A stretch of 64,000 nucleotides of DNA, taken from positions 2,500,843 to 2,564,842 of the forward strand of contig NZ_MQWB01000001.1 of NCBI RefSeq assembly GCF_002257665.1, read 5' to 3'. Under the pieces are notes generated by a model that saw only the letters and a program-made list of their open reading frames with translations, did no database searches and was not told the origin of the DNA. The stretch comes from Rubricoccus marinus (lineage in GTDB: Bacteria > Bacteroidota > Rhodothermia > Rhodothermales > Rubricoccaceae). The stretch's first letter is position 1. Every line of letters begins with the position of its first letter. Positions 1 to 64,000 of this stretch are shown piece after piece. The translations under genes were made by a program, and so were the position numbers.

Positions 1-310
1 CCACGAAGACGGGCGTGCCGCCCTCGTAGAGGATCGGGTTGACGCTGGCGCAGAACGTGAGGTCGCTCACGAGGACCTTATCGCCTGGTCCGATGCCGTG
101 ATCGCGCAGGGCGAGGTGCAACGCGGCCGTGCCGGAGGAAAGCGCGACGGCGTGCTTCGCGCCCACGTATTCCGCGAACTCCGCCTCGAAGGCGTCGACG
201 TGCGGGCCGACTGGCGCGACCCAGTTGGTGTCGAACGCTTCGGTGACGAAGGCGGCCTCGTCGGTCCCCATGTGGGGCGGCGAGAGGAAGATGCGCGGCA
301 GATCGATCAT
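1..310 (-). CDS. DegT/DnrJ-family sugar aminotransferase, N-terminal part (PglE-like)
   Basis: The first ~103 codons of a pyridoxal-phosphate sugar aminotransferase; the rest lies beyond the window edge. The start is ATG at 310, giving MIDLPRIFLSPPHMG, followed by the family's conserved opening: a TNWVAPVGPHV segment (substrate entry) and SSGTAALHLAL (cofactor phosphate region). The lysine that binds the cofactor is not reached. There is no Shine-Dalgarno sequence upstream. The gene is followed upstream on the same strand by PglD-like and PglC-like genes, the classical set for making and attaching UDP-N,N'-diacetylbacillosamine, so a 4-keto-sugar aminotransferase role (PglE-like) is the best inference. 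Other 4-amino-sugar routes remain possible. Confidence 0.85.
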   Translation of the reverse strand, partial: MIDLPRIFLSPPHMGTDEAAFVTEAFDTNWVAPVGPHVDAFEAEFAEYVGAKHAVALSSGTAALHLALRDHGIGPGDKVLVSDLTFCASVNPILYEGGTPVFV

Positions 311-330
311 ATCTAGGAGGTAACGGCGCT

Positions 331-936
331 CTAAGGTCGCGCCAGAGGCCGTGCGGGAATGCCTACGGCTGTTACGTTCGCGGGAAGATCGCGCACGACG
401 ACTCCGCCGGCGCCGACGACCGTCCACGCGCCCACGGTGGCGCCCGGGAGCGCCGCGCCGCCGACGCCGAGGAAGACGCCCTCCCCCAGCGTGACGCCGC
501 CCGAGAGGTTGCACCCCGGCGCGACGTGCACGAAGTCGCCGATGTCGCCGTCATGGTCGACTGTCGCGGAGGTGTTGATAATGGCGTGCCGACCGACGAC
601 TGTGTCGGGCTGAAGCACGGCGCCGGCGAACACGACCGTCCCGGGACCGAGAGCGACGCTCTCGTGCACTACGGCCGCGGGGTGCACGACTGTAGCCCAC
701 GCTACGCTTGGGTACTCTCCGGCAATCCTCTGGCGGACGCGGTTGCTCCCGATCGCGATTACGGCTTGACCGGCGTGGGAAGAAAGCACCTCCGTGCGCC
801 CTACCACCGGAACGCCGAGGACAGGCGAGGCCTCTGGCGCATCGTCAAGCATGCCTGCAATCTCAGCGCCAGAGGCCCGTAGCGTGGCGATGACCACTTT
901 GGCGTGGCCGCCCGCGCCAACGACGAGGACGCTCAC
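331..936 (-). CDS. PglD/NeuD-family sugar O/N-acetyltransferase
   Basis: A 201-residue trimeric left-handed beta-helix acetyltransferase. The N-terminal Rossmann-like domain (VVGAGGHAKVV, residues 5-15) binds the nucleotide sugar, and residues ~85-190 are hexapeptide repeats with His128 (VDHDG) and His137 (FVHVAPG) where the family has its catalytic and acetyl-CoA-site histidines. It fits UDP-4-amino-bacillosamine N-acetyltransferase. It overlaps the upstream sugar-transferase gene by 4 bp, which suggests translational coupling. The legionaminate genes at 25-33 kb lack an obvious LegH, so this enzyme could also supply that acetylation; that is a guess. Two copies of the GCCTCTGGCG motif lie in the coding sequence (PEA and ASG peptides). 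Confidence 0.88.
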   Translation of the reverse strand: MSVLVVGAGGHAKVVIATLRASGAEIAGMLDDAPEASPVLGVPVVGRTEVLSSHAGQAVIAIGSNRVRQRIAGEYPSVAWATVVHPAAVVHESVALGPGTVVFAGAVLQPDTVVGRHAIINTSATVDHDGDIGDFVHVAPGCNLSGGVTLGEGVFLGVGGAALPGATVGAWTVVGAGGVVVRDLPANVTAVGIPARPLARP

Positions 937-1610
937 CGCTTCGCCGCCAGAGGCGACGGCGCGAGGGCAAGCCCGTTGGTCTCTGGCGCGGAGTGCGCCG
1001 AGCCCAGGAACTCGGGCATGGTGACGTGCTCGTCGGCCGAGACATCGGCACGTCGGACGACCTGCAGAACGGTTTGGAGCAAGATCTTGAGGTCAAGCGC
1101 GAGCGAGACGTTTTCGACGTACTCCACGTCGAGCGCGAACTTCTCCTCCCATGAGATCGCGTTGCGCCCGCCGATCTGCGCGAGGCCGGTCACGCCGGGG
1201 CGTACGTCGTGGCGACGGAGTTGCTCAGGGCTGTAGCGATCCATGTACCGCATGAGAAGCGGACGCGGCCCCACCAGACTCATCTCGCCGCGGACCACGT
1301 TCCACAGTTCGGGCAACTCGTCCAAGCTCGTACTGCGGAGGAACTGGCCGAACGGCGTAAGACGGTCCGCGTCGGGCAGGAGCGTTCCGTCAGGGCCTCT
1401 AGCGTCGGTCATCGTGCGAAACTTGACCATCTCGAACGGTTTGCCGTGGAGCCCAGGTCGCTGTTGCCGGAAGAGGACCGGCGAGCCCAGCTTCTGCCGG
1501 ACCAGGACGCCCACCCCGGCGAGGACCGGGCTCAGGACCACGAGCCCGAGGCCGGCGGCGGTGCGGTCCAGCATGGACTTCCCGAAACGGGCGTAGATGG
1601 AGCGGCGCAT
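933..1610 (-). CDS. Monotopic phosphoglycosyl transferase (PglC-like initiating sugar transferase)
   Basis: A 225-residue bacterial sugar transferase that moves a sugar-1-phosphate from a UDP-sugar to undecaprenyl phosphate, starting lipid-linked glycan assembly at the inner membrane. Residues ~15-37 form the single re-entrant membrane helix with the Ser27-Pro28 kink. VKFRTM (62-67) and the catalytic Asp-Glu pair in SLDELPEL (Asp97, Glu98) are present, as are GPRPLL (~114-119) and RPGVTGLAQI. The length matches small PglC-type enzymes rather than WcaJ-type ones with five membrane helices. With the PglD- and PglE-like neighbours, diacetylbacillosamine-1-phosphate is the likely donor moiety. 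The C-terminal ~25 residues are variable. Confidence 0.93.
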   Translation of the reverse strand: MRRSIYARFGKSMLDRTAAGLGLVVLSPVLAGVGVLVRQKLGSPVLFRQQRPGLHGKPFEMVKFRTMTDARGPDGTLLPDADRLTPFGQFLRSTSLDELPELWNVVRGEMSLVGPRPLLMRYMDRYSPEQLRRHDVRPGVTGLAQIGGRNAISWEEKFALDVEYVENVSLALDLKILLQTVLQVVRRADVSADEHVTMPEFLGSAHSAPETNGLALAPSPLAAKR

Positions 1611-1685
1611 GAGTCGGTGAGGTGCGAGGAATGGCAGAGTACGCCAGAGGCCCGGGCGCTCACGCGGAACTCCAGACCCATTCGG

Positions 1686-2855
1686 TCAGGGCGTCGGCCG
1701 CCCCGTCTTAGCTAGGAGGCGTTCGTACTCCGCAAACAAGGACGCCCAGACGGCTTCGTGGGTGAAATGAGCGCGGACCCGCGCGCGACCAGCCCCCCCT
1801 TGCCTCTGTCGTAGGCCTGGATCGTTCACGTAGCGCGCGAGCGCATCCGCCAGAGGCTCGGTCTCCCCTACGGGCACGAGCGCACCAGTCTCGCCGTCCA
1901 CGACGGCGTCCACGGTCCCCGTGGCGCGTGCGCCCACAACGGGGAGACCTGCCGCTGCGGCTTCGATGGGCACATTGGGAAAGCCCTCTCGATACGACGG
2001 AAACGCGAGCACGTCCATAAGCGCGTACGCCGCCGCCGGGTCTGGCAGGAAACCGGGCGTGAGGATGGCCGGGTCTTGCCGGATCCGCTCGGTCGTCGCC
2101 AGAGGCACGGGGTCGCCTGCCTCGAAATCCCCCACGAGGAGCAGACGCGCCTCTGGCGCCTGCCGGTAGACGGCATCGAACGCGTCCACGAGTTCGGCGA
2201 TGCCTTTGTCGCGCGTAAAGCGCCCCACGAAGCCGATCACCGGCGTGTCCTCGGAGAGGCCGAGCCTCTGGCGTAGCGCCGCGACCGCCTCGGGGTCCGG
2301 ACTCGCGAAGCGGTCCACGTCCACGCCGTTGCTCGCTCCCTGCCCGAGCACGGTCACCTTGGAAGCGGGCGCGAGACCCAATTCAACGTACCGGTCGGCA
2401 AGACTCTGGCTGACCGCGACGACGCGGTGTGCGGCGCCAGAGGCCAGCCGTTCGGTCGTGCTCAGGATCGTGCGGGTCTTGCCGACTGTGGTCTCCAGGC
2501 GCAGACCGCGAAGCGTGTAGATCCTCACGGGCACGCGCGCGAGGCGCGCAGCGAGGCTCCCCAGCAGGCCGGCCTTCGGCGTGCCGGCGTTGACGATGTC
2601 CGGGCGCCAGCGACGCATGGTTTTCACAAGCGCCCAGACTGAGCGGAGGTCCGCCAGAGGTGCGATCTCGCGAGCCATCGGGACGGGCAGGACGGTTACA
2701 CCGTCGCGCTCTGCCACCGCGTCGAGGTCAGGGCCGGGCGAGGTCGCGACGGCGACATCGTAGCCGCGCGCTTGCGCTGCTGCGAGTTGACCGCGCAAAA
2801 GGTGCCGCGCCGTCATCGGGTGCGTGACAACGTAGAGCAGGCGGGGTTTGGTCAT
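1686..2855 (-). CDS. GT4 glycosyltransferase (PglA-like)
   Basis: A 389-residue GT-B glycosyltransferase of family 4. The N-terminal domain starts with RLLYVVTHPMTARHLLRGQL and has NAGTPKAGLLGSLAA (89-103), a pattern common to PglA-like enzymes that add the second sugar to the bacillosamine lipid. The C-terminal donor domain has GFVGRFTRDKG (208-218) and the EX7E motif at Glu290-Glu298 (EGFPNVPIE). It sits directly upstream of the initiating transferase, with a 75-bp spacer, and its start overlaps the preceding FemAB-like gene by 4 bp. The cytosolic face of the inner membrane is the expected site. Donor and acceptor sugars cannot be read from the sequence. Confidence 0.9.
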   Translation of the reverse strand: MTKPRLLYVVTHPMTARHLLRGQLAAAQARGYDVAVATSPGPDLDAVAERDGVTVLPVPMAREIAPLADLRSVWALVKTMRRWRPDIVNAGTPKAGLLGSLAARLARVPVRIYTLRGLRLETTVGKTRTILSTTERLASGAAHRVVAVSQSLADRYVELGLAPASKVTVLGQGASNGVDVDRFASPDPEAVAALRQRLGLSEDTPVIGFVGRFTRDKGIAELVDAFDAVYRQAPEARLLLVGDFEAGDPVPLATTERIRQDPAILTPGFLPDPAAAYALMDVLAFPSYREGFPNVPIEAAAAGLPVVGARATGTVDAVVDGETGALVPVGETEPLADALARYVNDPGLRQRQGGAGRARVRAHFTHEAVWASLFAEYERLLAKTGRPTP

Positions 2856-3826
2856 TCGGGCCGACGCGGTCGGGTGACCAGAAACAGTTGCCGGAGATCG
2901 CCGCCGAAACCGAGCTTGAACCAGCCTCGTTGGGGGCTATTCACGCCTTCGAAGTCTACCTCGCACAGGCCTCTGGCGGCGAGGTGCTCGAACGCATGGA
3001 GATAGCATACAGTCCCTTGCCACGCCGTTGGTTTGTCGCCAATAGGTGCGCTATAGAGACTGTACGCGCGCTTGGAGTCCCACCCGAAGACGGTGGTGTA
3101 GACCGGCCGATTGCCGTCGTAGGTAACGTACTGCGCGCCTACGCCAGCGCTAATTAACGCGCTGATTTGGACGACGAGTGCCCGTGTGGTCGCGGCTGTG
3201 ACCGGCTTCCCCTGTGCCTCCATGAGTTCTGAGTAGCCGCGCGTGAGGAGGTCCAACCGCGACATCTCCTCCGTGCGCCCTCGAGCCTGGCCTTGACGCC
3301 AGAGGTTCCGGCGCGACTGCCCCATCCGTGTCACTGCCGCCGCGCTCACGCCAGAGGAGAACTCGCCCAAACCGAGGTAGCTTGTGTACTCCGGTGTAAG
3401 CGTGTACTTCTCGAAGGGGTCTCGCGAGTGATAAGCGTGCCACGAAAACGGCCGCACGTCCTCGACGTGAGGCGAGAGCCGAATGGCGACTGAGCGGTAG
3501 TCCCGCTCCAGCCACGCAATGAGCACTTCGGTAATGTGAAACCGACGCGACCGATTTGAGGGTGTATTAATGGAGACCGCCGCGCTGAATAACACGCCGC
3601 TGTAAATCAGCGCGCGTTGGCCCGCCGCTCGTGGTGCCGCTCCCGCATCGAAGTACAAACCTGCGACTTGCTCCTCACCCTTAAGCACCCACCGGCGCTC
3701 AAACCCATCAGGCAGTGTGCGGAGAAACAGCGATGTCGCGAAAAGGGAGCCCTGAGGGGACTCACGAACGAGCGCGTCCCACGCGCCGTCGTCTTCCACA
3801 GGAGCCAAGGAATATCCGTTCGTCAC
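2852..3826 (-). CDS. FemAB/GNAT-fold acyltransferase-like protein
   Basis: A 324-residue protein with the double-GNAT architecture of FemAB/CelD-like acyltransferases often found in glycan clusters. The N-terminal half includes FATSLFLRTLPDGF. The C-terminal half has the conserved AVTRMGQSRRNLWRQGQARG segment (about 164-184) and the final strand-turn VDFEGVNSPQRGWFKLGFGG typical of this fold. It may attach an acyl or aminoacyl group to a sugar amine; the substrate is unknown. The last residues overlap the GT4 start by 4 bp. The 85-bp spacer after the upstream methyltransferase holds two palindromes, so it may begin a separate transcript. Confidence 0.7.
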   Translation of the reverse strand: MTNGYSLAPVEDDGAWDALVRESPQGSLFATSLFLRTLPDGFERRWVLKGEEQVAGLYFDAGAAPRAAGQRALIYSGVLFSAAVSINTPSNRSRRFHITEVLIAWLERDYRSVAIRLSPHVEDVRPFSWHAYHSRDPFEKYTLTPEYTSYLGLGEFSSGVSAAAVTRMGQSRRNLWRQGQARGRTEEMSRLDLLTRGYSELMEAQGKPVTAATTRALVVQISALISAGVGAQYVTYDGNRPVYTTVFGWDSKRAYSLYSAPIGDKPTAWQGTVCYLHAFEHLAARGLCEVDFEGVNSPQRGWFKLGFGGDLRQLFLVTRPRRPE

Positions 3827-3852
3827 CTACCAGCCTGTGCGAGGGGGGAGCG

Positions 3853-3899
3853 CGCCAGAGGCCTCTGGCGGCAGGAAGTCAGCCTCTGGCGCCAGAGGC
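3853..3899. terminator. Two adjacent 18-bp palindromes built from the GCCTCTGGCG motif
   Basis: Positions 3853-3870 are a perfect palindrome in which CGCCAGAG runs into GCCTCTGGCG. Positions 3882-3899 are a second perfect one with the halves in the reverse order. They fill the spacer after the methyltransferase stop codon on the minus strand. Hairpin formation, and so termination or attenuation, is an inference; there is no strong T-tract. Confidence 0.6.
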
Positions 3900-3911
3900 G
3901 AGGAGCGGAGA

Positions 3912-4586
3912 TCACTTGGTGGCCGTGATGGTGTAGGCTTCCCACAGAGGCGTCTCGCCGCGGTGCTTGCTGACCGTCACCGCATCCACTGTGTGGAACG
4001 GCGCGAAGATCTCCTCGATGTCGTCCTCGTCCACGAACAGCGTCAGTCCGACGCGCTGGAAAACGCCATCGGTGAAGTGGTCGTAGGCGTGGTGGGAGAC
4101 CTCCGTCCCGAAGCGCTTGTCAGCGTGGCCGGCGCTCATCAGATCAAAACACAACAGAGTCCCTCCAGGAGTAAGCACACGGTGCGCCTCGGCGGCGGCC
4201 TTTGTCGTGTTCTCTAAGCTGTTCTGCGTAAACGCCCCGCGGTCGATCACGATGTCGAACGCCTCGTCCTCGAAGGGCAGACTGACCAAATCGCCCACGT
4301 GAAGGTCCGCGGTGAGACCCTTCGCGTTGAGCCTCTGGCGAGCGTACTCGATAGCGGAAGGGGACATATCCTGGGCCGTCGTCTGGAACCCAGCCTCTGC
4401 CAGAAAGACCACGTTGTTGCCCGCTCCAGCGCCGACCTCAAGCACGCGGAGCGTCTTCGGATCCCGCCCAGCAGCGATCCCGTAGACCGCCGACACGAGG
4501 TCTGAGAACGGCCAATGGTTGAGTTGCTGCCCTTGGGCGTAGATGTCGTCTTCCCAGTCGACAGTTGAAACGCGAGAGTGGGTCAT
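3912..4586 (-). CDS. Class I SAM-dependent methyltransferase
   Basis: A 224-residue methyltransferase with the class I Rossmann fold. Motif I is VLEVGAGAGNN (about 46-56), followed by the acidic residue of TAQDMS, then DLVSLPFEDEAFDIVIDRGAF (motif for adenine and post-I/motif IV region) and a HRVLTPGGTLLCFD strand. It has no membrane segment and should act in the cytosol. It overlaps the following DUF4910 gene (upstream on this strand) by 4 bp, so the two probably work together, for example methylating a sugar hydroxyl or carboxylate of the glycan. The acceptor is unknown. Confidence 0.85.
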   Translation of the reverse strand: MTHSRVSTVDWEDDIYAQGQQLNHWPFSDLVSAVYGIAAGRDPKTLRVLEVGAGAGNNVVFLAEAGFQTTAQDMSPSAIEYARQRLNAKGLTADLHVGDLVSLPFEDEAFDIVIDRGAFTQNSLENTTKAAAEAHRVLTPGGTLLCFDLMSAGHADKRFGTEVSHHAYDHFTDGVFQRVGLTLFVDEDDIEEIFAPFHTVDAVTVSKHRGETPLWEAYTITATK

Positions 4587-5932
4587 AGGGTTGGGCGGCG
4601 GAGGCGTGGTGGGAACTCAGGGACGGTCGGAAAGGAGTCGATGAGCCCCTCATCTTCGAGGCGCGTGCATAGTTGGACAGCTTCCCGCATCGGAACACCA
4701 ATGGTATCGGCGATCTCTAGAAGCGTGCTGTGGCCGTCGGCATATGCGAGCAGGTCCACGAGCGCGCGTGGTTGAAGCGAGCGATCACGCGTACTGAGCG
4801 TAGGATACAAGCCACGCTTGCCCAACTGAGGCTCGCACGGCGTGGTAGCGACGGGAATTCGATCGGCTTCCAGAGCGTCCACGCATTCTTTAGCGATGGC
4901 GAAACCGCCAGCGAGGCCTCTCGGCGTCACGAGGTCTAAGTCGTCTAGCGACGTGTGGTACTCCGGGTAGGTACCGTACTTAGAGCGCATGAGGGACGCG
5001 ACGGGAAGGTCCACACCCGGACTGCAGTACTGCCGCTCGTCGCTGCCACGGTCCAGAAACGAATACTCGTTGTGCTCCGGTGCGTGGTGCCGGAGCACGT
5101 GCCGCGCTACCCGGTCAGATGCAGTAGTCCCCCACCGCGTCGGTACCATGGAATACGCGCGTTCGTCGCCGATGCATGTGAGGACAAAGCCTGCGCGCAC
5201 ACGCGCCCGCAACGCATCGAGGTTTCGGCTGATGTAGACGATGGAGCCGATCGTCTCCGGCACGAACACGATTCGGTAGGAGTAACGCCTCCTCCGGGGC
5301 GCCCCTTCCGACTCAACGCCAGCGGCGTCGAACGGCCTCCCGTCAGAGGCCAAGTAGCGCGCTAGAGCCGTCGTCACTACGATCCCCGAGAGTTCGTTGT
5401 TCGCCATCGCGGGATGGCAGATGTACGTCGACAGCAAGATTTCTTCCTCCGTCTCGCCTGGAATCAGGAGCTCTCCGTAGTTGAGAACCCCGGGCATGAG
5501 TGTGGAATCCACCACAGCGCGGTAGCGGCCCTCAGGCAATTTGAGCCTCTGACGGTGCGTGAGGCAAAAGCCCCACCGTGGCGCGTAGTACGACGTGACG
5601 TACGGAATCGCATCGAGTTGGTCTGGAAGCGAATGCAAGTGCGTCTCCAGTTCCGCACGGTCCAGCCATTGGTCCGTGGGCACGGAGTAACCCACTACAT
5701 GAAGTGGATGGTTGGCGACATCTATGACTCGCTCGCCCGCCTCGTTCTCAATCCAGGCCGCCCGCAGCGTCCATTCATCGGGGACCGTCCAGTCAAAGGC
5801 AGACTCTCCCGTCGCGACCTCCCGAATCTTCAGGTTAGGCAGAAGATCTTGTATATACCTCAACGTTTCGCGTACGCCGGGGCCGGTAATGCTCCTCCAC
5901 GTCTGCGCTAAGCCCTTCGCCCATTGGTGCAT
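4583..5932 (-). CDS. DUF4910/DUF2172 aminopeptidase-like protein with C-terminal winged helix
   Basis: A Zn-aminopeptidase-fold (M28-like) protein that recurs in polysaccharide and nonulosonate loci. From the start chosen at 5932 (MHQWAKGLAQTW, matching the family N-terminus; an upstream ATG at 5989 adds 19 poorly fitting residues) it has RSITGPGVRETL, an inserted DUF2172 part (FDWTVPDEWTLRAAWI ... LPDQLDAIPYVTSYY), candidate metal ligands in STYICHPAMANNELSG and YPEYHTSLDDLDLV, and a C-terminal helix-turn-helix of about 80 residues. Its role in glycan synthesis is not established; deacylation or amide hydrolysis on an amino sugar has been suggested by fold only. It is coupled by a 4-bp overlap to the methyltransferase. 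Confidence 0.82.
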   Translation of the reverse strand: MHQWAKGLAQTWRSITGPGVRETLRYIQDLLPNLKIREVATGESAFDWTVPDEWTLRAAWIENEAGERVIDVANHPLHVVGYSVPTDQWLDRAELETHLHSLPDQLDAIPYVTSYYAPRWGFCLTHRQRLKLPEGRYRAVVDSTLMPGVLNYGELLIPGETEEEILLSTYICHPAMANNELSGIVVTTALARYLASDGRPFDAAGVESEGAPRRRRYSYRIVFVPETIGSIVYISRNLDALRARVRAGFVLTCIGDERAYSMVPTRWGTTASDRVARHVLRHHAPEHNEYSFLDRGSDERQYCSPGVDLPVASLMRSKYGTYPEYHTSLDDLDLVTPRGLAGGFAIAKECVDALEADRIPVATTPCEPQLGKRGLYPTLSTRDRSLQPRALVDLLAYADGHSTLLEIADTIGVPMREAVQLCTRLEDEGLIDSFPTVPEFPPRLRRPTL

Positions 5933-6003
5933 TTCATGGCCATCATTCTTAGGGCATGCTCTAGAGGTCACTTTTGGAAGGGCTCGCAAGGTCTCAACAC
6001 TTC

Positions 6004-7191
6004 TTATGATGACTGGATGAGGCGGACAGGCCGCCCATCGTGAAGGGCTCGAGCCTCAACGCATAAGTCGCGGACATGCTCAGCCGTGTGGCGCCATGTG
6101 TAACGAGATTCTAGCCGCGCGCGTGCTGCTCCGCCGAGACGTGCGCGCAAGTCAGGATCTACAGCCAGCGTGTCGATGGCTTTGCTCAAAGCTCCTACAT
6201 CCCCAGGCGCATAAAGCAGACCTGTTTCCCCGTCGCTCAGCACAGACTGAACCTGACCCTGATCTGACGCAATAACCGGAAGCGCCATTGCCATGTATTC
6301 GAATAATTTGAGCGGTAAAAAATAGAAGTGCTCAAGTTTGGGATAAGGAGCGACTGCGATATCAGCAGCACGCAACTGCTCCCTGACTTCATCGTGTGGA
6401 ACTCGACCAAGAAAGGTGACAAAGTCCGCAACCCCGTATTCCTCCGCCGTCAGACGAGCTGACTCCAAGTAGTCTCCAGTACCCACCACCGTGAGTCGAA
6501 CACGTGTGCCCCTGGCGCGGCTCTCTGCTAGGGCGCGGATCATGTCTCCCAAATGCTGCCATTTGTACAGAGACCCTACAAACACGATCTCGATTTCCTC
6601 TCCAGCATCTTTAGCCCCCCGCATCGGAGCGATAGGGTCGGGAGTTGCGCCGTTGTAGATCACTGCGATTTTCCCCGGACTTATTCCCACATCAATAATC
6701 GCGTCGCGAACCGCGTTGGAGACAGCATAGATGCAGTCGGCCGCGCGCCAGCTCGCTCGCTCCATCGCGTAGAGAAGAGGCCGCTCCCGGATGCCGAGCA
6801 GCCGCTGCTCGATGTAGATCGGCGCGTTCACTTCCAGCACGAGAGGCTTGCCCAGACGTCTCGCGAGCAACGCCGGAGATAAGTCGTATGCAGTGTGCCT
6901 CGCCAGGACGACATCAGCGCCGACGCTTTGCATTGCAGAGGCACTTCGCAGGCCTCGCTGGATGGAGTAGGGGACCCGCAGTACAGGTCCAACGGACTGC
7001 TCGACGCTGCGTTTTACCTTCCGGAGGACGGCAGGAACGCCCCCTGAGACAGCGCTTGAGGATCGAAGTACGGATGGATACGTCACCACGTCCTCACCGA
7101 TTCCGCGGAGTTGTTCCACGAGGGCGTTGCCGTGCACCGCAGGGCCAGGCCCGAAGTTTGTGAGAGCAGGGTTTAGATAGAGAATCGTCAT
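6004..7191 (-). CDS. GT4 glycosyltransferase
   Basis: A 395-residue GT-B family 4 glycosyltransferase. MTILYLNPALTNFGPGPAVHG opens the acceptor domain. The donor domain has IVFVGSLYKWQHLGDMIRAL and GTGDYLES, and the family's EX7E region is replaced by KLFEYMAMALPVIASDQG, which keeps the essential second glutamate in the usual sub-family form. It ends with a normal C-terminal helix. It is separated by only 3 bp from the capsule-type gene upstream, so both belong to one transcript. Soluble or peripherally membrane-bound in the cytosol; sugar specificity is unknown. The coding sequence has no intact copy of the GCCTCTGGCG motif, unlike its neighbours. Confidence 0.88.
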   Translation of the reverse strand: MTILYLNPALTNFGPGPAVHGNALVEQLRGIGEDVVTYPSVLRSSSAVSGGVPAVLRKVKRSVEQSVGPVLRVPYSIQRGLRSASAMQSVGADVVLARHTAYDLSPALLARRLGKPLVLEVNAPIYIEQRLLGIRERPLLYAMERASWRAADCIYAVSNAVRDAIIDVGISPGKIAVIYNGATPDPIAPMRGAKDAGEEIEIVFVGSLYKWQHLGDMIRALAESRARGTRVRLTVVGTGDYLESARLTAEEYGVADFVTFLGRVPHDEVREQLRAADIAVAPYPKLEHFYFLPLKLFEYMAMALPVIASDQGQVQSVLSDGETGLLYAPGDVGALSKAIDTLAVDPDLRARLGGAARARLESRYTWRHTAEHVRDLCVEARALHDGRPVRLIQSS

Positions 7192-7194
7192 CCT

Positions 7195-8721
7195 TTAGTT
7201 CTCACGCACGGACTTCTGGCGACGAAGATCGTCTAATACTTGGCTTACGTAAGCTGAGAGCGTACCCAGATCGATGGTGTGTTCTGAAGCCAAGTTAAAC
7301 AATGCGCCGCTTGGGACAGAGATGCCATGCCTCGTGATAGCTTCGACGTAGAGTTCGAGCGACTTATGGTCGCGTGGCGCAGCGATGGCGCGCTCATACT
7401 CGACCGCCACGTCCCGCGGCGACCGCAGGGCGGTCACGTGGGAGGAAAGCGCGTTGTAAAACACCTCGCCTAGCGTCAGTACCGGTTTCCCAGCGATGGC
7501 AGCTTCCCATCCTGGGGTACCCGTTATGGTGATTACGGCTTCGGACTTTGCTACTAGTTCCTGCGCGTTTCCATCTACAAGGTAGACATTAGGTGTTCGT
7601 GCCAATTCGTTATAAAAGCTCAGGCTCCGCCACCCGGCAGAGGCCATTGCGGGGTGCTCCTTAACGTACAGCGCCACGCCTACCGGCAGCGACTGCGCCA
7701 CGTTGCGAACGACGGCCGCTTGGTCCACGCAGTAAGGAGCGTAGAGGTGGAGGGCGATCTCCGGCTCGGAGTGGAGTGGGAAGAATGCGTAGCGCGCGCT
7801 GGCCTCCGGCGCGCGGAAGGGGGACCGGGCCGAGAGTGCCGCGATACGCAGGCGGCGCGTGAAGCTGTCACGGAGCCGGTTTAGCGGGGGAATTTCCTGG
7901 AGGTCGCCGCGCGTCCGTCCTGTTACGCCGTCCACGAAGGCGTCCCGCCAGAGGCCAGCGCGCGCCAGAGGCCCCCTCGGCGGCAGCGTCTGGTCTACGT
8001 ATGGCGCCGCGATCTCATCCGGTGAGGCCGGCACACGGCCAGCAAGGTGATCCCCCGCCTCGCGCAAGAGGCCCAGCGCCTCTGGGCCCGCCTCGGCCTC
8101 TGGCGTCGCGAGCAGTTCGCGATACGTTTCCTCAACAGTTGCAAAGCGCGAGTAGACCGTATCCGCGAGAACGTAGAGGTCGCCCAAGCGTGCGAGGTGA
8201 GGAACGATCACCGGGATGCCGCGCGCCTTGGCAATGCGTTCGGCCACAGGTCCGACGCCGGGGCTCGTGTCGCCGCCAGCGAAGAGAAGCAGGTCGGGCT
8301 GGAAGGCATCGAACTGCGCCTCCAAGCCCAGAAAGCGGTGCTGGAGAATAGAAAGCGTCTCGCTGCGCGTGAATGGTTTGCCATAGCGGACCAAGTCACG
8401 CGAGGTCGCAACCGAGATCCGCCGATCCGCGGTCACGAGGGGCCACAGGCGTGGATCGCCGTAGTCAGCTTCGAGCCTGGCGAGAACCGCGTTGTCGTAG
8501 TCGAAGCCGCTAGCGGCGGCTTGGTTGAGGAACTGCGCCTGCGTGGTAACGGATTCGAACAGATCCACCGAACGCATGTAGCACGTTCTCGACGCGAGGT
8601 TATGCTCCCGCGTGGTGATGCCCGCGAAGCGGGCCTCTGGCATCTGGCGGCGTATTTCCTCTGCGAGCTTGTGTGCCAGACGCTCGTCGTAGCCGGCGAC
8701 GGCGAGGATGAGGACGCGCAT
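7195..8721 (-). CDS. Capsule polysaccharide biosynthesis-type glycosyltransferase
   Basis: A 508-residue protein resembling the KpsC/KpsS-like capsule synthesis family. The C-terminal half carries YAFFPLHSEPEIALHLYAP, VYVKEHPAM-like text (LYVKEHPAMA), AQELVAKSEAVITITGTPGWEAA and GKPVLTLGEVFY, which is the conserved donor-site layout of that family. The N-terminal half has the FDAFQPDLLLFAGGD strand-loop typical of a GT-B acceptor domain. It lies 2 bp after the HAD phosphatase and the nonulosonate synthase fusion, so a transferase that uses a CMP-activated keto-sugar is a reasonable inference, but it is not proven. Two motif copies lie close together at 7947-7972. Confidence 0.65.
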   Translation of the reverse strand: MRVLILAVAGYDERLAHKLAEEIRRQMPEARFAGITTREHNLASRTCYMRSVDLFESVTTQAQFLNQAAASGFDYDNAVLARLEADYGDPRLWPLVTADRRISVATSRDLVRYGKPFTRSETLSILQHRFLGLEAQFDAFQPDLLLFAGGDTSPGVGPVAERIAKARGIPVIVPHLARLGDLYVLADTVYSRFATVEETYRELLATPEAEAGPEALGLLREAGDHLAGRVPASPDEIAAPYVDQTLPPRGPLARAGLWRDAFVDGVTGRTRGDLQEIPPLNRLRDSFTRRLRIAALSARSPFRAPEASARYAFFPLHSEPEIALHLYAPYCVDQAAVVRNVAQSLPVGVALYVKEHPAMASAGWRSLSFYNELARTPNVYLVDGNAQELVAKSEAVITITGTPGWEAAIAGKPVLTLGEVFYNALSSHVTALRSPRDVAVEYERAIAAPRDHKSLELYVEAITRHGISVPSGALFNLASEHTIDLGTLSAYVSQVLDDLRRQKSVREN

Positions 8722-8723
8722 CG

Positions 8724-9407
8724 CTAGGCGGGAAGGCGAGAGTTGACAAGCTCAACGAGGTCTGTAAGCGACTCCGCCCAGGCGTCGCACGGCACACCAG
8801 GAGCCGCGTTGAAAGCGATGGCCCACATCCCCGCCTCTTGCGCGCCCTCTAGCTCGTCCACATCGTGCGCGACAAAGGCGCACTGCGCCAGAGGCGAGCC
8901 TACGGCGTTGGCCGCCTCTTGATACGCCTCCCGCTCCGGCTTGACGTGACCGATGTCGATCGAGGTCACAACTGCGTCGAAGAGCCCATCCAAGCCGAAG
9001 CCATCCAGCTTTCGGCGGACGTCTTCGGCAGGCTGCTGCGTGTCGCTGAGCACGCCGAGGCGAAGGCCTCTAGCGCGGAGCGCTTCCAGCATCTCACGCG
9101 TGCCGTCGAAGGCGCGGTGGACTTCCTGCACCTCCGATCCCTTCGCCCGGGCTGCTGCTTCCCATTTGGGGAGATCGGCGTCGGGAATGTCAAAATCGGA
9201 GAGCAGGCGCCGAAAGCGGTCCCAGTATCCGACACGGCCCGTGTAGACGTCTACGAGCTGTGCTTCCCACCGCTCAACGAGCAAGGGGTACGTGATATCA
9301 ACGCCAGAGGCACTCAAGCGCTCGGCAAGCCAACGGCGCCACGCTGTGGCGTCGTAGAGCACGTCACCGGCATCGAAGAGGACAGCAGAAAGAGGAGCAA
9401 CAGTCAT
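8724..9407 (-). CDS. HAD-superfamily hydrolase (subfamily IA)
   Basis: A 227-residue HAD phosphatase-like protein. Motif I is FDAGDVLYD, so the nucleophile Asp12 is present but the usual second Asp (DxD general acid) is Gly14; some real phosphatases share this. Motif II is VLSDT, motif III Lys is in HVKPERE, and the acidic motif IV is HDVDELEGA. The cap is helical. It overlaps the synthase/cytidylyltransferase fusion by 4 bp. The trio of nonulosonate synthase, phosphatase and cytidylyltransferase is what 9-phosphate routes (for example KDN) need, so dephosphorylation of a keto-sugar phosphate is a good hypothesis. Other small phosphorylated substrates are possible. Confidence 0.82.
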   Translation of the reverse strand: MTVAPLSAVLFDAGDVLYDATAWRRWLAERLSASGVDITYPLLVERWEAQLVDVYTGRVGYWDRFRRLLSDFDIPDADLPKWEAAARAKGSEVQEVHRAFDGTREMLEALRARGLRLGVLSDTQQPAEDVRRKLDGFGLDGLFDAVVTSIDIGHVKPEREAYQEAANAVGSPLAQCAFVAHDVDELEGAQEAGMWAIAFNAAPGVPCDAWAESLTDLVELVNSRLPA

Positions 9408-11176
9408 GCAGAGGAGTCGGGCTCCAGGTCGGCAAAGCGGATCTGCGTACCCGACTCCAAATCCCGCGCCACCCTTCGGCCCACCACTTCACCTCGGCGG
9501 CGCCATGGCACGCCCGTTCCCGGGCTGGTGAGTGTCAGTGCGTCCTCAGTGATCTCCGCTCCCGTCGCCAGAGGCCGGTTGAGCGTCAGGCTGCGCGAGA
9601 GCTTCTGCCGCGCCGACTCCGTGGCGGGATCTGCTGCGGGGTTGCCGTCACCCATCGCGCGCTCTGCCTCGCGGATGTATTTGACGAGGGTGCGCAACCC
9701 GCTTTCCTCCAATGCCCCTGCGTGATCCGTGCCTCTGGCGGCGCGCGAGAGGGTGACATGCTTTTCAACCACGCAGGCACCCATGACGGCGCCCGCAATG
9801 GACGAGGCGAGTCCCGTGGTATGATCTGAGAGCCCGATGAGCAGGCCTGTGGCCTCCCGCAGGGTGTCCATCGCCCGCAGGTTCACGCTGTCGATAGGCG
9901 TAGGGTACTGCGAGACGCAGTGCAGCACGATGATGGCCTCCGGCCCATCGCCCAGCGCATCGAGCGCGATCTGCAAGTCCTCCAGACCCGCCATTCCCGT
10001 CGAGAGGATGACCGGCTTGCCGGTCTGCGCGATACGCGCTAGAAGCGGCTCATTGTCGAGATCGCGCGAGGCGACTTTGTACACGGGGTTGCCTAGCCGC
10101 TCCATCATCTCCACTGAAGGGATGTCGCAAGCCGTGCAGAACCACACGAGGCCTCTGGCGTGGGCGTGATCGCGAATGACGCGGTGCTCGTCTTCGGTCA
10201 GTTCGAGCGCCTCGCGGTGCTCACCGTAGGTAGCGCCAAACGACTGCGGACCCTCATACGGTCGGTCGTACATCTCGCGACTGAGATCGCTCGCGATGTC
10301 ACGCTTGGTGAGCTTGACCGCGCTCGCGCGGCAGCGCGCGGCCATCTCCACGAGTTCGAGCGCGGTTTCTAGGTCGCCGTTATGGTTCTGTCCGATCTCC
10401 GCCACGATGAAGGACGCCTGCCCCTTCCCCACCTTGTGGCCGGCCAGACGTACAACCTCCTCTGGCGCCTCGCGCTTCTCTAACCACGCATAGCATGCTT
10501 CAACCGTCGCGGGATCGCCAGAGGCCTCAACGTCGCGCAAGAGCGCTTCGATGCGCGAGAGGTCTTCGGCCGTATCCAACGTGAGTTGGCGCGATAGGCC
10601 TGGGCGCAAGCCGAACGCGTCCTCAGGCAGGATCAGCGCGCTGAACCGATCCGGCCGCGCAATCACAAATGGGGTGACGTGCTCGCGGTCGTACGCGCTT
10701 TCTGTTTCAGCGTGTGCTTCTCGCAACGCGCTCACGCGTACAATTTCCGGCACGTGAGGCGAGAGCCCCTTGATCCCAGCGTAGCCATACTCGCCAGAGG
10801 CATAGGCATGGACAAGCTGCCGAGTCCGATCAGCGTCGTACAGTGGGTTATCGGCGGTGAAGCGCAGGACCGCATCGGTGTCCGCGAGTTCTTGCGCTGC
10901 CAGCACGAAACGTGCGAGCACATCGCGTTCGGGGCCTCTGGCGCAGGCGACGCCTCGCGCCGCGCATACAGCCGCGATGGGATCATCTGCCGCTTCGTTG
11001 GATGTTGCGACGGTGATCGTATCAACGAAGTCCATCGCGCCAACCCGGTCCAGCACCCGTGAAAGCAACGGCGCTCCCGCCAGAGGCATCAACGATTTAC
11101 CGCGCAGCCGCTGGCTTCCCATCCGGGCCTGGATGATTGCGTGGCATGTAGGATGGGAACGGATGGACTCTGTCAT
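9404..11176 (-). CDS. SpsF-like cytidylyltransferase fused to NeuB/SpsE-like nonulosonate synthase
   Basis: A 590-residue two-enzyme fusion. Residues ~10-240 are an SpsF-type cytidylyltransferase (AIIQARMGSQRLRGKSL, RFTADNPLYDADR, REHVTPFV). Residues ~255-520 are a NeuB-type synthase (FIVAEIGQNHNGD, CDIPSVEMMERL, VILSTGMAGLEDL, GLSDHTTGL, VEKHVTLSRAARGTDHAGAL), which condenses phosphoenolpyruvate with a six-carbon sugar. The last ~65 residues are the SAF/antifreeze-like domain (TGAEITEDAL ... GRRVARDL). I chose ATG at 11176; an upstream ATG at 11275 would add 33 residues without homology. It is distinct from the second NeuB at 29 kb. Synthase and activating enzyme in one chain imply channelling to a CMP-sugar. 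Confidence 0.88.
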   Translation of the reverse strand: MTESIRSHPTCHAIIQARMGSQRLRGKSLMPLAGAPLLSRVLDRVGAMDFVDTITVATSNEAADDPIAAVCAARGVACARGPERDVLARFVLAAQELADTDAVLRFTADNPLYDADRTRQLVHAYASGEYGYAGIKGLSPHVPEIVRVSALREAHAETESAYDREHVTPFVIARPDRFSALILPEDAFGLRPGLSRQLTLDTAEDLSRIEALLRDVEASGDPATVEACYAWLEKREAPEEVVRLAGHKVGKGQASFIVAEIGQNHNGDLETALELVEMAARCRASAVKLTKRDIASDLSREMYDRPYEGPQSFGATYGEHREALELTEDEHRVIRDHAHARGLVWFCTACDIPSVEMMERLGNPVYKVASRDLDNEPLLARIAQTGKPVILSTGMAGLEDLQIALDALGDGPEAIIVLHCVSQYPTPIDSVNLRAMDTLREATGLLIGLSDHTTGLASSIAGAVMGACVVEKHVTLSRAARGTDHAGALEESGLRTLVKYIREAERAMGDGNPAADPATESARQKLSRSLTLNRPLATGAEITEDALTLTSPGTGVPWRRRGEVVGRRVARDLESGTQIRFADLEPDSSA

Positions 11177-11312
11177 TCCAATGGGTTTGTCCACGGAAAC
11201 GGGCGCGGAGCATCCATGCAAGCTAATCCGCGCGCCGAACGCGCCTTCTCGTTCCCATAGAAGATTCCATTGCAACCTTATGCCGCAATACCCTCCGTCG
11301 CTGACGGAGGCG

Positions 11313-13283
11313 TTACTCCTGTGCGCGTTCGGCCTCGATTGCTGGCGTGTGGCGCCCGTCCAACCATGACTGAAACATCAAGACAGTCCAGAGAGGGTAC
11401 TCCAGCGAATGGGTCCCGGCGAGATGCTGTGCCCAGGCCTCGCGGATAGGTTCGGGCTCGAAGATGCCCTCCTCTCGGAGTCTCTTTTCATCGAGCAACG
11501 CTTCGGCCCAGCCCCGGAGAGGGCCACGCAGCCAGTCGTAAAGGGGTAGGTCGAAGCCGGACTTCGGCCGGTCGATTAACGGCTGCGGCACGTAACGGTA
11601 GAGCACCTGGCGAAGCGCCCATTTCGTGGTGCCGTCGCGGAGCTTGAGGCCGAGAGGGAGGCTCCACGCATGTTCCACCACGCGATGGTCCAAGAGCGGC
11701 ACCCGGGCCTCCAGGCTTACGGCCATGCTTGCGCGATCCACCTTGGTTAGGATCACGTCGGGGAGATAGCGCAAGAGGTCCACGAGCATCGTTTGAGAAG
11801 CGATGTCGGGTAGTCCCGCAAGCTCGCTGGGATGCGCTGGCGCGAGCCCGTCAGCGCCGCGCACAAGGCGGGCCGCGTCCTGCCACTGCGCCGAGGAGCG
11901 CTCGAATACGTCCAGCGGGGACGACGCTGAGAGTACGCCGGCGAGCTTGTGCAGCTTGTAGCCGGGGATCCGGAGGCGGAGCGACGGCGGGAGCACGGGC
12001 GCGAACCGTTCGAAGAGGTCGTTCCACGCCTCTGGCGATACGGCCTCAATCCCGCGCGAGACCGCGCCGCGCACCCAGCGGGGGGCCGGGCGGATGGCGC
12101 GCCACACGCGCTCGGTCCACTGGTGGCGGTTGTAGCCCGCGAAGAGCTCGTCGCCGCCGTCGCCCGAGAGCGCGACTGTCACGTTACGGCGGGCGAGCTG
12201 GGAGACGAGGAACGTCGGCAGCATGGAGGGGTCCGCAAACGGCTCGTCCTGACTTGCGGCCAAGGCCGGCAGCGCGGCCAGCGCGTCTTCCGGGCTCACT
12301 ACCAGCGATGTGTGATCCGTGCCGAGGTGTTTGGCGACGGCCGCGGCGTCTTCGCCCTCGTCGTACTGCGCGTCGTGGCTGCCAATTGTGAACGTTTTGA
12401 CGGGCCGGCTGCTTTGTGCCTGCATCAGCGCCACCACCGTCGAGGAGTCCACGCCGCCAGAGAGGAACGCCCCCAGCGGCACATCGGCCAGCATCCGCGC
12501 GCCCACGGCGTCGCGCAAGAGGCCGTCCAGCGCGTCGACCGCGGCCTCTGGCGAGCCGGTGAATGGGGACGCCTGGCCCCGCGCGGCGACGGCGGCACCG
12601 GACCAGTACACCTCCTCCTCGCCCGCATCCAAGTGGGGCGCCTGGTACGTCACGATGGAGCCCGGCATGAGCTTCCGAGCCCCTTCGTACACCGCATGAG
12701 GGGCGGGGATACACCCGTAACGCAGGAGGAGCGCCACAGCCTCGCGGTCGATCTCGCGGCGGAACGCCGGGTGCCGCGCTACGGCCTCCAACTCCGACGC
12801 GAACGCGACCCCCCCTCCTTCCAGACGCCCGACGTACAGCGGCTTGATGCCGAGCCGATCTCGTGCCAGAACGAGTTCTCCGTGCTCACGGTCCCAGATC
12901 GCGAGCGCGAACATTCCCACCGCGCGCTCCAGCGTTGCGCGGATGCCCCACGCCTCGAAGCCCGCCGCCAACGTTTCCGTATCGGAGTGTCCCCGCCACT
13001 CCACGCCGTCTATGTCGGCGCGGAGGTCGAGGTGGTTATAGACCTCCCCGTTGAACGCGACGACGAACCGGCCGCTAGCAGAGCGCATCGGCTGCGCGCC
13101 AGCCTCTGAGAGGTCCAGGATGGAGAGCCGGCGGTGCCCCAGCGCCACCCGGCCCGTCTCCTCCGCCCATACGCCAGAGGCGTCGGGGCCGCGGTGCACG
13201 ATACACGCGTTCATGCGCGCGACCTCGGCCTGGCGCTGGGCCGCGCTCGTGGCGGGGGCGAAACATCCGGCGAGTCCACACAT
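11313..13283 (-). CDS. Glutamine-hydrolysing asparagine synthase-type amidotransferase (AsnB/WbpS-like)
   Basis: A 656-residue class II glutamine amidotransferase plus ATP-pyrophosphatase. Cys2 (MCGLAGCF) is the glutaminase nucleophile, with NGEVYNH at 78-84 and DTETL at 101-105. The synthetase domain has the PP-loop SGGVDSS (275-281) and YLPDVILTKVDRASMAVSLEARVPLLDH. Length and motifs are complete. In surface-glycan loci such paralogues amidate uronic acids (WbpS and relatives) instead of making free asparagine. A UDP-sugar dehydrogenase and epimerase at 35-38 kb could supply the uronate. It lies 4 bp after the deacetylase gene upstream. Confidence 0.92.
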   Translation of the reverse strand: MCGLAGCFAPATSAAQRQAEVARMNACIVHRGPDASGVWAEETGRVALGHRRLSILDLSEAGAQPMRSASGRFVVAFNGEVYNHLDLRADIDGVEWRGHSDTETLAAGFEAWGIRATLERAVGMFALAIWDREHGELVLARDRLGIKPLYVGRLEGGGVAFASELEAVARHPAFRREIDREAVALLLRYGCIPAPHAVYEGARKLMPGSIVTYQAPHLDAGEEEVYWSGAAVAARGQASPFTGSPEAAVDALDGLLRDAVGARMLADVPLGAFLSGGVDSSTVVALMQAQSSRPVKTFTIGSHDAQYDEGEDAAAVAKHLGTDHTSLVVSPEDALAALPALAASQDEPFADPSMLPTFLVSQLARRNVTVALSGDGGDELFAGYNRHQWTERVWRAIRPAPRWVRGAVSRGIEAVSPEAWNDLFERFAPVLPPSLRLRIPGYKLHKLAGVLSASSPLDVFERSSAQWQDAARLVRGADGLAPAHPSELAGLPDIASQTMLVDLLRYLPDVILTKVDRASMAVSLEARVPLLDHRVVEHAWSLPLGLKLRDGTTKWALRQVLYRYVPQPLIDRPKSGFDLPLYDWLRGPLRGWAEALLDEKRLREEGIFEPEPIREAWAQHLAGTHSLEYPLWTVLMFQSWLDGRHTPAIEAERAQE

Positions 13284-13287
13284 GTCG

Positions 13288-14283
13288 TTAGGGGTTGCGG
13301 CGTCGCGCCGCGTCTGCGACCTCGGCCATGGTCAGCGAGGCGAACCCGTAGCGGTCGCGAAGTCGTTCGAAGTGGTCGAGCAGCGCGTCGAGGTCCCGTA
13401 AGCTCTCCTCGGGATAGGTCCCAAAGTTGTGGGGGTGCCACCACAGGTGGTACACCTGCTTCCGGCGTGCCGCCGCCGTCATCCCTTGCCGGAGACGCCG
13501 GAGGTGCAGCGGGCGCAGGGGCGCGAGTCGCGGGGAGACGGGGCGGAGGAACTGGCTAGCCCGCACGTCGGCTAGCCCGTCCGGCCGGAGGACGCTGTCC
13601 CACCGCACGACGTCGTCCCGGACCGGGAGGTACGAGTCGGCTAGCCGCGCGAGTCGGCGCGGGAGTTGCCGCCCCATCGCACCGTCCTCGGCGCGCCAGA
13701 GTCTACCTTCGGGGTTACCGCGGTAGACGTCAATTCCAACATCCGGAAGAACGGCTAGAAAGGCATCGCCGCTCTGGTTCCTCGGGAAGACGATTGAGCG
13801 CACGGGCTCGCCAGAGGCCTTCTGGGCGGCGCGGAGGTCGGCCCGGAAGGTCTCGGGCGTGGCGCCGGGCTCGCCGCAGTAGTAGTGCGAGAACGTGTGC
13901 GTGGCGAGCTCCTGGCGGGGCGCCGCGCGGATCTCGTCGACGAGGCTCGCGGCGAAGTGGAGCGGGTCCTCGCTCTCGCCGCTCCCCACGGGCTCGGCAT
14001 AAGGGTCCAGCGCCGCGTCCGCGTACGCGGGGCGGGACGCGGGCGAGAGCGCCTCCTGCTCGTCCCGCGTCCGCGCAAAGAGGAACCCGACCGTCGCCCA
14101 CGTGCAGGCCACGCCCCGGGTCTCGAACCTCCGCAGCGTCTCCGTCACCACGCCGCGCGCGGCGCGCAGCGCCTGGGCGTACGGAGCCTCTGGCGGCGTG
14201 TGGTCGCGCACGCCCCAGTGCAGTTCGAAGTCGACCGAGAGCACGAAGGCACCAGAGGCCACCGTCGGTTGGAGGTCGCTCAC
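13288..14283 (-). CDS. Polysaccharide deacetylase (NodB-fold)
   Basis: A 331-residue carbohydrate esterase 4-like protein. FVLSVDFELHWG (residues 13-24) carries the catalytic-base/metal Asp region, ATHTFSHYYCGEPG the His-x3-His metal ligands, and VFPRNQSGD the third motif. LWWHPHNFGTYPEES near the C-terminus provides the late histidine. No signal peptide or membrane helix is visible, so it probably acts in the cytosol on a lipid-linked intermediate, as other such enzymes in O-antigen loci are thought to do. It overlaps the polymerase-like gene by 4 bp. The exact N-acetyl sugar substrate is unknown. Confidence 0.85.
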   Translation of the reverse strand: MSDLQPTVASGAFVLSVDFELHWGVRDHTPPEAPYAQALRAARGVVTETLRRFETRGVACTWATVGFLFARTRDEQEALSPASRPAYADAALDPYAEPVGSGESEDPLHFAASLVDEIRAAPRQELATHTFSHYYCGEPGATPETFRADLRAAQKASGEPVRSIVFPRNQSGDAFLAVLPDVGIDVYRGNPEGRLWRAEDGAMGRQLPRRLARLADSYLPVRDDVVRWDSVLRPDGLADVRASQFLRPVSPRLAPLRPLHLRRLRQGMTAAARRKQVYHLWWHPHNFGTYPEESLRDLDALLDHFERLRDRYGFASLTMAEVADAARRRNP

Positions 14284-15563
14284 GTCGGCACCGGACGGGT
14301 CCCGGCCCCCCGCATCGGGAAGCGCGGTGGTGCGGGGGGAATCGCACTACGCCTCCTCGTCTCTGCGGCCACCGCCATCGTACCAGCCTCTACGATGAGG
14401 AAGAACAGGGGGAAGACAAGGACCCGTTGCCTCGCGATGATCCCCAGGTTGCCGAGGTTCATCCCCAGCGCGATCACGTAAAGCGCCGTAAAGGGGATGG
14501 CGAAGCGGAGGGCGAGGTGGTTCCGCCACACTCTGAACATGGCTGCGATTTGACGCCTCCTCACGAAGATGATCCCCCACATCATCGACACTTCTATCGC
14601 GGCGAAAGCAGCCGTCACGTTGTGAGCCTCCCATAGGAAAGGACGGAATAGGACGTTCAAGATGGACACAAAAACACCAACAGGACTCATTGATGCAGCG
14701 CCAACCTCGCTACCACCCTGAGTGGAGTTATTGGCGTTTGTCGCCACGTAGTCCTCGACAGTCCCTACGCCATCCATCTCCACAGCGAATCTCAAGGAGT
14801 ACCACATCATCGCAAATCCGATCCCCAGAAGTGCCGCCCCTTGCAAGATGCGGAGAGGCGTCCACCGCTTGAAATCCAGAAATGTGGAGAGCACCATAGC
14901 CATCGCAAACACGGCTACCACCTGCGGCCGGATGACGAAGACTACGCTGAGCCCCGCCACAAGGAGCGCCCAACGTGTGCGCCCGTCGTACCGGAGGTAC
15001 GCCAGCGTCGCTACCCCGAGTCCAAACGTCATCAGCGCCTCCTTGCCGATACTGGACGGCCAGAACCACAGCGATGGGAATAGGCAAATCCACGCCATGT
15101 ATCCCGTCGAGGACGCTCGGGGCAGGCTGTTCTCAAACGCGCGGACGTAACACAGAAGCCCCACGAACGCAATCAGCGCGTATGCGAAGAACACAGCCAT
15201 GATGTTCTGCCCGAGGAACACCATAATGAACCCAGCCGGGTACGGAATGATGTTCGACCCCATCCAGTCCCTCCCGCCCCACCACTGGGTGCTATCCCAG
15301 AACGGAGAGAAGTCGAACTGAGCGAAGTGCAACGCGTGCGACCCCGCGAGCTTGTAGTACCGGATAGCGTCCGCCTTAATCCCATCGCGCAGCAGCACGC
15401 CCACAACGCGCGCGGCGAGCCCTCCCCAAAGCAACCACTTCAGCGCTGGCCGGAGTCGGGACGTCGAGACCCCGAAGGCGATAAACAAGTAGACCATCAG
15501 CATCGCCACGACGCCCAGGGGACTGTCGTAGAGTGGGATCAGCTCTAGGTTTATCTCTCGCAT
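14280..15563 (-). CDS. Polytopic membrane protein, probable Wzy/EpsG-like polysaccharide polymerase
   Basis: A 427-residue integral membrane protein with about ten hydrophobic helices, beginning VVAMLMVYLFIAFGV and ending VLVFPLFFLIVEAGTMAV. Between helices are a periplasmic-type loop with WGGRDWMGSNIIPYPAGF and a conserved-looking WPSSIGKEALMTFGLG segment. Topology, length and place among glycosyltransferases match Wzy-type polymerases or EpsG-like proteins, whose sequences are poorly conserved. The C-terminal tail is basic and proline-rich. There are no intact motif copies in this gene. It could also be a membrane glycosyltransferase of another type. Confidence 0.65.
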   Translation of the reverse strand: MREINLELIPLYDSPLGVVAMLMVYLFIAFGVSTSRLRPALKWLLWGGLAARVVGVLLRDGIKADAIRYYKLAGSHALHFAQFDFSPFWDSTQWWGGRDWMGSNIIPYPAGFIMVFLGQNIMAVFFAYALIAFVGLLCYVRAFENSLPRASSTGYMAWICLFPSLWFWPSSIGKEALMTFGLGVATLAYLRYDGRTRWALLVAGLSVVFVIRPQVVAVFAMAMVLSTFLDFKRWTPLRILQGAALLGIGFAMMWYSLRFAVEMDGVGTVEDYVATNANNSTQGGSEVGAASMSPVGVFVSILNVLFRPFLWEAHNVTAAFAAIEVSMMWGIIFVRRRQIAAMFRVWRNHLALRFAIPFTALYVIALGMNLGNLGIIARQRVLVFPLFFLIVEAGTMAVAAETRRRSAIPPAPPRFPMRGAGTRPVPT

Positions 15564-15578
15564 GTCTGACTTAACGGG

Positions 15579-16631
15579 CTAGAAGAGTTCGAAGGCGCCG
15601 ATGGACGAGCTCCAATTGTTCAGAAGAGTAGGGCGCGGAACCCCGGGTGCAAGGTCCAGGGGGTAGACGGTGAGCGTGGGTCCGGACCGGGGCACAGGGA
15701 CGTACCCCGCTCGCGCGAGGTCGCTCCAGCGGGCCTCTGGCGTCGGCATCACGATCACCGCGTCCACGTGCGCCAAGCGGCCCGCTCGGCGGAGCAGCAC
15801 CCGCGCGTTTCGGCGCGATTCCGCCGATTCGTTTGCCACCACGTCGCACACGCGGAGTTCGCGGATCCGCCCGCGGAGGCGGGTCTTCACGACGAGCAAC
15901 GCGCCGCCGCTGCCGTCCCCGCGCACTGCGACGTGGTAGTCGGACCCCGGAATGGCGCCGTAGCGCCATCGGAGGTAGTCGAGAGTAGGAGCGGTGTGGT
16001 ACCGCCCTACCCCGCCCGCCCCTGCGGCGTCTACGATGGACGCCACACCGGGAGAATCGAGCGCTGTTACCGCCGCCTCAGCGCGCACGGTGGGCGCCAG
16101 AGGCGAACCGTCGCCGCTCAACAATCCCCTCGCCGCGCGAAGGGGTCGGACGGGCCGGACCCAGACGGTAGGGTTCCCGACGACTTCCCAACCCATCTTG
16201 AGGTATCCCGGACGGCTTTTATCGTTTGGAGTGTTGAACACCATCGCGACGCCCTCTTCGCCCATTTCATCGCGGAGACGGACGGTGAGGCGACGGAAGA
16301 TCCCACGCCCCCGGTAGTCGGGATGTGTCGCCGTGTCGACGGCGCGGACGGCTGGAACCGGTCGCCCCTCGCATGTCCACATCCACCTCATAAATGTCCG
16401 GAGCCCAACGAGTCGCCCGGCGTCCTCGGCGACGAGGACAGGCGATGTGCCGAACGGGTTGCGCTCGTGCTTCCAACGCCAAAACTCCGCCGACCATTCC
16501 ACGGCGTCGTCTGGCCCCATGCTCTCACGGATGAGTTGAATAATCGCCCCCTCGTCCTCTGGCGTCGCTCGCCGGATCGTGAGGCCGTCCGCTTCGGGCG
16601 TGCCCGCGGCGTGTGGTCCCGTTGCGCTCAT
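15579..16631 (-). CDS. GNAT-family N-acetyltransferase
   Basis: A 350-residue protein with an N-terminal GNAT domain: LTIRRATPEDEGAIIQLIRE (beta1-alpha1), AVDTATHPDYRGRGIFRRLT (acetyl-CoA pyrophosphate loop, the R-G-R-G-I form of Q/RxxGxG/A) and MVFNTPNDKSRPGYLKMGW. The C-terminal half (about 200-350) looks like a second, degenerate GNAT unit, with VDAVIVMPTPEARWSDLARAGY. Such two-unit proteins are common in exopolysaccharide clusters and probably acylate an amino sugar. It overlaps the next GT4 gene by 4 bp. The acceptor is unknown. Confidence 0.78.
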   Translation of the reverse strand: MSATGPHAAGTPEADGLTIRRATPEDEGAIIQLIRESMGPDDAVEWSAEFWRWKHERNPFGTSPVLVAEDAGRLVGLRTFMRWMWTCEGRPVPAVRAVDTATHPDYRGRGIFRRLTVRLRDEMGEEGVAMVFNTPNDKSRPGYLKMGWEVVGNPTVWVRPVRPLRAARGLLSGDGSPLAPTVRAEAAVTALDSPGVASIVDAAGAGGVGRYHTAPTLDYLRWRYGAIPGSDYHVAVRGDGSGGALLVVKTRLRGRIRELRVCDVVANESAESRRNARVLLRRAGRLAHVDAVIVMPTPEARWSDLARAGYVPVPRSGPTLTVYPLDLAPGVPRPTLLNNWSSSIGAFELF

Positions 16632-17749
16632 GCCTCTGGCGCGCCGAGCACGCGGGTATAGATCGATTCCAGCTCGCCCTGCATCCCGCCCATGCTGAAC
16701 CCCTCCACCACCGTGCGGCGCGCCGCGAGCGCGGTCCGGCGTCGGCGTGCCGGCTCTGTCAGGAACGGGACGAGCGCGTCGGCGAGGCCCGTAGTGTCGC
16801 CAAACCGCCGGACAGCCCCGTTCTCCCCGTCGGCGACCAGCTCCGGGATCCCGCCGACACCCGTCACGACGGGCGGGAGGGCCATCGCCATCGCCTCCAA
16901 GAGCGCGATTGGGAGCCCCTCGAACTCCGAGGTCATGAGGTACGCGTCCATCGCGGCGAGGAACGGGCGCACTTTCTCTTGGAACCCGACGAGTAAGACC
17001 GACTCGCCCAACCCACGCGCCTCCACGCCCGCTTCCAGTTCGGCGCGCAGGGGTCCGTCCCCGATCACAACAAACCGCGTCTCTGGGACCCGGTGCGCCA
17101 CCTTCTGCGCGACGTCCAGCCAGTGGTCCAGCCTCTTCTGCGGGCGGAAGACCGCGACGGTGCCCACGACGGGGGCCTCTGGCGCGATGCCGTACTCGGC
17201 CCGCACCGCGTCCCCCGAGTACGCCTCGGGGTCGAATGTGGACACGTTCACGCCGTTCAGCACGGTATGGACGGGGACCTTAGCACCGGCGTGGGACTCG
17301 ATGGACTCGGCTACGTCGCCCGACACCGCGATGGCAACGTTCTGCCACCCCCACGTCGCGAGGTTCAAGCGTCGCGTGACGGGGTGGTACCGCTCCATCA
17401 CGTTGTGCTCGGTGTACACCACGGGGACGCCCGCCATGCGGCCCGCCACCCGCGCGACGACTCCAGAGATGGGCAGGTGAGCGTGCACGAGGTCGATGCC
17501 GTTCGTGCGGAGGTATGCGGCGACCCTCCGCGCCGAGAGCAGCGTCCGCGCCGTCCCCCCAGCGTTGAAGCACCTCACCCCAGCGCCGAGGTCGCGCAGG
17601 GGCTTTTCGCCAGCGTCTTTCCACGGGAGAAAGTACCCGTAACTGTACTCGAACCGCTCGCGATCTGCCTTGGCGAGCCCTTCCTCTAGCAGTACCTCGG
17701 CCCCGCCCCTGCCGAGGCTCTTAATCAGATGGAGAACGCGGATGCTCAC
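16628..17749 (-). CDS. GT4 glycosyltransferase
   Basis: A GT-B family 4 glycosyltransferase. I place the start at the GTG at 17749, giving (M)SIRVLHLIKSLGRGGAEVLL, the typical first strand and glycine loop; the ATG at 17836 would add 29 Arg/Pro-rich residues. The acceptor domain has VHAHLPISGVVARV and VPVVYTEHNVMERY. The donor domain has VGTVAVFRPQKRLDHWLDVA, VVIGDGPLRAELE and the EX7E region EFEGLPIALLEAMAMALP. It ends 4 bp inside the GNAT gene. The role is transfer of a sugar to the growing lipid-linked glycan; specificity is unknown. Confidence 0.9.
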   Translation of the reverse strand: MSIRVLHLIKSLGRGGAEVLLEEGLAKADRERFEYSYGYFLPWKDAGEKPLRDLGAGVRCFNAGGTARTLLSARRVAAYLRTNGIDLVHAHLPISGVVARVAGRMAGVPVVYTEHNVMERYHPVTRRLNLATWGWQNVAIAVSGDVAESIESHAGAKVPVHTVLNGVNVSTFDPEAYSGDAVRAEYGIAPEAPVVGTVAVFRPQKRLDHWLDVAQKVAHRVPETRFVVIGDGPLRAELEAGVEARGLGESVLLVGFQEKVRPFLAAMDAYLMTSEFEGLPIALLEAMAMALPPVVTGVGGIPELVADGENGAVRRFGDTTGLADALVPFLTEPARRRRTALAARRTVVEGFSMGGMQGELESIYTRVLGAPEA

Positions 17750-17956
17750 AGCGCGGCGCGGGACGGGAGAAGCGGGGTGAAAGGGAGTGTACAGCCCGGG
17801 GGTGCGGGTTCGAGGCGGCGCTCTCAGTCTTCGCATACCGTTCGCCAGAGGACCGTGCGGCGACGCGCGGCGGTCGTTTGCTCGCGCCTCCGGAGCGCAG
17901 CATAAGCAGCCCCCTCTTCATCGATGTGACGCGCCCGGTATGCCCCCCCTCCCGAC

Positions 17957-19048
17957 TTAATCGGACGACTCCTCGTCGGCGTGCTCAGTGGCCTCCGCGC
18001 CGAAGCGCTCTCGGATGGCGAGCAGCCGTCCTGCGGCGCCCCGCGGGACGAGCACAGTCGTATCGGGGCGGTTCTCGCCGCCGAGGCGGAACTTGTAGGA
18101 CTCTGTCCCGCGAAGGAACTCGTAGCGGCTCAGCCCGCCATCTATGGCTCGCTCAATTGAGTTTGTTTTGAGGACTTTACCTGGGGACACCTCGTAGTAA
18201 TCAGGGTCCCACCCCGTCTTGTACTCGTAGAACCCTCCCGCGTACTGGAAGCCCATAAGCCCAGCGCGGATCACCCCGCTGGCATCGGTGAGCGTTGAGA
18301 CCCAGAGTCCGTCGCTGTCGCGGTACCGCCCCTCGCCGATCGCTTGGAGCACGCGGAGCCGCTGCTCGTCGAAGAGGCCGGAGCGCCCGAGGGTTTGCTG
18401 CCTCGCGATGTGGAGCGCACCGATCCCTTTCAGCACGTCGGCCGTGGCCTCCCCGGGTTCGTACCACCGGAGGCTCAGGCCGGCGTCCTCGGCCTTGCGG
18501 CGGTGGCGCCGGTTGTTCTTCCGCGTTTTCCGGCTCCAGAGCGCCTTTACGGCCTCAACATCCGAGAGGTCCGCCACGGGGCAGGTCGCGGTCTTCGTCA
18601 GCGCGCCCTCGACCTCTGGCGGGGCGAGCGGCCCCAGTGATTCCAGCAAGACCGAGCGGCCAGGGCGCGCGCCGAGCGCGGCGTGGAACAGCGCGCGTGC
18701 GAGGTCCTCGGACTCCGCCAGAGGCCCCAGCCGATCGGCCGAGCCCGCGCCCGAGCCCGCGACGCCCAGGTAGGCGAGGGGGAGCGGTGCGTAGCGGTGG
18801 ACGGCCCGCGTGAGTTCGGCGAGGACGAACGTCCCTACCAGTGCGCCGTCGGCGTCGCGCGCCGTCAGGGCGAGAAGGGGCGCCTCTGGCGCGTACGCCT
18901 TCTGCCACGCGCGTACCCACTGCGGGCTTTGGAAGAACGAGCCCCCCACGTTATACACCAGCGCCTCCCACTCGTCGGTGAAGGCTGGCGAGATGGTTTC
19001 CTCAGTGATCTGGAACGTCGGCACGGCGGCTTCGGAGGGGGGCTGCAT
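17957..19048 (-). CDS. FemAB/CelD-like GNAT acyltransferase
   Basis: A 363-residue protein of the CelD/FemAB-like acetyltransferase family. The N-terminal GNAT unit has FTDEWEALVYNVGGSFFQSP and PLAYLGVAGSG. The C-terminal unit has the strongly basic LWSRKTRKNNRRHRRKAEDAGL (family hallmark), MGFQYAGGFYEYKTGWDPDY and the end motif YEFLRGTESYKFRLGGENR. A role in acylating surface-polysaccharide sugars is inferred from context. A 207-bp spacer separates it from the GT4 start downstream, so it may end an operon segment. It differs clearly from the other FemAB-like gene at 2.9-3.8 kb. Confidence 0.78.
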   Translation of the reverse strand: MQPPSEAAVPTFQITEETISPAFTDEWEALVYNVGGSFFQSPQWVRAWQKAYAPEAPLLALTARDADGALVGTFVLAELTRAVHRYAPLPLAYLGVAGSGAGSADRLGPLAESEDLARALFHAALGARPGRSVLLESLGPLAPPEVEGALTKTATCPVADLSDVEAVKALWSRKTRKNNRRHRRKAEDAGLSLRWYEPGEATADVLKGIGALHIARQQTLGRSGLFDEQRLRVLQAIGEGRYRDSDGLWVSTLTDASGVIRAGLMGFQYAGGFYEYKTGWDPDYYEVSPGKVLKTNSIERAIDGGLSRYEFLRGTESYKFRLGGENRPDTTVLVPRGAAGRLLAIRERFGAEATEHADEESSD

Positions 19049-19090
19049 AGAGATGCCGCCGGGTCTCGGGGGAGAGCGGGCGGGCGCTTT

Positions 19091-19681
19091 TTAAGAGGGG
19101 AGGTCGCGCGCCCGAGTCCACGAGCGGCCGAGCACGCGCGTTCGGGTGTACTCGCGGAACGGGCGGAACCCCACTCCTTCGATGGCCCGGCGCGACGGCG
19201 TGTTCGTCATCTTCGTCGCAATAAAGGCCTGCTCGGCGCCAGAGGCCGTGGCGTCGTGAAGCATTTTGCGGATGTTCTCCGCGTAGAGCCCCTGACGGCG
19301 GAACGCTGGCTCGGTGTAGAAGTCCACGAGCATCACGCCCGGCTTGCCCGTCACGAGCACCGCTCCGGCTGAGCGCAGCCGGATCTTGCCCTCGAAGGGC
19401 GTGGCCCACCCCCAGTGGGCAAGGTTGCCGTTGAACGAGACGGTGTAGAACTTGGACCCGGTCCGCGCCCGGTCCTCAACCCGATTGCTAAACGAGGGCG
19501 ACGCCCGAGCAGAGCCGTCGGGTACCGGGGCGTCGTGCGCCGAGGGGTCGTCCACCGCCACGCGAGGCGAGTCCTGCGCGATCTCCGGCGCGGGAAGGTC
19601 TACGACGTAGTAAATGTAGACGACTCGGTGATACAATCGGTCGCGGACCTTCCGCCAGAGCGTTTTGAGGAAGTGTGCCAT
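19091..19681 (-). CDS. GNAT-family acetyltransferase
   Basis: A 196-residue protein from the start chosen at 19681 (MAHFLKTLWRKVRDRLYHR); the ATG at 19783 would overlap the upstream GT4 coding region by 97 bp. The GNAT core is visible as AVLVTGKPGVMLVDFYTEPAFRRQGLYAENIRKMLHD, which includes the acetyl-CoA loop RRQGLY, then AFIATKMTNTPSRRAIEGVGFRPF, the last helix-strand. The basic N-terminus (~50 residues) may bind membrane or partner proteins. It is 5 bp downstream of the GT4 gene, in the same operon. Probable acetylation of an amino sugar; the substrate is unknown. Confidence 0.75.
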   Translation of the reverse strand: MAHFLKTLWRKVRDRLYHRVVYIYYVVDLPAPEIAQDSPRVAVDDPSAHDAPVPDGSARASPSFSNRVEDRARTGSKFYTVSFNGNLAHWGWATPFEGKIRLRSAGAVLVTGKPGVMLVDFYTEPAFRRQGLYAENIRKMLHDATASGAEQAFIATKMTNTPSRRAIEGVGFRPFREYTRTRVLGRSWTRARDLPS

Positions 19682-19686
19682 CCGCG

Positions 19687-20793
19687 TCAGCGAGTGATTT
19701 CTCGGTAGAGGTCTAAAAATGCGTGGACGCTCGCGTCCAAGCTGTACTCGTCGCGCACGAATGCCCGGGCGGCTTCCCCCCACTCAGCAAGCGTCATCGG
19801 CTCTCGGATTAGCCGGAGCACTGCGCCAGAGGCAGCAGCCTCGTCCCCCGCCTCAATGACAGCACCGGTCTCTCCGTCACGGACAGCCTCGCTGACACCG
19901 CCCACGTCGTACGCTACCGTAGGGATCCCTTGGGCGGCCGCCTCAAGAACGACGCCCGGAATCCCTTCCGTCCGGCTGGGAAGCAAGAGGACATCGGCGC
20001 CAGCCATCAAAGCGGGGACGTCCTCGCGAATGCCGAGGATGTGTACGTGAGCAGGAGCGGACCTCTCGACGGCTTCGTAGAGAGGTCCGCCACCCACCAA
20101 CACTAGCCGGACGTCGCGGTCCGATTCCGCACGCACGCGCTCAACAATGCGGATAAGTCCCGCGTGGTTCTTCTCTTCCGAGAAGCTCCCAACGTGCAAC
20201 ACCACAAAGGACCCGGAGGGGACGCCCGCTTCGGTAAGCGCCCGGCGGCCCTCGTCAGCGCGTACCCTTGCTCCCACGTCTACGCCTCGCCGGACCACTC
20301 GGACGACCGCAGGGTCGAGGCCGTACTGGCGGAGGAGATCGTCGCGGCTTGCTGCGCTAACCGCAGCCGTCACGTCGGCCCGTCGGAGCAGCCACCCGGT
20401 CCATGCCCTCTGAGCTCTGTGCCGCACCCAGTCGCTGGAGAGCCCGATGTTGCAATACACCACGGGCACCCGCGTCCGCCCCCACGCCTGCGCAAGCGCG
20501 ACGTATTTCATGACCGCCCCCCCGTTGGCCTGGATCACATCGGGCCGCGTCTCGCGGATGTGCCGAGCGGTCGAGCGGACGATCTCCAAACTCATTGACG
20601 CCAAAGGCCCCGACGTGAGGTCCACGTTTGTGACCTCTGGCGCCAGAGGCTCCACGGGGGGTGCTGCCAAGCCGGCGAAGGAGACCTCGTGCCCGAGGGC
20701 GGCGAGGGCTTCGGAGAGGTCCGAGGCGAAGACTTCAGCCCCTCGCCTCTGGCGGCTTGAGACGAGTTGCGCAATGCGGAGCGCCAGGGGCAT
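19687..20793 (-). CDS. GT4 glycosyltransferase
   Basis: A GT-B family 4 glycosyltransferase of ~368 residues. I chose the ATG at 20793 (MPLALRIAQLVSSRQRRGAEVFA); an ATG at 20841 would add 16 residues. The acceptor domain has QANGGAVMKYVALAQAWG and VVYCNIGLSSDWVRH. The donor domain has VLHVGSFSEEKNHAGLIRI, LVLVGGGPLYEAVE and the EX7E region RTEGIPGVVLEAAAQGIP. A perfect palindrome of two motif copies (about 20637-20652) is read through in frame as Leu-Ala-Pro-Glu residues. This is the last gene with motif copies before the 3.7-kb motif-free island. Sugar specificity is unknown. Confidence 0.9.
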   Translation of the reverse strand: MPLALRIAQLVSSRQRRGAEVFASDLSEALAALGHEVSFAGLAAPPVEPLAPEVTNVDLTSGPLASMSLEIVRSTARHIRETRPDVIQANGGAVMKYVALAQAWGRTRVPVVYCNIGLSSDWVRHRAQRAWTGWLLRRADVTAAVSAASRDDLLRQYGLDPAVVRVVRRGVDVGARVRADEGRRALTEAGVPSGSFVVLHVGSFSEEKNHAGLIRIVERVRAESDRDVRLVLVGGGPLYEAVERSAPAHVHILGIREDVPALMAGADVLLLPSRTEGIPGVVLEAAAQGIPTVAYDVGGVSEAVRDGETGAVIEAGDEAAASGAVLRLIREPMTLAEWGEAARAFVRDEYSLDASVHAFLDLYREITR

Positions 20794-20884
20794 ACGAGAG
20801 CGGGGTCTAAAGGAATATGTCAGGTCACTCTGCGCAGACATTGCAGGCTGCCCCTAACCCTCGGGTACGGGAACAGTGCTGCCC

Positions 20885-21490
20885 TTACAATCCGGTGTAC
20901 TTCTTTATCAGCGCCCGGATCGGCCTCCGTGCCTTCAGGTAATATCGCTTGGCTAGGTTCGGGCTGGGGTTGCTGTGAGGAAAATCCTCCAGGGGTATAG
21001 CCAAACCCAGGTACGTGCAGATCTCCCCCCACCCATGCCCGTTCTCCCAACACATCTCCGCAAAATTATCCCGCCCCCTGAAGTAATCCCTTACCTCTTG
21101 ATTGTGATTCTCATACATTTCTATGTAATCTTTTTTGCCAGAACCCTCGCCCACGAGGCCTCGCACAGACAAACTCATGTCTTTCCCCTTCAGCTTTGCA
21201 TGCCTCCGCAAGCTGTCGTACCAGATGTCGCCACTCTTTCTTGTAGTCAGAATAAATTTGCTATCAGGAAACCTCTCATCAAGCTCCTTATACATAAGAG
21301 CCCAGGGATAGTCCTTGGCAAAATCAAACTTGTCGACCTCGAACAACAAGCGGTCCATCTCACCACTACTGTATAGCTCAAACATGTCATCATCTGAACC
21401 AACTGTCGAATAGCCCAATAGGTGAAAACACTTTCTAAGAGTAGTCGTGCCAGTTCTACCCAGTCCTATCCCAAAAACTTTCTGCTTCAT
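20885..21490 (-). CDS. Sulfotransferase family protein
   Basis: A 201-residue PAPS-dependent sulfotransferase-like protein. The N-terminal P-loop-like motif KVFGIGLGRTGTTTLRKCF (residues 4-22) binds the 5'-phosphosulfate. RFPDSKFILTTRKSGDIWYDSL (about 73-94) provides the 3'-phosphate-binding Arg/Ser. It has a basic C-terminus (YLKARRPIRALIKKY). It likely sulfates a carbohydrate of the glycan; the acceptor is unknown. The sequence is visibly AT-richer than its surroundings, with no GCCTCTGGCG motif, which suggests recent transfer. It has ~200 bp of upstream non-coding DNA and is probably expressed on its own. Confidence 0.83.
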   Translation of the reverse strand: MKQKVFGIGLGRTGTTTLRKCFHLLGYSTVGSDDDMFELYSSGEMDRLLFEVDKFDFAKDYPWALMYKELDERFPDSKFILTTRKSGDIWYDSLRRHAKLKGKDMSLSVRGLVGEGSGKKDYIEMYENHNQEVRDYFRGRDNFAEMCWENGHGWGEICTYLGLAIPLEDFPHSNPSPNLAKRYYLKARRPIRALIKKYTGL

Positions 21491-21692
21491 GCCCGGATCG
21501 GATTTATAATTTTAAGTCGGGGTCCCGGCAACCTTCAGCCGAGTAAGAGACGGGTGACGAGATGCGGAATATAATAGCCACTCAGACTACTGAGCCCGTC
21601 AAGCATGAGGAAACGCTTTTGCCGATCAGCAGGAAACAACCGATTGGCCGCCTGCCCAACGCTCCGCCCTGATGGCTATGTGCGCGGGCGGT

Positions 21693-22622
21693 TCAGGGAC
21701 GCCCTAGAGCTTGGTGCACCGCAGGATGTAAGCCGCTTAGCGTGACCCGTAGCCGTTCCAATGATGCGGTCGCGTCGATGCGTAGGCGAGAAATCCGGAG
21801 AGGATCCGGTATCGGGCTCCGCGCCATACGGTGATCGAACAGAAACGCTGCTCGAAAGCCGCATGCTTCAGCTGCTTCTCGAACTCTAGGGTCATGGTCC
21901 CCATTGGGATACGCGAGCGCGCGCGGAGCATGGCCCAACACCTGAGCCAGCTCGCGCTGCGACGTAGCCAGTTCTTCTCGGATCGTATGTGTTGAGCACT
22001 CGTGGAGGCACGGGTGCGTCATCGTGTGGTTGCCGACTTCGACCCCGCTGCGCTCAAGTTCCACGAGTTCGGACCGACGTAACTGCAGCATCCGAGGCGC
22101 AGGCTCTCGCGCCGTACGCCTTAGCGATTCGATAGCAAGAAGGCGCTTCGAGTTCGAGATCCTCTTAAGCGTTCGAACCACCCCGAATGGGGACTCCCGA
22201 GGGTCGATAATGTCAGCCCGCCCCCCTCTGCGAACTAGGTCTTCGACTTCGTCCCACCAAAATGGCGCGTCTGTGTCTAATAGGCCGGCAACGACAAACG
22301 CTGCGGCTGGAATCTGCCTTTCAAGCAGGATCGGCGCGGCGACTTCTAGCACACTTCGGTCGCCGTCATCGAACGTTACCAGAACGGCGCGGGGGGGCAG
22401 CGGCGTCTTGTTCTCAATAGCGTGGATGATGTGGTCTAAGGAAACCGGGCGGCGAAGCTCGCGAACTAGGTCCATCTGGCGCGCAAACTGCGCGCCGTCT
22501 TCGACGCTATGGTACGCGAGAACAGCTAGGTCTCCCCGTGTCCGCCATCGGTGCGCGGCCTGGAACGGAGAGCGTGCAAGCGCGCTGTCGATCGTCTTCG
22601 ATAGTCTCGCAGATCCCATCAT
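21693..22622 (-). CDS. Polysaccharide deacetylase (NodB-fold)
   Basis: A ~309-residue carbohydrate esterase 4 protein, starting at the ATG at 22622 (MMGSARLSKTIDSAL), which overlaps the upstream sulfotransferase stop by 4 bp; an ATG at 22808 would overlap that gene by 190 bp. LAVLAYHSVEDG, AVLVTFDDGDRSV (catalytic Asp and metal Asp), VEVGNHTMTHPCLHE (metal His-x3-His) and ALAYPNGDHDPRV are the canonical motifs in order. No signal peptide is visible. It probably removes an N-acetyl group from a lipid-linked or nucleotide sugar. It lies in the motif-poor island and probably came with the two sulfotransferases. Confidence 0.87.
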   Translation of the reverse strand: MMGSARLSKTIDSALARSPFQAAHRWRTRGDLAVLAYHSVEDGAQFARQMDLVRELRRPVSLDHIIHAIENKTPLPPRAVLVTFDDGDRSVLEVAAPILLERQIPAAAFVVAGLLDTDAPFWWDEVEDLVRRGGRADIIDPRESPFGVVRTLKRISNSKRLLAIESLRRTAREPAPRMLQLRRSELVELERSGVEVGNHTMTHPCLHECSTHTIREELATSQRELAQVLGHAPRALAYPNGDHDPRVREAAEACGFRAAFLFDHRMARSPIPDPLRISRLRIDATASLERLRVTLSGLHPAVHQALGRP

Positions 22623-23488
22623 TGTACTCGTCCGCGGAGCCGGGCGAGCGCTTGCTGGCCCACGCGAAACGCGCGGGTCGCGTTGGAGTAAATAGCCCAC
22701 CCTGCCCTCGGCGGATTGATCATTGATGGCCTGTCGTACCCAAACCTCTCCCCCATGCGGAGCACGGCTTCGGAGGGTTGGTACCCAAAGCGGCTGTCCT
22801 CTCGCCACTTCTGGACGGACCGCGTGTGGAGCCTTGAATCTGGTTCTTGCCCAACACCCAGCGCGAATGCCACGAGAGAGTCGAGTTCGGCCGGATCCGA
22901 AGCGATGTCCTCGTACCGAACGACCCGTAGCGAGTCTCCCATGTCGTCCTTAAATCTCAACAGGTTTCCGTAAGCTCGGACCCACTCACGCTCTCTGACT
23001 TCGGGTACGTAGCGCCAGCGGCTCCACATTGAGTAGAGCGTGTCGACAGGGTTGCGCACAAGCCCGACAAAACGGAACTCCACGTCGCTCAGTTCGCAAG
23101 AGGCCCTCCGCATCAGCGAGAGCGCGGAGCGTGAGTGGAGGTGATGCGGTGACTTTTCGAACAGCGCAGGCGCATATGCTTCGCACAACGCCCGCCACCC
23201 ATCCAACACAAGCGCCTCATGATCTGAAGGAATGGAAAAACCAGGAACGTTTTCCCTCAGGAGATACTCTAGTTCCGCCCGCGCACGGCTCCGGGTATAC
23301 GGGACGTCACGGCTATACCGCATGGCAGGTTGTTCCATCTCCAATACGGCAGCCGCTTTCATCCAGTATAGCGTCTCCTCCTCCATATGCGGAGTACTGC
23401 CTAGCGTCCGCGCACCAGCGCGAAGAAACTCACGCTGAACGGCGCTGGAGCCGGAGGACTTATCTGATAGGAGGATTATGGAGGTCAT
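22619..23488 (-). CDS. Sulfotransferase family protein
   Basis: A 289-residue sulfotransferase-like protein. The start SIILLSDKSSGSSAVQREFL (residues 3-22) is the 5'-phosphosulfate loop, and VEFRFVGLVRNPVDTLYSMWSRW (about 138-160) carries the 3'-phosphate-binding Arg and Ser. LRVVRYEDIASDPAELDSLVAFAL is the conserved third element. It is coupled by 4-bp overlaps to the deacetylase downstream and to the GT8 gene upstream (23485-23488). With the sulfotransferase at 20.9 kb it predicts sulfate esters on the glycan. No motif copies are present. Confidence 0.83.
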   Translation of the reverse strand: MTSIILLSDKSSGSSAVQREFLRAGARTLGSTPHMEEETLYWMKAAAVLEMEQPAMRYSRDVPYTRSRARAELEYLLRENVPGFSIPSDHEALVLDGWRALCEAYAPALFEKSPHHLHSRSALSLMRRASCELSDVEFRFVGLVRNPVDTLYSMWSRWRYVPEVREREWVRAYGNLLRFKDDMGDSLRVVRYEDIASDPAELDSLVAFALGVGQEPDSRLHTRSVQKWREDSRFGYQPSEAVLRMGERFGYDRPSMINPPRAGWAIYSNATRAFRVGQQALARLRGRVQ

Positions 23489-24307
23489 ACTGCGGACGAG
23501 GCGGTCTCAATACGCATGGAGGCGTCGGCACTCTTCCACAATGCTATTTCCTCCTTAAACCTCCACCGCAGCAACCTGTCTTTGGCGTGGAGATACACCT
23601 TTGAGGAGGTCTTCTCCACGAGGAGACCACGCCCAATTGCCCAAGGCTTTATTTTAGTGAAATGCATAAATTTAACGCCGCTTTTCATAATATCACTATA
23701 CATTTTCTTGTTTATATGTTTGTTTGAGATAATAAGATTCCACTTGGGATGAAGACACTCAACTGGAACACTATCGTCATTAAGATATTTGTTTATGACA
23801 GCCTGATCAGCAAAGTGACCAAACCTCATACCCCTCAACGTTTTTACTAAATTGCCAAACGTTTCCTTACATGGCCGCAACACCATAACGCCCGTGTTAA
23901 ACATCATCCTTTGACCCACAGACGCCCCTACATTTTGCCCGTAATCTGGAGCCATTGCCCAAGGCTCGATATGTTCGAGAGGGCGCAGATCTCCAAGACA
24001 CAACATATCAGCGTCTAGGTATACTAATTTTTCGTACTCGTCAAGGCCGAACAGGTAAAGCTTGTTCATATTGAACATCTTTTTTGCATTAAGACCAGTC
24101 CCGGCCCCCAAACCATCCAACTTGTCCAGGTTTATAACCCTAACCCCGGGTAACTGTCTGAGAGTACTCTCATTATTTGCAGACAGCCCACGAGAAAGTA
24201 CGACGAGCTTGAAACTTTCTAGCTGAGAGTTATATATTATACTTTTGTACAGACATAATATACCTGGAAAAAAACAGATCATTCGTATAACTAGCGAACG
24301 TAATCAT
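23485..24307 (-). CDS. GT8-family glycosyltransferase interrupted by a frameshift in a T7 tract
   Basis: The frame from 24282 to 23485 encodes a GT8 transferase body: PGILCLYKSIIYNS, KLVYLDADMLCLGDL (DxD motif binding Mn and donor), FNTGVMVLRPC, FADQAVINKYL and VKFMHFTKIKPW. It lacks the family's first beta strand. That strand, MITFASYTNDLFF, lies just upstream in another frame, starting at an ATG at 24307 that overlaps the previous gene's TAA (TAATG). The two frames meet in a run of seven T (24274-24268 on the minus strand); six T would give one continuous ~273-residue protein. As written, the coupled start yields a ~24-residue peptide. The cause may be phase variation, a recent mutation or a sequence error. 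The gene is AT-rich and has no motif copies. Confidence 0.75.
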
Positions 24308-25500
24308 TACTTTTTACCCCCACTGCTCTGCAGAGTTGCCCGATTCGGTTCCTCCGCCACTATGCCTATATGCGCAGGCCTAGTATGTAAGGCCTCTGAC
24401 GTCACTACGGCGAAGTTCGGGAGCTGAACGTTCATCCTCAGGTAGTCGTACACGTCTTCGATCCCAGGCCGTATAGCCTCTGGCATATACGGAAACGCAA
24501 TGTCGAGAGCGAGAACATCGCATCTTCCACCGAAGAGCATGGCAGCATTCGGCAGGAATGAGGAGTAGAACCCGATCACGTGGCGGGGAACGACCCCACG
24601 GTGCGCGAGGGCGACCTCCAACGCCTCTGGCGGCCGCCACGTCCTGCATCCTAGTGCAGACTCAATAGCCGCGATGACGCTCGCGCTTTCTTTCCCATGG
24701 GGGACGTAGGTGATGGGGGTACGGGCCCATTCCTGAATGCCCTCAAGGTGTGTAATGTAGTCATCAAGGTCTATCCAACCGTAGTCGACGTATGGCCCCC
24801 CAATGATGAGCGCCTCATTTGCGGTCGTCACAGACCTGAGTTTCGCCCCCAGAACGGAGTACTCATTGTGTCGGAGTGTCCACGACGGGGGTAGATCTAC
24901 GTCGTAAATGGTGAACAGCGTTCCACGTGTGGGGTACCGCGTATCCAGCCGCAAGCCTTTTTCTACCACTCTGGCCAAGACACTTTGTATGGGTTGGTCT
25001 CGGAGCCGCTGGGCAACGACGATGGTAGCCGTCCCGTCATCGATCAATACCAACTCGGCAGGGTCGAGCGCGTTGGCGACATGGCGGAGCCTACGGTCCA
25101 AGATGTTACCGAGAACTAAGCGTCCGCCCTTTAGGTCTGGTGGCAGCAACTGCGCGAACATCCGGACGTGGTCAACCGTTCGGCTCGCTCGGCCTAAGGC
25201 AGAGCGGCCGAGCCACCGGCTCAGCCTCCCGATGTCCCTTCCGTAGGAATACCACCGCACGTCCCCCCACGGTTCTTTGGGTTCCCCAAGCCGTATGCGC
25301 ATCGCCTCTGGCGCTACGAGGAGGGAGGACTCGAAGGAGAACCCAAGCGAGGCCGCGGCCTCTACGACGTTGATGTACTGCATGCGCGTAGACGCGATGC
25401 AGACCGTCTCGAACTGAAGGGGGGGGGAGATAGGCAACGGTTTCAAAGGGGCAACTCGGGTACGGAAGAGATCACCACGCGGTCCACCCTCCGTCCACAA
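24307..25500 (-). CDS. Polysialyltransferase-like glycosyltransferase
   Basis: A 397-residue protein resembling the bacterial alpha-2,8-polysialyltransferase/CMP-sialic acid-using families. ETVCIASTRMQYINVVEAA (31-49) is the first strand and helix, LVLIDDGTATIVV a central loop, TPITYVPHGKES the conserved H-G-K/CMP-site-like segment, and HVIGFYSSFLPNAAMLFG the last conserved block. It directly follows the CMP-legionaminate genes, so transfer of legionaminic acid from CMP-Leg is a strong contextual inference. The family call is mine, by pattern only. It overlaps the SDR gene upstream by 29 bp, and its TAA overlaps the ATG of the GT8 gene. Three motif copies mark it as more resident than the island below. 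Confidence 0.62.
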   Translation of the reverse strand: MWTEGGPRGDLFRTRVAPLKPLPISPPLQFETVCIASTRMQYINVVEAAASLGFSFESSLLVAPEAMRIRLGEPKEPWGDVRWYSYGRDIGRLSRWLGRSALGRASRTVDHVRMFAQLLPPDLKGGRLVLGNILDRRLRHVANALDPAELVLIDDGTATIVVAQRLRDQPIQSVLARVVEKGLRLDTRYPTRGTLFTIYDVDLPPSWTLRHNEYSVLGAKLRSVTTANEALIIGGPYVDYGWIDLDDYITHLEGIQEWARTPITYVPHGKESASVIAAIESALGCRTWRPPEALEVALAHRGVVPRHVIGFYSSFLPNAAMLFGGRCDVLALDIAFPYMPEAIRPGIEDVYDYLRMNVQLPNFAVVTSEALHTRPAHIGIVAEEPNRATLQSSGGKK

Positions 25501-26296
25501 TCAGATTTTGACCCGTCACGTAGCTGGAAGCGTCTGAGCATAGATAGATCAGCGCCCCTACCATCTCTTCCGGCCTACCCATCCGGCCCATCGGCGTTCG
25601 CGCCGCGTAGTTCGATGTGAAGGCCTCGTTCTGACCGCTTTCCACCCCTCCAGGCGTGAGGGAGTTCACGCGGATGCCATGCTGCGCCCACGTCGTCGCG
25701 AGGTAGCGAGTCAGGGACACTACGCCCCCTTTCGACGCCGCGTACACCGCCGGAGTGTTGATCTCTTGCCCGAGGTATTGGGACCCCTCATAGATCCGGC
25801 TATCTGGCCCTACCACCCCGTAGATAGACGCCGTTTGCACGATGGCTCCGCCGGCCCCCTGCGCTATCATCTGGCGGCCAACGGCGCGGGCCATCCAGAA
25901 CAAACCGTCCAGGTTGACGCTCATGATCTTTCTCCACTCCTCTACTGCGTAATCCTCCGTCGGCGCGAAAAATGCTTCTAAGTCGTTAGACTTTGACGCA
26001 GCATTGTTATGGAGGATGTCAACGCGTCCTAACTCGCTCGCTACGAGTCGAACCGTGTCGTCCACGGCGGCAGGGTCACTCACATCACAGCCCACCCCTA
26101 CCGTTCGGACACCGAAACGCTCCCGCAGAGAATGAGCCGCCTCAATGGCGGCTTCCTCCTGAAGATCGACCACCGCCACTGATGCGCCGTATTCAGCGAG
26201 GCCTGCGCAAAAGTGCGTACCGAGCAACCCGCTCCCGCCGGTTACGAGTGCCACTTTGCCGGTCAGGTCGAATAGTCCTCGATAAGATTCAGTCAT
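25472..26296 (-). CDS. ptmA: SDR-family oxidoreductase (PtmA-like)
   Basis: A classical short-chain dehydrogenase of ~274 residues from the ATG at 26296 (MTESYRGLFDLTGKVALVT); the ATG at 26362 would overlap legF further. TGGSGLLGTHFC is the NAD(P) glycine motif, DILHNNAAS the NNAG-like motif, and TASIYG with YAASKGG the catalytic Ser and Tyr-x3-Lys, with an insert (about YEGSQYLGQEINTP) between them. YVTGQNLIVDGGW closes the domain. Position and likeness match C. jejuni PtmA (Cj1332), required for legionaminate-modified flagella and thought to help supply the amino-sugar precursor. The exact reaction is not settled. Confidence 0.85.
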   Translation of the reverse strand: MTESYRGLFDLTGKVALVTGGSGLLGTHFCAGLAEYGASVAVVDLQEEAAIEAAHSLRERFGVRTVGVGCDVSDPAAVDDTVRLVASELGRVDILHNNAASKSNDLEAFFAPTEDYAVEEWRKIMSVNLDGLFWMARAVGRQMIAQGAGGAIVQTASIYGVVGPDSRIYEGSQYLGQEINTPAVYAASKGGVVSLTRYLATTWAQHGIRVNSLTPGGVESGQNEAFTSNYAARTPMGRMGRPEEMVGALIYLCSDASSYVTGQNLIVDGGWTAW

Positions 26297-26999
26297 AGCT
26301 GCGGGTATCTCTCGACTCGTAAAGAAAGCGGACCCACTCTGCATCAAGCGGCGAATCGACATCTACGGACCGCTCTTCAGGCATTTCGTACAGTAGCGTG
26401 TCTGGGTTGAAGGGAGACTGCCAGTTTGTTAGCCCCTCGCGCGTCCATACGTACACAGAAGCGTTCATGTCGAAGCAGGCCGGAGCGTCCTGCCGGCGAC
26501 TAACGGACGAATCTAAACGCTTGCTCAGTTGCACGTGCCCGGCAGCGTCCAACTCGACGAGGTTGAAATATGGAGACCGACGAGCAGGCATCGCCGTAAT
26601 GACTTGAGAAACACCCCGGGTTTCAAGAAGGCCGACGGCGCCAACAATGTCAGCAGGGACACGCAGCGGTGAGGTTGCATCCAAGTCTACAAGCGTGTCG
26701 TAGTGCATGCCGGTCTCTGCTTCTGCCGTTTGCACAGCGTGCTGGATAACAGGGACTTTGGGCGCGCGGTCGGTAGCGAGATGACCCGGCCGCTTGATGA
26801 TTACCTCGGCACCCCACTCCGAAGCGACTTGGAGGATCGCTTCTGAATCGCTGCTCACTGCTACGACTCCGAACAAGCCACTGGCGAGCGCCTGCTCGAT
26901 AGAGTGCGCCAGGAGAGGCTTCCCTCCTAGATCCATGAGGTTCTTTCCCTCAACGCCTTTCGAGCCGCCTCTGGCGCAGATAGTACAAAGTCTAGTCAT
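26289..26999 (-). CDS. legF: CMP-legionaminic/sialic acid synthetase (LegF/PtmB-like)
   Basis: A 236-residue cytidylyltransferase that activates a nonulosonic acid with CTP. CTICARGGSKGVEGKNL (5-21) is the CTP-binding signature (R-G-G-S-K), then KPLLAHSIEQAL, VVAVSSDSEAIL, RPGHLATDRAPKVPVIQHAV and TLVDLDATSPLRVPADI, with the metal-binding Asp. VDVDSPLDAEWVRFL ends it. It belongs to the NeuA/LegF/PtmB group. The neighbouring LegI/LegG/PtmE genes make CMP-legionaminate the most likely product; CMP-Neu5Ac cannot be excluded by sequence alone. It overlaps ptmF-like by 4 bp. Confidence 0.92.
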   Translation of the reverse strand: MTRLCTICARGGSKGVEGKNLMDLGGKPLLAHSIEQALASGLFGVVAVSSDSEAILQVASEWGAEVIIKRPGHLATDRAPKVPVIQHAVQTAEAETGMHYDTLVDLDATSPLRVPADIVGAVGLLETRGVSQVITAMPARRSPYFNLVELDAAGHVQLSKRLDSSVSRRQDAPACFDMNASVYVWTREGLTNWQSPFNPDTLLYEMPEERSVDVDSPLDAEWVRFLYESRDTRSYD

Positions 27000-27922
27000 C
27001 GGCTAGGGATCGGCGCGGGCGCGCTCAGTGAGAGGGGACGTAGCGAGGACTCTACTTCAGCGACAAGGTCCAGCACGTCAAGGGCTTCTTCTGCCGTGCA
27101 GGCATCCCCACCTCCTGCCAAGATCGCCGCGTGTTGGGCACGGTACGTGTCGTCCCGACCTACTTCGAACAGAGTCCTCACGCCGTCCTCTTGGATATAC
27201 CCCTCCGTAAGGTTGAGTTCAAGTGTACGGGCGTCTGTGTTAACCAGTACGGAACGGCGCCCTACGCGGTCGAGGTAATTGAGGTGGACGGTCGCCACCG
27301 GGCACTTCTCGAACGAAGCCAAAATCCCTACGGCGTCCTCGGTATTGATTTCCAAAGAGCTAAGGTGGCCGCCGCGCGCTTCAGCTTGCTTCCACCCCCC
27401 CAGGATCCAGTTGAGATAGTCCAACTCGTGACTAAGGTCCCGAAGCACCCCCCCGCCCTCCTCCTTCCGCGCGGAGTACGTGGTGCGGTAGTCCCGATTC
27501 GGGCGCCACAATGGGAGGTAGTGACCTACATACGCCTGCACCGATAGAACGCGCTCGCCACGAAGCCGCTGGCGTAAGTGCTGGACGCCCGGATGGAAGC
27601 GGAGGTTGTACGCGACGTAGCACGCACTGAACCCGTTCGGCGGGAAAGAGCCAGGCTGGTTGAATAGAGGCTTTTCTACGAGGAGAACGCCCTCGAATCC
27701 ACAGGTTACGAGTTCCTTGACGGTCCGCCGATGCTCCTCCGTCCGGTTGGCGATAACGACGTACTCCGGATGGTGCTCGCGGATGGCTTGTGAGAGCGCG
27801 CCGTATCGACGGGAAACGTCGACCGGCCTTCGGCTCACGACGCCTACATCGTGACCATCCTCTTCGAGGATGCGAGTATGCCGCGCTCCGATAGAGCCGT
27901 ACCCCACGACGAGCGCCCTCAT
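26996..27922 (-). CDS. ptmF: Gfo/Idh/MocA-family oxidoreductase (PtmF-like)
   Basis: A 308-residue NAD(P)-dependent oxidoreductase. ALVVGYGSIGARHTRIL (3-19) is the dinucleotide-binding loop, VLLVEKPLFNQPG carries the conserved E-K-P motif, and GGGVLRDLSHELDYLNWILG contains the D-x3-H-type catalytic residues of the family. It sits between PtmE-like and LegF genes with 4-bp overlaps on both sides, the same order as Cj1329-Cj1331. It is thought to work with PtmA on glucosamine supply for legionaminic acid; the true substrate is not established. Confidence 0.86.
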   Translation of the reverse strand: MRALVVGYGSIGARHTRILEEDGHDVGVVSRRPVDVSRRYGALSQAIREHHPEYVVIANRTEEHRRTVKELVTCGFEGVLLVEKPLFNQPGSFPPNGFSACYVAYNLRFHPGVQHLRQRLRGERVLSVQAYVGHYLPLWRPNRDYRTTYSARKEEGGGVLRDLSHELDYLNWILGGWKQAEARGGHLSSLEINTEDAVGILASFEKCPVATVHLNYLDRVGRRSVLVNTDARTLELNLTEGYIQEDGVRTLFEVGRDDTYRAQHAAILAGGGDACTAEEALDVLDLVAEVESSLRPLSLSAPAPIPSR

Positions 27923-28968
27923 GCGAACACCTCATCGAAGTGCCCATTCGCGCGGTGAAAATCCTCCGGCTGGCCAATGTCCATCCAGTACTCCCGGATT
28001 GGGAACGCCGCGACGGACCTCTGCTCGCTGATCAGTTGAGTGAAGAGGTCTGGCATATCGAACCTCTCGCCGGTCGGAATTAGCGACAGCGCGCTGGGAT
28101 CTAGCACGTAGACGCCGCCATTGACGAGGTACCGCTCGGTCGGCTTTTCGCGGATATCCACGATGGAGTGCTCCTCGATATCGATCACTCCGTAGGGCAC
28201 CTGCATTTCGTACTCCCGAACGCACATTGTAGCGGCGGCTCCGTTTTGTGTGTGGAAATCCAAGAGTTGGGCGAAGTTGAGCCGTGTGAGGAGATCTCCG
28301 TTCATGACGAAGAAAGGCGCCTCTGGCGTCTCCGGCAAAAGCGAGAGCGCGCCGGCGGTGCCGAGGCGCTGCTTCTCGCGGAGGTACTCGATCTGAACTC
28401 CCCACTGGCTCCCGTCCCCAAAGTGCTCCTCGACCTGCTCGGCGAGGTAGTTCACCGAGAGGTAGAACCGGCTGAACCCGTGGCTAGCGAACGCTTCAAG
28501 GATGGTCTGAAGGATGGGCTTGGGCCCTACGCGAAGCAGCGGCTTCGGGGTGTCGTTGGTTAGCGGCCGGAGCCGGGTCCCGAGCCCCCCGGCCATCAGG
28601 ACGACAGCGTTGGGCTTTGGCTCGGGGCTTAAGAGGTCGTCCAATACCTCAAGGCCAACCACACGCCCCCGGAGGTCCACGCGGGGGATTTGGTGGAGCC
28701 GCTTCCGGCGCATCAGCGCGAGGAGCGCGTCCGGGTCGTCGCTCTCCTTCGCCGTCGTCGGGTTCTGGTTCGTAGCGCCTGCAACGTCGTCGTCGAGCGA
28801 TACCCCGCTTAGGATCGCACGGCGGACGTCGCCGTCGGTCACGGTTCCGAGAAGCCGCCCCTCATCGTCAACGACGAGGGCGATCTGGAGCGCCGCGGCA
28901 TCGATCACGCGGACGGCCTCGCGGACGGTCGCCTTCGGGCTGATGAGGGTTTGTTTCCAGTCTCGCAT
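27919..28968 (-). CDS. ptmE: CBS-domain glucosamine-1-phosphate guanylyltransferase (PtmE-like)
   Basis: A 349-residue protein with two CBS motifs at the N-terminus (VIDAAALQIALVVDDEGRLLGTVTDGDVRRAIL and ALMRRKRLHQIPRVDLRGRVVGLEVLDDL, about 22-115) and a nucleotidyltransferase domain from residue ~118. The latter has VVLMAGGLGTRLRPLTND, the K-P lysine in TPKPLLRVG, FFVMNGDLLTRL and GVYVLDPSAL. This CBS-transferase architecture is characteristic of PtmE, which makes GDP-glucosamine and so commits to the GDP-linked legionaminate route. It has 4-bp overlap with ptmF. The ~43-bp spacer before it holds one motif copy. Confidence 0.9.
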   Translation of the reverse strand: MRDWKQTLISPKATVREAVRVIDAAALQIALVVDDEGRLLGTVTDGDVRRAILSGVSLDDDVAGATNQNPTTAKESDDPDALLALMRRKRLHQIPRVDLRGRVVGLEVLDDLLSPEPKPNAVVLMAGGLGTRLRPLTNDTPKPLLRVGPKPILQTILEAFASHGFSRFYLSVNYLAEQVEEHFGDGSQWGVQIEYLREKQRLGTAGALSLLPETPEAPFFVMNGDLLTRLNFAQLLDFHTQNGAAATMCVREYEMQVPYGVIDIEEHSIVDIREKPTERYLVNGGVYVLDPSALSLIPTGERFDMPDLFTQLISEQRSVAAFPIREYWMDIGQPEDFHRANGHFDEVFA

Positions 28969-29011
28969 AGGTCAGAGGGGAGAGCTACAGGGTACGCCCT
29001 CGCCAGAGGCT

Positions 29012-30094
29012 CTACTTGTAAAACCGGATGGGTTCGTCCGCGGCGAAGTCGCGGGAGACCTCGCGGCCTACGGCTTCCCAGAAATCCATGGGAGAGATCC
29101 CCCCGCCCGGACGCTTCGTCGTGATGGCCTCCTCGGTCAGCACCTCGCCTCTGGCGAGGGGACGGGCGGCGACGATGCTCTTACGCACGACGGAGACGTT
29201 TTTGGCCTCTACCGCCGTGGGCCGTTTGCCCGGCTTGCCAAGAGCAAGAGCGGTCTCACGGATCCCCTGCACCATCGCGGCGAGCTCGCCGGGTTCTAGC
29301 GAGGCGGCGTGGTCCGGGCCGGGCAGCGTGCGGTCCAAGGTGAAGTGCTTCTCGATGACCGTTGCGCCGAGCGCCGCCGCGGCTACGGGGACCGTGATGC
29401 CCTCTGTGTGGTCGGAGTAGCCCACCGGCAGACCGAAGGCGTGCCGGAGCGTCCCCATCGCGCGGAGGTTGACCTCCGCCAGAGGCGCGGGGTATTCCGT
29501 GGTGCAGTGCAGCAGCGTGACGTGCTCACGCAGGGCGGCTTGGCCCTCGCCAGAGGCGAAGGCGTGGCGGAACGCCTCGCGCGAGGGCGCAGCCGCCTCT
29601 GGCGCCGAGAGCCCGAAGGCGATCACGCCGAGGGCGTCCTCGACGTCGCCGAGCGTGCACATTCCCGTCGAGACGAAAAGCGGGAGCCTCTGGCGGGCGA
29701 CGCGGAGCAGGAGCGGCGCGTTGGTGACCTCGCCTGAGGGGACCTTCAGGCGAGGCACGCCCAGCTCGCGGACGAGGAGGTCCACGCTAGCCAGGTCGAA
29801 CGGCGTAGACAGGAACTCAATGCCGTGCTGCCGGCACGCCTCTTGGATTCGCTCGTGGGCGCCACGGTCGAGTTCCAGCTTCCGGACCATCTCCAGCTGC
29901 GACTCCGCCGAGCCCGTCGTGGCGGTTTGGTAGGCCGCCTTCGGAGCCGAGGCGCTGACGATCGCGTCGGCCCTGAAGGTCTGGAACTTCACGGCGTCGG
30001 CGCCCGCTCGCGCGGCCGCCTCCACGAGTTCGATCGCGCGGTCTACGGACCCGTTGTGGTTGACGCCAGCTTCAGCGATGATGTACACGCTCAC
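29012..30094 (-). CDS. legI: N,N'-diacetyllegionaminate synthase (NeuB family)
   Basis: A 360-residue NeuB-type synthase that condenses phosphoenolpyruvate with 2,4-diacetamido-2,4,6-trideoxymannose. YIIAEAGVNHNGSVDRA opens the TIM barrel, AVKFQTF, EFLSTPFDLASVDLL, LFVSTGMCTLGDVEDAL, YSDHTEG and VIEKHFTLDRTLPGPDH follow, and residues ~295-360 are the SAF domain (VRKSIVAARPLARGEVLTEE). It overlaps legG by 4 bp. It is a stand-alone enzyme, unlike the fused synthase at 9.4-11.2 kb, so the two probably serve different sugars. Many motif copies (29.1-29.7 kb) encode ASG- and PEA-type tripeptides within variable loops. Confidence 0.92.
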   Translation of the reverse strand: MSVYIIAEAGVNHNGSVDRAIELVEAAARAGADAVKFQTFRADAIVSASAPKAAYQTATTGSAESQLEMVRKLELDRGAHERIQEACRQHGIEFLSTPFDLASVDLLVRELGVPRLKVPSGEVTNAPLLLRVARQRLPLFVSTGMCTLGDVEDALGVIAFGLSAPEAAAPSREAFRHAFASGEGQAALREHVTLLHCTTEYPAPLAEVNLRAMGTLRHAFGLPVGYSDHTEGITVPVAAAALGATVIEKHFTLDRTLPGPDHAASLEPGELAAMVQGIRETALALGKPGKRPTAVEAKNVSVVRKSIVAARPLARGEVLTEEAITTKRPGGGISPMDFWEAVGREVSRDFAADEPIRFYK

Positions 30095-31263
30095 GGGTGG
30101 TGGGGGAGGTCGTAGAACGGACGGGCGAGGACCCCCTCGCCCAGGGGGAGCGTGCGGAGGTGCTCGACGATGGCGCCAGAGGCCCCGCCTCCCCCGTATG
30201 GGGAGCGCACGGTGGCGAGCCGCGCCTGCACCTCGTCTCCGAGCGCTTGGCGGATCGCGGCTTCGATGGCGTCGGCGTTCTCGGCGCAGTCGAGGACCGA
30301 TTCGGCCCGGGGCCGGCCTTTTTGCCGGTCGCCGATGTTCACCGTCGGGACACCGAACGACGGCGCCTCGGTAATGCCGCTCGACGAGTTGCCGATCACG
30401 GCGCTGACGTGGCGGAGCGCGCTGAGGTAGCGAATTTGCCCGAGGGAGTCGACTAGCTTTACGGAGTCCGGGCGGGCATCGGCGTACGCCTGTAGCAGTT
30501 CATTGACGCGCCTCCCGTCGGTGTCCGCGTTGCTCTTCGTGATAAGGACGTGCGCGTCGGGGAAGCGGTCGAGCGCCTTTGTGAGCGCGGCGACGGGCGC
30601 CTCCACGCCGCCAGAGGCGAGCGTCGCGGGGTGGTAGGTGACCAGGAAGGCGGGCGCAGCGAGGGAGAACCCGCCGAGCGAGGCCTCTAAGTCTTCGCGC
30701 GAGAGCGCCTCGGTTTGGAGCACGTGGTCCAACCCCGGCGCCCCCACGTTGAACACCCGCTCCGGCGACTCGCCGAGTTGGATCACGCGGCGCCGGAAGT
30801 CCTTGGTCGCGGTGAAGTGGTACGTCGCCATCTTGCTCACGCTGTGGCGGATGGCCTCGTCGAAGGCGCCCTCGGTTGTTTCGCCGCCGTGAATGTGCGC
30901 GATGGGAATTTTCGCGACGAGTGCTGCCTGCGCCGCAGCGAGAACCTCGAACCGGTCGCCCAGCACGACGACGACGTCCGGTGCCAGCCGCGCGAACGCG
31001 TCGGCGAATCCGATCACGCCCAAGCCGATAGATTTCGCGACGCCCACCGCCGTGTCGCTGGAGAGCAGGGATTCCACGCGCTCTGAGATCGTAAAGCCGT
31101 CGGCCTCAATGGTGCCCGCTGTGGCCCCGAACTCCGGCGAGAGGTGCATCCCCGTCGCGGCGATCTGAAGGTCGAGCTCCGGAGCATCGGCGATGCCCCG
31201 GAGCACCCAGTACATCAGCCCGTATTCCGCCCTTGAACCCGTGACGACGCACACTTTACGCAT
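30091..31263 (-). CDS. legG: Hydrolysing nucleotide-sugar 2-epimerase (NeuC/LegG-like)
   Basis: A 390-residue GT-B-fold hydrolysing 2-epimerase. VCVVTGSRAEYGLM (4-17) is the NeuC hallmark, then DVVVVLGDRFEVLAAAQAAL, IAHIHGGETTEGAFDEAIRH, FNVGAPGLDHVL, ALRHVSAVIGNSSSGITEAP and PTVNIGDRQKGRPRAESV. In the GDP-linked pathway the enzyme removes GDP and inverts C2, giving 2,4-diacetamido-2,4,6-trideoxymannose for LegI. Overlaps of 4 bp with legI and 8 bp with legC show tight coupling. By sequence alone UDP-GlcNAc epimerase (NeuC) is the alternative, but the LegB and LegC neighbours favour LegG. Confidence 0.9.
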   Translation of the reverse strand: MRKVCVVTGSRAEYGLMYWVLRGIADAPELDLQIAATGMHLSPEFGATAGTIEADGFTISERVESLLSSDTAVGVAKSIGLGVIGFADAFARLAPDVVVVLGDRFEVLAAAQAALVAKIPIAHIHGGETTEGAFDEAIRHSVSKMATYHFTATKDFRRRVIQLGESPERVFNVGAPGLDHVLQTEALSREDLEASLGGFSLAAPAFLVTYHPATLASGGVEAPVAALTKALDRFPDAHVLITKSNADTDGRRVNELLQAYADARPDSVKLVDSLGQIRYLSALRHVSAVIGNSSSGITEAPSFGVPTVNIGDRQKGRPRAESVLDCAENADAIEAAIRQALGDEVQARLATVRSPYGGGGASGAIVEHLRTLPLGEGVLARPFYDLPHHP

Positions 31264-32470
31264 GGTCCGACACCAAGAACGCGCTGCTAGGGATGTTGAT
31301 TAGCCGCCGCACGATGCCCCTGGCGACGGAGAGGTCCATCGACGGGGAGCCCGCGTACATCGGGAGGCTGGACATCAGCGACCAGACGGGCCGCGTCATG
31401 ATCCCGGCGTCGTTGGTGGCGGCGAGGACTGCGTCGCGCTCATCCTCCCGGCCTCTGGCGAGCAAGAGTGCGCCCAACCAGTAGTTGCTCGTGCTCTCCG
31501 GTGGCTCCTCCACGAACTGGACATCCTTCACGCCCGCGAACGCCTCGGAGTAGCGCGAGGCGAGCTCCCGCTTGGAAGCCAAGAACCCGTCCAGCTGCTC
31601 CACCTGCGCGCACCCCAGCGCGGCGTTGATGTTGGGCAACCGGTAGTTGTACCCCACGTGGTCGTGGTGGTAAGCCCATCGGTGGGGTTGCTTCGCCGTC
31701 GTAGTGAGGTGCTTGGCGAGGTCCGCCAGAGCCTCGTCGTCGGTGATAAGCGCGCCGCCGCCGCCGGTCGTAATGGTCTTGTTGCCGTTGAAGCTCAGCG
31801 TCCCCACGCGCCCGATGCGGCCGGTGTGCACGCCGCGGTACATCGAGCCCAAAGATTCCGCCGCGTCCTCCACGAGCGCGATGCCGTACCGCTCGCAGAC
31901 TTCCGCCAGAGGCCCGAGCCGGACGGGGTGCCCGAACGTGTGCATCGGCACGGCGGCGCGAATCACGCGGCCCGTCTGGCGGTTGACGCACGCGCCATCG
32001 CGCACCTCCGCGATCCCGGCGAGGTAGTCCTCGAGCGCGTCCGGGTCCATCCCCAACGTGGCCTCCTCGCTGTCGGCGAAGTGCGGCGTGGCGCCGCAGT
32101 ACGCTACGGCGTTCGCCGTGGCTACAAACGTCAGCGCAGGGATCAGCACCTCGTCGCCCCGCTCAACGCCCACCAAGCGGAGCGCGACGTGGAGTGCCGC
32201 CGTCCCGTTGACGACCGCCACCGCTCGCCGCGCGCCCGTCACCTCGGCGAGCATCTGCTCAAACCGGTCGACGTACTTCCCCGCCGACGACACCCACCCG
32301 GTGTCGATGCACTCCTTAACGTACTCCCACTCGTTGCCGGCGAACCTTGGCTCGTGCAACGGGACGAACGCCTCTGGCGAGCCGAGGACGCCCTGGAGCG
32401 TTTCTAGGACGTCGCCCGCCAGGGATCCTCTGGCGCCAGAGGCGGGGCGCTGGACGGGGGCGGCGCTCAT
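31256..32470 (-). CDS. legC: LegC-like PLP aminotransferase
   Basis: A ~404-residue DegT/DnrJ aminotransferase that makes the 4-amino sugar from the LegB product. FVPLHEPRFAGNEWEYVKECIDTGWVSSAGK is shared with LegC proteins. AVAVVNGTAALHVAL is the phosphate loop, VEDAAESLGSMY holds the PLP-binding Asp, and LSFNGNKTITTGGGG the Schiff-base lysine. The start at 32470 overlaps legB by 4 bp. The first ~25 residues, before the conserved block, contain an in-frame motif palindrome (32427-32442, read as ASGARG) and look like an extension absent from the usual family N-terminus. All key residues are present. Confidence 0.91.
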   Translation of the reverse strand: MSAAPVQRPASGARGSLAGDVLETLQGVLGSPEAFVPLHEPRFAGNEWEYVKECIDTGWVSSAGKYVDRFEQMLAEVTGARRAVAVVNGTAALHVALRLVGVERGDEVLIPALTFVATANAVAYCGATPHFADSEEATLGMDPDALEDYLAGIAEVRDGACVNRQTGRVIRAAVPMHTFGHPVRLGPLAEVCERYGIALVEDAAESLGSMYRGVHTGRIGRVGTLSFNGNKTITTGGGGALITDDEALADLAKHLTTTAKQPHRWAYHHDHVGYNYRLPNINAALGCAQVEQLDGFLASKRELASRYSEAFAGVKDVQFVEEPPESTSNYWLGALLLARGREDERDAVLAATNDAGIMTRPVWSLMSSLPMYAGSPSMDLSVARGIVRRLINIPSSAFLVSDHA

Positions 32471-33468
32471 ACGTTGTAGACCTCGGCCTTGTACCGACGG
32501 AGGTTCTCCTTGTGCGTGAACCACTCCGCCGTCTCGGCGAGGCCGCGCCGGAGCCCCTCGCGGGAGCCGTACTCCGGTCGCCAGCCGAGCAGTTCCGCCG
32601 CCTTCTCGTTCGACGCCAGGAGCCGCTCCACTTCACTCTTCTCGGGGCGCATCCGCTCCTCGTCGGTCACGACCTCCACCTCCACCCCCATCGCCTCCGC
32701 GATGACGTGCACTAGGTCGCCGATCGAGATCTCGAACCCACTCCCCACGTTGATAACCTCTCCGATCCCCGCGTCGGTCTCCGCCGCTGCGATGAACCCT
32801 CGGACGGTGTCCGCGACGAAGTTGAAATCCCGTGTCGGGTGCAATGCGCCGAGTTTGATCCTCCGCTTGCCGCTGGCGATCTGCGTGATGATTGTCGGAA
32901 TCACCGCGCGGGCCGACTGCCGCGGGCCGTAGGTGTTGAACGGGCGCAGGAGGGTTACGGGCGTGTCGAACGAGGCGTAGAATGAGTACGCGATCTGGTC
33001 GGCGCCGATCTTCGACGCGGAGTACGGCGATTGCCCTTGCAGCGGGTGCTCCTCGGAGATGGGCACGAACTGCGCTGTCCCGTACACCTCGCTCGTCGAC
33101 GTGTGCACCACACGCTCCACGCCGAGGTCCCGCGCCGCCTGCATGACGTTGAGCGTTCCCTTCACGTTCGTGTCCACGTACGTGTCTGGGGAGTGGTACG
33201 AGTACGGGATCGCGATAAGCGCCGCGAGGTGGAGCACGACGTCGCACCCCTCCATCGCCTTCCGCACGCCGTTGGGATCGCGCACGTCCCCGGCGAACAC
33301 GTCCAGCTTGGCCTGCACGTCGGCGTCGAGGTCGTCCAGCCACCCCCACGAACCGAAGGAGTTGTACAGCACGAACGGGCGCACGTCATATCCTCTCTCG
33401 ACAAGGGCCTCGACGAGGTGCGAGCCGATGAACCCGTCAGCGCCGGTTACAAGAATCTTTTTAGCCAT
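32467..33468 (-). CDS. legB: GDP-N-acetylglucosamine 4,6-dehydratase (LegB-like)
   Basis: A 333-residue extended SDR dehydratase. KILVTGADGFIGSHLVEAL (4-22) binds NAD(P). VDTNVKGTLNVMQAAR, HTSTSEVYGTAQ (Thr-Ser and the dehydratase-type Glu), and YSASKIGADQIA (catalytic Tyr-x3-Lys) are all present. The C-terminal end (SREGLRRGLAETAEWF) matches LegB-like proteins. It starts the legionaminate gene run; the spacer to the ABC transporter gene upstream is only 17 bp. It would convert GDP-GlcNAc to the 4-keto-6-deoxy sugar. A UDP-linked substrate (PglF or capsular homologues) is less likely given PtmE. Confidence 0.9.
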   Translation of the reverse strand: MAKKILVTGADGFIGSHLVEALVERGYDVRPFVLYNSFGSWGWLDDLDADVQAKLDVFAGDVRDPNGVRKAMEGCDVVLHLAALIAIPYSYHSPDTYVDTNVKGTLNVMQAARDLGVERVVHTSTSEVYGTAQFVPISEEHPLQGQSPYSASKIGADQIAYSFYASFDTPVTLLRPFNTYGPRQSARAVIPTIITQIASGKRRIKLGALHPTRDFNFVADTVRGFIAAAETDAGIGEVINVGSGFEISIGDLVHVIAEAMGVEVEVVTDEERMRPEKSEVERLLASNEKAAELLGWRPEYGSREGLRRGLAETAEWFTHKENLRRYKAEVYNV

Positions 33469-33485
33469 TGGGGTTGGGTTGTGCG

Positions 33486-35276
33486 TCAGGCCGGTTCCAG
33501 CTTTGCCATCGCACGGAACGCGGCGCTTTGCTCAGCGAGTTCGTCGTAGGTGCCCGTCTCTGCGACCTTGCCGTCCTTCATCAAGAAGATGCGGTCGCAG
33601 TCGCGGACCGTCGTGATGCGGTGCGCGATGAGTACGAGCGTTTTCTGCCCGGAGAGGTCGCTTACGGCTTCCATCACGGCGTCCTCCGTCACGCCGTCCA
33701 GCGCGCTGGTCGCCTCGTCCATAACAAGCACCTCTGGGTCGTGATAGAGCGCGCGGGCGATGCCGATCCTTTGGCGCTGGCCGCCGCTCAACCGGACGCC
33801 GCGCTCTCCCACTACCGTTCTGTATTTGTCGGGAAGGGAGCCGATAAAGTCGTGGAGGTGGGCGATACGGGACGCCCGCTCTACTTGCTTGTGGTCCACT
33901 TCTTCGGGGGGTACCCCGAAGGCAATGTTGTTCGCGATCGTGTCATCACAAAGGAAGATATGCTGCGGGACGTACCCGATTTGACGCCGCCATGCGCGCA
34001 TCGTCGGCTCCGCCAGAGGCCGACCGTCTACGAGGATGGCCCCACTCTCCGGCACGTACAACCCCAGCAGCAGGTCCACAAGAGTCGTCTTGCCGGACCC
34101 GCTCGGACCTACGAGCCCTACTGTGTGGTTCTTCGGGATGCGCAGCGAGATCGCGTCCAGAGCGGGCGTCTCGCCCCCGTCGTACCGGAACGTGACGTCC
34201 TGAAGCTCGATGCTTTGCTGGAACGCCAGAGGCTCAGTGGATTCGTCGCGTTGGCCACGGGGCTTGAACTCCGCGATGTCGTCCGTGAGGTCGTCCAAGG
34301 CCGCCTGGCTGAACCGCATGCTCGCGAATGACCCAAACATGTTCTGTAGCTCTGGCATTAAGCGGAAGCCAGCAAACGCGTAGAGGCTAATCGTCGGAAG
34401 GATCCGGGCAATCCCCTCCCCCGCGCTGAGGTAGTACACGACGATGAGGATGATCCCCCCAAACGCGATGGTCTCTAAGAGGTAGCGAGGGAGTTGGGCG
34501 ATGGCGCGGTTCGACGCCGTCGCTTGCGAGTACGTCCACGAGTACGGGGCGAACCTGGACGCGAACGCGTCTTCTCGACCTAAGACCTTCACGTCTTTGA
34601 TACCGCCAAACGCCTCGCCGGTGATCTTGTACCGCTTCTCGTTTGCTTGCACCTTTTGCCTACCCAGCCTGCGCTGTTTCGTACGCACCAAGTAGTAGAT
34701 CCCTCCATACGCGCCCCCCAATACGAGGACCGTTGCAAGCGCTAATAACGGGTCGAGTAAGATGATAAGAACGATCAGCGCGACGACGACGAGGAACCGA
34801 GCGAGCACGTTCAACGCGGGAGATAACACCCCATTCATCACGGTCTGTACCTCAGACAGGATGCTGTTGTTGAACTGCGCGCTGTTCCGTTGAACGAAGA
34901 ACGAATAAGGCTGAGAGAGGTACCCCTTGAGAAGGCGTAACGACAAACGATGGTGCATCCCCCACGAGAACCTGAGCATGGCCCAAATCGTGAGCGCGCT
35001 AATCGCGTTGCTAATCGCCAGGACCGCGACCACAGCCAGGCCGAGCGCGATCAGAAACGAGGTTGTGGACTCAAAGCCGAACCCGACATACGCTTTTCGC
35101 AACCACTCGTTGGTCTCCACGACCGAGGGGTCCGCTACGACACTCATAAACGGCGCGATGCTCCCCACGCCGACCATTTCAATACACGCGCGAACGATGA
35201 GCCCTACCAAGAGCACAGACAGTTGCAACCGCTCTCGGCGGTTGAAAAGCTTATAGAGCTGCTGAATTATTTGCAT
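33486..35276 (-). CDS. ABC transporter with fused membrane and ATPase domains (PglK/MsbA-like flippase)
   Basis: A ~596-residue half-transporter. Residues ~15-310 are a six-helix type IV ABC membrane domain. The ATPase domain has Walker A GPSGSGKTT, Q-loop YVPQHIFL, signature LSGGQRQRIGIARAL, Walker B VLVMDEATSALD and the switch His in LIAHRI. I start at 35276 (MQIIQQLYKLFNRRERL); 9 more residues are possible. Family likeness and its place in a glycan operon point to flipping a lipid-linked oligosaccharide across the inner membrane, as PglK does; no Wzx-type flippase is visible elsewhere in the window. Lipid A-type (MsbA) substrates are the alternative. Confidence 0.88.
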   Translation of the reverse strand: MQIIQQLYKLFNRRERLQLSVLLVGLIVRACIEMVGVGSIAPFMSVVADPSVVETNEWLRKAYVGFGFESTTSFLIALGLAVVAVLAISNAISALTIWAMLRFSWGMHHRLSLRLLKGYLSQPYSFFVQRNSAQFNNSILSEVQTVMNGVLSPALNVLARFLVVVALIVLIILLDPLLALATVLVLGGAYGGIYYLVRTKQRRLGRQKVQANEKRYKITGEAFGGIKDVKVLGREDAFASRFAPYSWTYSQATASNRAIAQLPRYLLETIAFGGIILIVVYYLSAGEGIARILPTISLYAFAGFRLMPELQNMFGSFASMRFSQAALDDLTDDIAEFKPRGQRDESTEPLAFQQSIELQDVTFRYDGGETPALDAISLRIPKNHTVGLVGPSGSGKTTLVDLLLGLYVPESGAILVDGRPLAEPTMRAWRRQIGYVPQHIFLCDDTIANNIAFGVPPEEVDHKQVERASRIAHLHDFIGSLPDKYRTVVGERGVRLSGGQRQRIGIARALYHDPEVLVMDEATSALDGVTEDAVMEAVSDLSGQKTLVLIAHRITTVRDCDRIFLMKDGKVAETGTYDELAEQSAAFRAMAKLEPA

Positions 35277-35306
35277 GAGACCGCCTCTGGCGGACCGAGG
35301 CAATTC

Positions 35307-36623
35307 TTACGTCGCGAGAGCTGTTGCTTTCTGGCGGTTTAGCACCGCACGCGTGTCAACCAAGGCCCCCTTAAATGTGCCCACGGCGTCCCAGTCCACG
35401 TCGGTGTGGTCCGTTACGACGACGACACAGTCAGCAGCGCCCATCCCCTCTTCAACCCCGCTAGAGCGGAGGTGAATGCCGGCGTGATCGAGCACGGGCA
35501 CGTGGGGGTCATGGTAGCTGACGTCGGCCCCCTTATCTTGGAGAAGCTGGATGATGTCCAAAGCCGGGCTCTCTCGCATGTCGCTGATGTCGCGCTTGTA
35601 CGCCACGCCAACTACCAGTACGCGGCTCCCTTTGATGGCCTTGCCCTCCTCGTTGAGGGCATCCTGGATGTGCTGTACCCAGTAGGCCGGCATCGACGTG
35701 TTCACTTCGCTCGCCAGTTCTATAAACCGGGCCGTGTAGTTAAGAGAGCGGAGCTTCCACGAGAGGTACAACGGGTCGATGGGGATGCAGTGGCCTCCCA
35801 ACCCAGGACCCGGCGTGAACCTCATGAAGCCAAATGGTTTCGTAGAGGCTGCATCAATGATCTCCCAAACGTCGAGGCCCAGCCTGTCGCACATGATAAG
35901 AAGTTCATTCGCAAGGCCGATGTTTACAGCTCGGAACGTGTTCTCTAGCAGCTTCACCATCTCCGCAGACTCCGGGCTTGTCACGGGAACCAGCGTCTCG
36001 ATCGCCGCGCCGTACAACGCCATCCCGGCCTCAACGCACGCGTCGGTCACGCCGCCCATCACCTTCGGGGTGTTCACCGTCGTCCAGTCTTCCCTGCCCG
36101 GGTCGACGCGTTCCGGCGAGAAGCAGAGAAACAGGTCTTTCCCAACGGTGAGGCCTTCCTCCTCAAGCTCCGGGAGAATGACTTCCCTCGTAGTACCGGG
36201 GTACGTCGTGCTCTCCAGCACGACCACCGTGCCCGGGCGGATATGCGCTTTCACTTGCTCCGTCGCGGCGATGATGTACGAGACGTCGGGGTCCCCCGTC
36301 TTCCGCAGCGGGGTCGGCACGCAGATCGAGATCCCATCGCAATCGGACAGCGCGCTGAAATCGGTCGTGGCAGAGAGGAGCCCATTCTCGACGAGCGGTT
36401 GCAACCGGCTGCTCGGAATGTCTTCGACGTGGGACTCACCTAGGTTCACTCCCCTCGCGACGGCTTCGTTGACGTCAACGCCAACGACTTGCAGTCCAGC
36501 TTCAGCGAAGACCACTGCTAGGGGCAGCCCCACGTAACCCAGACCGATTACGCCGACCCGCGCGCTCCGTTCGTCGATGCGCTTGAGGAGATCCTGTAAG
36601 GCGCGAGAAGTGGAGTCGTTCAC
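35307..36623 (-). CDS. UDP-sugar 6-dehydrogenase (WbpA/WecC-type)
   Basis: A nucleotide-sugar dehydrogenase of ~438 residues that oxidises C6 of a UDP-N-acetylhexosamine to a carboxylate with two NAD. I use the GTG start at 36623 ((M)NDSTSRALQDLLKRI, as in WbpA); the ATG at 36656 adds 11 residues. VGVIGLGYVGLPLAVVFAEAG is the NAD loop, VVLESTTYPGTT, FSPERVDPG and LENTFRAVNIGLANEL follow, and GPGLGGHCIPIDP holds the catalytic Cys. It sits beside a WbpP-like epimerase. The product may be the uronate amidated by the AsnB-like enzyme at 11-13 kb; UDP-GlcNAcA or UDP-GalNAcA cannot be told apart here. Confidence 0.9.
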   Translation of the reverse strand: MNDSTSRALQDLLKRIDERSARVGVIGLGYVGLPLAVVFAEAGLQVVGVDVNEAVARGVNLGESHVEDIPSSRLQPLVENGLLSATTDFSALSDCDGISICVPTPLRKTGDPDVSYIIAATEQVKAHIRPGTVVVLESTTYPGTTREVILPELEEEGLTVGKDLFLCFSPERVDPGREDWTTVNTPKVMGGVTDACVEAGMALYGAAIETLVPVTSPESAEMVKLLENTFRAVNIGLANELLIMCDRLGLDVWEIIDAASTKPFGFMRFTPGPGLGGHCIPIDPLYLSWKLRSLNYTARFIELASEVNTSMPAYWVQHIQDALNEEGKAIKGSRVLVVGVAYKRDISDMRESPALDIIQLLQDKGADVSYHDPHVPVLDHAGIHLRSSGVEEGMGAADCVVVVTDHTDVDWDAVGTFKGALVDTRAVLNRQKATALAT

Positions 36624-36847
36624 GAGTCGGTAAGTAGCGGTTAGGACGGGGAGCAAGGAATGGCCAGCCTGGAAGGAATTTCTCTAGCGGGCAGTCTACC
36701 GAAGCTACAGTAGCCCCCCCTTAACCGTCTTCTCCCACGCGTTCTCTGTTCAATCTGCTTGTGAGCCCTGCGTGAACCGGACGATGATTTTTCACCTTAC
36801 CGCCGGCCGGTCGACAAAAACCACGGTGAGATAAAGCTACCACAGAC
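36624..36847. other. Intergenic region upstream of the dehydrogenase gene
   Basis: This 224-bp spacer has no credible ORF. It is less GC-rich near 36780-36840 and holds a run of seven C around 36714-36720. No intact GCCTCTGGCG motif, terminator hairpin or convincing promoter was recognised, although it may contain the promoter for the dehydrogenase and the genes that follow. Confidence 0.4.
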
Positions 36848-37873
36848 CTAAGCGATAGCGTCCTCTACGGCGCCCTTATGAGCGGATGCGTACCAAGCCA
36901 ACGTTTCTTCTAACCCTTCGCGAACAGAATGGGAAGGCGAATAGTCCAGGATTGCCTGAGCGCGCGAGGTGTCCGCTAAGGAATGCTGGACATCCCCCTC
37001 CCTGAAGGGACCGAACGTGGGCTCGGAAGGCAACTCACCGCCTACGTATGCTTCAAGCCCACTTACGATATATCGGTACAGATCCAAGAGAGTCGTCCTA
37101 GCCTGGTATGCTACATTGAAAACGCCACAAACCTCTGGCGTGACTGCGGCTTTAATATTCGCTTGTACGACGTTCCGTACGTAGCAGAAGTCTCGGCTGG
37201 TCTCTCCATCCCCATGCACATGTGGGCGATCGCCAGATAAAAGCTGCCCAACCCACTTCGGAATAACGGCAGCGTACGCTCCATTGGGGTCTTGGCGCGG
37301 ACCAAACACGTTGAAGTACCGGAGGCCGACGCACGTGAGGTCGTAATGATCTTCGAAGGTTCGGGCGTAGAGCTCGTTCGTCCTCTTGGAAACGGCATAA
37401 GGAGACAGCGGTGTACCGATCTTCCCCTCCACTTTCGGAAGCCCAGGGTGATCGCCATAGACGGACGACGACGAGGCGTAAACGAACCGTCCGATCCCCG
37501 CGTCACGCGTGGCGAGCAGCATGTTAACGAACCCGTCGACGTTGACCTGGTGTGTCGCCAGAGGGTCAGCTATTGACCTCGGTACGGACCCCAAAGCAGC
37601 TTGGTGCAGAACGGCGTCAACGCCGGAAACCGCTCTTTTACATACCTCCAACTCGCGGATGTCGCCTTCTACAAGGCGGAAGCTCTCCCATGCGTCAGGT
37701 CCTACAGACCTTCGGACATCGTCTAGGTTGCGCCGGTGGCCGGTTGAGAAGTTGTCGAGGGCGACGACCCGTTGCCCATGCTCGAGCAAGGTCTCCACAA
37801 GGTGCGAACCGATAAAGCCCGCTGCCCCTGTCACGCACCATGTGCGGGGGTCTCGTAAGGTGTCAGCAAGCAT
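36848..37873 (-). CDS. UDP-N-acetylglucosamine 4-epimerase-like SDR (WbpP-like)
   Basis: A 341-residue extended SDR. WCVTGAAGFIGSHLVETLLE (12-31) binds NAD, VVALDNFSTGHRRNLDDVR is the loop shared with WbpP-type epimerases, VYASSSSVYGDHPGLPKVE gives the Ser region and YAVSKRTNELYA the catalytic Tyr-x3-Lys. LRYFNVFGPRQDPNGAYAAVIPKW matches enzymes that act on N-acetylated UDP-hexosamines. It would interconvert UDP-GlcNAc and UDP-GalNAc (or the uronates) for the neighbouring dehydrogenase. The gene ends 224 bp from the dehydrogenase start, so both may be expressed separately. Confidence 0.87.
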   Translation of the reverse strand: MLADTLRDPRTWCVTGAAGFIGSHLVETLLEHGQRVVALDNFSTGHRRNLDDVRRSVGPDAWESFRLVEGDIRELEVCKRAVSGVDAVLHQAALGSVPRSIADPLATHQVNVDGFVNMLLATRDAGIGRFVYASSSSVYGDHPGLPKVEGKIGTPLSPYAVSKRTNELYARTFEDHYDLTCVGLRYFNVFGPRQDPNGAYAAVIPKWVGQLLSGDRPHVHGDGETSRDFCYVRNVVQANIKAAVTPEVCGVFNVAYQARTTLLDLYRYIVSGLEAYVGGELPSEPTFGPFREGDVQHSLADTSRAQAILDYSPSHSVREGLEETLAWYASAHKGAVEDAIA

Positions 37874-37893
37874 CGGTGTTCAGGTGTGGTGTT

Positions 37894-38691
37894 TTAGCGG
37901 AAGAACACGCGCTCCACCACCACCACCACGCCCAGTATGGTCGTCGTAACGCTGAGCACGTCTCGCCAGAGGGGAGTCCTGCTGCGTGAGACAACCTCGA
38001 GATCGAGTGCGTCGCCGGGTTGTAAGAGCATCGTCGGCTGTGCATATAGCTCTCTAAGCGGGGACTCCATCACGACCTCCCCACTCCTGTAGAGCCGCAC
38101 CGTTGCCGTAACGTCTGTGCGGGAGTCCCGAACGCCTAGAGAGCCGAGACCGCCCGCATACGCTACCAGATCGCCCACTGTGCTTCCAACGTTCAAGGTA
38201 TAGCGACCGGGGGAAGCGAATGCGCCAGAGGCCGTGACGGAGAAGGACTCAACGCCTGGCTCCGTATGGACGAAGAAACCAGGGACAGTTGAGTTCAACC
38301 CTACTACCTCGACGACATCCCCCTCTTGGAGTGCTGGGGCGAGGCTGCTGTCGGTGTACAGATCTCGGACTTCCATTTCGGAAACCACGCGCCCCTGACG
38401 GTGCAGCCGAACGGTAGCGTTCCCCAACCGGTCTACAGTGACACCACCGGACAAGGAGATCAGGTCGGCGACCGTAGCACCTTCCCCGACTAGAACGACG
38501 GCGTTCTGTATAGCGCCCGAGGTTCTAACGCTGATAAGGCGATCGTTGCGCTCGAACTTGTAAAAGAAGCCTGGAGCTGATGAGGCGGTCCGTGAGAGGG
38601 GATCGAGTTCGCCTGTGCTTCCCGTTTGGGAGTAGGCTGCCGGTAGGGATAGGCAGGCGAGGAGTGCGATTGTGGCGGCGTATCGGATCAT
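37894..38691 (-). CDS. SLBB-domain polysaccharide export protein (Wza-like)
   Basis: A 265-residue exported protein. Residues 1-21 are a signal peptide (MIRYAATIALLACLSLPAAYS). Two SLBB-type soluble beta-grasp units follow (AVVLVGEGATVADLISLSGG at about 65-84 and GRYTLNVGSTVGDLVAYAGGLG at about 160-181). A C-terminal hydrophobic helix (VLSVTTTILGVVVVVERVFF) is present. The classical Poly_export N-terminal domain is not obvious, so it is a short variant of outer-membrane/periplasmic export proteins. It overlaps the Wzc-like gene by 4 bp, a common pairing for polysaccharide secretion across the envelope. Confidence 0.83.
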   Translation of the reverse strand: MIRYAATIALLACLSLPAAYSQTGSTGELDPLSRTASSAPGFFYKFERNDRLISVRTSGAIQNAVVLVGEGATVADLISLSGGVTVDRLGNATVRLHRQGRVVSEMEVRDLYTDSSLAPALQEGDVVEVVGLNSTVPGFFVHTEPGVESFSVTASGAFASPGRYTLNVGSTVGDLVAYAGGLGSLGVRDSRTDVTATVRLYRSGEVVMESPLRELYAQPTMLLQPGDALDLEVVSRSRTPLWRDVLSVTTTILGVVVVVERVFFR

Positions 38692-41060
38692 GTGGACGAC
38701 GCGCCGTAGGTGTACTTCTTCCCGTACTGGTACCTGTACTGCGCGCGGTAAGCGTATTCCTTAGTGATGTCGAACCGGTTGAGCACAACACCGATGATGT
38801 GAGCGCCCACGTTAGTGAGCTCCGTGACGGCGAACTCCAACTCGTAGTCCTTCGTCTTACCTGCGGCAGCGACGAGCATAGACGCATCCACCTGCGTGGA
38901 GAGCAGGACGGCATCGGTAGCTGCCATGACAGGTGGAGCATCTAAGATGATGATGTCGAACTCCTTCTTGAACTGGTCAAGTTGCTGACGCAACGCGAGA
39001 GACCCGAGGTGTTCCGACGGGTTTGGAACGTGGGAACCAGCGGGCAGGACGAAGAGATCGTCCGCCACCTCCACAGCCCCGATGGCTGCGCCAGAGGCTG
39101 GACCGTTGGCGCCTCGCGAGAGGAGGTCGGTCAAGCCCGGCTCCCGGTTGAGACCGAACAGTTTATGCGCGCGCGAGCGGCGCAAGTCGCAGTCAACCAA
39201 GAGGGTGCGGCGTCCGGACTGCGCCATCACCGCGGCGAGGTTTGAGGACATTGTCGTCTTGCCCTCGCCTGGACTCCCTGAAGTGACCAGGATTGTTTGG
39301 ATAACTGTATCTGGACGGGAAAACTGGATGCTCGTACGCAGACCTCGAAAGGCTTCGGAGGCCTGGGCGACAGGCACGAGCAGCGTGACTAGCCGCGTAT
39401 CTACGTCACGGTCTTGGACCCGGACAGTTTCAGCTCCGCCGAAGTCGTCTTCGATCAGACGGTCGATGCTCGGGATCACGCCCAACACGGGGTAGCCCAT
39501 GTCACGGAGGTCAATGGGACGGCGAATCCGCTGGTCCAACTGGTCCCGACCAACGGCGAGGACGACGCCGAGACCGAGTCCAATGGCTAGGCCAAGCATC
39601 ATGATGCGCGTCCGGTTCGGGGCCGCTGGCGTCGAGGGTACAGGGGCCGGCCGTAGCACTTCTGCGTAACCCAGCTCCGCGGACTCGCGGACGCTGACCT
39701 CTTGAAGCTTCGCCGTCAGGTTACGTAGGAGTTGCTCGGTGCTTTCCCGATCGCGAATGAGGCGAGCGAGATCTACCGTCTGAGCCGGCACTTGGTCGAG
39801 GTCACCCTGGTACTCGCTGATCCGGCTGTTGAGGATGTTGATGCGCTCGCGTAGGCCGCTCAACTCCACTTGAGCCTGCCCCAACTGATCCCGGAGGTTC
39901 GCGATGCGAGAAAGGCCCGAGGTGTTGCCATCGACGCCGCCGGCAGCCATCGCCTCACGCGCGATTTGGCCGCTGAGCTGCTCAATCCGCCGCTCCAGCG
40001 TCGCGACCTCCCGCTGCGCGTTTAGAACGCGAGCAGGCACATCAGCCCCGCCATTTCTGAACTCGGGGTTGCTGAGGTACTCCTGGTTGAGTTGTGCTCG
40101 AAGGCTTGCAACTCGTGCCTGGGACTCGGACAGTTCGCGGTCCGCCGTTGCCCTGAGTCGCGTCTCGACGTTTTGCTCAAGGCTCTCAATCTGGTTGCGG
40201 AGCGTGGCGATCTGGTTGGACCGGATGCCGACCTCGACGCGTGCCTGATCACGCTCTGCCTCGAGCTGCGACAGTTGGCCAACGAGATTAGAGGCCTCTT
40301 GATCCAGCCGGACGGCACCTTCGCGATTCATATAAGCCTCAGTAGCCTCTTCGCGGGCCCGAAGCTCGACCGCGACTGAATCCACCTGACGCTTGAGGAA
40401 GCTGCGGCTTGCGGAAACGGACGAGCGGCTAGATGACTGGGTACGAGCCACGTATAGATCCGCATACAGGTTGGCGACGCGCGCGGCCTCTACAGGGGAC
40501 TGACTAACGGCTGAGATCTGGATACCTTCAACCCCGTCTTGGGCGCCGTCTACCCTAATCGCGTTGCCAACGCGGTTAGCGACCGTCTCGACCGGTGCAA
40601 GGTCACCGTCATTCGTTTGCGTAATGGGCAACTCACCCCCCGCCGTTTCCGCCTCCACGAGAAGCGCACGCGCGGCGTCGTCGGCAAGGTCCTGTGCGTA
40701 CTGCAAGAGGTAAAGCTCGTTGGCCACAGTACCCTGTGTTCCGGCTCCCATCGAACCTACCGTAGTCAGTGCTGCTTGATCGTTGGACTCAATGTAGAGG
40801 AAGGACGAAGCCCGATACACATTCGGCGCCAGAATCGCGTAGATGGTAACCGGGATCGCAACCATTAAGAACGTCGCAAGAACCCAGTTCCGGCCTCGAA
40901 TGATCAGATCGACCCAGTCGCGAAGCTGCGTTCCAAAGTCAGACGGAGGCTTGTTTGCGGGCCCGTAATAGCCGGAGCGCGCGTAATCGACGTGCTCGCC
41001 GGGAGCCGGCCCGGCCGGTGCCTGGAACGAATCGGGGGGAAACGGTTGGGTCGGTCCCAT
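38688..41060 (-). CDS. Wzc-like polysaccharide copolymerase with tyrosine autokinase domain
   Basis: A 790-residue inner-membrane PCP-2a protein controlling chain length and export. The first membrane helix lies at about residue 58-80 (NWVLATFLMVAIPVTIYAIL), followed by a Wzz-type domain, a long periplasmic coiled coil (about 200-470) and a second helix (IMMLGLAIGLGLGVVLAV). The BY-kinase domain has Walker A SGSPGEGKTT (~594-603), Walker A' LLVDCDL, Walker B IIILDAPP and a C-terminal cluster of seven tyrosines (769-785, YAYRAQYRYQYGKKYTYG) as expected for autophosphorylation. It pairs with the SLBB export gene downstream. Upstream is a 290-bp spacer, so it probably starts the glycan operon. 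Confidence 0.93.
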   Translation of the reverse strand: MGPTQPFPPDSFQAPAGPAPGEHVDYARSGYYGPANKPPSDFGTQLRDWVDLIIRGRNWVLATFLMVAIPVTIYAILAPNVYRASSFLYIESNDQAALTTVGSMGAGTQGTVANELYLLQYAQDLADDAARALLVEAETAGGELPITQTNDGDLAPVETVANRVGNAIRVDGAQDGVEGIQISAVSQSPVEAARVANLYADLYVARTQSSSRSSVSASRSFLKRQVDSVAVELRAREEATEAYMNREGAVRLDQEASNLVGQLSQLEAERDQARVEVGIRSNQIATLRNQIESLEQNVETRLRATADRELSESQARVASLRAQLNQEYLSNPEFRNGGADVPARVLNAQREVATLERRIEQLSGQIAREAMAAGGVDGNTSGLSRIANLRDQLGQAQVELSGLRERINILNSRISEYQGDLDQVPAQTVDLARLIRDRESTEQLLRNLTAKLQEVSVRESAELGYAEVLRPAPVPSTPAAPNRTRIMMLGLAIGLGLGVVLAVGRDQLDQRIRRPIDLRDMGYPVLGVIPSIDRLIEDDFGGAETVRVQDRDVDTRLVTLLVPVAQASEAFRGLRTSIQFSRPDTVIQTILVTSGSPGEGKTTMSSNLAAVMAQSGRRTLLVDCDLRRSRAHKLFGLNREPGLTDLLSRGANGPASGAAIGAVEVADDLFVLPAGSHVPNPSEHLGSLALRQQLDQFKKEFDIIILDAPPVMAATDAVLLSTQVDASMLVAAAGKTKDYELEFAVTELTNVGAHIIGVVLNRFDITKEYAYRAQYRYQYGKKYTYGASST

Positions 41061-41350
41061 AATGGTCGGTCGCCCTTCAGCCTGGACGAGTGTGGATTGG
41101 AGCTAGAACTTACGGCAGCAGCGCTGTCTCTACACCCGCTCTCGGGACAGGGACCATTCTTCCCCTACAGGTCACACCCATTCGCAAAGCGGCCTCTGGC
41201 GACACAACGCTCACTCCTACCCAAGAGAGTGCTACGAACACATAGCTCGCGCTTCTCTTTCGCCATACAGATTGGAGAGTCGACCTAAACGCGAGGCGCC
41301 CGGACTCGCAGAGAGACCGGGCGCGCTGTTCCTGATGAAGGCCTCTGGCG
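41061..41350. other. Intergenic region between nuoH and the Wzc-like gene
   Basis: A 290-bp spacer containing the nuo-operon terminator hairpin (41296-41324) and two intact motif copies, one near 41190 and one just after the nuoH stop. A 105-codon minus-strand reading frame across it has no recognisable features. The promoter of the glycan operon should lie here; no clear TAnnTTTG element was found. Confidence 0.45.
41296..41324 (-). terminator. Hairpin terminator after nuoH
   Basis: GCGCCCGG (41296-41303) and CCGGGCGC (41317-41324) form a perfect 8-bp stem with a 13-nt loop, 26 bp past the nuoH stop codon. A short T-run (GTTTAGG) follows on the minus strand. It probably ends the complex I transcript. 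Confidence 0.6.
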
Positions 41351-42445
41351 CTACAGGCCCAATCCTGGGATCGTCCGGCCTTCAAACACGCCAAAGCCGA
41401 AGAAGAGGCCGATGACGACCAAGGCAATCACAAAGATGTTGGCGATGGCGATTGGCAACAGGTACTTCCAACCGAGGTTCATCAGCTGATCGTACTTAAA
41501 ACGAGGCAGCGTCCAGCGAATCCAGATGAAGCAGAAGGCGAAGAATGCCGTTTTCGCGACAAGCGTGATCATCTGAAGCGCTGTCAACAGAAGGCCGTCT
41601 ACGCCAAGCACGTCGACGAAGAAGCCCTGGAACGGGAGCAAATAACCACCGAGAAAGAGCGTGGCGACAACCATGCTCGCGATCCAGAGGTTGACGTACT
41701 CCGCCAAGAAGAACATCCCGAACTTCATTCCCGAGTACTCCGTGTGGTAGCCCCCCACCAGTTCCTGCTCAGCCTCTGGCAGGTCAAACGGTGCGCGGTT
41801 GGTTTCTGCCAAGGCACAGACCGCGAATACCACGAACCCGACGGGGTTGCGGAAGATGTTCCAGCCTAGGATGCCCCACTCGTTCTGGCTTTCCACGATG
41901 TCGAACATCGAGAGGCTGCCCGCATAGAGGACGACAGAGAGAGCAGCAGCGCCCATCGCGAGCTCGTACGAAATCATCTGCGCCGAGGAGCGGAGCCCTC
42001 CCAGCAAGGAGTACTTGGAGTTGGAGGCCCAACCAGCGAGAGTGATTCCGTACACCGAGATGCTCGTCATCGCGAGGATGAGGAGAAGCCCTACGCTCAC
42101 GTCCGCAATCACAACAGGGCCGCCAGCGGCTGAACCGGCGAACGGAATAACTGCGGCGGTGCTCATCGCAATGACCACCATCAGTACGGGCGCCAGCGAG
42201 TGGATGAATCCGTTACCAGCTGTTGGCACGATGTCCTCTTTGAAGAGGAGCTTGAACACATCCGCAAACGGCTGGAGCAACCCGCGCGGACCGACTCGGT
42301 TGGGGCCTGACCGCTCTTGGATGAACGCACTCACTACTCGCTCTGCATAGACGAGCAACGAGGCCGTCACCAGCAGGAGGTTGATGACGAGGAAGATGGC
42401 GAGCGGGAGGTCAACGACCTGCCACACAGAGACGAGCAGTTCCAT
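41351..42445 (-). CDS. nuoH: NADH-quinone oxidoreductase subunit H (NuoH)
   Basis: A 364-residue membrane subunit of complex I with about nine helices; it forms the quinone-chamber roof between the hydrophilic arm and the proton-pumping modules. AERVVSAFIQERSGPNRVGPRG, GWASNSKYSLLGGLRSSAQMISYE and ALAETNRAPFDLPEAEQELVGGYHTEYSG are highly conserved family blocks, with the acidic residues of the E-channel. The length is usual. It is the last nuo gene here; nuoI-N do not follow, since a terminator and the glycan locus come next. Split complex I operons are known in Rhodothermus. Confidence 0.97.
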   Translation of the reverse strand: MELLVSVWQVVDLPLAIFLVINLLLVTASLLVYAERVVSAFIQERSGPNRVGPRGLLQPFADVFKLLFKEDIVPTAGNGFIHSLAPVLMVVIAMSTAAVIPFAGSAAGGPVVIADVSVGLLLILAMTSISVYGITLAGWASNSKYSLLGGLRSSAQMISYELAMGAAALSVVLYAGSLSMFDIVESQNEWGILGWNIFRNPVGFVVFAVCALAETNRAPFDLPEAEQELVGGYHTEYSGMKFGMFFLAEYVNLWIASMVVATLFLGGYLLPFQGFFVDVLGVDGLLLTALQMITLVAKTAFFAFCFIWIRWTLPRFKYDQLMNLGWKYLLPIAIANIFVIALVVIGLFFGFGVFEGRTIPGLGL

Positions 42446-42527
42446 TCGGGTGAGGGGCCTCTGGCGGAGACGCCAGCGGGGAAGCGGTCAGGCCTCTGGC
42501 GCGAGGGTATCGGCGCCAGAAGCAGGG

Positions 42528-44237
42528 CTATGCGGGTTCGGCTTCGGTTTGGAGCGAGACGCCGAGAAGGCCCATGGCCTCGTGGGTGACGCCCGCGAAA
42601 GCAGGGTTGGAATCGGAGACCTCTGACATGACCTGGCGCGGTGAGCGAACGTGCATCGGCTTGCCGAGACGCTCCGCCACTGCCGGGAGCGACGTCCAAC
42701 CAGGAAGGCAGTCCACCTTGTTGTCCTCGTCGTGCCAGCGGTCGAACGGCGTGCCCACCTTGTCGGGGCGGCCCTGACCCACGCCGGAGGCCATCATGAG
42801 CGAGCGGTTGACCGCGCGGATCATCTTGGCCGGGCGGAGAAGCTGCGCGCGCCCGTCTTCGCTCACGAACGTGCCGAGCGTCTCGACGCTCATCGTGATC
42901 GGAAGCACGATGTCCGCCAGAGGCAGCGTCTCGTTCGTGCTGTGGGTCGGGTGCAGGATCACCGTCTTGCCTTCCAGGTCCCCCGCAGCCACGCCCATCG
43001 CGACGGGATCGTCGTGGAGGATGTAGACCACGTCGGCGTTTGCGATCGCTCCAGCCATGGTGAGCGGATCGATCGCCTGGAAGCCTAGGCGCTCGACCCC
43101 TTCTGTGTTCGGCGCGGGATCGTCCGAGATCAGGAAGCCATCGCCACTCCCCTCTTCTCGCCGTGAGAAGTAGCGCGGCGTCTCAGCGCCAACAGACTCG
43201 GCGAGCTTCGCGAGCAGGTGGTTGTCCTCGACCGTTGCCGAAGCGGAGCCGAGGAAGAACACTCCTCTGGCGTTTTGGAGCGCGTCGGCTGCCGCGTCGT
43301 AGGCAGCGTCCCACTCCGTAGGAGCACCGTTGACCATCGCGCCAGAGGCCCGGTTCTCGTTGTAGGTGCTGTAGACGAGGCGGGCCGCGTCGGGCATCCA
43401 GTACTCGTTGACATCCAGGTTCTCACGCGGCGTGATGCGGAGGATCTGGTTGTTGCGGACCCAGAGATCCACGTTGATCCCCTTGCCGCCGAAGTCGGAG
43501 ACAGAGGGCGTCTTGGACATCTCCCAGACGCGCGCTTTGAACCGGAAGTAATCCTCGGTCAGCGCACCAACGGGGCAGATGTCCGTCGTGCACATCGAGT
43601 AGGCGTCGTCAAAGACCTCGCCCGGGGCCGTCATCGGGTGGTTCTTGTCACCCCGGTTGATGATGGTGAGCTGGTGCGTCTCTGTCACCTCGGCCGTGAA
43701 GCGGGTGCAGCGCGTGCAGTTGATGCAGCGCTCGGCGTCCAGGATCACGTTCGGCCCAAGCTGAATGCGCTTGGGCTTGTGCACCTTCTGGAACTCGAAG
43801 CGTGATCCCTCGGGACCGTACTTGTACGCCTGGATCTGCAACGGGCACTGTCCGGCCTGATCGCAGATCGGGCAGTCCAGCGGGTGGTTGACCAGCATGA
43901 TCTCCAAGTTGCTGGCCTGCGCCTCGGCAACCTCTACGGAGTCCTGTTGGGTGTGAACGACCATCCCATCCGTCGCGTCCAGCGCGCAGCTCGGCATGAG
44001 CTTCGGGAAGTAGTTGATCTTCGGGTTGCCATCATCGTCCAGGACAGGCTCGCGAGTCTCGCGGTCCATCATGGGGGTGCCCGCCTTCACCAAGCACTGA
44101 CGGCAGTTGGCCGGGACGCTCAGCGCCGGGTGGTAGCAGAAGTGCGGCACCTCGACGCCGTGATCGAGGCAGAACTGGAGCACCTTGTCACCGGGCTCGA
44201 ACTCTTGGGGGGTGCCGTCTATCGTGAGCGTCGGCAT
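42528..44237 (-). CDS. nuoG: NADH-quinone oxidoreductase subunit G (NuoG)
   Basis: A 569-residue iron-sulfur subunit of complex I. The N-terminal [2Fe-2S] ferredoxin domain has CLDHGVEVPHFCYHPALS and NCRQC; residues ~135-145 hold CPICDQAGQCPLQ with the preceding His ligand region, and ERCINCTRC plus MCTTDICPVGAL hold the [4Fe-4S] cysteines. The molybdopterin-oxidoreductase-like part is short compared with the ~900-residue E. coli protein, and no extra N7-type cluster motif was recognised. It passes electrons from NuoF towards NuoB. An 81-bp spacer with two motif copies separates it from nuoH. Confidence 0.96.
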   Translation of the reverse strand: MPTLTIDGTPQEFEPGDKVLQFCLDHGVEVPHFCYHPALSVPANCRQCLVKAGTPMMDRETREPVLDDDGNPKINYFPKLMPSCALDATDGMVVHTQQDSVEVAEAQASNLEIMLVNHPLDCPICDQAGQCPLQIQAYKYGPEGSRFEFQKVHKPKRIQLGPNVILDAERCINCTRCTRFTAEVTETHQLTIINRGDKNHPMTAPGEVFDDAYSMCTTDICPVGALTEDYFRFKARVWEMSKTPSVSDFGGKGINVDLWVRNNQILRITPRENLDVNEYWMPDAARLVYSTYNENRASGAMVNGAPTEWDAAYDAAADALQNARGVFFLGSASATVEDNHLLAKLAESVGAETPRYFSRREEGSGDGFLISDDPAPNTEGVERLGFQAIDPLTMAGAIANADVVYILHDDPVAMGVAAGDLEGKTVILHPTHSTNETLPLADIVLPITMSVETLGTFVSEDGRAQLLRPAKMIRAVNRSLMMASGVGQGRPDKVGTPFDRWHDEDNKVDCLPGWTSLPAVAERLGKPMHVRSPRQVMSEVSDSNPAFAGVTHEAMGLLGVSLQTEAEPA

Positions 44238-44262
44238 GGGGCGGGATGCGGTGTGCGGTCAA

Positions 44263-44284
44263 GCCTCTGGCGCGTGCCAGAGGC
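44263..44284 (-). terminator. Inverted motif pair after the lipoprotein gene
   Basis: GCCTCTGGC (44263-44271) and GCCAGAGGC (44276-44284) form a perfect 9-bp stem with a GCGT loop, 10 bp after the stop of the lipoprotein gene and 25 bp before nuoG. It may attenuate rather than stop the nuo transcript, as nuoG must still be expressed. Confidence 0.55.
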
Positions 44285-44294
44285 GAAATCGGGA

Positions 44295-44846
44295 TTAGGC
44301 GCGCGTCAGGCGAGCGCCAGAGGCGGTCAGAACGTAGGTGCGCTTGGGCGCCGTGATGGCTTCGATGGCCTCCGGCGACTGGCCCTCGTCCTCAGCGAGG
44401 TGCTTCTGGTCCTCAACGGATTCCTCCTCGACGGAGAACGTGCCGGCTAGCTGGGCGGTCGCGCCCGTGACGTCCATCGGGAAGGTGAAGACGTATTCGC
44501 CTGCGTCGTCTTTGGGAACGGCAACGCGGAACGTCTCGCCAGCCTCGTTCTGGAGCGTCAGCCAGCAGCCCTTCACCTGACAAATCTTGGACACGGTGCC
44601 CTCGACGACGAGCGTCTCACCATCCAGATCACTGGCCTGCTCGATGACAGACGAGACGGGGAGGATCTCCAGGTCAGAGCCCAGGGGCTCACCAACGGTG
44701 GTTTCGGCACCCGCCATCGCATCGCCGGCGTCTGGAGCGTCAGAAGCGACGGCAACGTCGTCGCCAGCGGCCTCTGGCGCGTCAGACTCGGAGGAGCACG
44801 CCGTGAAGGCGAGCGCGAGAGCAGGGAGAAGAAGGAAACGTCTCAT
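44295..44846 (-). CDS. DUF4920-type lipoprotein inside the nuo operon
   Basis: A 183-residue predicted lipoprotein. The signal peptide ends in the lipobox LAFTACSS (Cys17), followed by a low-complexity Ala/Asp-rich linker to about residue 55. The rest resembles the DUF4920 OB-fold: LDGETLVVEGTVSKICQVKGCWLTL with two cysteines, then FRVAVPKDDAGEYVFTFPMDV. It lies between nuoG and nuoF with short spacers. A role in complex I assembly or copper/haem handling could be imagined, but nothing in the sequence shows it. The C-terminal tail ASGARLTRA carries a motif copy. Confidence 0.8.
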   Translation of the reverse strand: MRRFLLLPALALAFTACSSESDAPEAAGDDVAVASDAPDAGDAMAGAETTVGEPLGSDLEILPVSSVIEQASDLDGETLVVEGTVSKICQVKGCWLTLQNEAGETFRVAVPKDDAGEYVFTFPMDVTGATAQLAGTFSVEEESVEDQKHLAEDEGQSPEAIEAITAPKRTYVLTASGARLTRA

Positions 44847-44911
44847 GTCAGGAGGTGTTGGGGGCTGGCGCGAAGGTACCGACCAAAGGGGCGGCTTCTG
44901 GCGCGAGAGGA

Positions 44912-46321
44912 TCAGGGAGTGCCGCCGGGGGTGATGGTGTGGTCCTCCTCCCCTTCCAGGACAGGCTCAGCGCTTGCGCCGTCGCCAGAGGCAAGGTCGG
45001 CGCCCGCGAAGGCAGTCTGCTGGCACTTGGCCTCGAACTCGTGGCGGAAGCGCTTGATGCCCCAGCGGACGGGCCATGCGGCGGCGTCGGCGAGGGCGCA
45101 GACCGTCCGGCCCTCCATCTGGTCGCAGAGGTCGAGCAGGAGGTCGAGGTCGCGGGTGTAGCCTTCGCCCGCGTCGATGCGCGCGAGGAGCTTCTCCATC
45201 CAGCCCGTGCCGTCGCGGCAGGGCGTGCACTGGCCGCAGGACTCGTGATGGTAGAAGTGCGCGATGCGCCGTGTGAAGCTCACCATGTCCGTGTCCTCAT
45301 CCAGGAAGCACAGACCGGCGGTGCCCATGGACGAACCCGCTTCGCGGAGCGTCTCGGCATCCATCGACGCATTCAGCGCCATCTCCCACGTGAGCGGAGG
45401 CGTGGAGCTACCGCCAGGGACAACGGCCTTGATCTTCTTGCCGCCTCTGGCGCCACCAGCGACCTCCAGGAGATCGGTGATGAGCATGCCGGTCGGGTAC
45501 TCGTAGACGCCCGGGCGGTTGACGTGGCCCGAGATGCCGTAGAGGACTGGACCAGGGTGCTTGGCTGGACCGATGCCCGCGAACCACTCCGCGCCGCGGT
45601 TGACGATCAGCGGCACGTCCGCGAGCGTCTCTACGTTGTTGATGGTCGTCGGCATGTTCCACAGCCCCTTCTGAGCCGGGAACGGGGGCTTGATGCGCGG
45701 ATAGGCGCGCTTACCCTCAACGGAGTTGAGAAGACTCGTCTCCTCGCCGCAGATGTAGGCGCCTGCGCCGGCCTGCACGACGAGATCCGTCGAGAAGTCC
45801 GTGCCCATGATGTTCTTGCCGAGGTACCCCTTGGCATAGGCCTCATCGACCGCCTTCTGCACGTGCTCGACGTACTCCCAGTACTCACCTCGGATGTAGA
45901 GGTAGCACGTCTTGATCGTCATGGCGTAACACGCCAACACGATGCCCTCGATCATGAGGTGCGGGTTGTACTCGAAGATCTGGCGGTCCTTAAAGGTGCC
46001 CGGCTCAGACTCGTCGCCGTTGCACGCGAGGTAGCGCGGCTTGTCGGGGTCGACCGGAGGCATGAAGCTCCACTTCAGGCCCGTCGAGAACCCGGCGCCG
46101 CCGCGTCCGCGGAGGCCCGAGGCCTTGACGTGATCAGTCAGACCTTTGGGATCGAACTTGCCGTCCACGATCACGTCGCGGAGGGCTTTGTAGCCATTGG
46201 CCTCGCGCTCGTAGACCTCGATCTTGTGCAGGTCCTTGATCGGCGGCAGGATGACGCGCTCGTACGAGCGCCAGTCGCCTGCTTTGGAGGCGCCGGTGAG
46301 GAGGGTGTCGGTGTCGGCCAT
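44912..46321 (-). CDS. nuoF: NADH-quinone oxidoreductase subunit F (NuoF)
   Basis: A 469-residue flavoprotein subunit that oxidises NADH. LKASGLRGRGGAGFSTGLKW is the NADH-binding glycine loop, YLACNGDESEPGTFKDR the FMN/NADH site and GAGAYICGEETSLLNS the FMN-binding motif. HESCGQCTPCRDGTGW with a later cysteine (ALADAAAWPV region precedes the C-terminal ligands) supports the N3 [4Fe-4S] cluster; one expected Cys-x-containing context reads CALADAA. The tail after residue ~430 is variable. It is 4 bp downstream of an unrelated coiled-coil gene. Confidence 0.96.
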   Translation of the reverse strand: MADTDTLLTGASKAGDWRSYERVILPPIKDLHKIEVYEREANGYKALRDVIVDGKFDPKGLTDHVKASGLRGRGGAGFSTGLKWSFMPPVDPDKPRYLACNGDESEPGTFKDRQIFEYNPHLMIEGIVLACYAMTIKTCYLYIRGEYWEYVEHVQKAVDEAYAKGYLGKNIMGTDFSTDLVVQAGAGAYICGEETSLLNSVEGKRAYPRIKPPFPAQKGLWNMPTTINNVETLADVPLIVNRGAEWFAGIGPAKHPGPVLYGISGHVNRPGVYEYPTGMLITDLLEVAGGARGGKKIKAVVPGGSSTPPLTWEMALNASMDAETLREAGSSMGTAGLCFLDEDTDMVSFTRRIAHFYHHESCGQCTPCRDGTGWMEKLLARIDAGEGYTRDLDLLLDLCDQMEGRTVCALADAAAWPVRWGIKRFRHEFEAKCQQTAFAGADLASGDGASAEPVLEGEEDHTITPGGTP

Positions 46322-46325
46322 GTGT

Positions 46326-46979
46326 TTAGGCGCGGGTGCGGCGGAGCGGGACGCCAGAGGTGGCGTCTTCGGCTTCGACGATGCGGTCGATGAGCAGGTC
46401 GGCGAGGGCGACGGACTCGGGAAGTTGGACGTCGAGGTCGTCGGCGTCGGAGAGTTCGCGGAGGGCTTCGTAGATCCAACGCTTTCGCTTGTTGGCTTTC
46501 GCCTGCATCAGGAGCGAGAAGCCGATAAGCGCGGGCCAGAGCGCAGGGAAAATGGCGTCGAACGGCTGGCCGCTGGCGAGATTCCAGGCCGTGGCAGCGA
46601 CGGCGATCACGATGACGGGAATGGCCGCCCAATTGCGAAGCAGCTTCATCCGCCGGTCGAACTGATCCATCTTTGCCAGTTCGGCGTCGATGAACCCTAC
46701 ATCGAGCGTTTTCTCCAGCTTCTGCTTCTCGGCGTAGCTCAGGCCTCCCCCGCCCTCTCCTTTCTTGAGCTTCTCCAGTTCCTTGAGCAGGATCTTTTTG
46801 ATTCGCCGCTCGCGGAGCGTGAGCCCAGCGCCCGGGGGACGCGTCACAGCCTTTTTGCCTCTGGCGCCAGAGGCCGCCTCACCAGAGGCGCGACCGATGG
46901 TGCGTGAGACGTCGCCGCGCACCTCGAAAGAGGGGCGGCGGTCAGCGGCGATGATCAGGGGGGCGGGGCGCTCGCTCAC
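46326..46979 (-). CDS. Coiled-coil membrane protein of unknown function inside the nuo operon
   Basis: A 217-residue protein that I do not recognise. Residues ~1-50 are basic and low-complexity, and include an in-frame motif palindrome read as ASGARG. Residues ~53-110 are highly charged and helical (RERRIKKILLKELEKLKKGEG, EKQKLEKTLD). Two hydrophobic helices follow (LLRNWAAIPVIVIAVAATAW at about 112-131 and AIFPALWPALIGFSLLMQA at about 142-160), then an acidic tail. It sits 4 bp before nuoF and 2 bp after nuoE, fully within the operon, so it may be an accessory subunit or assembly factor. A BLAST or HMM search is needed to say more. Confidence 0.7.
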   Translation of the reverse strand: MSERPAPLIIAADRRPSFEVRGDVSRTIGRASGEAASGARGKKAVTRPPGAGLTLRERRIKKILLKELEKLKKGEGGGGLSYAEKQKLEKTLDVGFIDAELAKMDQFDRRMKLLRNWAAIPVIVIAVAATAWNLASGQPFDAIFPALWPALIGFSLLMQAKANKRKRWIYEALRELSDADDLDVQLPESVALADLLIDRIVEAEDATSGVPLRRTRA

Positions 46980-46981
46980 GT

Positions 46982-47671
46982 CTAGTGGATGTGCTCCGAG
47001 ACCGGCGGCGTGCGGTATGCGGTGACCGCTTCCGTGTCAGAGCGGCGGTTGCCGCCCATCTCGTCCTCGTCCTGAGGAAGCGTGACGCTCTCGAACGGCA
47101 GCGTCTCACCGTTGCGGAGCGACGAGATCATCTTGTCCACCTTCTCGGTCGTGAGGTTGTGGACGTAGGGGCCGTTGGTGACCTGGAGCATGGGCGCGGA
47201 GCCGCAGGCGCCGAGGCACTCGGCCTCTTGGATGGTGAACAGCCCGTCCTCGGTCGTCATCCCAGCCTTGACGCCGAGCGAGTCTTCGAGGTAGTGCAGG
47301 ATATCGTAACCGCCGCAGACCTGGCAGGAGAAGCACGTGCAGACGTCGAGGACGAACTGCCCCTTCTTCTCCTTGAAGTACATCGTGTAAAAGGTGGCCA
47401 CGCCATAGACCTTCGCGTACGGGATCTCCAGCGTGTCGGCCACGAGGCGAATGACCTCTGGCGGGAGCCAGCCGAACTTGCCCTGCGCGAGCCAGAGGCC
47501 CTTCATGACGGCGCCGTCATTCGTCGGGTACTGCGCGCGGTAGGTCTCGATCTGCGCCTTCTCGTCCTCCGTCCAGACGAGTTCGTCGTCGGAGAAGTGC
47601 CGCTCCGGCGTCTCGCCGGGCGTGTACTGCGGTTTGGGCGAGACGAAGCCGCCGGGGGTCTGTGGGCTCAT
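46982..47671 (-). CDS. nuoE: NADH-quinone oxidoreductase subunit E (NuoE)
   Basis: A 229-residue thioredoxin-like [2Fe-2S] subunit. The helical part has GLWLAQGKFGWLPPEVIRLVADTL. The cluster ligands are the cysteines of DVCTCFSCQVCGG and of EAECLGACGSAPML. GVATFYTMYFKEKKGQF is conserved. N- and C-terminal extensions (~35 and ~30 residues) exceed the E. coli length. Its start codon (47671) touches the base of a strong inverted repeat that fills the spacer from nuoD, so its translation may be regulated. Confidence 0.95.
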   Translation of the reverse strand: MSPQTPGGFVSPKPQYTPGETPERHFSDDELVWTEDEKAQIETYRAQYPTNDGAVMKGLWLAQGKFGWLPPEVIRLVADTLEIPYAKVYGVATFYTMYFKEKKGQFVLDVCTCFSCQVCGGYDILHYLEDSLGVKAGMTTEDGLFTIQEAECLGACGSAPMLQVTNGPYVHNLTTEKVDKMISSLRNGETLPFESVTLPQDEDEMGGNRRSDTEAVTAYRTPPVSEHIH

Positions 47672-47731
47672 GGGTACGGGGTACGAGGTGCAGGGTACAG
47701 ACGGGTACCACGTACCCCGTACCCTGTACCC
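47672..47731 (-). repeat. GGTACC-rich inverted repeat filling the nuoD-nuoE spacer
   Basis: GGGTACGGGGTACG (47672-47685) pairs perfectly with CGTACCCCGTACCC (47711-47724). In addition GGGTACAG (47693-47700) can pair with CTGTACCC (47724-47731), so two partly exclusive structures are possible. The element runs from the nuoD stop to the base before the nuoE start codon. Confidence 0.7.
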
Positions 47732-49158
47732 TACTTATCAGAGTCGCCGATAACGGGGTCGATGGAGCCGATGAGGACGACGGTGTCGCCAACCATCGCG
47801 CCTTCCATCATGGACTCCAAACCCTGGAGGTTGGAGTAGGACGGAGTATTCATCTTCACGCGCCAGGGGCTGCCGGTGCCGTCGCTCGCGAGGAAGAAAC
47901 CGAGTTCGCCCTTGGGGCTCTCGACGGCGTGGTAGCACTCGGCGCCCTTTGGCGGGGCGACGCCGGTGTCGGTCATCATAAAGTCGTGGATCATGCCCTC
48001 CATCGAGTAATAGACCTCGTCCTTACTCGGGTAGGCGGCTTTCGCGTTGTCCACGCGGACCGGGCCGGAGGGCAGGCGATCCAAGCACTGCCGGATGATG
48101 TTGATCGACTGCTGCATCTCCTCCACGCGCACGAAGTAGCGCGCGAGGCTGTCGCCCTCGGTCCGCATCGGGATGTCGAAGTCGAGCTTGTCGTACACGA
48201 GGTAGGGCTCGAAAAGGCGCACGTCGTACTCGACGCCAGAGGCTCGAAGGCTCGGGCCGGTGTAGCCCTCTGCGATAGCGTCCTCGTACGAGACCACGCC
48301 CACGCCCATGTTGCGGTCGATCCAGATGCGGTTGCGGTCGAGCAGCTTGCGCCAGTCAGCGAGGTTGCGCTCGAAGTCGTCGCAGAAGGCGCGAATCATG
48401 GCGAGCGCCGTGTCCGAGAAATCGAACGCGAGGCCACCGATGCGGGAGTGGGAAACGGTAAAGCGCGCGCCCGCGATCTCGTCGAAGAGAGAGTAGATCT
48501 CCTCGCGGTACTTGAACGTCCACAGGAAGACCGAGAGGGCGCCGGCGTCCATGACCATCGTGCCGGCCCACAGGAGGTGCGACGAGATCCGGGCCAGTTC
48601 ACAGCCGATGGTGCGCAGCCATTGCGCACGCTCGGGAGCCTCAATGCCGCACAGCTTTTCGACCGCGAGGCACCACGCCACGTTGTTCGAGTACGGCGAC
48701 ATGTAGTCCATGCGGTCCGTGTAGGGCATGAACTCCTGGTAGGTCTTCACCTCGGCCAGCTTCTCAATGCCACGGTGGAGGTAGCCCACGTCGAGCAGAC
48801 ACCGCTCGATGGTCTCGCCATCCAGCTGCACGACCACGCGGAGCGCGCCGTGCGTGGCCGGGTGCTGCGGCCCGAGGTTGAGGATCATGCTGCTCTCCAG
48901 CGGATCCGTCGTCGCGGAGTGCTCCTCGCGCCACTCTGCGCGGCGCTTGTCGTCCGGCGTGACCACCTCCGGCTCGCCCATCGAGCCGTCACCAGAGGCC
49001 GCGCCATCGCCGGAAGCCGGCGTCTCGATGTGCGTGTACTTGTCCGCGAGCGCCTTGTAGATCGCGGCGTTGTGCCGCGGCCAGAACGTGAAGAGGTTCT
49101 CGTCGTCGCCAGGGGCGGCGGCGTGCGCGACGGGGACGTTGGAGGGAATGGCGGCCAT
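47731..49158 (-). CDS. nuoD: NADH-quinone oxidoreductase subunit D (NuoD)
   Basis: A ~475-residue subunit that shapes the quinone site. LNLGPQHPATHGALRVV, DVGYLHRGIEKLAE, PYTDRMDYMSPYSNNVAW (with the quinone-binding Tyr region) and SPKGELGFFLASDGTGSPWRVK are the conserved blocks. I start at 49158 (MAAIPSNVPVAH); an ATG at 49239 adds 27 residues. Even so, about 97 residues precede LNLGPQHP, longer than usual, with an Ala/Gly/Asp-rich stretch containing ASGDGAASGDG. It is followed by a 72-bp spacer with the inverted repeat and preceded by nuoC. Confidence 0.96.
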   Translation of the reverse strand: MAAIPSNVPVAHAAAPGDDENLFTFWPRHNAAIYKALADKYTHIETPASGDGAASGDGSMGEPEVVTPDDKRRAEWREEHSATTDPLESSMILNLGPQHPATHGALRVVVQLDGETIERCLLDVGYLHRGIEKLAEVKTYQEFMPYTDRMDYMSPYSNNVAWCLAVEKLCGIEAPERAQWLRTIGCELARISSHLLWAGTMVMDAGALSVFLWTFKYREEIYSLFDEIAGARFTVSHSRIGGLAFDFSDTALAMIRAFCDDFERNLADWRKLLDRNRIWIDRNMGVGVVSYEDAIAEGYTGPSLRASGVEYDVRLFEPYLVYDKLDFDIPMRTEGDSLARYFVRVEEMQQSINIIRQCLDRLPSGPVRVDNAKAAYPSKDEVYYSMEGMIHDFMMTDTGVAPPKGAECYHAVESPKGELGFFLASDGTGSPWRVKMNTPSYSNLQGLESMMEGAMVGDTVVLIGSIDPVIGDSDK

Positions 49159-49242
49159 AGGTCTGGTTCGTGATGCGGAATGCGTGAGCGTTGGCCGGGC
49201 CTCTGGCGGCAGAGGCGGGCCAACCGAATCACGCATCACGGA

Positions 49243-49965
49243 TTACTGCTTGGGCATGTCGCCGTGGGCGCGGGCGAAGGGGTCCATCGTGAGCGGACCA
49301 TCGGGCTCGTTGGGCGGGAGCGGGAGCGATCCGGGAATGCCGAGCGTGGGGAATTCCTTGCGGGCCGGGTGGTACTCGAAATCCTCCGGCATGTACAGAC
49401 GGCGGAGGTCCGGGTGGCCGTCGAACGTGATGCCCATCATGTCCCACGCCTCGCGCTCATGCCAGTCGGCGGCGCGCCAGATGCTCATCACGCTGGGCAC
49501 AACGGCGTCCTCCTCGTCCACGCGGACTTTGAGGCGGAGCCTCTGGCGGGCCTTGAGGTTGAGCAGGTTGTAGAACACCTCGAAGCGGTCCTCTTCCGTG
49601 AACCGGTCGATGGTCCCCATGTCGGAGAGATAGTCGAAGCCCATCTCCATGCGGAGGGCACGGCACACCTCACGAATGGACGCGCGATCGACGTAAACCG
49701 TCGTTTCGCCTGCGTAGAGCGTCACTTCCCCGATGGCATCACCGAAGCGCGCCTTGAGGGCGTCCGCAAGGTCGGGCAGATACGTGCTCGACTTCGCATG
49801 CGGGTTCTCGCTTTTGAGCCGCTCCACCTCGCCGGCGAGGCCGACGCGCGGCGTGAAGTAAAACTTCAGCGTCTGCGTCTCCTGCCCCGGGTCTACCTGG
49901 AGCCCGTCGTCGGGCCCACCGATGGTGTTCTTGGTGGCGTGAAAGTCGTTGGGAGTCTCGGCCAT
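49243..49965 (-). CDS. nuoC: NADH-quinone oxidoreductase subunit C (NuoC)
   Basis: A ~240-residue hydrophilic subunit of complex I, from ATG 49965 (MAETPNDFHATKNTIG). CRALRMEMGFDYLSDMGTIDRF and FEVFYNLLNLKARQRLRLKVRVDEEDAVVPSVMSIWRAADWHEREAWDMMGITFDGHPDLRRLYMPED are the family blocks (quoted in part: WHEREAWDMMGI is the signature). It has a ~90-residue N-terminal extension compared with short NuoC proteins. It interacts with NuoD and NuoB. NuoC and NuoD are separate here, unlike the E. coli fusion. The gene ends 84 bp before nuoD. Confidence 0.95.
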   Translation of the reverse strand: MAETPNDFHATKNTIGGPDDGLQVDPGQETQTLKFYFTPRVGLAGEVERLKSENPHAKSSTYLPDLADALKARFGDAIGEVTLYAGETTVYVDRASIREVCRALRMEMGFDYLSDMGTIDRFTEEDRFEVFYNLLNLKARQRLRLKVRVDEEDAVVPSVMSIWRAADWHEREAWDMMGITFDGHPDLRRLYMPEDFEYHPARKEFPTLGIPGSLPLPPNEPDGPLTMDPFARAHGDMPKQ

Positions 49966-50020
49966 GTCGGTGCGCTGGAGGCGCCAGAGGCCCACGCTAT
50001 AGGCGTGAGCGGCAGTGAGT

Positions 50021-50554
50021 TTAGGCGGCGATAAGGCGGCGCTCCTCGTCGGTCGGCTTTACGACGAGACCGCTGAGGTCGTGCGCCTCGTTGGCGACAG
50101 ACTGCTCGGCGCGGATCTTCTCCTGGATGTCCATCAGCGCGTGGAGAACAGCCTCCGGACGCGGCGGGCAACCGGGGATGTACACGTCCACAGGAAGGAA
50201 GTTGTCGATTCCCTGGACCACGCCGTAGCAGCGGTGCATTCCGCCTGTGGAGGCGCAGGCGCCCTGCGCGATGCACCACTTGGGGCCGGCCATCTGGTCC
50301 CAGATGCGGCGAACGGTATGGGCCATCTTGTGAGAGCACCACCCTGCCACGATCATGAGATCTGCCTGGCGCGGCGAGAACCGCATGGCCTCGGAGCCGA
50401 AGCGCGCCACGTCGTACTTGGGACCCGCGAAGCCCATCATCTCGATGGCGCAGCAGGCGAGGCCCATGGGCATGGGCATGAGGCTGTTCGACCGGGCCCA
50501 GTTGACGACCGCGTCGACGGAGGTCGTGAGGAAGCCGCCTTCTTCGCTAAACAT
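50021..50554 (-). CDS. nuoB: NADH-quinone oxidoreductase subunit B (NuoB)
   Basis: A 177-residue subunit carrying the terminal N2 [4Fe-4S] cluster. [18 protein letters not shown] has the tandem cysteines. [39 protein letters not shown] and [21 protein letters not shown] contain the other ligands and conserved regions. The length is normal. Together with NuoD it forms the quinone reduction site. The 103-bp spacer before it contains a long motif-based hairpin, so expression relative to nuoA may be tuned. Confidence 0.97.
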
Positions 50555-50608
50555 GGTGCTTGGGGTGTGCGTGGTGGGGAGAACGGCCCTACGGCGCCGA
50601 GGTTCGGG

Positions 50609-50655
50609 CGCCAGAGGCTGTTTTCACTCAGGACTGAAAACCAGAGCCTCTGGCG
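50609..50655 (-). promoter_or_regulatory. Long motif-based hairpin between nuoA and nuoB
   Basis: CGCCAGAGGCTGTTTTCA (50609-50626) faces TGAAAAC + CAG + AGCCTCTGGCG (50635-50655), an 18-bp stem with a 3-nt bulge and an 8-nt loop. The outer 11 bp of both arms are the GCCTCTGGCG motif. It lies inside the nuo operon, so attenuation or mRNA stabilisation is more likely than full termination; this is an inference. Confidence 0.6.
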
Positions 50656-50657
50656 GC

Positions 50658-51035
50658 TCAGTCCCAGTCCAACCCGCCCTTCTTGATGTCGTAGATCAGG
50701 CCCACGACGAGGATGAACATGAACACGCCGACTACGGCGAGCGAGCCGAGAACCGCCGGTCCTCCTGCTCGGAGGAACTCCCCGAAGGAGACCGCCCAGG
50801 GGTACAGGAACACGAGTTCGACGTCGAACACGATAAAGATCATCGCGACGAGGTAGAACTTGACCGAGTACCGCTCGCGAGCGGTACCGACCGGGTCCAT
50901 GCCGCTCTCGTAGGCGCTGCCCTTGATCTTCCCGGGCTTGTACGGCCCGAGATACTGCCCCGCTTTCAGGAGCGTGAACGCCAGCCCGAGGGCCAGCAGG
51001 ATCATGATGAAGAGCGGGACGAAGTCAGTGATCAT
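50658..51035 (-). CDS. nuoA: NADH-quinone oxidoreductase subunit A (NuoA)
   Basis: A 125-residue membrane subunit with three helices: FVPLFIMILLALGLAFTLL, VKFYLVAMIFIVFDVELVFL and VLGSLAVVGVFMFILVVGL. The loop YESGMDPVGTARERYSVKFYLVAMIFI (quoted in part: YESGMDPVG) is the conserved quinone-site loop. I start at 51035 (MITDFVPLFIM); an ATG at 51113 would add 26 unconserved basic residues. It begins the nuo operon. No Shine-Dalgarno sequence is present. Confidence 0.95.
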   Translation of the reverse strand: MITDFVPLFIMILLALGLAFTLLKAGQYLGPYKPGKIKGSAYESGMDPVGTARERYSVKFYLVAMIFIVFDVELVFLYPWAVSFGEFLRAGGPAVLGSLAVVGVFMFILVVGLIYDIKKGGLDWD

Positions 51036-51360
51036 CGCGGCGTAGACGCGTGCAGAGGGGGCTCGGAAAGTACGCGCGCGCCGAGCGAGGATGCGATGAA
51101 ACGCCCCCTTCACATACGCCTCTCTACTCGGGCACGCTGCGCGTCCGCTTCCGGCCCGTAGCAGAGGCTCTCACACCTCCGGCCTCTTGCGGGCACCCGC
51201 GCCCGGCTCAGCGGTGTGAAGCGAAAGCGCCGGCGGGGCCGTTCACTGTATACCCCTCTCCGAAATGGCGCGCGGGTCCTCGCACACCGCCGCACATAGA
51301 GACACGAAGGGCGCCGCAGTTCGTACTACGGCGCCCTTCAGTCACGGCTTTGAACGCCCT
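51036..51360. other. Intergenic region upstream of nuoA
   Basis: A 325-bp spacer with no credible gene. It contains the hairpin terminator of the upstream gene (51306-51339) and should hold the nuo promoter. A TACTTTCCG stretch on the minus strand (near 51066-51074) resembles the TAnnTT part of the Bacteroidota -7 element but is too weak to call. There are no intact motif copies. Confidence 0.45.
51306..51339 (-). terminator. Hairpin terminator after the type IX-secreted protein gene
   Basis: GAAGGGCGCCG (51306-51316) and CGGCGCCCTTC (51329-51339) form a perfect 11-bp stem with a 12-nt loop, 21 bp past the stop codon at 51361. It is not made from the GCCTCTGGCG motif. It probably separates this transcript from the nuo operon. 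Confidence 0.65.
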
Positions 51361-52347
51361 CTACCGAATCACAGATACCCGCTGCGACGCTGCGAGGCCG
51401 TCGCCAGAGGCGCGAATGAGGTAGGTGCCCGGCGCGAGCGCGCTCGCGTCGAACTCGAGCGGCATCGCCTGCACACCAGCCATTGGACCATCGAAGAGGA
51501 CCGCGACCTTGCGGCCGAGCGCGTCGAACAGCTCGACTGTCACGTCCTGCGCCTGCTCCAGGGTGAGCTCTACGCGCCCAACCCCACGAACCGGGTTGGG
51601 GTAGGCGGGCGAAAACGCACCGCCGCGGGCGATGGCCTCTTCGATTGATGTCTCGGAGGGCGCCCCGAAGCGGGCCGTAAAGCGGAGGTCCAAGAACGGG
51701 TTGGACAGAGGGCCTGCTCCGATGGGTCCGCCAGAGGTTGAAATCACAGCCTGCCCGCTTGTGTACGGGTTTGGAGCCGTAGACGCGTTGCCGACGATGG
51801 TAAAGTTGTCTCCCGTGGCGTCAACGAAGACCGTGTAGAGGGTGCCCTCCGCCACGTCGAACCCTCCGAGGGGGAACGTAAACGTCGCGAAGAGGCCATC
51901 GGCCGGAAGCGTGACGTTGAAGTCGCCGGTGAAGAGCTCCGTACCGCCAGTCCCCTCCCCTTCGAACACGCTCAGCGTGATCGGCACCTCAGTGCCTGCG
52001 TTGGAGGGAGTCCCGAAGTTGTTGGCGATCGCTAGATCGATGTCGATGAACTCACCGTCGCACGTCGCGGTGAAGCTCTGGCCGAGCTCCTGAGCCGTCC
52101 CCGTGCTTGTTGCGGTGTCTCCGTTCCCGTACGCGGAGGTTCCTACCACGTTTGCGACCTGAGCGCCGGCAGCGCAGTCCGCAAGCGGGCTGCCAAGGTT
52201 CGCATGTGCGCCGATACGAGGCGTTCCGACGAGAGACGCTACGCGTGCCTCTCCCTTTGCAGCGCTCCCTGAGGGCGCAACGCTCTGCGAGAAAGCAGGC
52301 CCGCCGACCATAAGTGCTAGAAGCACAGGCGTGTAACGATACTTCAT
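51361..52347 (-). CDS. Secreted protein with type IX secretion C-terminal domain
   Basis: A ~328-residue exported protein of unknown function. It starts at ATG 52347, giving the signal peptide MKYRYTPVLLALMVGGPAFS. The middle (about 60-240) is a beta-rich domain with ADCAAGAQVANVVG and many Thr/Gly residues. The last ~80 residues are a Por-secretion (type IX) sorting domain: AYPNPVRGVGRVELTL, DVTVELFDALGRKVAVL, LAPGTYLIRASGDG and SQRVSVIR. Export across the outer membrane and attachment or release by T9SS is therefore likely. It has its own terminator. The ATG at 52452 would add 35 implausible residues. Confidence 0.82.
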   Translation of the reverse strand: MKYRYTPVLLALMVGGPAFSQSVAPSGSAAKGEARVASLVGTPRIGAHANLGSPLADCAAGAQVANVVGTSAYGNGDTATSTGTAQELGQSFTATCDGEFIDIDLAIANNFGTPSNAGTEVPITLSVFEGEGTGGTELFTGDFNVTLPADGLFATFTFPLGGFDVAEGTLYTVFVDATGDNFTIVGNASTAPNPYTSGQAVISTSGGPIGAGPLSNPFLDLRFTARFGAPSETSIEEAIARGGAFSPAYPNPVRGVGRVELTLEQAQDVTVELFDALGRKVAVLFDGPMAGVQAMPLEFDASALAPGTYLIRASGDGLAASQRVSVIR

Positions 52348-52554
52348 ACTCCTTAGAAAGTGGTGTGGATGGGGAAACTTGTGACAGTCGCCACTTTCGC
52401 GAGGATACATCAAGGTTCTGCGAAGGAGAAGCACTCCTCCTTCTTCAGGCACTTCCCCATGGCCCCAAGCCTTCCCCTTCCAAGGGCGTGCGCGCCGCGA
52501 TAAATATGCGCGAGGGAGGAGGAGCCCGTCGCAGCCCCTCGTTTTCGCCAGAGG
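52348..52554. other. Intergenic region between the S9 peptidase and the T9SS protein genes
   Basis: A 207-bp spacer without a credible gene. It includes one motif copy near the peptidase stop (52546-52556). An AAGGAG sequence lies only 1 nt from the downstream ATG, too close for a normal Shine-Dalgarno site. Confidence 0.4.
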
Positions 52555-54861
52555 CTACTCCCCGATCACGTAGTTCTCCGGAGGCTCGGCGCCGAGAAGG
52601 TGCTCCACGAAGTAGTCCCACCGGCGGCGTGTCATATAGTTCGACGCGCGGCCGAACCCGTGGCGAGCGTTGGGGAACATGATGAGGTCGAAGTCCTTGT
52701 TCGCGTCGATCAGCGCTTGAACCACGAGAAGCGTGTTGTACGGCGGCACGTTGTCGTCGAGCATGCCATGCGCGAGGAGGAGTTTGCCTTTGAGGTTGGC
52801 CGCGAGGTCCTGGTTGGCCTCTGGCGCGTAGTTGTCCGTGTCGCCGTCGCGGACGAGGAGGCCCTGGTAGCGCTCGCCCCAGTCGTCCTCGTAGTTGCGC
52901 TGGTCGTGGTTGCCAGACTCCGAGATGCCGACATCAAAGAAGTCCGGGTAGCGGAACAGGGCGCCCGCGGCGATAAAGCCGCCGCCGGAGTGGCCCCAGA
53001 TGCCGACGCGGTCGATGTCGATCCACGGGAATTGCCGCGCGAGATCCTGCATGCCCGCGACCTGGCTGGGGAGCGTGTTGTCACGGCCCATCGCGCCATA
53101 GTAGGCGTCGTGGAAAGACTTGGATCGGCCAGGCGTGCCCATGCCATCAATGCTGACGACGACGAAGCCGAGTTCGGCAAGCGCCTGCCGGTCTCCCCAC
53201 GAAGCGCGGAACGAGCGGCTACCGATGCTCCCGCTCTGCGGGCCGGGATAGGCCTGGTTGATGATCGGGTATTTGGCGTTGGGGTCGAAGTCGGTCGGGC
53301 GGAAGAGGAGACCGTAGAGCTGCGTTTCCCCGTCTGGGCCGGTCATCTGGACGCGCATCGGTGGCTTCCAGCCGTGCGCTTCGAGCGCCGAGATGTCGGT
53401 CGTCTCCAGCTCCATCACGAGCCGGCCGTCGCGGTCGCGCAGTTCGACGACTGGAGGCGTGTCGGCGCTGGAGTACGTGTCCACGAGATACGCGCCAGAG
53501 GCGGCGATCTGAACCGAGTGGTCGCCCGCCTCTGGCGTCAGCGAGACCTGCTCGCCGCCGTCCAGGCTCGCGCGGTAGGCGTGGCGGAAGTACGGGTCTT
53601 GGCCAGGCTCGCGACCCATCGCCTCGTACCAGACGGTGCGCGTGTCCTCGTCGATACGGAGGATGCGGCTGACGGGGCCTTCGCCCGAGGTGATGCGGTT
53701 TTTGAGCGCGCCGGTGTCGAGGTCGTAGAGGTAGAGGTTGCTCCAGTCGTCACGCTGGGAGTTCCAGACGATCTCGCGGGTGTCCCAGAGCACGTGCCAG
53801 CCGGTGACGGACTCGAAGTGCGTCTCCTCGCTCTCGGTCAAGATGTCGCGCACGGCGCCGGTGCGGGCGTCGGCGAGGCGGATGGTGACGGACTTGTGAT
53901 CGCGGGGCGTGGATGCGAGGGCGAGTTCGGTCCCGTCCGGGCTCCAGTGGTAGTCGTCCATGCTCAGATCGTCGCCCAGCGTGGCGCGGTGGTACTCCAT
54001 CGGCAGCGCCAGAGGCGTCACGCGCTGCGCGTCCACGTCGATCACGACGCGGCGGAGCATGGCGACGGCGCTATCGCCGGGCAGCGGGTACTTCCACTGC
54101 TGCAGGACCGGCGTGCCGACGGTCGTTTCTACGAGGTACATCTCCCCCACCTCGCGCTCGTCCTGCTGCTGCGTCGCGATCATGCGGCCGTCCAGCGACC
54201 ACTTGAGAACGGGCCGGTCACTTTTGCGCCAGCCGGCGTTGTCAGTCGCGTAGCCGTAGTTCTCGACGCCGTCGGTCGTGAGTTGCGTTTCCTCGCCAGA
54301 GGCCACGTCGCGCACCCAGAGGTTCCAGTTGCGGATAAAGGCGGCGCGCGAGCCGTCAGGCGAGTACACCTCGGTCCGCGAGAAGCGGCGCATCATCTCG
54401 GCGCGCGCGTCGGGCTCGCGGCGGTCGCCTCTGGCGTCGCAGGATTCCGCGTCCAGGTCGCAGACGTAGTGGGTGTCGCCGATGTCGACGCCGATGCCGT
54501 CGTCCATCACCCAGAACGAGGAGAACGGGAGCGCGCTGGCCTCGATGGCCTCGCCTCTGGCGGCGGAGAGCGCGCGCGCCATCGTCTCGGGATCGAAGGC
54601 GACCTCGCGCGTGCCTCGGGCGGGATCCACGACGACGAACTCGGCGCCGGAGGCCGTTTCCGCCTTGTAGGTGAACCGACCGTCGTCCTGCCACGTGGGG
54701 CTCACGCTCCCGCCGGTCACCAAGCCGTTGGTACCAGAATAGAGGAAGCGCTCGGCCTGGGCGTAGTCCTCGGCGGTAACGCGAGGGCGTTCCTGAGCGA
54801 ACGCGCCAGAGGCCACGAACAGGGCGGCGAAAACGAAGCGGGCGAGGCGGGGGGCGGTCAT
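52555..54861 (-). CDS. S9-family prolyl oligopeptidase / dipeptidyl peptidase IV-like protease
   Basis: A ~768-residue exported serine peptidase. From the ATG at 54861 the N-terminus is a signal peptide (MTAPRLARFVFAALFVASGAFA). A beta-propeller domain (about 40-500) has YSPDGSRAAFIRNWNLWVRD and DYHWSPDGTELALAS. The alpha/beta-hydrolase domain has VVSIDGMGTPGRSKSFHDA, nucleophile Ser in GIWGHSGGGFIA, Asp in HGMLDDNVPP and His in NARHGFGR. This is the DPP-IV sub-group (S9B-like). It probably degrades peptides in the periplasm. Motif copies are dense, as in the rest of this region. An ATG at 54957 would add 32 Arg-rich residues. Confidence 0.93.
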   Translation of the reverse strand: MTAPRLARFVFAALFVASGAFAQERPRVTAEDYAQAERFLYSGTNGLVTGGSVSPTWQDDGRFTYKAETASGAEFVVVDPARGTREVAFDPETMARALSAARGEAIEASALPFSSFWVMDDGIGVDIGDTHYVCDLDAESCDARGDRREPDARAEMMRRFSRTEVYSPDGSRAAFIRNWNLWVRDVASGEETQLTTDGVENYGYATDNAGWRKSDRPVLKWSLDGRMIATQQQDEREVGEMYLVETTVGTPVLQQWKYPLPGDSAVAMLRRVVIDVDAQRVTPLALPMEYHRATLGDDLSMDDYHWSPDGTELALASTPRDHKSVTIRLADARTGAVRDILTESEETHFESVTGWHVLWDTREIVWNSQRDDWSNLYLYDLDTGALKNRITSGEGPVSRILRIDEDTRTVWYEAMGREPGQDPYFRHAYRASLDGGEQVSLTPEAGDHSVQIAASGAYLVDTYSSADTPPVVELRDRDGRLVMELETTDISALEAHGWKPPMRVQMTGPDGETQLYGLLFRPTDFDPNAKYPIINQAYPGPQSGSIGSRSFRASWGDRQALAELGFVVVSIDGMGTPGRSKSFHDAYYGAMGRDNTLPSQVAGMQDLARQFPWIDIDRVGIWGHSGGGFIAAGALFRYPDFFDVGISESGNHDQRNYEDDWGERYQGLLVRDGDTDNYAPEANQDLAANLKGKLLLAHGMLDDNVPPYNTLLVVQALIDANKDFDLIMFPNARHGFGRASNYMTRRRWDYFVEHLLGAEPPENYVIGE

Positions 54862-54882
54862 CACGTCGGGGGCGGTGAAGCC

Positions 54883-54891
54883 CTGAATGTA
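54883..54891 (-). promoter_or_regulatory. Weak -7-like element upstream of the S9 peptidase
   Basis: TACATTCAG on the minus strand resembles the TAnnTTTG element of Bacteroidota promoters with two mismatches. It is 22 bp upstream of the start codon. No -33 TTG was matched, so this is a tentative call. Confidence 0.2.
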
Positions 54892-54995
54892 GCCGCCCGG
54901 GAGGGAGAGCCCGCGCCTCTGGCGGCGAGCCGGCCGCCCCCTGCGCCTGCCGGGCACCGGGCGAGGCCGAGTTGCCCGCGCGTGTCTTTCCCAAG

Positions 54996-55013
54996 GCCTC
55001 TGGCGCTAGAGGC
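54996..55013 (-). terminator. Imperfect motif palindrome after the FG-GAP protein gene
   Basis: GCCTCTGGC (54996-55004) followed by GCTAGAGGC (55005-55013) is a palindrome with one mismatch pair, lying directly after the stop codon at 55015. One half is an intact motif and the other a single-base variant, as if a pair were decaying or forming. Confidence 0.5.
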
Positions 55014-55014
55014 G

Positions 55015-56490
55015 TTATCGCGAGACCGTGAACCGCTGCACGCTTGTCGCGCCGCCAGAGGCCAGCCGAGCCATGTACACGCCCGGCGTGAGACTGCGAG
55101 CGTCGAACTGCGCCGTGTGAGCACCGGCCGTGTGCAAGCCCAGAGCAGCGACAGCGACCTCGCGCCCGAGCGCGTCGTAGATCACGAGCGAAGCCTCGCC
55201 AGGAGCAGGGAGGGTGTAGTTCAGCGTTACCGCACCAGAAGCGGGGTTGGGCATTGGCGCGAGCAAAGACAGAGCCTCTGGCGACGTGGCGCCAAAGGCG
55301 GTGACCTCCTGCGTGAAGTCGTACAGGTACGCAGCACCGCATCCGTTTCCCTGAGCGCACCCTACCCCGTACGCTCCGACGAGCGCGCACGACCCGGAAA
55401 GGGCGACGCTACGACCGAAGCGATCTCCGTGTTTTTCGTCCGAGGCGACGAGTCGGGTCTCGCGCCAGAGGCCGCCTTCGAGGTCGTAGGCGTATGCGGC
55501 TCCGCACGTGCCCGTGGAGCACTGGCCGGAAAGCGCTCCTACGAGCGCTCGGTCACCTTCCAGTGCTACGGAATATCCGAAGCGCCCGCCCCAATCTGGG
55601 ACCATGTCTGAAGCCTCGAGCTTCGTCTCGATCCATCCGGTGTCGCTGTGGTCGTAGACGTACACCGCCCCACACCAGAGACTCACGTCACAGTCCTCAC
55701 GGTCGGCACCGACGAGGACTCGGCTCCCCGACAGAGCAACGGCGTACCCGAATTGCACACCGCTCGCATCGGCCACTGTGAACCGGGTCGCCTCAAGCCA
55801 ATCCTCACCGTCGAAGTCGAATACGTACGCTGACTGGCCCGAGCCCACCACCGCGCGGTCTCCCTCCAACGCGACAGCGTGGCCCACCCTGAAGTCGACG
55901 CCTCGGTCTATGGGTACGACCTTCGTGCCTTGCCAGGTGGAGCCGTCGAAGTCGAACACGTAGGCCGCTCCGCATTCGGTCCCGTCTCCACACCGTTCGC
56001 CTCTGGCGCCGATCAGAACGCGGTCCCCCGAAAGGGCCACCGACTGCCCGAAGTGGTTGTCCCAGTTCTGATCGGTAGGCAGAAGCCGCGTCGCATTCCA
56101 CGAGGCGCCGTCATAGTCGAGAACGTACGCCGCGCCGCAGTTTCCTCCCGCGTCGCACGACTCCCCCGGATTTCCGACCAACGCCCGATCTCCTTCCACG
56201 GCAACAGGACGGCCAAAGAAGTTGACGGATGGAGCGCCAGGCAGTTCAACTCGGGTTTCCTCCCACGTCTCCCCGCTCCGGTCGAAGATGTGCAGAGCCC
56301 CGTTCCGCGCGCTGACCACCGCGCGGTCATCCGAGAGGGCGACATTATGGCCAAATCCGTTGCGTTCTACCGTAGTGGGCGAGAGTTGTACTGTTTCCTC
56401 CCGCCCACTCTCTGTAGATCCAGTCTGCGCCGAGACCGTGCCAGGGAGAGACAGAGCGAGTGCAGCGGCGAGAGCGTAGCGAACGAGCAT
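55015..56490 (-). CDS. Secreted FG-GAP-like beta-propeller protein with type IX sorting domain
   Basis: A 491-residue exported protein. Residues 1-22 are a signal peptide (MLVRYALAAALALSLPGTVSA). Seven repeats of a ~50-residue unit with the pattern FGxxVALxGDRxLVGA and a CGAAYVFDFDGSxW core follow (for example NHFGQSVALSGDRVLIGARG). Six of them carry a paired-cysteine loop such as ERCGDGTECGAAYVFD. Together they make an FG-GAP-type propeller. The last ~75 residues are a T9SS tail (LAPMPNPASGAVTLNYTL ... VYMARLASGGATS). It is likely a surface-exposed or released binding protein; ligand unknown. It has an upstream TAnnTTTG element. Confidence 0.85.
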   Translation of the reverse strand: MLVRYALAAALALSLPGTVSAQTGSTESGREETVQLSPTTVERNGFGHNVALSDDRAVVSARNGALHIFDRSGETWEETRVELPGAPSVNFFGRPVAVEGDRALVGNPGESCDAGGNCGAAYVLDYDGASWNATRLLPTDQNWDNHFGQSVALSGDRVLIGARGERCGDGTECGAAYVFDFDGSTWQGTKVVPIDRGVDFRVGHAVALEGDRAVVGSGQSAYVFDFDGEDWLEATRFTVADASGVQFGYAVALSGSRVLVGADREDCDVSLWCGAVYVYDHSDTGWIETKLEASDMVPDWGGRFGYSVALEGDRALVGALSGQCSTGTCGAAYAYDLEGGLWRETRLVASDEKHGDRFGRSVALSGSCALVGAYGVGCAQGNGCGAAYLYDFTQEVTAFGATSPEALSLLAPMPNPASGAVTLNYTLPAPGEASLVIYDALGREVAVAALGLHTAGAHTAQFDARSLTPGVYMARLASGGATSVQRFTVSR

Positions 56491-56520
56491 GAGCGCGGGT
56501 GCACATGTAATAAGTGCCTA

Positions 56521-56528
56521 CAAACATA
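56521..56528 (-). promoter_or_regulatory. TAnnTTTG-type -7 promoter element
   Basis: The minus strand reads TATGTTTG here, an exact match to the Bacteroidota consensus TAnnTTTG, 31 bp upstream of the FG-GAP gene's start. A TTG lies further upstream, but with a shorter spacing than normal, so the -33 element is uncertain. Confidence 0.4.
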
Positions 56529-56560
56529 GAGAGAGACAACCGCAAGAGGCCTCTGGCGGA

Positions 56561-57859
56561 TCAGCCCAGCCCCACGCGCTCGAAGATGGCGTCCGCGTTC
56601 CGGATCTGGTAGGCCGGGTCGAAGGCGTCCGCGATGGCCTCTGGCGAGAGGTGCGCCGTAATCCCGGGCGCGCCGTCGATAATCTCGCGGAACGAGCGCC
56701 GCTCGCGCCACGCCTCCATCGCCAGAGGCTGCACGGTGTCGTAGGCCGCCTCGCGCGAGAGACCGGTCTCGATCAGCTTGAGGAGCAGACGCTGCGAGTA
56801 GACGAGCCCGTAGGTGCGGTCCAGGTTTTCCGCCATCCGGTCCGGGTTGACCGTCAGGTTCTCGATGATGCGCGCCATGCGCGCCAGCGAGTAGTCCAGC
56901 GCGATCGTCGCGTCGGGCAGGATCACGCGCTCGACGGACGAGTGGCTGATGTCGCGCTCGTGCCAAAGTGCCACGTCTTCGTAGGCCGCCACCATGTAGC
57001 CGCGCAAGAGGCGCGCCATGCCGGTCAGGTTCTCGCTGCCGATGGGGTTGCGCTTGTGCGGCATCGCGCTGCTCCCCTTCTGGCCGCTGCCGAACGATTC
57101 CTCGGCTTCCAGCACTTCGCTGCGCTGCAAGTGCCGGATCTCGACGGCGATGGTCTCGATGTTGGCGCCGATCAGCGCGAGCGCGCCGAGGTACTGCGCG
57201 TGCAGGTCGCGCGGGAGCACCTGGGTGGAGACCGGCGCGGCGCGGAGCCCCAGCTTCTCGCACGTCAGCCGCTCCACCTCTGGCGGGATGTGCGCAAACG
57301 TCCCGACGGCGCCCGAGAGCTTGCCGACGCGGACGGCCTCAGCCGCGGCGTCGAAGCGCTCTAGGTCGCGCTGCACGGCGTCGTAGAAGCGGGCCATCTT
57401 GAGCCCGAAGGTCGTCGGCTCAGCGTGGACGCCGTGCGTGCGGCCGACGCAGAGCGTGTGCTTGTGCTCGCGTGCCTTCGCACCCAGCACCTCGCCCAGC
57501 CGCACGAGCCCCTGGCGCAGAATCTTGTTTGCGCGCAAGAGGCGGACAGACTGCGCGGTGTCCACCACGTCCGTCGAGGTGAGGCCGTAGTGCACCCACT
57601 TTTTCTCATCACCCAGCGTCTCGCTCACGGCACGCGTAAACGCCACCACGTCGTGCCGCGTGTCCTTCTCGATCTCGTGGATGCGGTTGACGTCGAAGCC
57701 CGCACCGGCGTAGAGCTTGTCCACGTCGGCCATCGGGATCAGGTCCGTCGCCTTGGCCCACGCCCAGGCGGCGGCGAGCTCGACATCAAGCCAGGCCTGG
57801 AACTGCGCCTCTTCGGTCCAGATGGCGCCCATCTCGGGGCGGGTGTAGCGGGCGATCAT
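56561..57859 (-). CDS. purB: Adenylosuccinate lyase (PurB)
   Basis: A 432-residue fumarase/aspartase-superfamily lyase that acts twice in purine synthesis (SAICAR to AICAR and adenylosuccinate to AMP). SSTDVVDTAQSV-like text (GLTSTDVVDTAQSVRL) and CVGRTHGVHAEPTTFGLK carry the catalytic His, and GQKGSSAMPHKRNPIGSENLTG holds the superfamily signature with the flexible-loop Ser and Lys. It begins MIARYTRPEMGAIW as in other PurB proteins. The length is typical. It is the only clear housekeeping metabolic gene in the window apart from nuo. A motif-rich 354-bp spacer lies upstream. Confidence 0.97.
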   Translation of the reverse strand: MIARYTRPEMGAIWTEEAQFQAWLDVELAAAWAWAKATDLIPMADVDKLYAGAGFDVNRIHEIEKDTRHDVVAFTRAVSETLGDEKKWVHYGLTSTDVVDTAQSVRLLRANKILRQGLVRLGEVLGAKAREHKHTLCVGRTHGVHAEPTTFGLKMARFYDAVQRDLERFDAAAEAVRVGKLSGAVGTFAHIPPEVERLTCEKLGLRAAPVSTQVLPRDLHAQYLGALALIGANIETIAVEIRHLQRSEVLEAEESFGSGQKGSSAMPHKRNPIGSENLTGMARLLRGYMVAAYEDVALWHERDISHSSVERVILPDATIALDYSLARMARIIENLTVNPDRMAENLDRTYGLVYSQRLLLKLIETGLSREAAYDTVQPLAMEAWRERRSFREIIDGAPGITAHLSPEAIADAFDPAYQIRNADAIFERVGLG

Positions 57860-57958
57860 GGGGACGAGGTGTTAGGGACTGGGGGACTGGCAGAAGATGC
57901 GCTCGCCGGCGCCTACCTCGGACTCCGAGGGCGCCAGAGGACCCTCCCAATCTGCCGA

Positions 57959-57976
57959 CGCCAGAGGCCTCTGGCG
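57959..57976. repeat. Perfect 18-bp palindrome of two motif copies
   Basis: CGCCAGAG joined to GCCTCTGGCG, identical to the palindrome at 3853-3870. It lies mid-spacer, about 100 bp upstream of purB on the minus strand. Confidence 0.8.
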
Positions 57977-58150
57977 GGGAACGCTGGGCGAAGACGGCAT
58001 CGCTGGCTCAAGTGTGGTTCTGGCGCCAGAGGCCAGGCGTCGCGCTTGGCTGAGGGGAGGGCGTATGCGATACGCCTACAGGAGACCGCGCGCGGCGCCA
58101 GAGGCAGAACGGGAGGCCTCTGGCGGAACAAATCGGGCGGCGCCCCTCCT

Positions 58151-58213
58151 CATCCCTCATCCCTCATCCCTCATCCCTCATCCCTCATCCCTCATCCCTC
58201 ATCCCTCATCCCT
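58151..58213. repeat. CATCCCT tandem repeat, nine perfect copies
   Basis: Sixty-three bases of exact 7-bp repeats directly abut the stop codon of the sigma-factor gene (58214). The minus strand is (AGGGATG)9, with nine GGG runs spaced by four bases, so the 3' end of that mRNA could form G-quadruplexes. The number of copies is likely to vary between strains. Confidence 0.97.
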
Positions 58214-58825
58214 CTACATCAACTCGCTTCGCCGGTCTCGGAGGTACTTGTTGAGCAGCGCGCGGGCGCGGAAGATGTGCGCCTTGACGGTCCCGAGTGG
58301 GAGGTCGAGTTCGACCGCGATCTCCTCGTAGCTCTTTTCCTCTTGGTGCCGCATCACGATCACGCGGTGATACTTCGGCGGGAGGTCCGCGATGGCGGCC
58401 GCGATGATCTCGTTGCGCTGGTCCATCACGAGATGCCGGTCGGGCCGGTACGTCGTGTCGGGAAGCTCCATCTGCATCTCGCCGTCGCGCGTCTGCACGG
58501 GCTTGTCGATGGAGACGGTCTTGAGCTTCTTGCGTCGGATGTGGTCGATCGTGTGGTTCGTCGTGATCCGGTAGAGCCACGTCGAGAAGGCGTACTCCGG
58601 CGCGTAGCGCTCCAGCGCCTTGAACGCCTTGACGAACGCCTCCTGCACCAGGTCCTCCACAATGGCCGAGTCGCGGACCATCTTGGCGACGTGGCGCTGC
58701 AGCGGCTGCTGGTACTTCGTCATCAGCGCGCCGTAGGCGCTCTGGTCTCCCGCGAGCGCCTGCGTCACGTACACGCGGTCCTCTTCGCTAGAGGCGGACG
58801 GAGGAGCGGACGACGGCTGAGACAT
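58214..58825 (-). CDS. ECF-type RNA polymerase sigma factor
   Basis: A 203-residue sigma-70 family protein. Region 2 (about 30-100) has YGALMTKYQQPLQRHVAKMV, IVEDLVQEAFVKAFKALERY and FSTWLYRITTNHTIDHIRRKK, which bind core polymerase and the -10 element. Region 4 (about 140-195) has IADLPPKYHRVIVMRHQEEKSYEEIAVELDLPLGTVKAHIFRAR (quoted in part: LPLGTVKAHIFRARALL), the helix-turn-helix for -35 binding. It is the general RpoE-like ECF group of Bacteroidota. No anti-sigma gene follows; the tandem repeat does. It is divergent from exbD. Confidence 0.94.
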   Translation of the reverse strand: MSQPSSAPPSASSEEDRVYVTQALAGDQSAYGALMTKYQQPLQRHVAKMVRDSAIVEDLVQEAFVKAFKALERYAPEYAFSTWLYRITTNHTIDHIRRKKLKTVSIDKPVQTRDGEMQMELPDTTYRPDRHLVMDQRNEIIAAAIADLPPKYHRVIVMRHQEEKSYEEIAVELDLPLGTVKAHIFRARALLNKYLRDRRSELM

Positions 58826-58966
58826 GGGCTGACGCCAGAGGCGAAGACGGACGCGCGCAAGCTACCGTGGCGCGCTCGCGGGTGCTCGCCCTCTAGCGTG
58901 CCACCATCACCACCAGCAACGCGCCGCGCCTCTGGCGGTCTCCGGAACTCACCACCCGCCGGCGCC

Positions 58967-59368
58967 ATGTCTTCCCGCTCCCGCACGATGCCCTCCATCC
59001 CCACCGCGTCCATGTCCGACGTGGCGTTCCTCCTGCTCGTGTTCTTTCTCGTCGTGACCGCCTTCCGCGAGGACATCGGCCTCCGCACCGATCTGCCGCC
59101 GCTGACCGAGCAGCGCGAGGGCGTGCGCGAGATCCTCCACGTCCAGATCTCCGCCTCTGGCGAGATGGCGGTCGAGGGCGAACCTCTGGCGCCAGAGGCC
59201 GTGCGCGAGCGCGTGTCGACGTTCGCCGCAGGCGGCGGGCCGGTCGAGGTAAAATCCCACCGCCTGGCACCATACGCGGCCTACGTCGGCGCGCTGGACG
59301 CCGTGCTGCAGGGACACCGGGACATAGGGGCCACGCCCCGGCTCTCGCTGCCGCAGCCGGCGGAATAG
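58967..59368 (+). CDS. ExbD/TolR-family biopolymer transport protein
   Basis: A 133-residue inner-membrane protein of the ExbD/TolR type. The start is ATG 58967 (MSSRSRTMPSIPTASMSD). One membrane helix (VAFLLLVFFLVVTAF, about 17-32) is preceded by the conserved Asp of the proton path (SMSDVAFLL). The periplasmic domain has ILHVQISASGEMAVEGEPL and ends near GATPRLSLPQPAE. It normally works with ExbB/TonB, but no ExbB or TonB gene is in the window. It is transcribed divergently from the sigma factor. The upstream part of the long plus-strand frame in which it lies (from 57425) is not coding. Confidence 0.85.
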   Translation: MSSRSRTMPSIPTASMSDVAFLLLVFFLVVTAFREDIGLRTDLPPLTEQREGVREILHVQISASGEMAVEGEPLAPEAVRERVSTFAAGGGPVEVKSHRLAPYAAYVGALDAVLQGHRDIGATPRLSLPQPAE

Positions 59369-59597
59369 ACCCTCCGGCCGACCAAGGGGCCAAGGCACCC
59401 ACGGAGACGCACGAGGCCTGTAGGACAAACTCTATACCTTCGGCCCGGTGGCTGCTGTCGCCAGAGGCCAAAACGTTGCGAGGCAGGGGATAGAGCCCTA
59501 CGGCGGGTTCTCGGTGCTGAAGCAGACCCGCCCATCCGGCGCGACCTTCGCGCCGCGCACTCCGGGCGTGCGTTTGCTCCCACCACCCTCACTTGCC

Positions 59598-60842
59598 ATG
59601 CTGTCCCGACTCTTTTCTCTCGCGTTCGCGCTCACCCTTTTAAGCGCCTGTGATACCGGCCAGGACGGAACCGACGCAATGGTCACCGTCACGGGGTCCG
59701 TCACGGACGAGAGCGCCTCTTCCCTTACATCGAGCGCGTCGTCGGCTCCCGTCGAGGGCGCCACCGTTACCGCTTCTCGGGTCTCCGCCAGAGGCTCGCT
59801 TTCTGCCCTCTCAGGTTCTGCCACGACCAACGCGAGCGGTCAATACACGCTCACGACAGACGCCACCGCGGACGCTACGGTCATCGCGGCCACGCGCCAG
59901 AGCTTCGCCGCGCGCGCGCTCCTCGAAGCCGGCGCGGCCTCTGGCGCGCAGGTCATGGCCCCGCCGATGACGGCCGAAACCAGCGCCGAAGCCGACGTGT
60001 TCGTGGCCGTCCGTGCTCGCGAAAGCGCAGCCGACGCTGCGGACGTCATCCTGTTCGTCACCGCCGACGTCGCGGCCGACATTCGCGCCGCCGCCACGAC
60101 CGCTGCCGATGTGGCCGCCTCGATCGACGCCGCGCTCGCGGCTGAGGCGTCGGCCTCTGGCGCGTCGTCATCCGAGGCTGAGGAGGTTGAGACCACGCGC
60201 CGTGAGAACGCAGCCACGTTCCGCGTAGCGCTTGCCGCGTCCTCGAGCTCGAGCGCCCGCGCGCAGGCGTTCTCGCGCTTCGAGACCGACTACGAGGACG
60301 CGTTCGCCCAGACCAGCGTGACGCTGAACGCCAGGGCCAGGGCGTCCCAGGCTCGGACCAAGGCGCTTATCCGCTTTAGCAACAACCTCTCTGCACAGGC
60401 CCGCCTCTCCATGCGCCGCCGTGCTCGCATCGCAACGGCACGCACGACGGCCCTGGCCGTGGAGGCCGCGTTCCGCGCCAGAGGCGCATCCAACGCGCGG
60501 CTCACGGCGCTGGCGCAGGCCCGAGCCAACCTGATCGCGTCGCTGGAATCTGCGGGCAACGACAACGCGCAGAACCAGGTGGAAAGCACGTACGCCGCTG
60601 TTGTCCGCGCGGAGCTCGCGCAGGAGACCAACCTCTCGGCCGCGCAACTCAGCGCCGCCGCGCAGGCGTCCTCCGCCGCGCGAGCAACGTTCAACACGGC
60701 ACTCGCTGCCTCCCCCTCGGGCGCGACGATCGGGACCGCAACGGTCTCGTACTTCAGCGCAGTCGAGAGCGGCGCCCGGACGGCCTTCGGGGCGGACGCC
60801 AGCCTCGCCATCGAGGCCTTCGCGCTTGTAAGCCTGTATTGA
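59598..60842 (+). CDS. Alanine-rich lipoprotein with N-terminal carboxypeptidase-regulatory-like domain
   Basis: A 414-residue predicted lipoprotein. It starts at ATG 59598, with signal MLSRLFSLAFALTLLSAC and lipobox Cys18 before DTGQDG. Residues ~30-115 form a beta-sandwich of the carboxypeptidase-regulatory type (VTVTGSVTDESASS, GATVTASRV, TTNASGQYTLTTDA). The rest is strongly Ala/Ser/Arg-rich and probably helical (SSSSSARAQAFSRFETDYEDAF, ALAQARANLIASLESAG). No enzyme motif is visible. It could be a surface-layer or cell-envelope spacer protein. The 229-bp leader holds a weak TACCTTCG -7-like element near 59435. Confidence 0.75.
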   Translation: MLSRLFSLAFALTLLSACDTGQDGTDAMVTVTGSVTDESASSLTSSASSAPVEGATVTASRVSARGSLSALSGSATTNASGQYTLTTDATADATVIAATRQSFAARALLEAGAASGAQVMAPPMTAETSAEADVFVAVRARESAADAADVILFVTADVAADIRAAATTAADVAASIDAALAAEASASGASSSEAEEVETTRRENAATFRVALAASSSSSARAQAFSRFETDYEDAFAQTSVTLNARARASQARTKALIRFSNNLSAQARLSMRRRARIATARTTALAVEAAFRARGASNARLTALAQARANLIASLESAGNDNAQNQVESTYAAVVRAELAQETNLSAAQLSAAAQASSAARATFNTALAASPSGATIGTATVSYFSAVESGARTAFGADASLAIEAFALVSLY

Positions 60843-60849
60843 GCCTTTC

Positions 60850-60882
60850 CGCCAGAGGCCGCCATCGAGGTGGCCTCTGGCG
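60850..60882. terminator. Bidirectional motif hairpin between convergent genes
   Basis: CGCCAGAGGCC (60850-60860) and GGCCTCTGGCG (60872-60882) form a perfect 11-bp stem with an 11-nt loop, just after the lipoprotein stop (60842) and before the convergent gene's stop (60943). It is well placed to end transcripts from both sides. Confidence 0.7.
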
Positions 60883-60942
60883 ACGGTTTCGGTCGCGCCT
60901 ACCGTTTTGCTCGGCCGGTCTGGGTTACGCCAGAGGCCTCCT

Positions 60943-62022
60943 CTAGAGGTTCTGGGCCGTTGGCGACCACTTGAGAACCGTCAACTGCCCCGTGCCGTCG
61001 CTGGCGTAGACGTAGCCGCTGGCGGAGGGCAGCGTGGCGCCCCAGTTGCCGTCCATCGTCACGTCGTCGTGGCGCGGGTAGGTGTCGTGGTGCGCGACAA
61101 CAGTGGGCGAGGCTGGGTCTAGGAGATCCAGCACGTACATGCCGGCGGTGTAGTGCGAGACGAAGGCGTAGCGGCCCCGCACGAGCGCGTTGTGCGCGAT
61201 GCGGTTGGCGCCCAGCCACTCCCCCACGAGCGTCGGGTTGTCCAGGTCCTCCACGTTCCACACCTTGAGCGTCTTTTCCGCCGTCTCCTCGGTCGTGACC
61301 ACGTGGCGGCCGTCGTCGGTCGGCCAGATGTTGTGGACGTAGCCCGCCGCCGGGACCACCACGCGGCCCTTGAGGGCGGGCGCGGCCTTGTCCGTCATGT
61401 CCCAGACGGAGAACGACGGCGTGCGGCCTTCGGCGACATAGAGCGTGTCGCCTCTGGCGTAGATGTCGTGCACGTCCGGCACCTCCACGCTGCCGACGAA
61501 AGCGGGCGCAGCGGGGTTCGCGAGGTCCAAAACGTGGATCGTGGAGCCGTCCGAGTTGAGCACGTAGGCGTGCCCCGTCACGGTGTCGATCGACAGGTTG
61601 TGTGAGGACACGAGCGCGTCGTCTGGCCCGCGCACGACGGCCACTTCCTCCGCGCGGTGCGGCAACCCGCGGAGGTCGATGACCTGTAGGCCCTCGCTCC
61701 GTCCGTACGCTTCAGTGACGACGTATGCGAAGCCGCCGTAGGTCTTGATGTCGCGCCAGAACCAGCGCGCCCGCTCCGTCGGCCCCGGGATCTGCGCCAC
61801 GATCTCCAGCGAAGGCACGGCCACGATGGAGACGCCCTCCAGATCGCCCATGATGGCGTACTCCGCCCCGTCGCCGGCCACGTAGCCCCACACGTCGGAG
61901 CCGCCCGTCTCGATCTCGCTGTTCACGATCGCCGGCAGATCGACCGTCCCGATCAGTTCGAGGCTCTGGGCACTTCCCGCCAGAGGCGCGAGGCAAATGG
62001 CGAGGGCGAGGAGGCGATGCAT
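60943..62022 (-). CDS. LVIVD-repeat (choice-of-anchor B-type) secreted beta-propeller protein
   Basis: A ~359-residue exported protein. From ATG 62022 the signal peptide is MHRLLALAICLAPLAGSA. About seven LVIVD-like repeats follow: LQVIDLRGLPHRAEEVAVV, IHVLDLANPAAPAFVGSV, LKVWNVEDLDNPTLVGEW and MYVLDLLDPASPTVVAHH. HNLSIDTVTGHAYVLNSDG and HNALVRGRYAFVSHYTAGMYV supply conserved histidines seen in this family. It has no T9SS tail in frame. A secreted or periplasmic binding function is likely; the ligand is unknown. An ATG at 62100 would add 26 residues without homology. Confidence 0.85.
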   Translation of the reverse strand: MHRLLALAICLAPLAGSAQSLELIGTVDLPAIVNSEIETGGSDVWGYVAGDGAEYAIMGDLEGVSIVAVPSLEIVAQIPGPTERARWFWRDIKTYGGFAYVVTEAYGRSEGLQVIDLRGLPHRAEEVAVVRGPDDALVSSHNLSIDTVTGHAYVLNSDGSTIHVLDLANPAAPAFVGSVEVPDVHDIYARGDTLYVAEGRTPSFSVWDMTDKAAPALKGRVVVPAAGYVHNIWPTDDGRHVVTTEETAEKTLKVWNVEDLDNPTLVGEWLGANRIAHNALVRGRYAFVSHYTAGMYVLDLLDPASPTVVAHHDTYPRHDDVTMDGNWGATLPSASGYVYASDGTGQLTVLKWSPTAQNL

Positions 62023-62168
62023 AGCGGCGGCGTGGGTGACGTGCCGGATGGTACGGCCTCTGGCGCCAGCGGCGATCGCGTCTGCGCAAACGGCACTCAA
62101 GGGCGTCCCGCGATGCCCTCAAGACTCTACGGACCGAGCTGCCATTCGCGCAGCGGGTGCAAACAGAC

Positions 62169-62199
62169 GAGGCCTCTGGCGGGGTTCGCCAGAGGCCTC
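62169..62199. terminator. Perfect 13-bp motif hairpin
   Basis: GAGGCCTCTGGCG (62169-62181) and CGCCAGAGGCCTC (62187-62199) flank a GGGTT loop. It lies after the M1 peptidase stop on the minus strand (62244), together with a second imperfect palindrome at 62215-62234. It is the longest perfect motif stem in the window. Confidence 0.7.
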
Positions 62200-62214
62200 G
62201 CGGATTCAACAGGG

Positions 62215-62234
62215 CGCTTCTGGCGCCAGAGGCG
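62215..62234. terminator. Imperfect motif palindrome next to the M1 peptidase stop
   Basis: CGCTTCTGGC followed by GCCAGAGGCG forms a 20-bp palindrome with one mismatch pair, 10 bp after the stop codon at 62244. It is the first of two tandem hairpins a transcript would meet. Confidence 0.55.
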
Positions 62235-62243
62235 CGTCAGAGG

Positions 62244-64000
62244 CTACGCGTTCACGCCCAGCACGTCGTCCACGCTGTCGGACGTGATGAAGTGGTAGCC
62301 CGGACGCGCGGCGCGGTAGATGCGGTCCGCGATGGGCTTGCCCCACTCGCTCGCGGCGAGATCGCGGAAGAGCGGGAGGACGAACTTGCGGCGGCCCTGG
62401 GAGGTGAGGAACAGCTCCAGAGATGGCACCGCCGGGTCGTATTCGTTCGCGATGGCGGTCTTGAGCCACGCGAAGCGGATCTCGCTGTTGCCCGTATCGC
62501 TGAAGCCGAACGCCTCATCCAGGTTGGCGAGTTGGACGGGCTTCAACTCGCCCGGAAGCGACTGCATAAAGTGCAGCCACTCGTGCGTGCTCCAGCCCTC
62601 GGTCTCCAGCTCGCCCGGAGCCGTCCCGCTGGCGAACGCCTCCGCCTGCGCCTCGGCGCGAGCGAACGCGGCCGACTCTACGCGCGGCGCGTTGGCGGGA
62701 AGGCCCGGTCCGTCGATCCACGCCTCCGGGTTGACCTCGTCGCGCAGGGCGGGGTTGCCCTTGAAGAGGTTGGCGTCGAGGTCCGCCAGAAGCCGGTCCG
62801 TCGTCATGGGCTGGAAGGCATGGCGGTCGAAGTAGCCGCGCAACCACGCGTCGAACGCCTCGCGGCCGGCGGCCTCCTCCATCGTGCGGAGGAACAGCGC
62901 GCCCTTGTCGTAGGCGATGGCGTTCATGCCATCGTCGGGGTCACGGCCGACGAGGTTGAGGCGAAGGTGCTGATCGGCCTCGTCAAGGCCGGTGATCTCC
63001 TCGTCGAGCCCGGTGCGCGAGAGGCTTTCGAGCATCTGCGCGTACTCCGGGCCGGAGACCTCCTCCATGATGCGGTTCTCGAAGTAGGAGGTAAAGCCCT
63101 CGTTGATCCAGAAGTCGTCCCAGGTGGCGTTGGTGACGAGGTTGCCACTCCACGAGTGCGCGAGCTCGTGCGCGACGAGGCTGACGAGCGAGCGGTCGCC
63201 CGCGAGGATCGTCGGCGTGGCAAAGGTCAGCAGCGGGTTCTCCATGCCGCCGAAGGGGAAGCTCGCGGGGAGCACGAGGACGTCGTAGCGGCCCCAGCGG
63301 TACGGTCCGTACAGCTCCTCGGCGGCGTCCATCATCGCGTCCACGTCCACGAACTCGCTCGCGGCGGACTCCACGACGGTCGGCTCCGCCCACACGCCGG
63401 TCCGCTCGCCGATCTCGCGGAACTCCAAGTCTCCAATCGCGAGCGCGATGAGGTACGGCGGCACGGCCTTGTCCAGTTCAAAGCCGAACGTCCGCGCGCC
63501 CTCGCCAGAGGCCACGGGATCGTCGCCGTTGCCCTCGGCGCTCATGACGGCGGTGAGGGATTCGGGGACCGTGATCTCGGCCTCGTAGGTCTGCCGGATG
63601 CCGGGGCTGTCCTGCGTGGGCACCCACGTGCGCGTGAGGATGGCCTGGCCCTGCGTGAACAGGAACGGCTGGCCGCTGGCGGTCTGCTCCGGGCGGAGCC
63701 ACTGCACGGCGGCGGCCTCTGGCGAGGTGCGGTAGCGGACCGTGATGGTCTCGCCGCTCTCGGGAATCTGGACGGTGAGCGGCGCGCCGAGAAGCGGGTC
63801 GGACTCTCCGACCTCGTAGGCGAGCGAGTCGCCAGAGGCGTCCATCACGCCTTCGATGGTCAAGTCCCGCACGTCGAGCACGATCTCCTCGGCGCCCTCG
63901 GCGGCCTCAAACGTGAGCGTGGCCATGCCGCTCAGTTCTTTGAGGTCGAAATCAGCGTCGAGGTCCAGCGCGACGTGCGTGACGCGCGCCTCCTCAGGCT
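62244..64000 (-). CDS. M1-family metalloaminopeptidase (leukotriene A4 hydrolase-like), 5' end missing
   Basis: The reading frame is open to the window edge and continues past the internal ATG at 63926 with HVALDLDADFDLKELSG, the usual N-terminal strand of this family, so the true start lies outside. GGMENPLLTFATPTIL (exopeptidase G-x-M-E-N), the zinc site HELAHSWSGNLVTNATWDDFWINEGFTSYFE (quoted in part: HELAH with the downstream Glu in NEGFTSY) and a C-terminal helical domain with LFRDLAASEW are visible. It removes N-terminal residues from peptides. The C-terminal end is complete. The part present is ~585 residues. Confidence 0.9.
   Translation of the reverse strand, partial: PEEARVTHVALDLDADFDLKELSGMATLTFEAAEGAEEIVLDVRDLTIEGVMDASGDSLAYEVGESDPLLGAPLTVQIPESGETITVRYRTSPEAAAVQWLRPEQTASGQPFLFTQGQAILTRTWVPTQDSPGIRQTYEAEITVPESLTAVMSAEGNGDDPVASGEGARTFGFELDKAVPPYLIALAIGDLEFREIGERTGVWAEPTVVESAASEFVDVDAMMDAAEELYGPYRWGRYDVLVLPASFPFGGMENPLLTFATPTILAGDRSLVSLVAHELAHSWSGNLVTNATWDDFWINEGFTSYFENRIMEEVSGPEYAQMLESLSRTGLDEEITGLDEADQHLRLNLVGRDPDDGMNAIAYDKGALFLRTMEEAAGREAFDAWLRGYFDRHAFQPMTTDRLLADLDANLFKGNPALRDEVNPEAWIDGPGLPANAPRVESAAFARAEAQAEAFASGTAPGELETEGWSTHEWLHFMQSLPGELKPVQLANLDEAFGFSDTGNSEIRFAWLKTAIANEYDPAVPSLELFLTSQGRRKFVLPLFRDLAASEWGKPIADRIYRAARPGYHFITSDSVDDVLGVNA

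Follow-up and report, generated by a model that had tools for sequence, protein, structure and literature searches.

In Neisseria, lgtC encodes a galactosyltransferase of glycosyltransferase family 8 (GT8) that is phase variable by a poly-G tract, and a survey of the Neisseria phasome used tract cut-offs of 11 for T and 9 for G (PMC5953494). Runs of seven bases can also switch or vary. One-base indels in a 7C run reversibly inactivate glpK of M. tuberculosis, with variants observed in populations (PMC9765434), and a one-base loss from A7 to A6 truncates the inlA product in natural isolates of L. monocytogenes, a change seen at least two times in populations (PMC2831843). For slippage by E. coli RNA polymerase, the reported rescue was about 5% at T7, absent below T7, and 10% (deletion rescue) at T8 (PMC6260861); in general, runs show selection against slippage once they reach nine A/T (PMC1088944).

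The gene described here lies in a 64,000-nucleotide stretch of the Rubricoccus marinus genome (the window) and carries a run of seven T. Like lgtC, it has the GT8 fold (1g9r and 1ss9 are among the fold matches) and a homopolymer inside a surface-glycan glycosyltransferase gene; unlike lgtC, it has T7 instead of poly-G, is 18-20% identical to it, and is known from one sequence, with a single tract length. With glpK it has in common a 7-base run at which a one-base indel would reversibly inactivate the gene, and with inlA a 7-base A/T run at which a one-base change truncates the protein. It differs from the former in base and from both in being seen in a single genome, and the inlA change is a loss, not a gain. 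The best match in both sequence and fold is glycogenin-1, another GT8 member, which is however a eukaryotic self-glucosylating enzyme of about 25% identity, whose function is not transferable to this gene.

A GT8 gene split by one surplus T

The positions of the split gene and of the features around it are collected in Table 1.

Table 1. Features of the GT8 locus and its surroundings, in window positions
Feature	Position	Strand	Remarks
Sulfotransferase-like gene (following)	22619..23488	-	overlaps GT8 stop by 4 bases; PF13469 below cut-off
Remainder of GT8 gene	23485..24282	-	shifted frame, open; 265 aa from internal ATG
GT8 N-terminal piece	24230..24307	-	13 genuine GT8 codons (MITFASYTNDLFF), 12 out-of-frame codons, stop
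T7 run carrying the frameshift	24268..24274	- (A7 on +)	
Polysialyltransferase-like gene (preceding)	24307..25446	-	probable TTG start 25446; one base in common with GT8 start
C9 run (G9 on +)	25419..25427	-	in polysialyltransferase-like gene, after its probable TTG start and before strand 1; now in frame
Nonulosonic (legionaminic-type) acid synthesis genes	25472..33468	-	

Rereading of the sequence found the T7 run, and the ATG at 24307 overlapping the preceding stop, where an earlier note on this DNA had placed them; the preceding open reading frame ends at 24307, and its TAA has one A in common with the GT8 ATG. Minus-strand translation from this ATG gives MITFASYTNDLFFSRYIMSVQKYNI and then a stop, so the early termination proposed in that note stands, the exact count being 25 codons and not about 24. 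Six T join the two frames, as had been claimed, and the T6 reading is a GT8 protein of 273 residues. When tract length was varied, T9 likewise gave a long product (274 residues), whereas T4, T5, T7, T8, and T10 gave 22-26 codons; the homopolymer thus lies inside the coding part and sets an ON or OFF frame. This T7 is the sole A/T run of at least seven within the 64 kb window. A programmed -1 ribosomal shift at the tract was considered and rejected, as it goes in the wrong direction and leads into the same frame as T8, which closes after 23 codons.

The downstream part is intact. The T6 reading scored 52.2 bits against PF01501 (cut-off, 24.3), and the downstream open reading frame alone scored 51. 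All the GT8 motifs examined there are preserved (DxD, FNTG, DQ, and HFTKIKPW), and YLDAD (D98, D100) and HFTKIKPW (H215, P221, W222) are invariant or nearly so among relatives. The marks of glycosyltransferase family 8, namely a PF01501 match and a DxD together with a C-terminal HxxxxKPW, are therefore both present, and the split gene is the single PF01501 match in the genome. That 260 downstream codons have stayed open with all conserved motifs indicates either a recent break or a gene still in use.

The codons upstream of the tract were then scored with a profile built from 38 distant GT8 relatives. Joining the first 13 residues in the T6 reading raised the score from 111.0 to 121.5 bits, a value that none of 2,000 random peptides reached (13 codons each, drawn stop-free from the window; mean, 111.9; maximum, 119.6), with a slight bias in favor of the test because the relatives were retrieved with queries that included the N-terminus. 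The alignment query used for this test returned 56 and 11 distant relatives. Strand 1 is carried by 38 of 57 relatives, which is every relative aligned over the N-terminal region, and there it mostly lies a few residues past the start. By phmmer, residues 7-224 of the T6 reading aligned with glycogenin, YTND standing opposite TTND; in glycogenin the TTND strand contacts uridine. An AlphaFold2 model of the read-through protein, computed with 24 relatives, gave residues E2-8 as a strand (pLDDT about 93), with the tract at the boundary between a loop and helix 1 (residues 12-13), and its fold matches were headed by glycogenin, followed by LgtC and other GT8 enzymes. Profile, alignment, and model back the earlier proposal that the upstream piece is the missing strand 1, and on this evidence the upstream codons truly belong to the GT8 enzyme. 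The proposed split by a single surplus T was borne out as well, both pieces making up one GT8 domain. The strand is encoded one base out of frame and comes into frame only when the tract is read as T6; by descent the locus is thus a GT8 gene, but in its present form it does not encode an intact GT8 enzyme.

Close orthologues were not found in protein scans of genome contigs and viral contigs. Matches reached only 24-29% identity in about 490 genomes of the phylum and 23-25% in plasmids, and none above about 30% appeared in the genome, viral, or plasmid scans; the gene is missing from the same-genus and same-family genomes examined. A GT8-like protein with an N-terminus (YITYSCSDSYIPGIVALYKSL) among those most similar to the window's GT8 is encoded on metagenomic viral contigs of IMG/VR (L203:465-1160; also L204-L207).

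Gene neighborhood and homopolymer runs

The GT8 gene has 43% G+C in a window of mostly 57-70%, and was therefore probably acquired. The gene preceding it gave a weak PF07388 match below the cut-off and has distant homologues in the phylum; downstream lie sulfotransferase-like and deacetylase genes. The nonulosonic acid genes comprise an SDR, a CMP-transferase (PseF-like), an oxidoreductase, a CBS-nucleotidyltransferase, NeuB, NeuC, LegC, and LegB. The pathway looks complete, with the CBS-domain nucleotidyltransferase included, and the PseF-like cytidylyltransferase scores below its equivalog cut-off.

Reshuffling of synonymous codons in the GT8 gene produced T6 at the tract site in 35% of cases and T7 anywhere in 14%, T6 at the site following from two TTT codons. 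Codon choice by itself thus suffices to explain the tract, without selection. Among 24 distant homologues, runs of at least seven occurred in 4, at differing places and of differing bases, and a tract shared at the GT8 site was found in none, a weak comparison given how remote these homologues are. The 4.43 Mb genome holds 46 isolated A7/T7 runs. Of 44 that were inspected, the majority lie between genes, as would be expected of terminators, and the idea of A7/T7 runs as a general theme was dropped on this ground.

The C9 run in the preceding gene was examined likewise. The only usable starts upstream of it are TTG 25446, TTG 25437, and the more distant TTG 25500, all of which a one-base change in C9 would put out of frame; one homologue of the polysialyltransferase-like protein starts just before strand 1, without the C9 stretch (L221). 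The length of the run equals the Neisseria cut-off of 9 for G (PMC5953494). Runs of nine are about as frequent in this genome as run-length decay predicts, which leaves C9 as a candidate only, though a somewhat better one for phase variation than T7. That the C9 and T7 genes are switched independently, giving a four-state surface glycan despite working mismatch repair, is a long shot. C/G runs of at least nine as surface-gene switches in general were discarded, the coding ones lying in various, mostly non-surface genes and being in frame. C11/G11 runs number five in the genome against roughly 0.3 extrapolated from run-length decay, with none longer (L047:7730-7740, L051:5079-5089, L055:4950-4960, L056:5123-5133, and L057:4744-4754). 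Four of the five are intergenic, each no more than about 55 bases from a predicted start codon on one or the other strand; they are possible length-variable upstream tracts.

Origin of the seventh T

We give a little better than an even chance to a genuine, recent T6-to-T7 insertion that leaves the GT8 of the nonulosonic-acid surface-glycan cluster OFF or barely expressed. The second-ranking account, which we consider unlikely, is a sequencing or assembly error, the true tract being T6 and GT8 intact. A single homopolymer indel is a classic error, and the GT8 motifs are otherwise perfectly conserved. The assembly, however, has contigs of 300, 349, 355, and 403 bases alongside one of 3.95 Mb and, judged from these sizes only, looks like a product of short reads, which are rarely wrong at seven T. 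Longer homopolymers also argue against error: the genome has 13 separate C/G runs of 9-11, and the seven located in coding open reading frames outside the window are all in frame. Furthermore, a codon-based frameshift decoder, which detected 37 of 60 injected indels and is poor on the low-GC GT8 gene itself, made 6 interior frameshift calls in 0.92 Mb, none of them lying 40 bases or less from a run of at least six. With 0.92 Mb sampled, the resulting 6.5 calls per Mb are the lowest of the genomes compared (16-152 in three relatives), which rules against a generally error-prone assembly. Homopolymer error is thus not the default explanation in this genome, and a base-calling error at T7 is possible but not favored. 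The same decoder made about 150 calls per Mb in a same-genus genome (G001, L067-L086), so that its gene calls need to be used with caution.

The earlier note had raised the possibility that slippage at the T run switches GT8 on and off and varies the surface glycan. An evolved phase switch, with slippage between T6 and T7 toggling GT8 in part of the population, we regard as improbable. The genome carries MutS- and MutL-type genes whose reading frames are long and open, whereas M. tuberculosis, to our knowledge, has neither. The tract does fall within 40 bases of the start of a GT8 gene for a surface glycan, with the C9 run close to the start of the adjacent gene; glpK switches by a run of only seven (PMC9765434), A/T runs of 5-8 bases prefer the 5' ends of genes (PMC2831843), and lgtC, itself a GT8 gene, is listed as phase variable (PMC5953494). 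Against this, T7 falls far below the usual hypermutable length (11 for T, 9 for G; PMC5953494), the 24 relatives, remote as they are, do not conserve the tract, and T6 at this site is what codon choice alone would bring in a third of reshuffles. With so short a run, mismatch repair genes present, no common tract, and codon choice sufficing, the proposal is left unsupported; phase variation through T7 is unproven and not favored, and the run does not look like a dedicated switch. From one sequence, a fixed mutation or pseudogene and a reversible OFF state look alike.

Two further accounts were weighed. In one, which is hardly probable, the run is tolerated and slippage by RNA polymerase or the ribosome supplies enough full-length GT8, either through a +1 shift at UUU UCC or through U7 transcripts that have lost a U. 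T7 sits at the detection limit for slippage (PMC6260861, PMC1088944). The rescue of about 5% by E. coli polymerase at T7 (PMC6260861) speaks for it, as does the open downstream frame, which partial expression would preserve; yet counter-selection generally sets in only from nine A/T (PMC1088944), and the required shift is +1, the commoner one being -1. In the other, the internal ATG at 24282 is the true start and the 265-residue protein is functional. The frame from 24282 is open and its product still passes PF01501, but that product would be without strand 1, which all relatives aligned there carry, and the upstream codons match GT8 above chance and encode a confidently modelled strand; we hold this account to be very improbable.

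Possible consequences for the surface glycan

Taken together, a real, recent, and in principle reversible knock-out is the most likely explanation. A one-base insertion would have turned T6 into T7 in a short homopolymer of the GT8 gene; translation would then end after 25 codons, so that most transcripts would yield no full GT8. The break would be revertible by ordinary slippage, and transcripts losing one U may still provide a small amount of full-length protein. Loss of the sugar step would alter the surface glycan. We infer, accordingly with this preferred reading, that T7 is present in the organism's DNA, that GT8 was recently turned off, and that the surface glycan has changed.

If T7 is real, it would be an error to annotate the gene as an intact GT8 that starts at the internal ATG, and this strain's glycan would be without the sugar added by its sole PF01501 enzyme. 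If T7 does not vary, the locus would represent a routine frameshift of a kind often found in glycan clusters; should its length differ among cells of the population, a short A/T run would here serve as a switch in a genome of high G+C with mismatch-repair genes.
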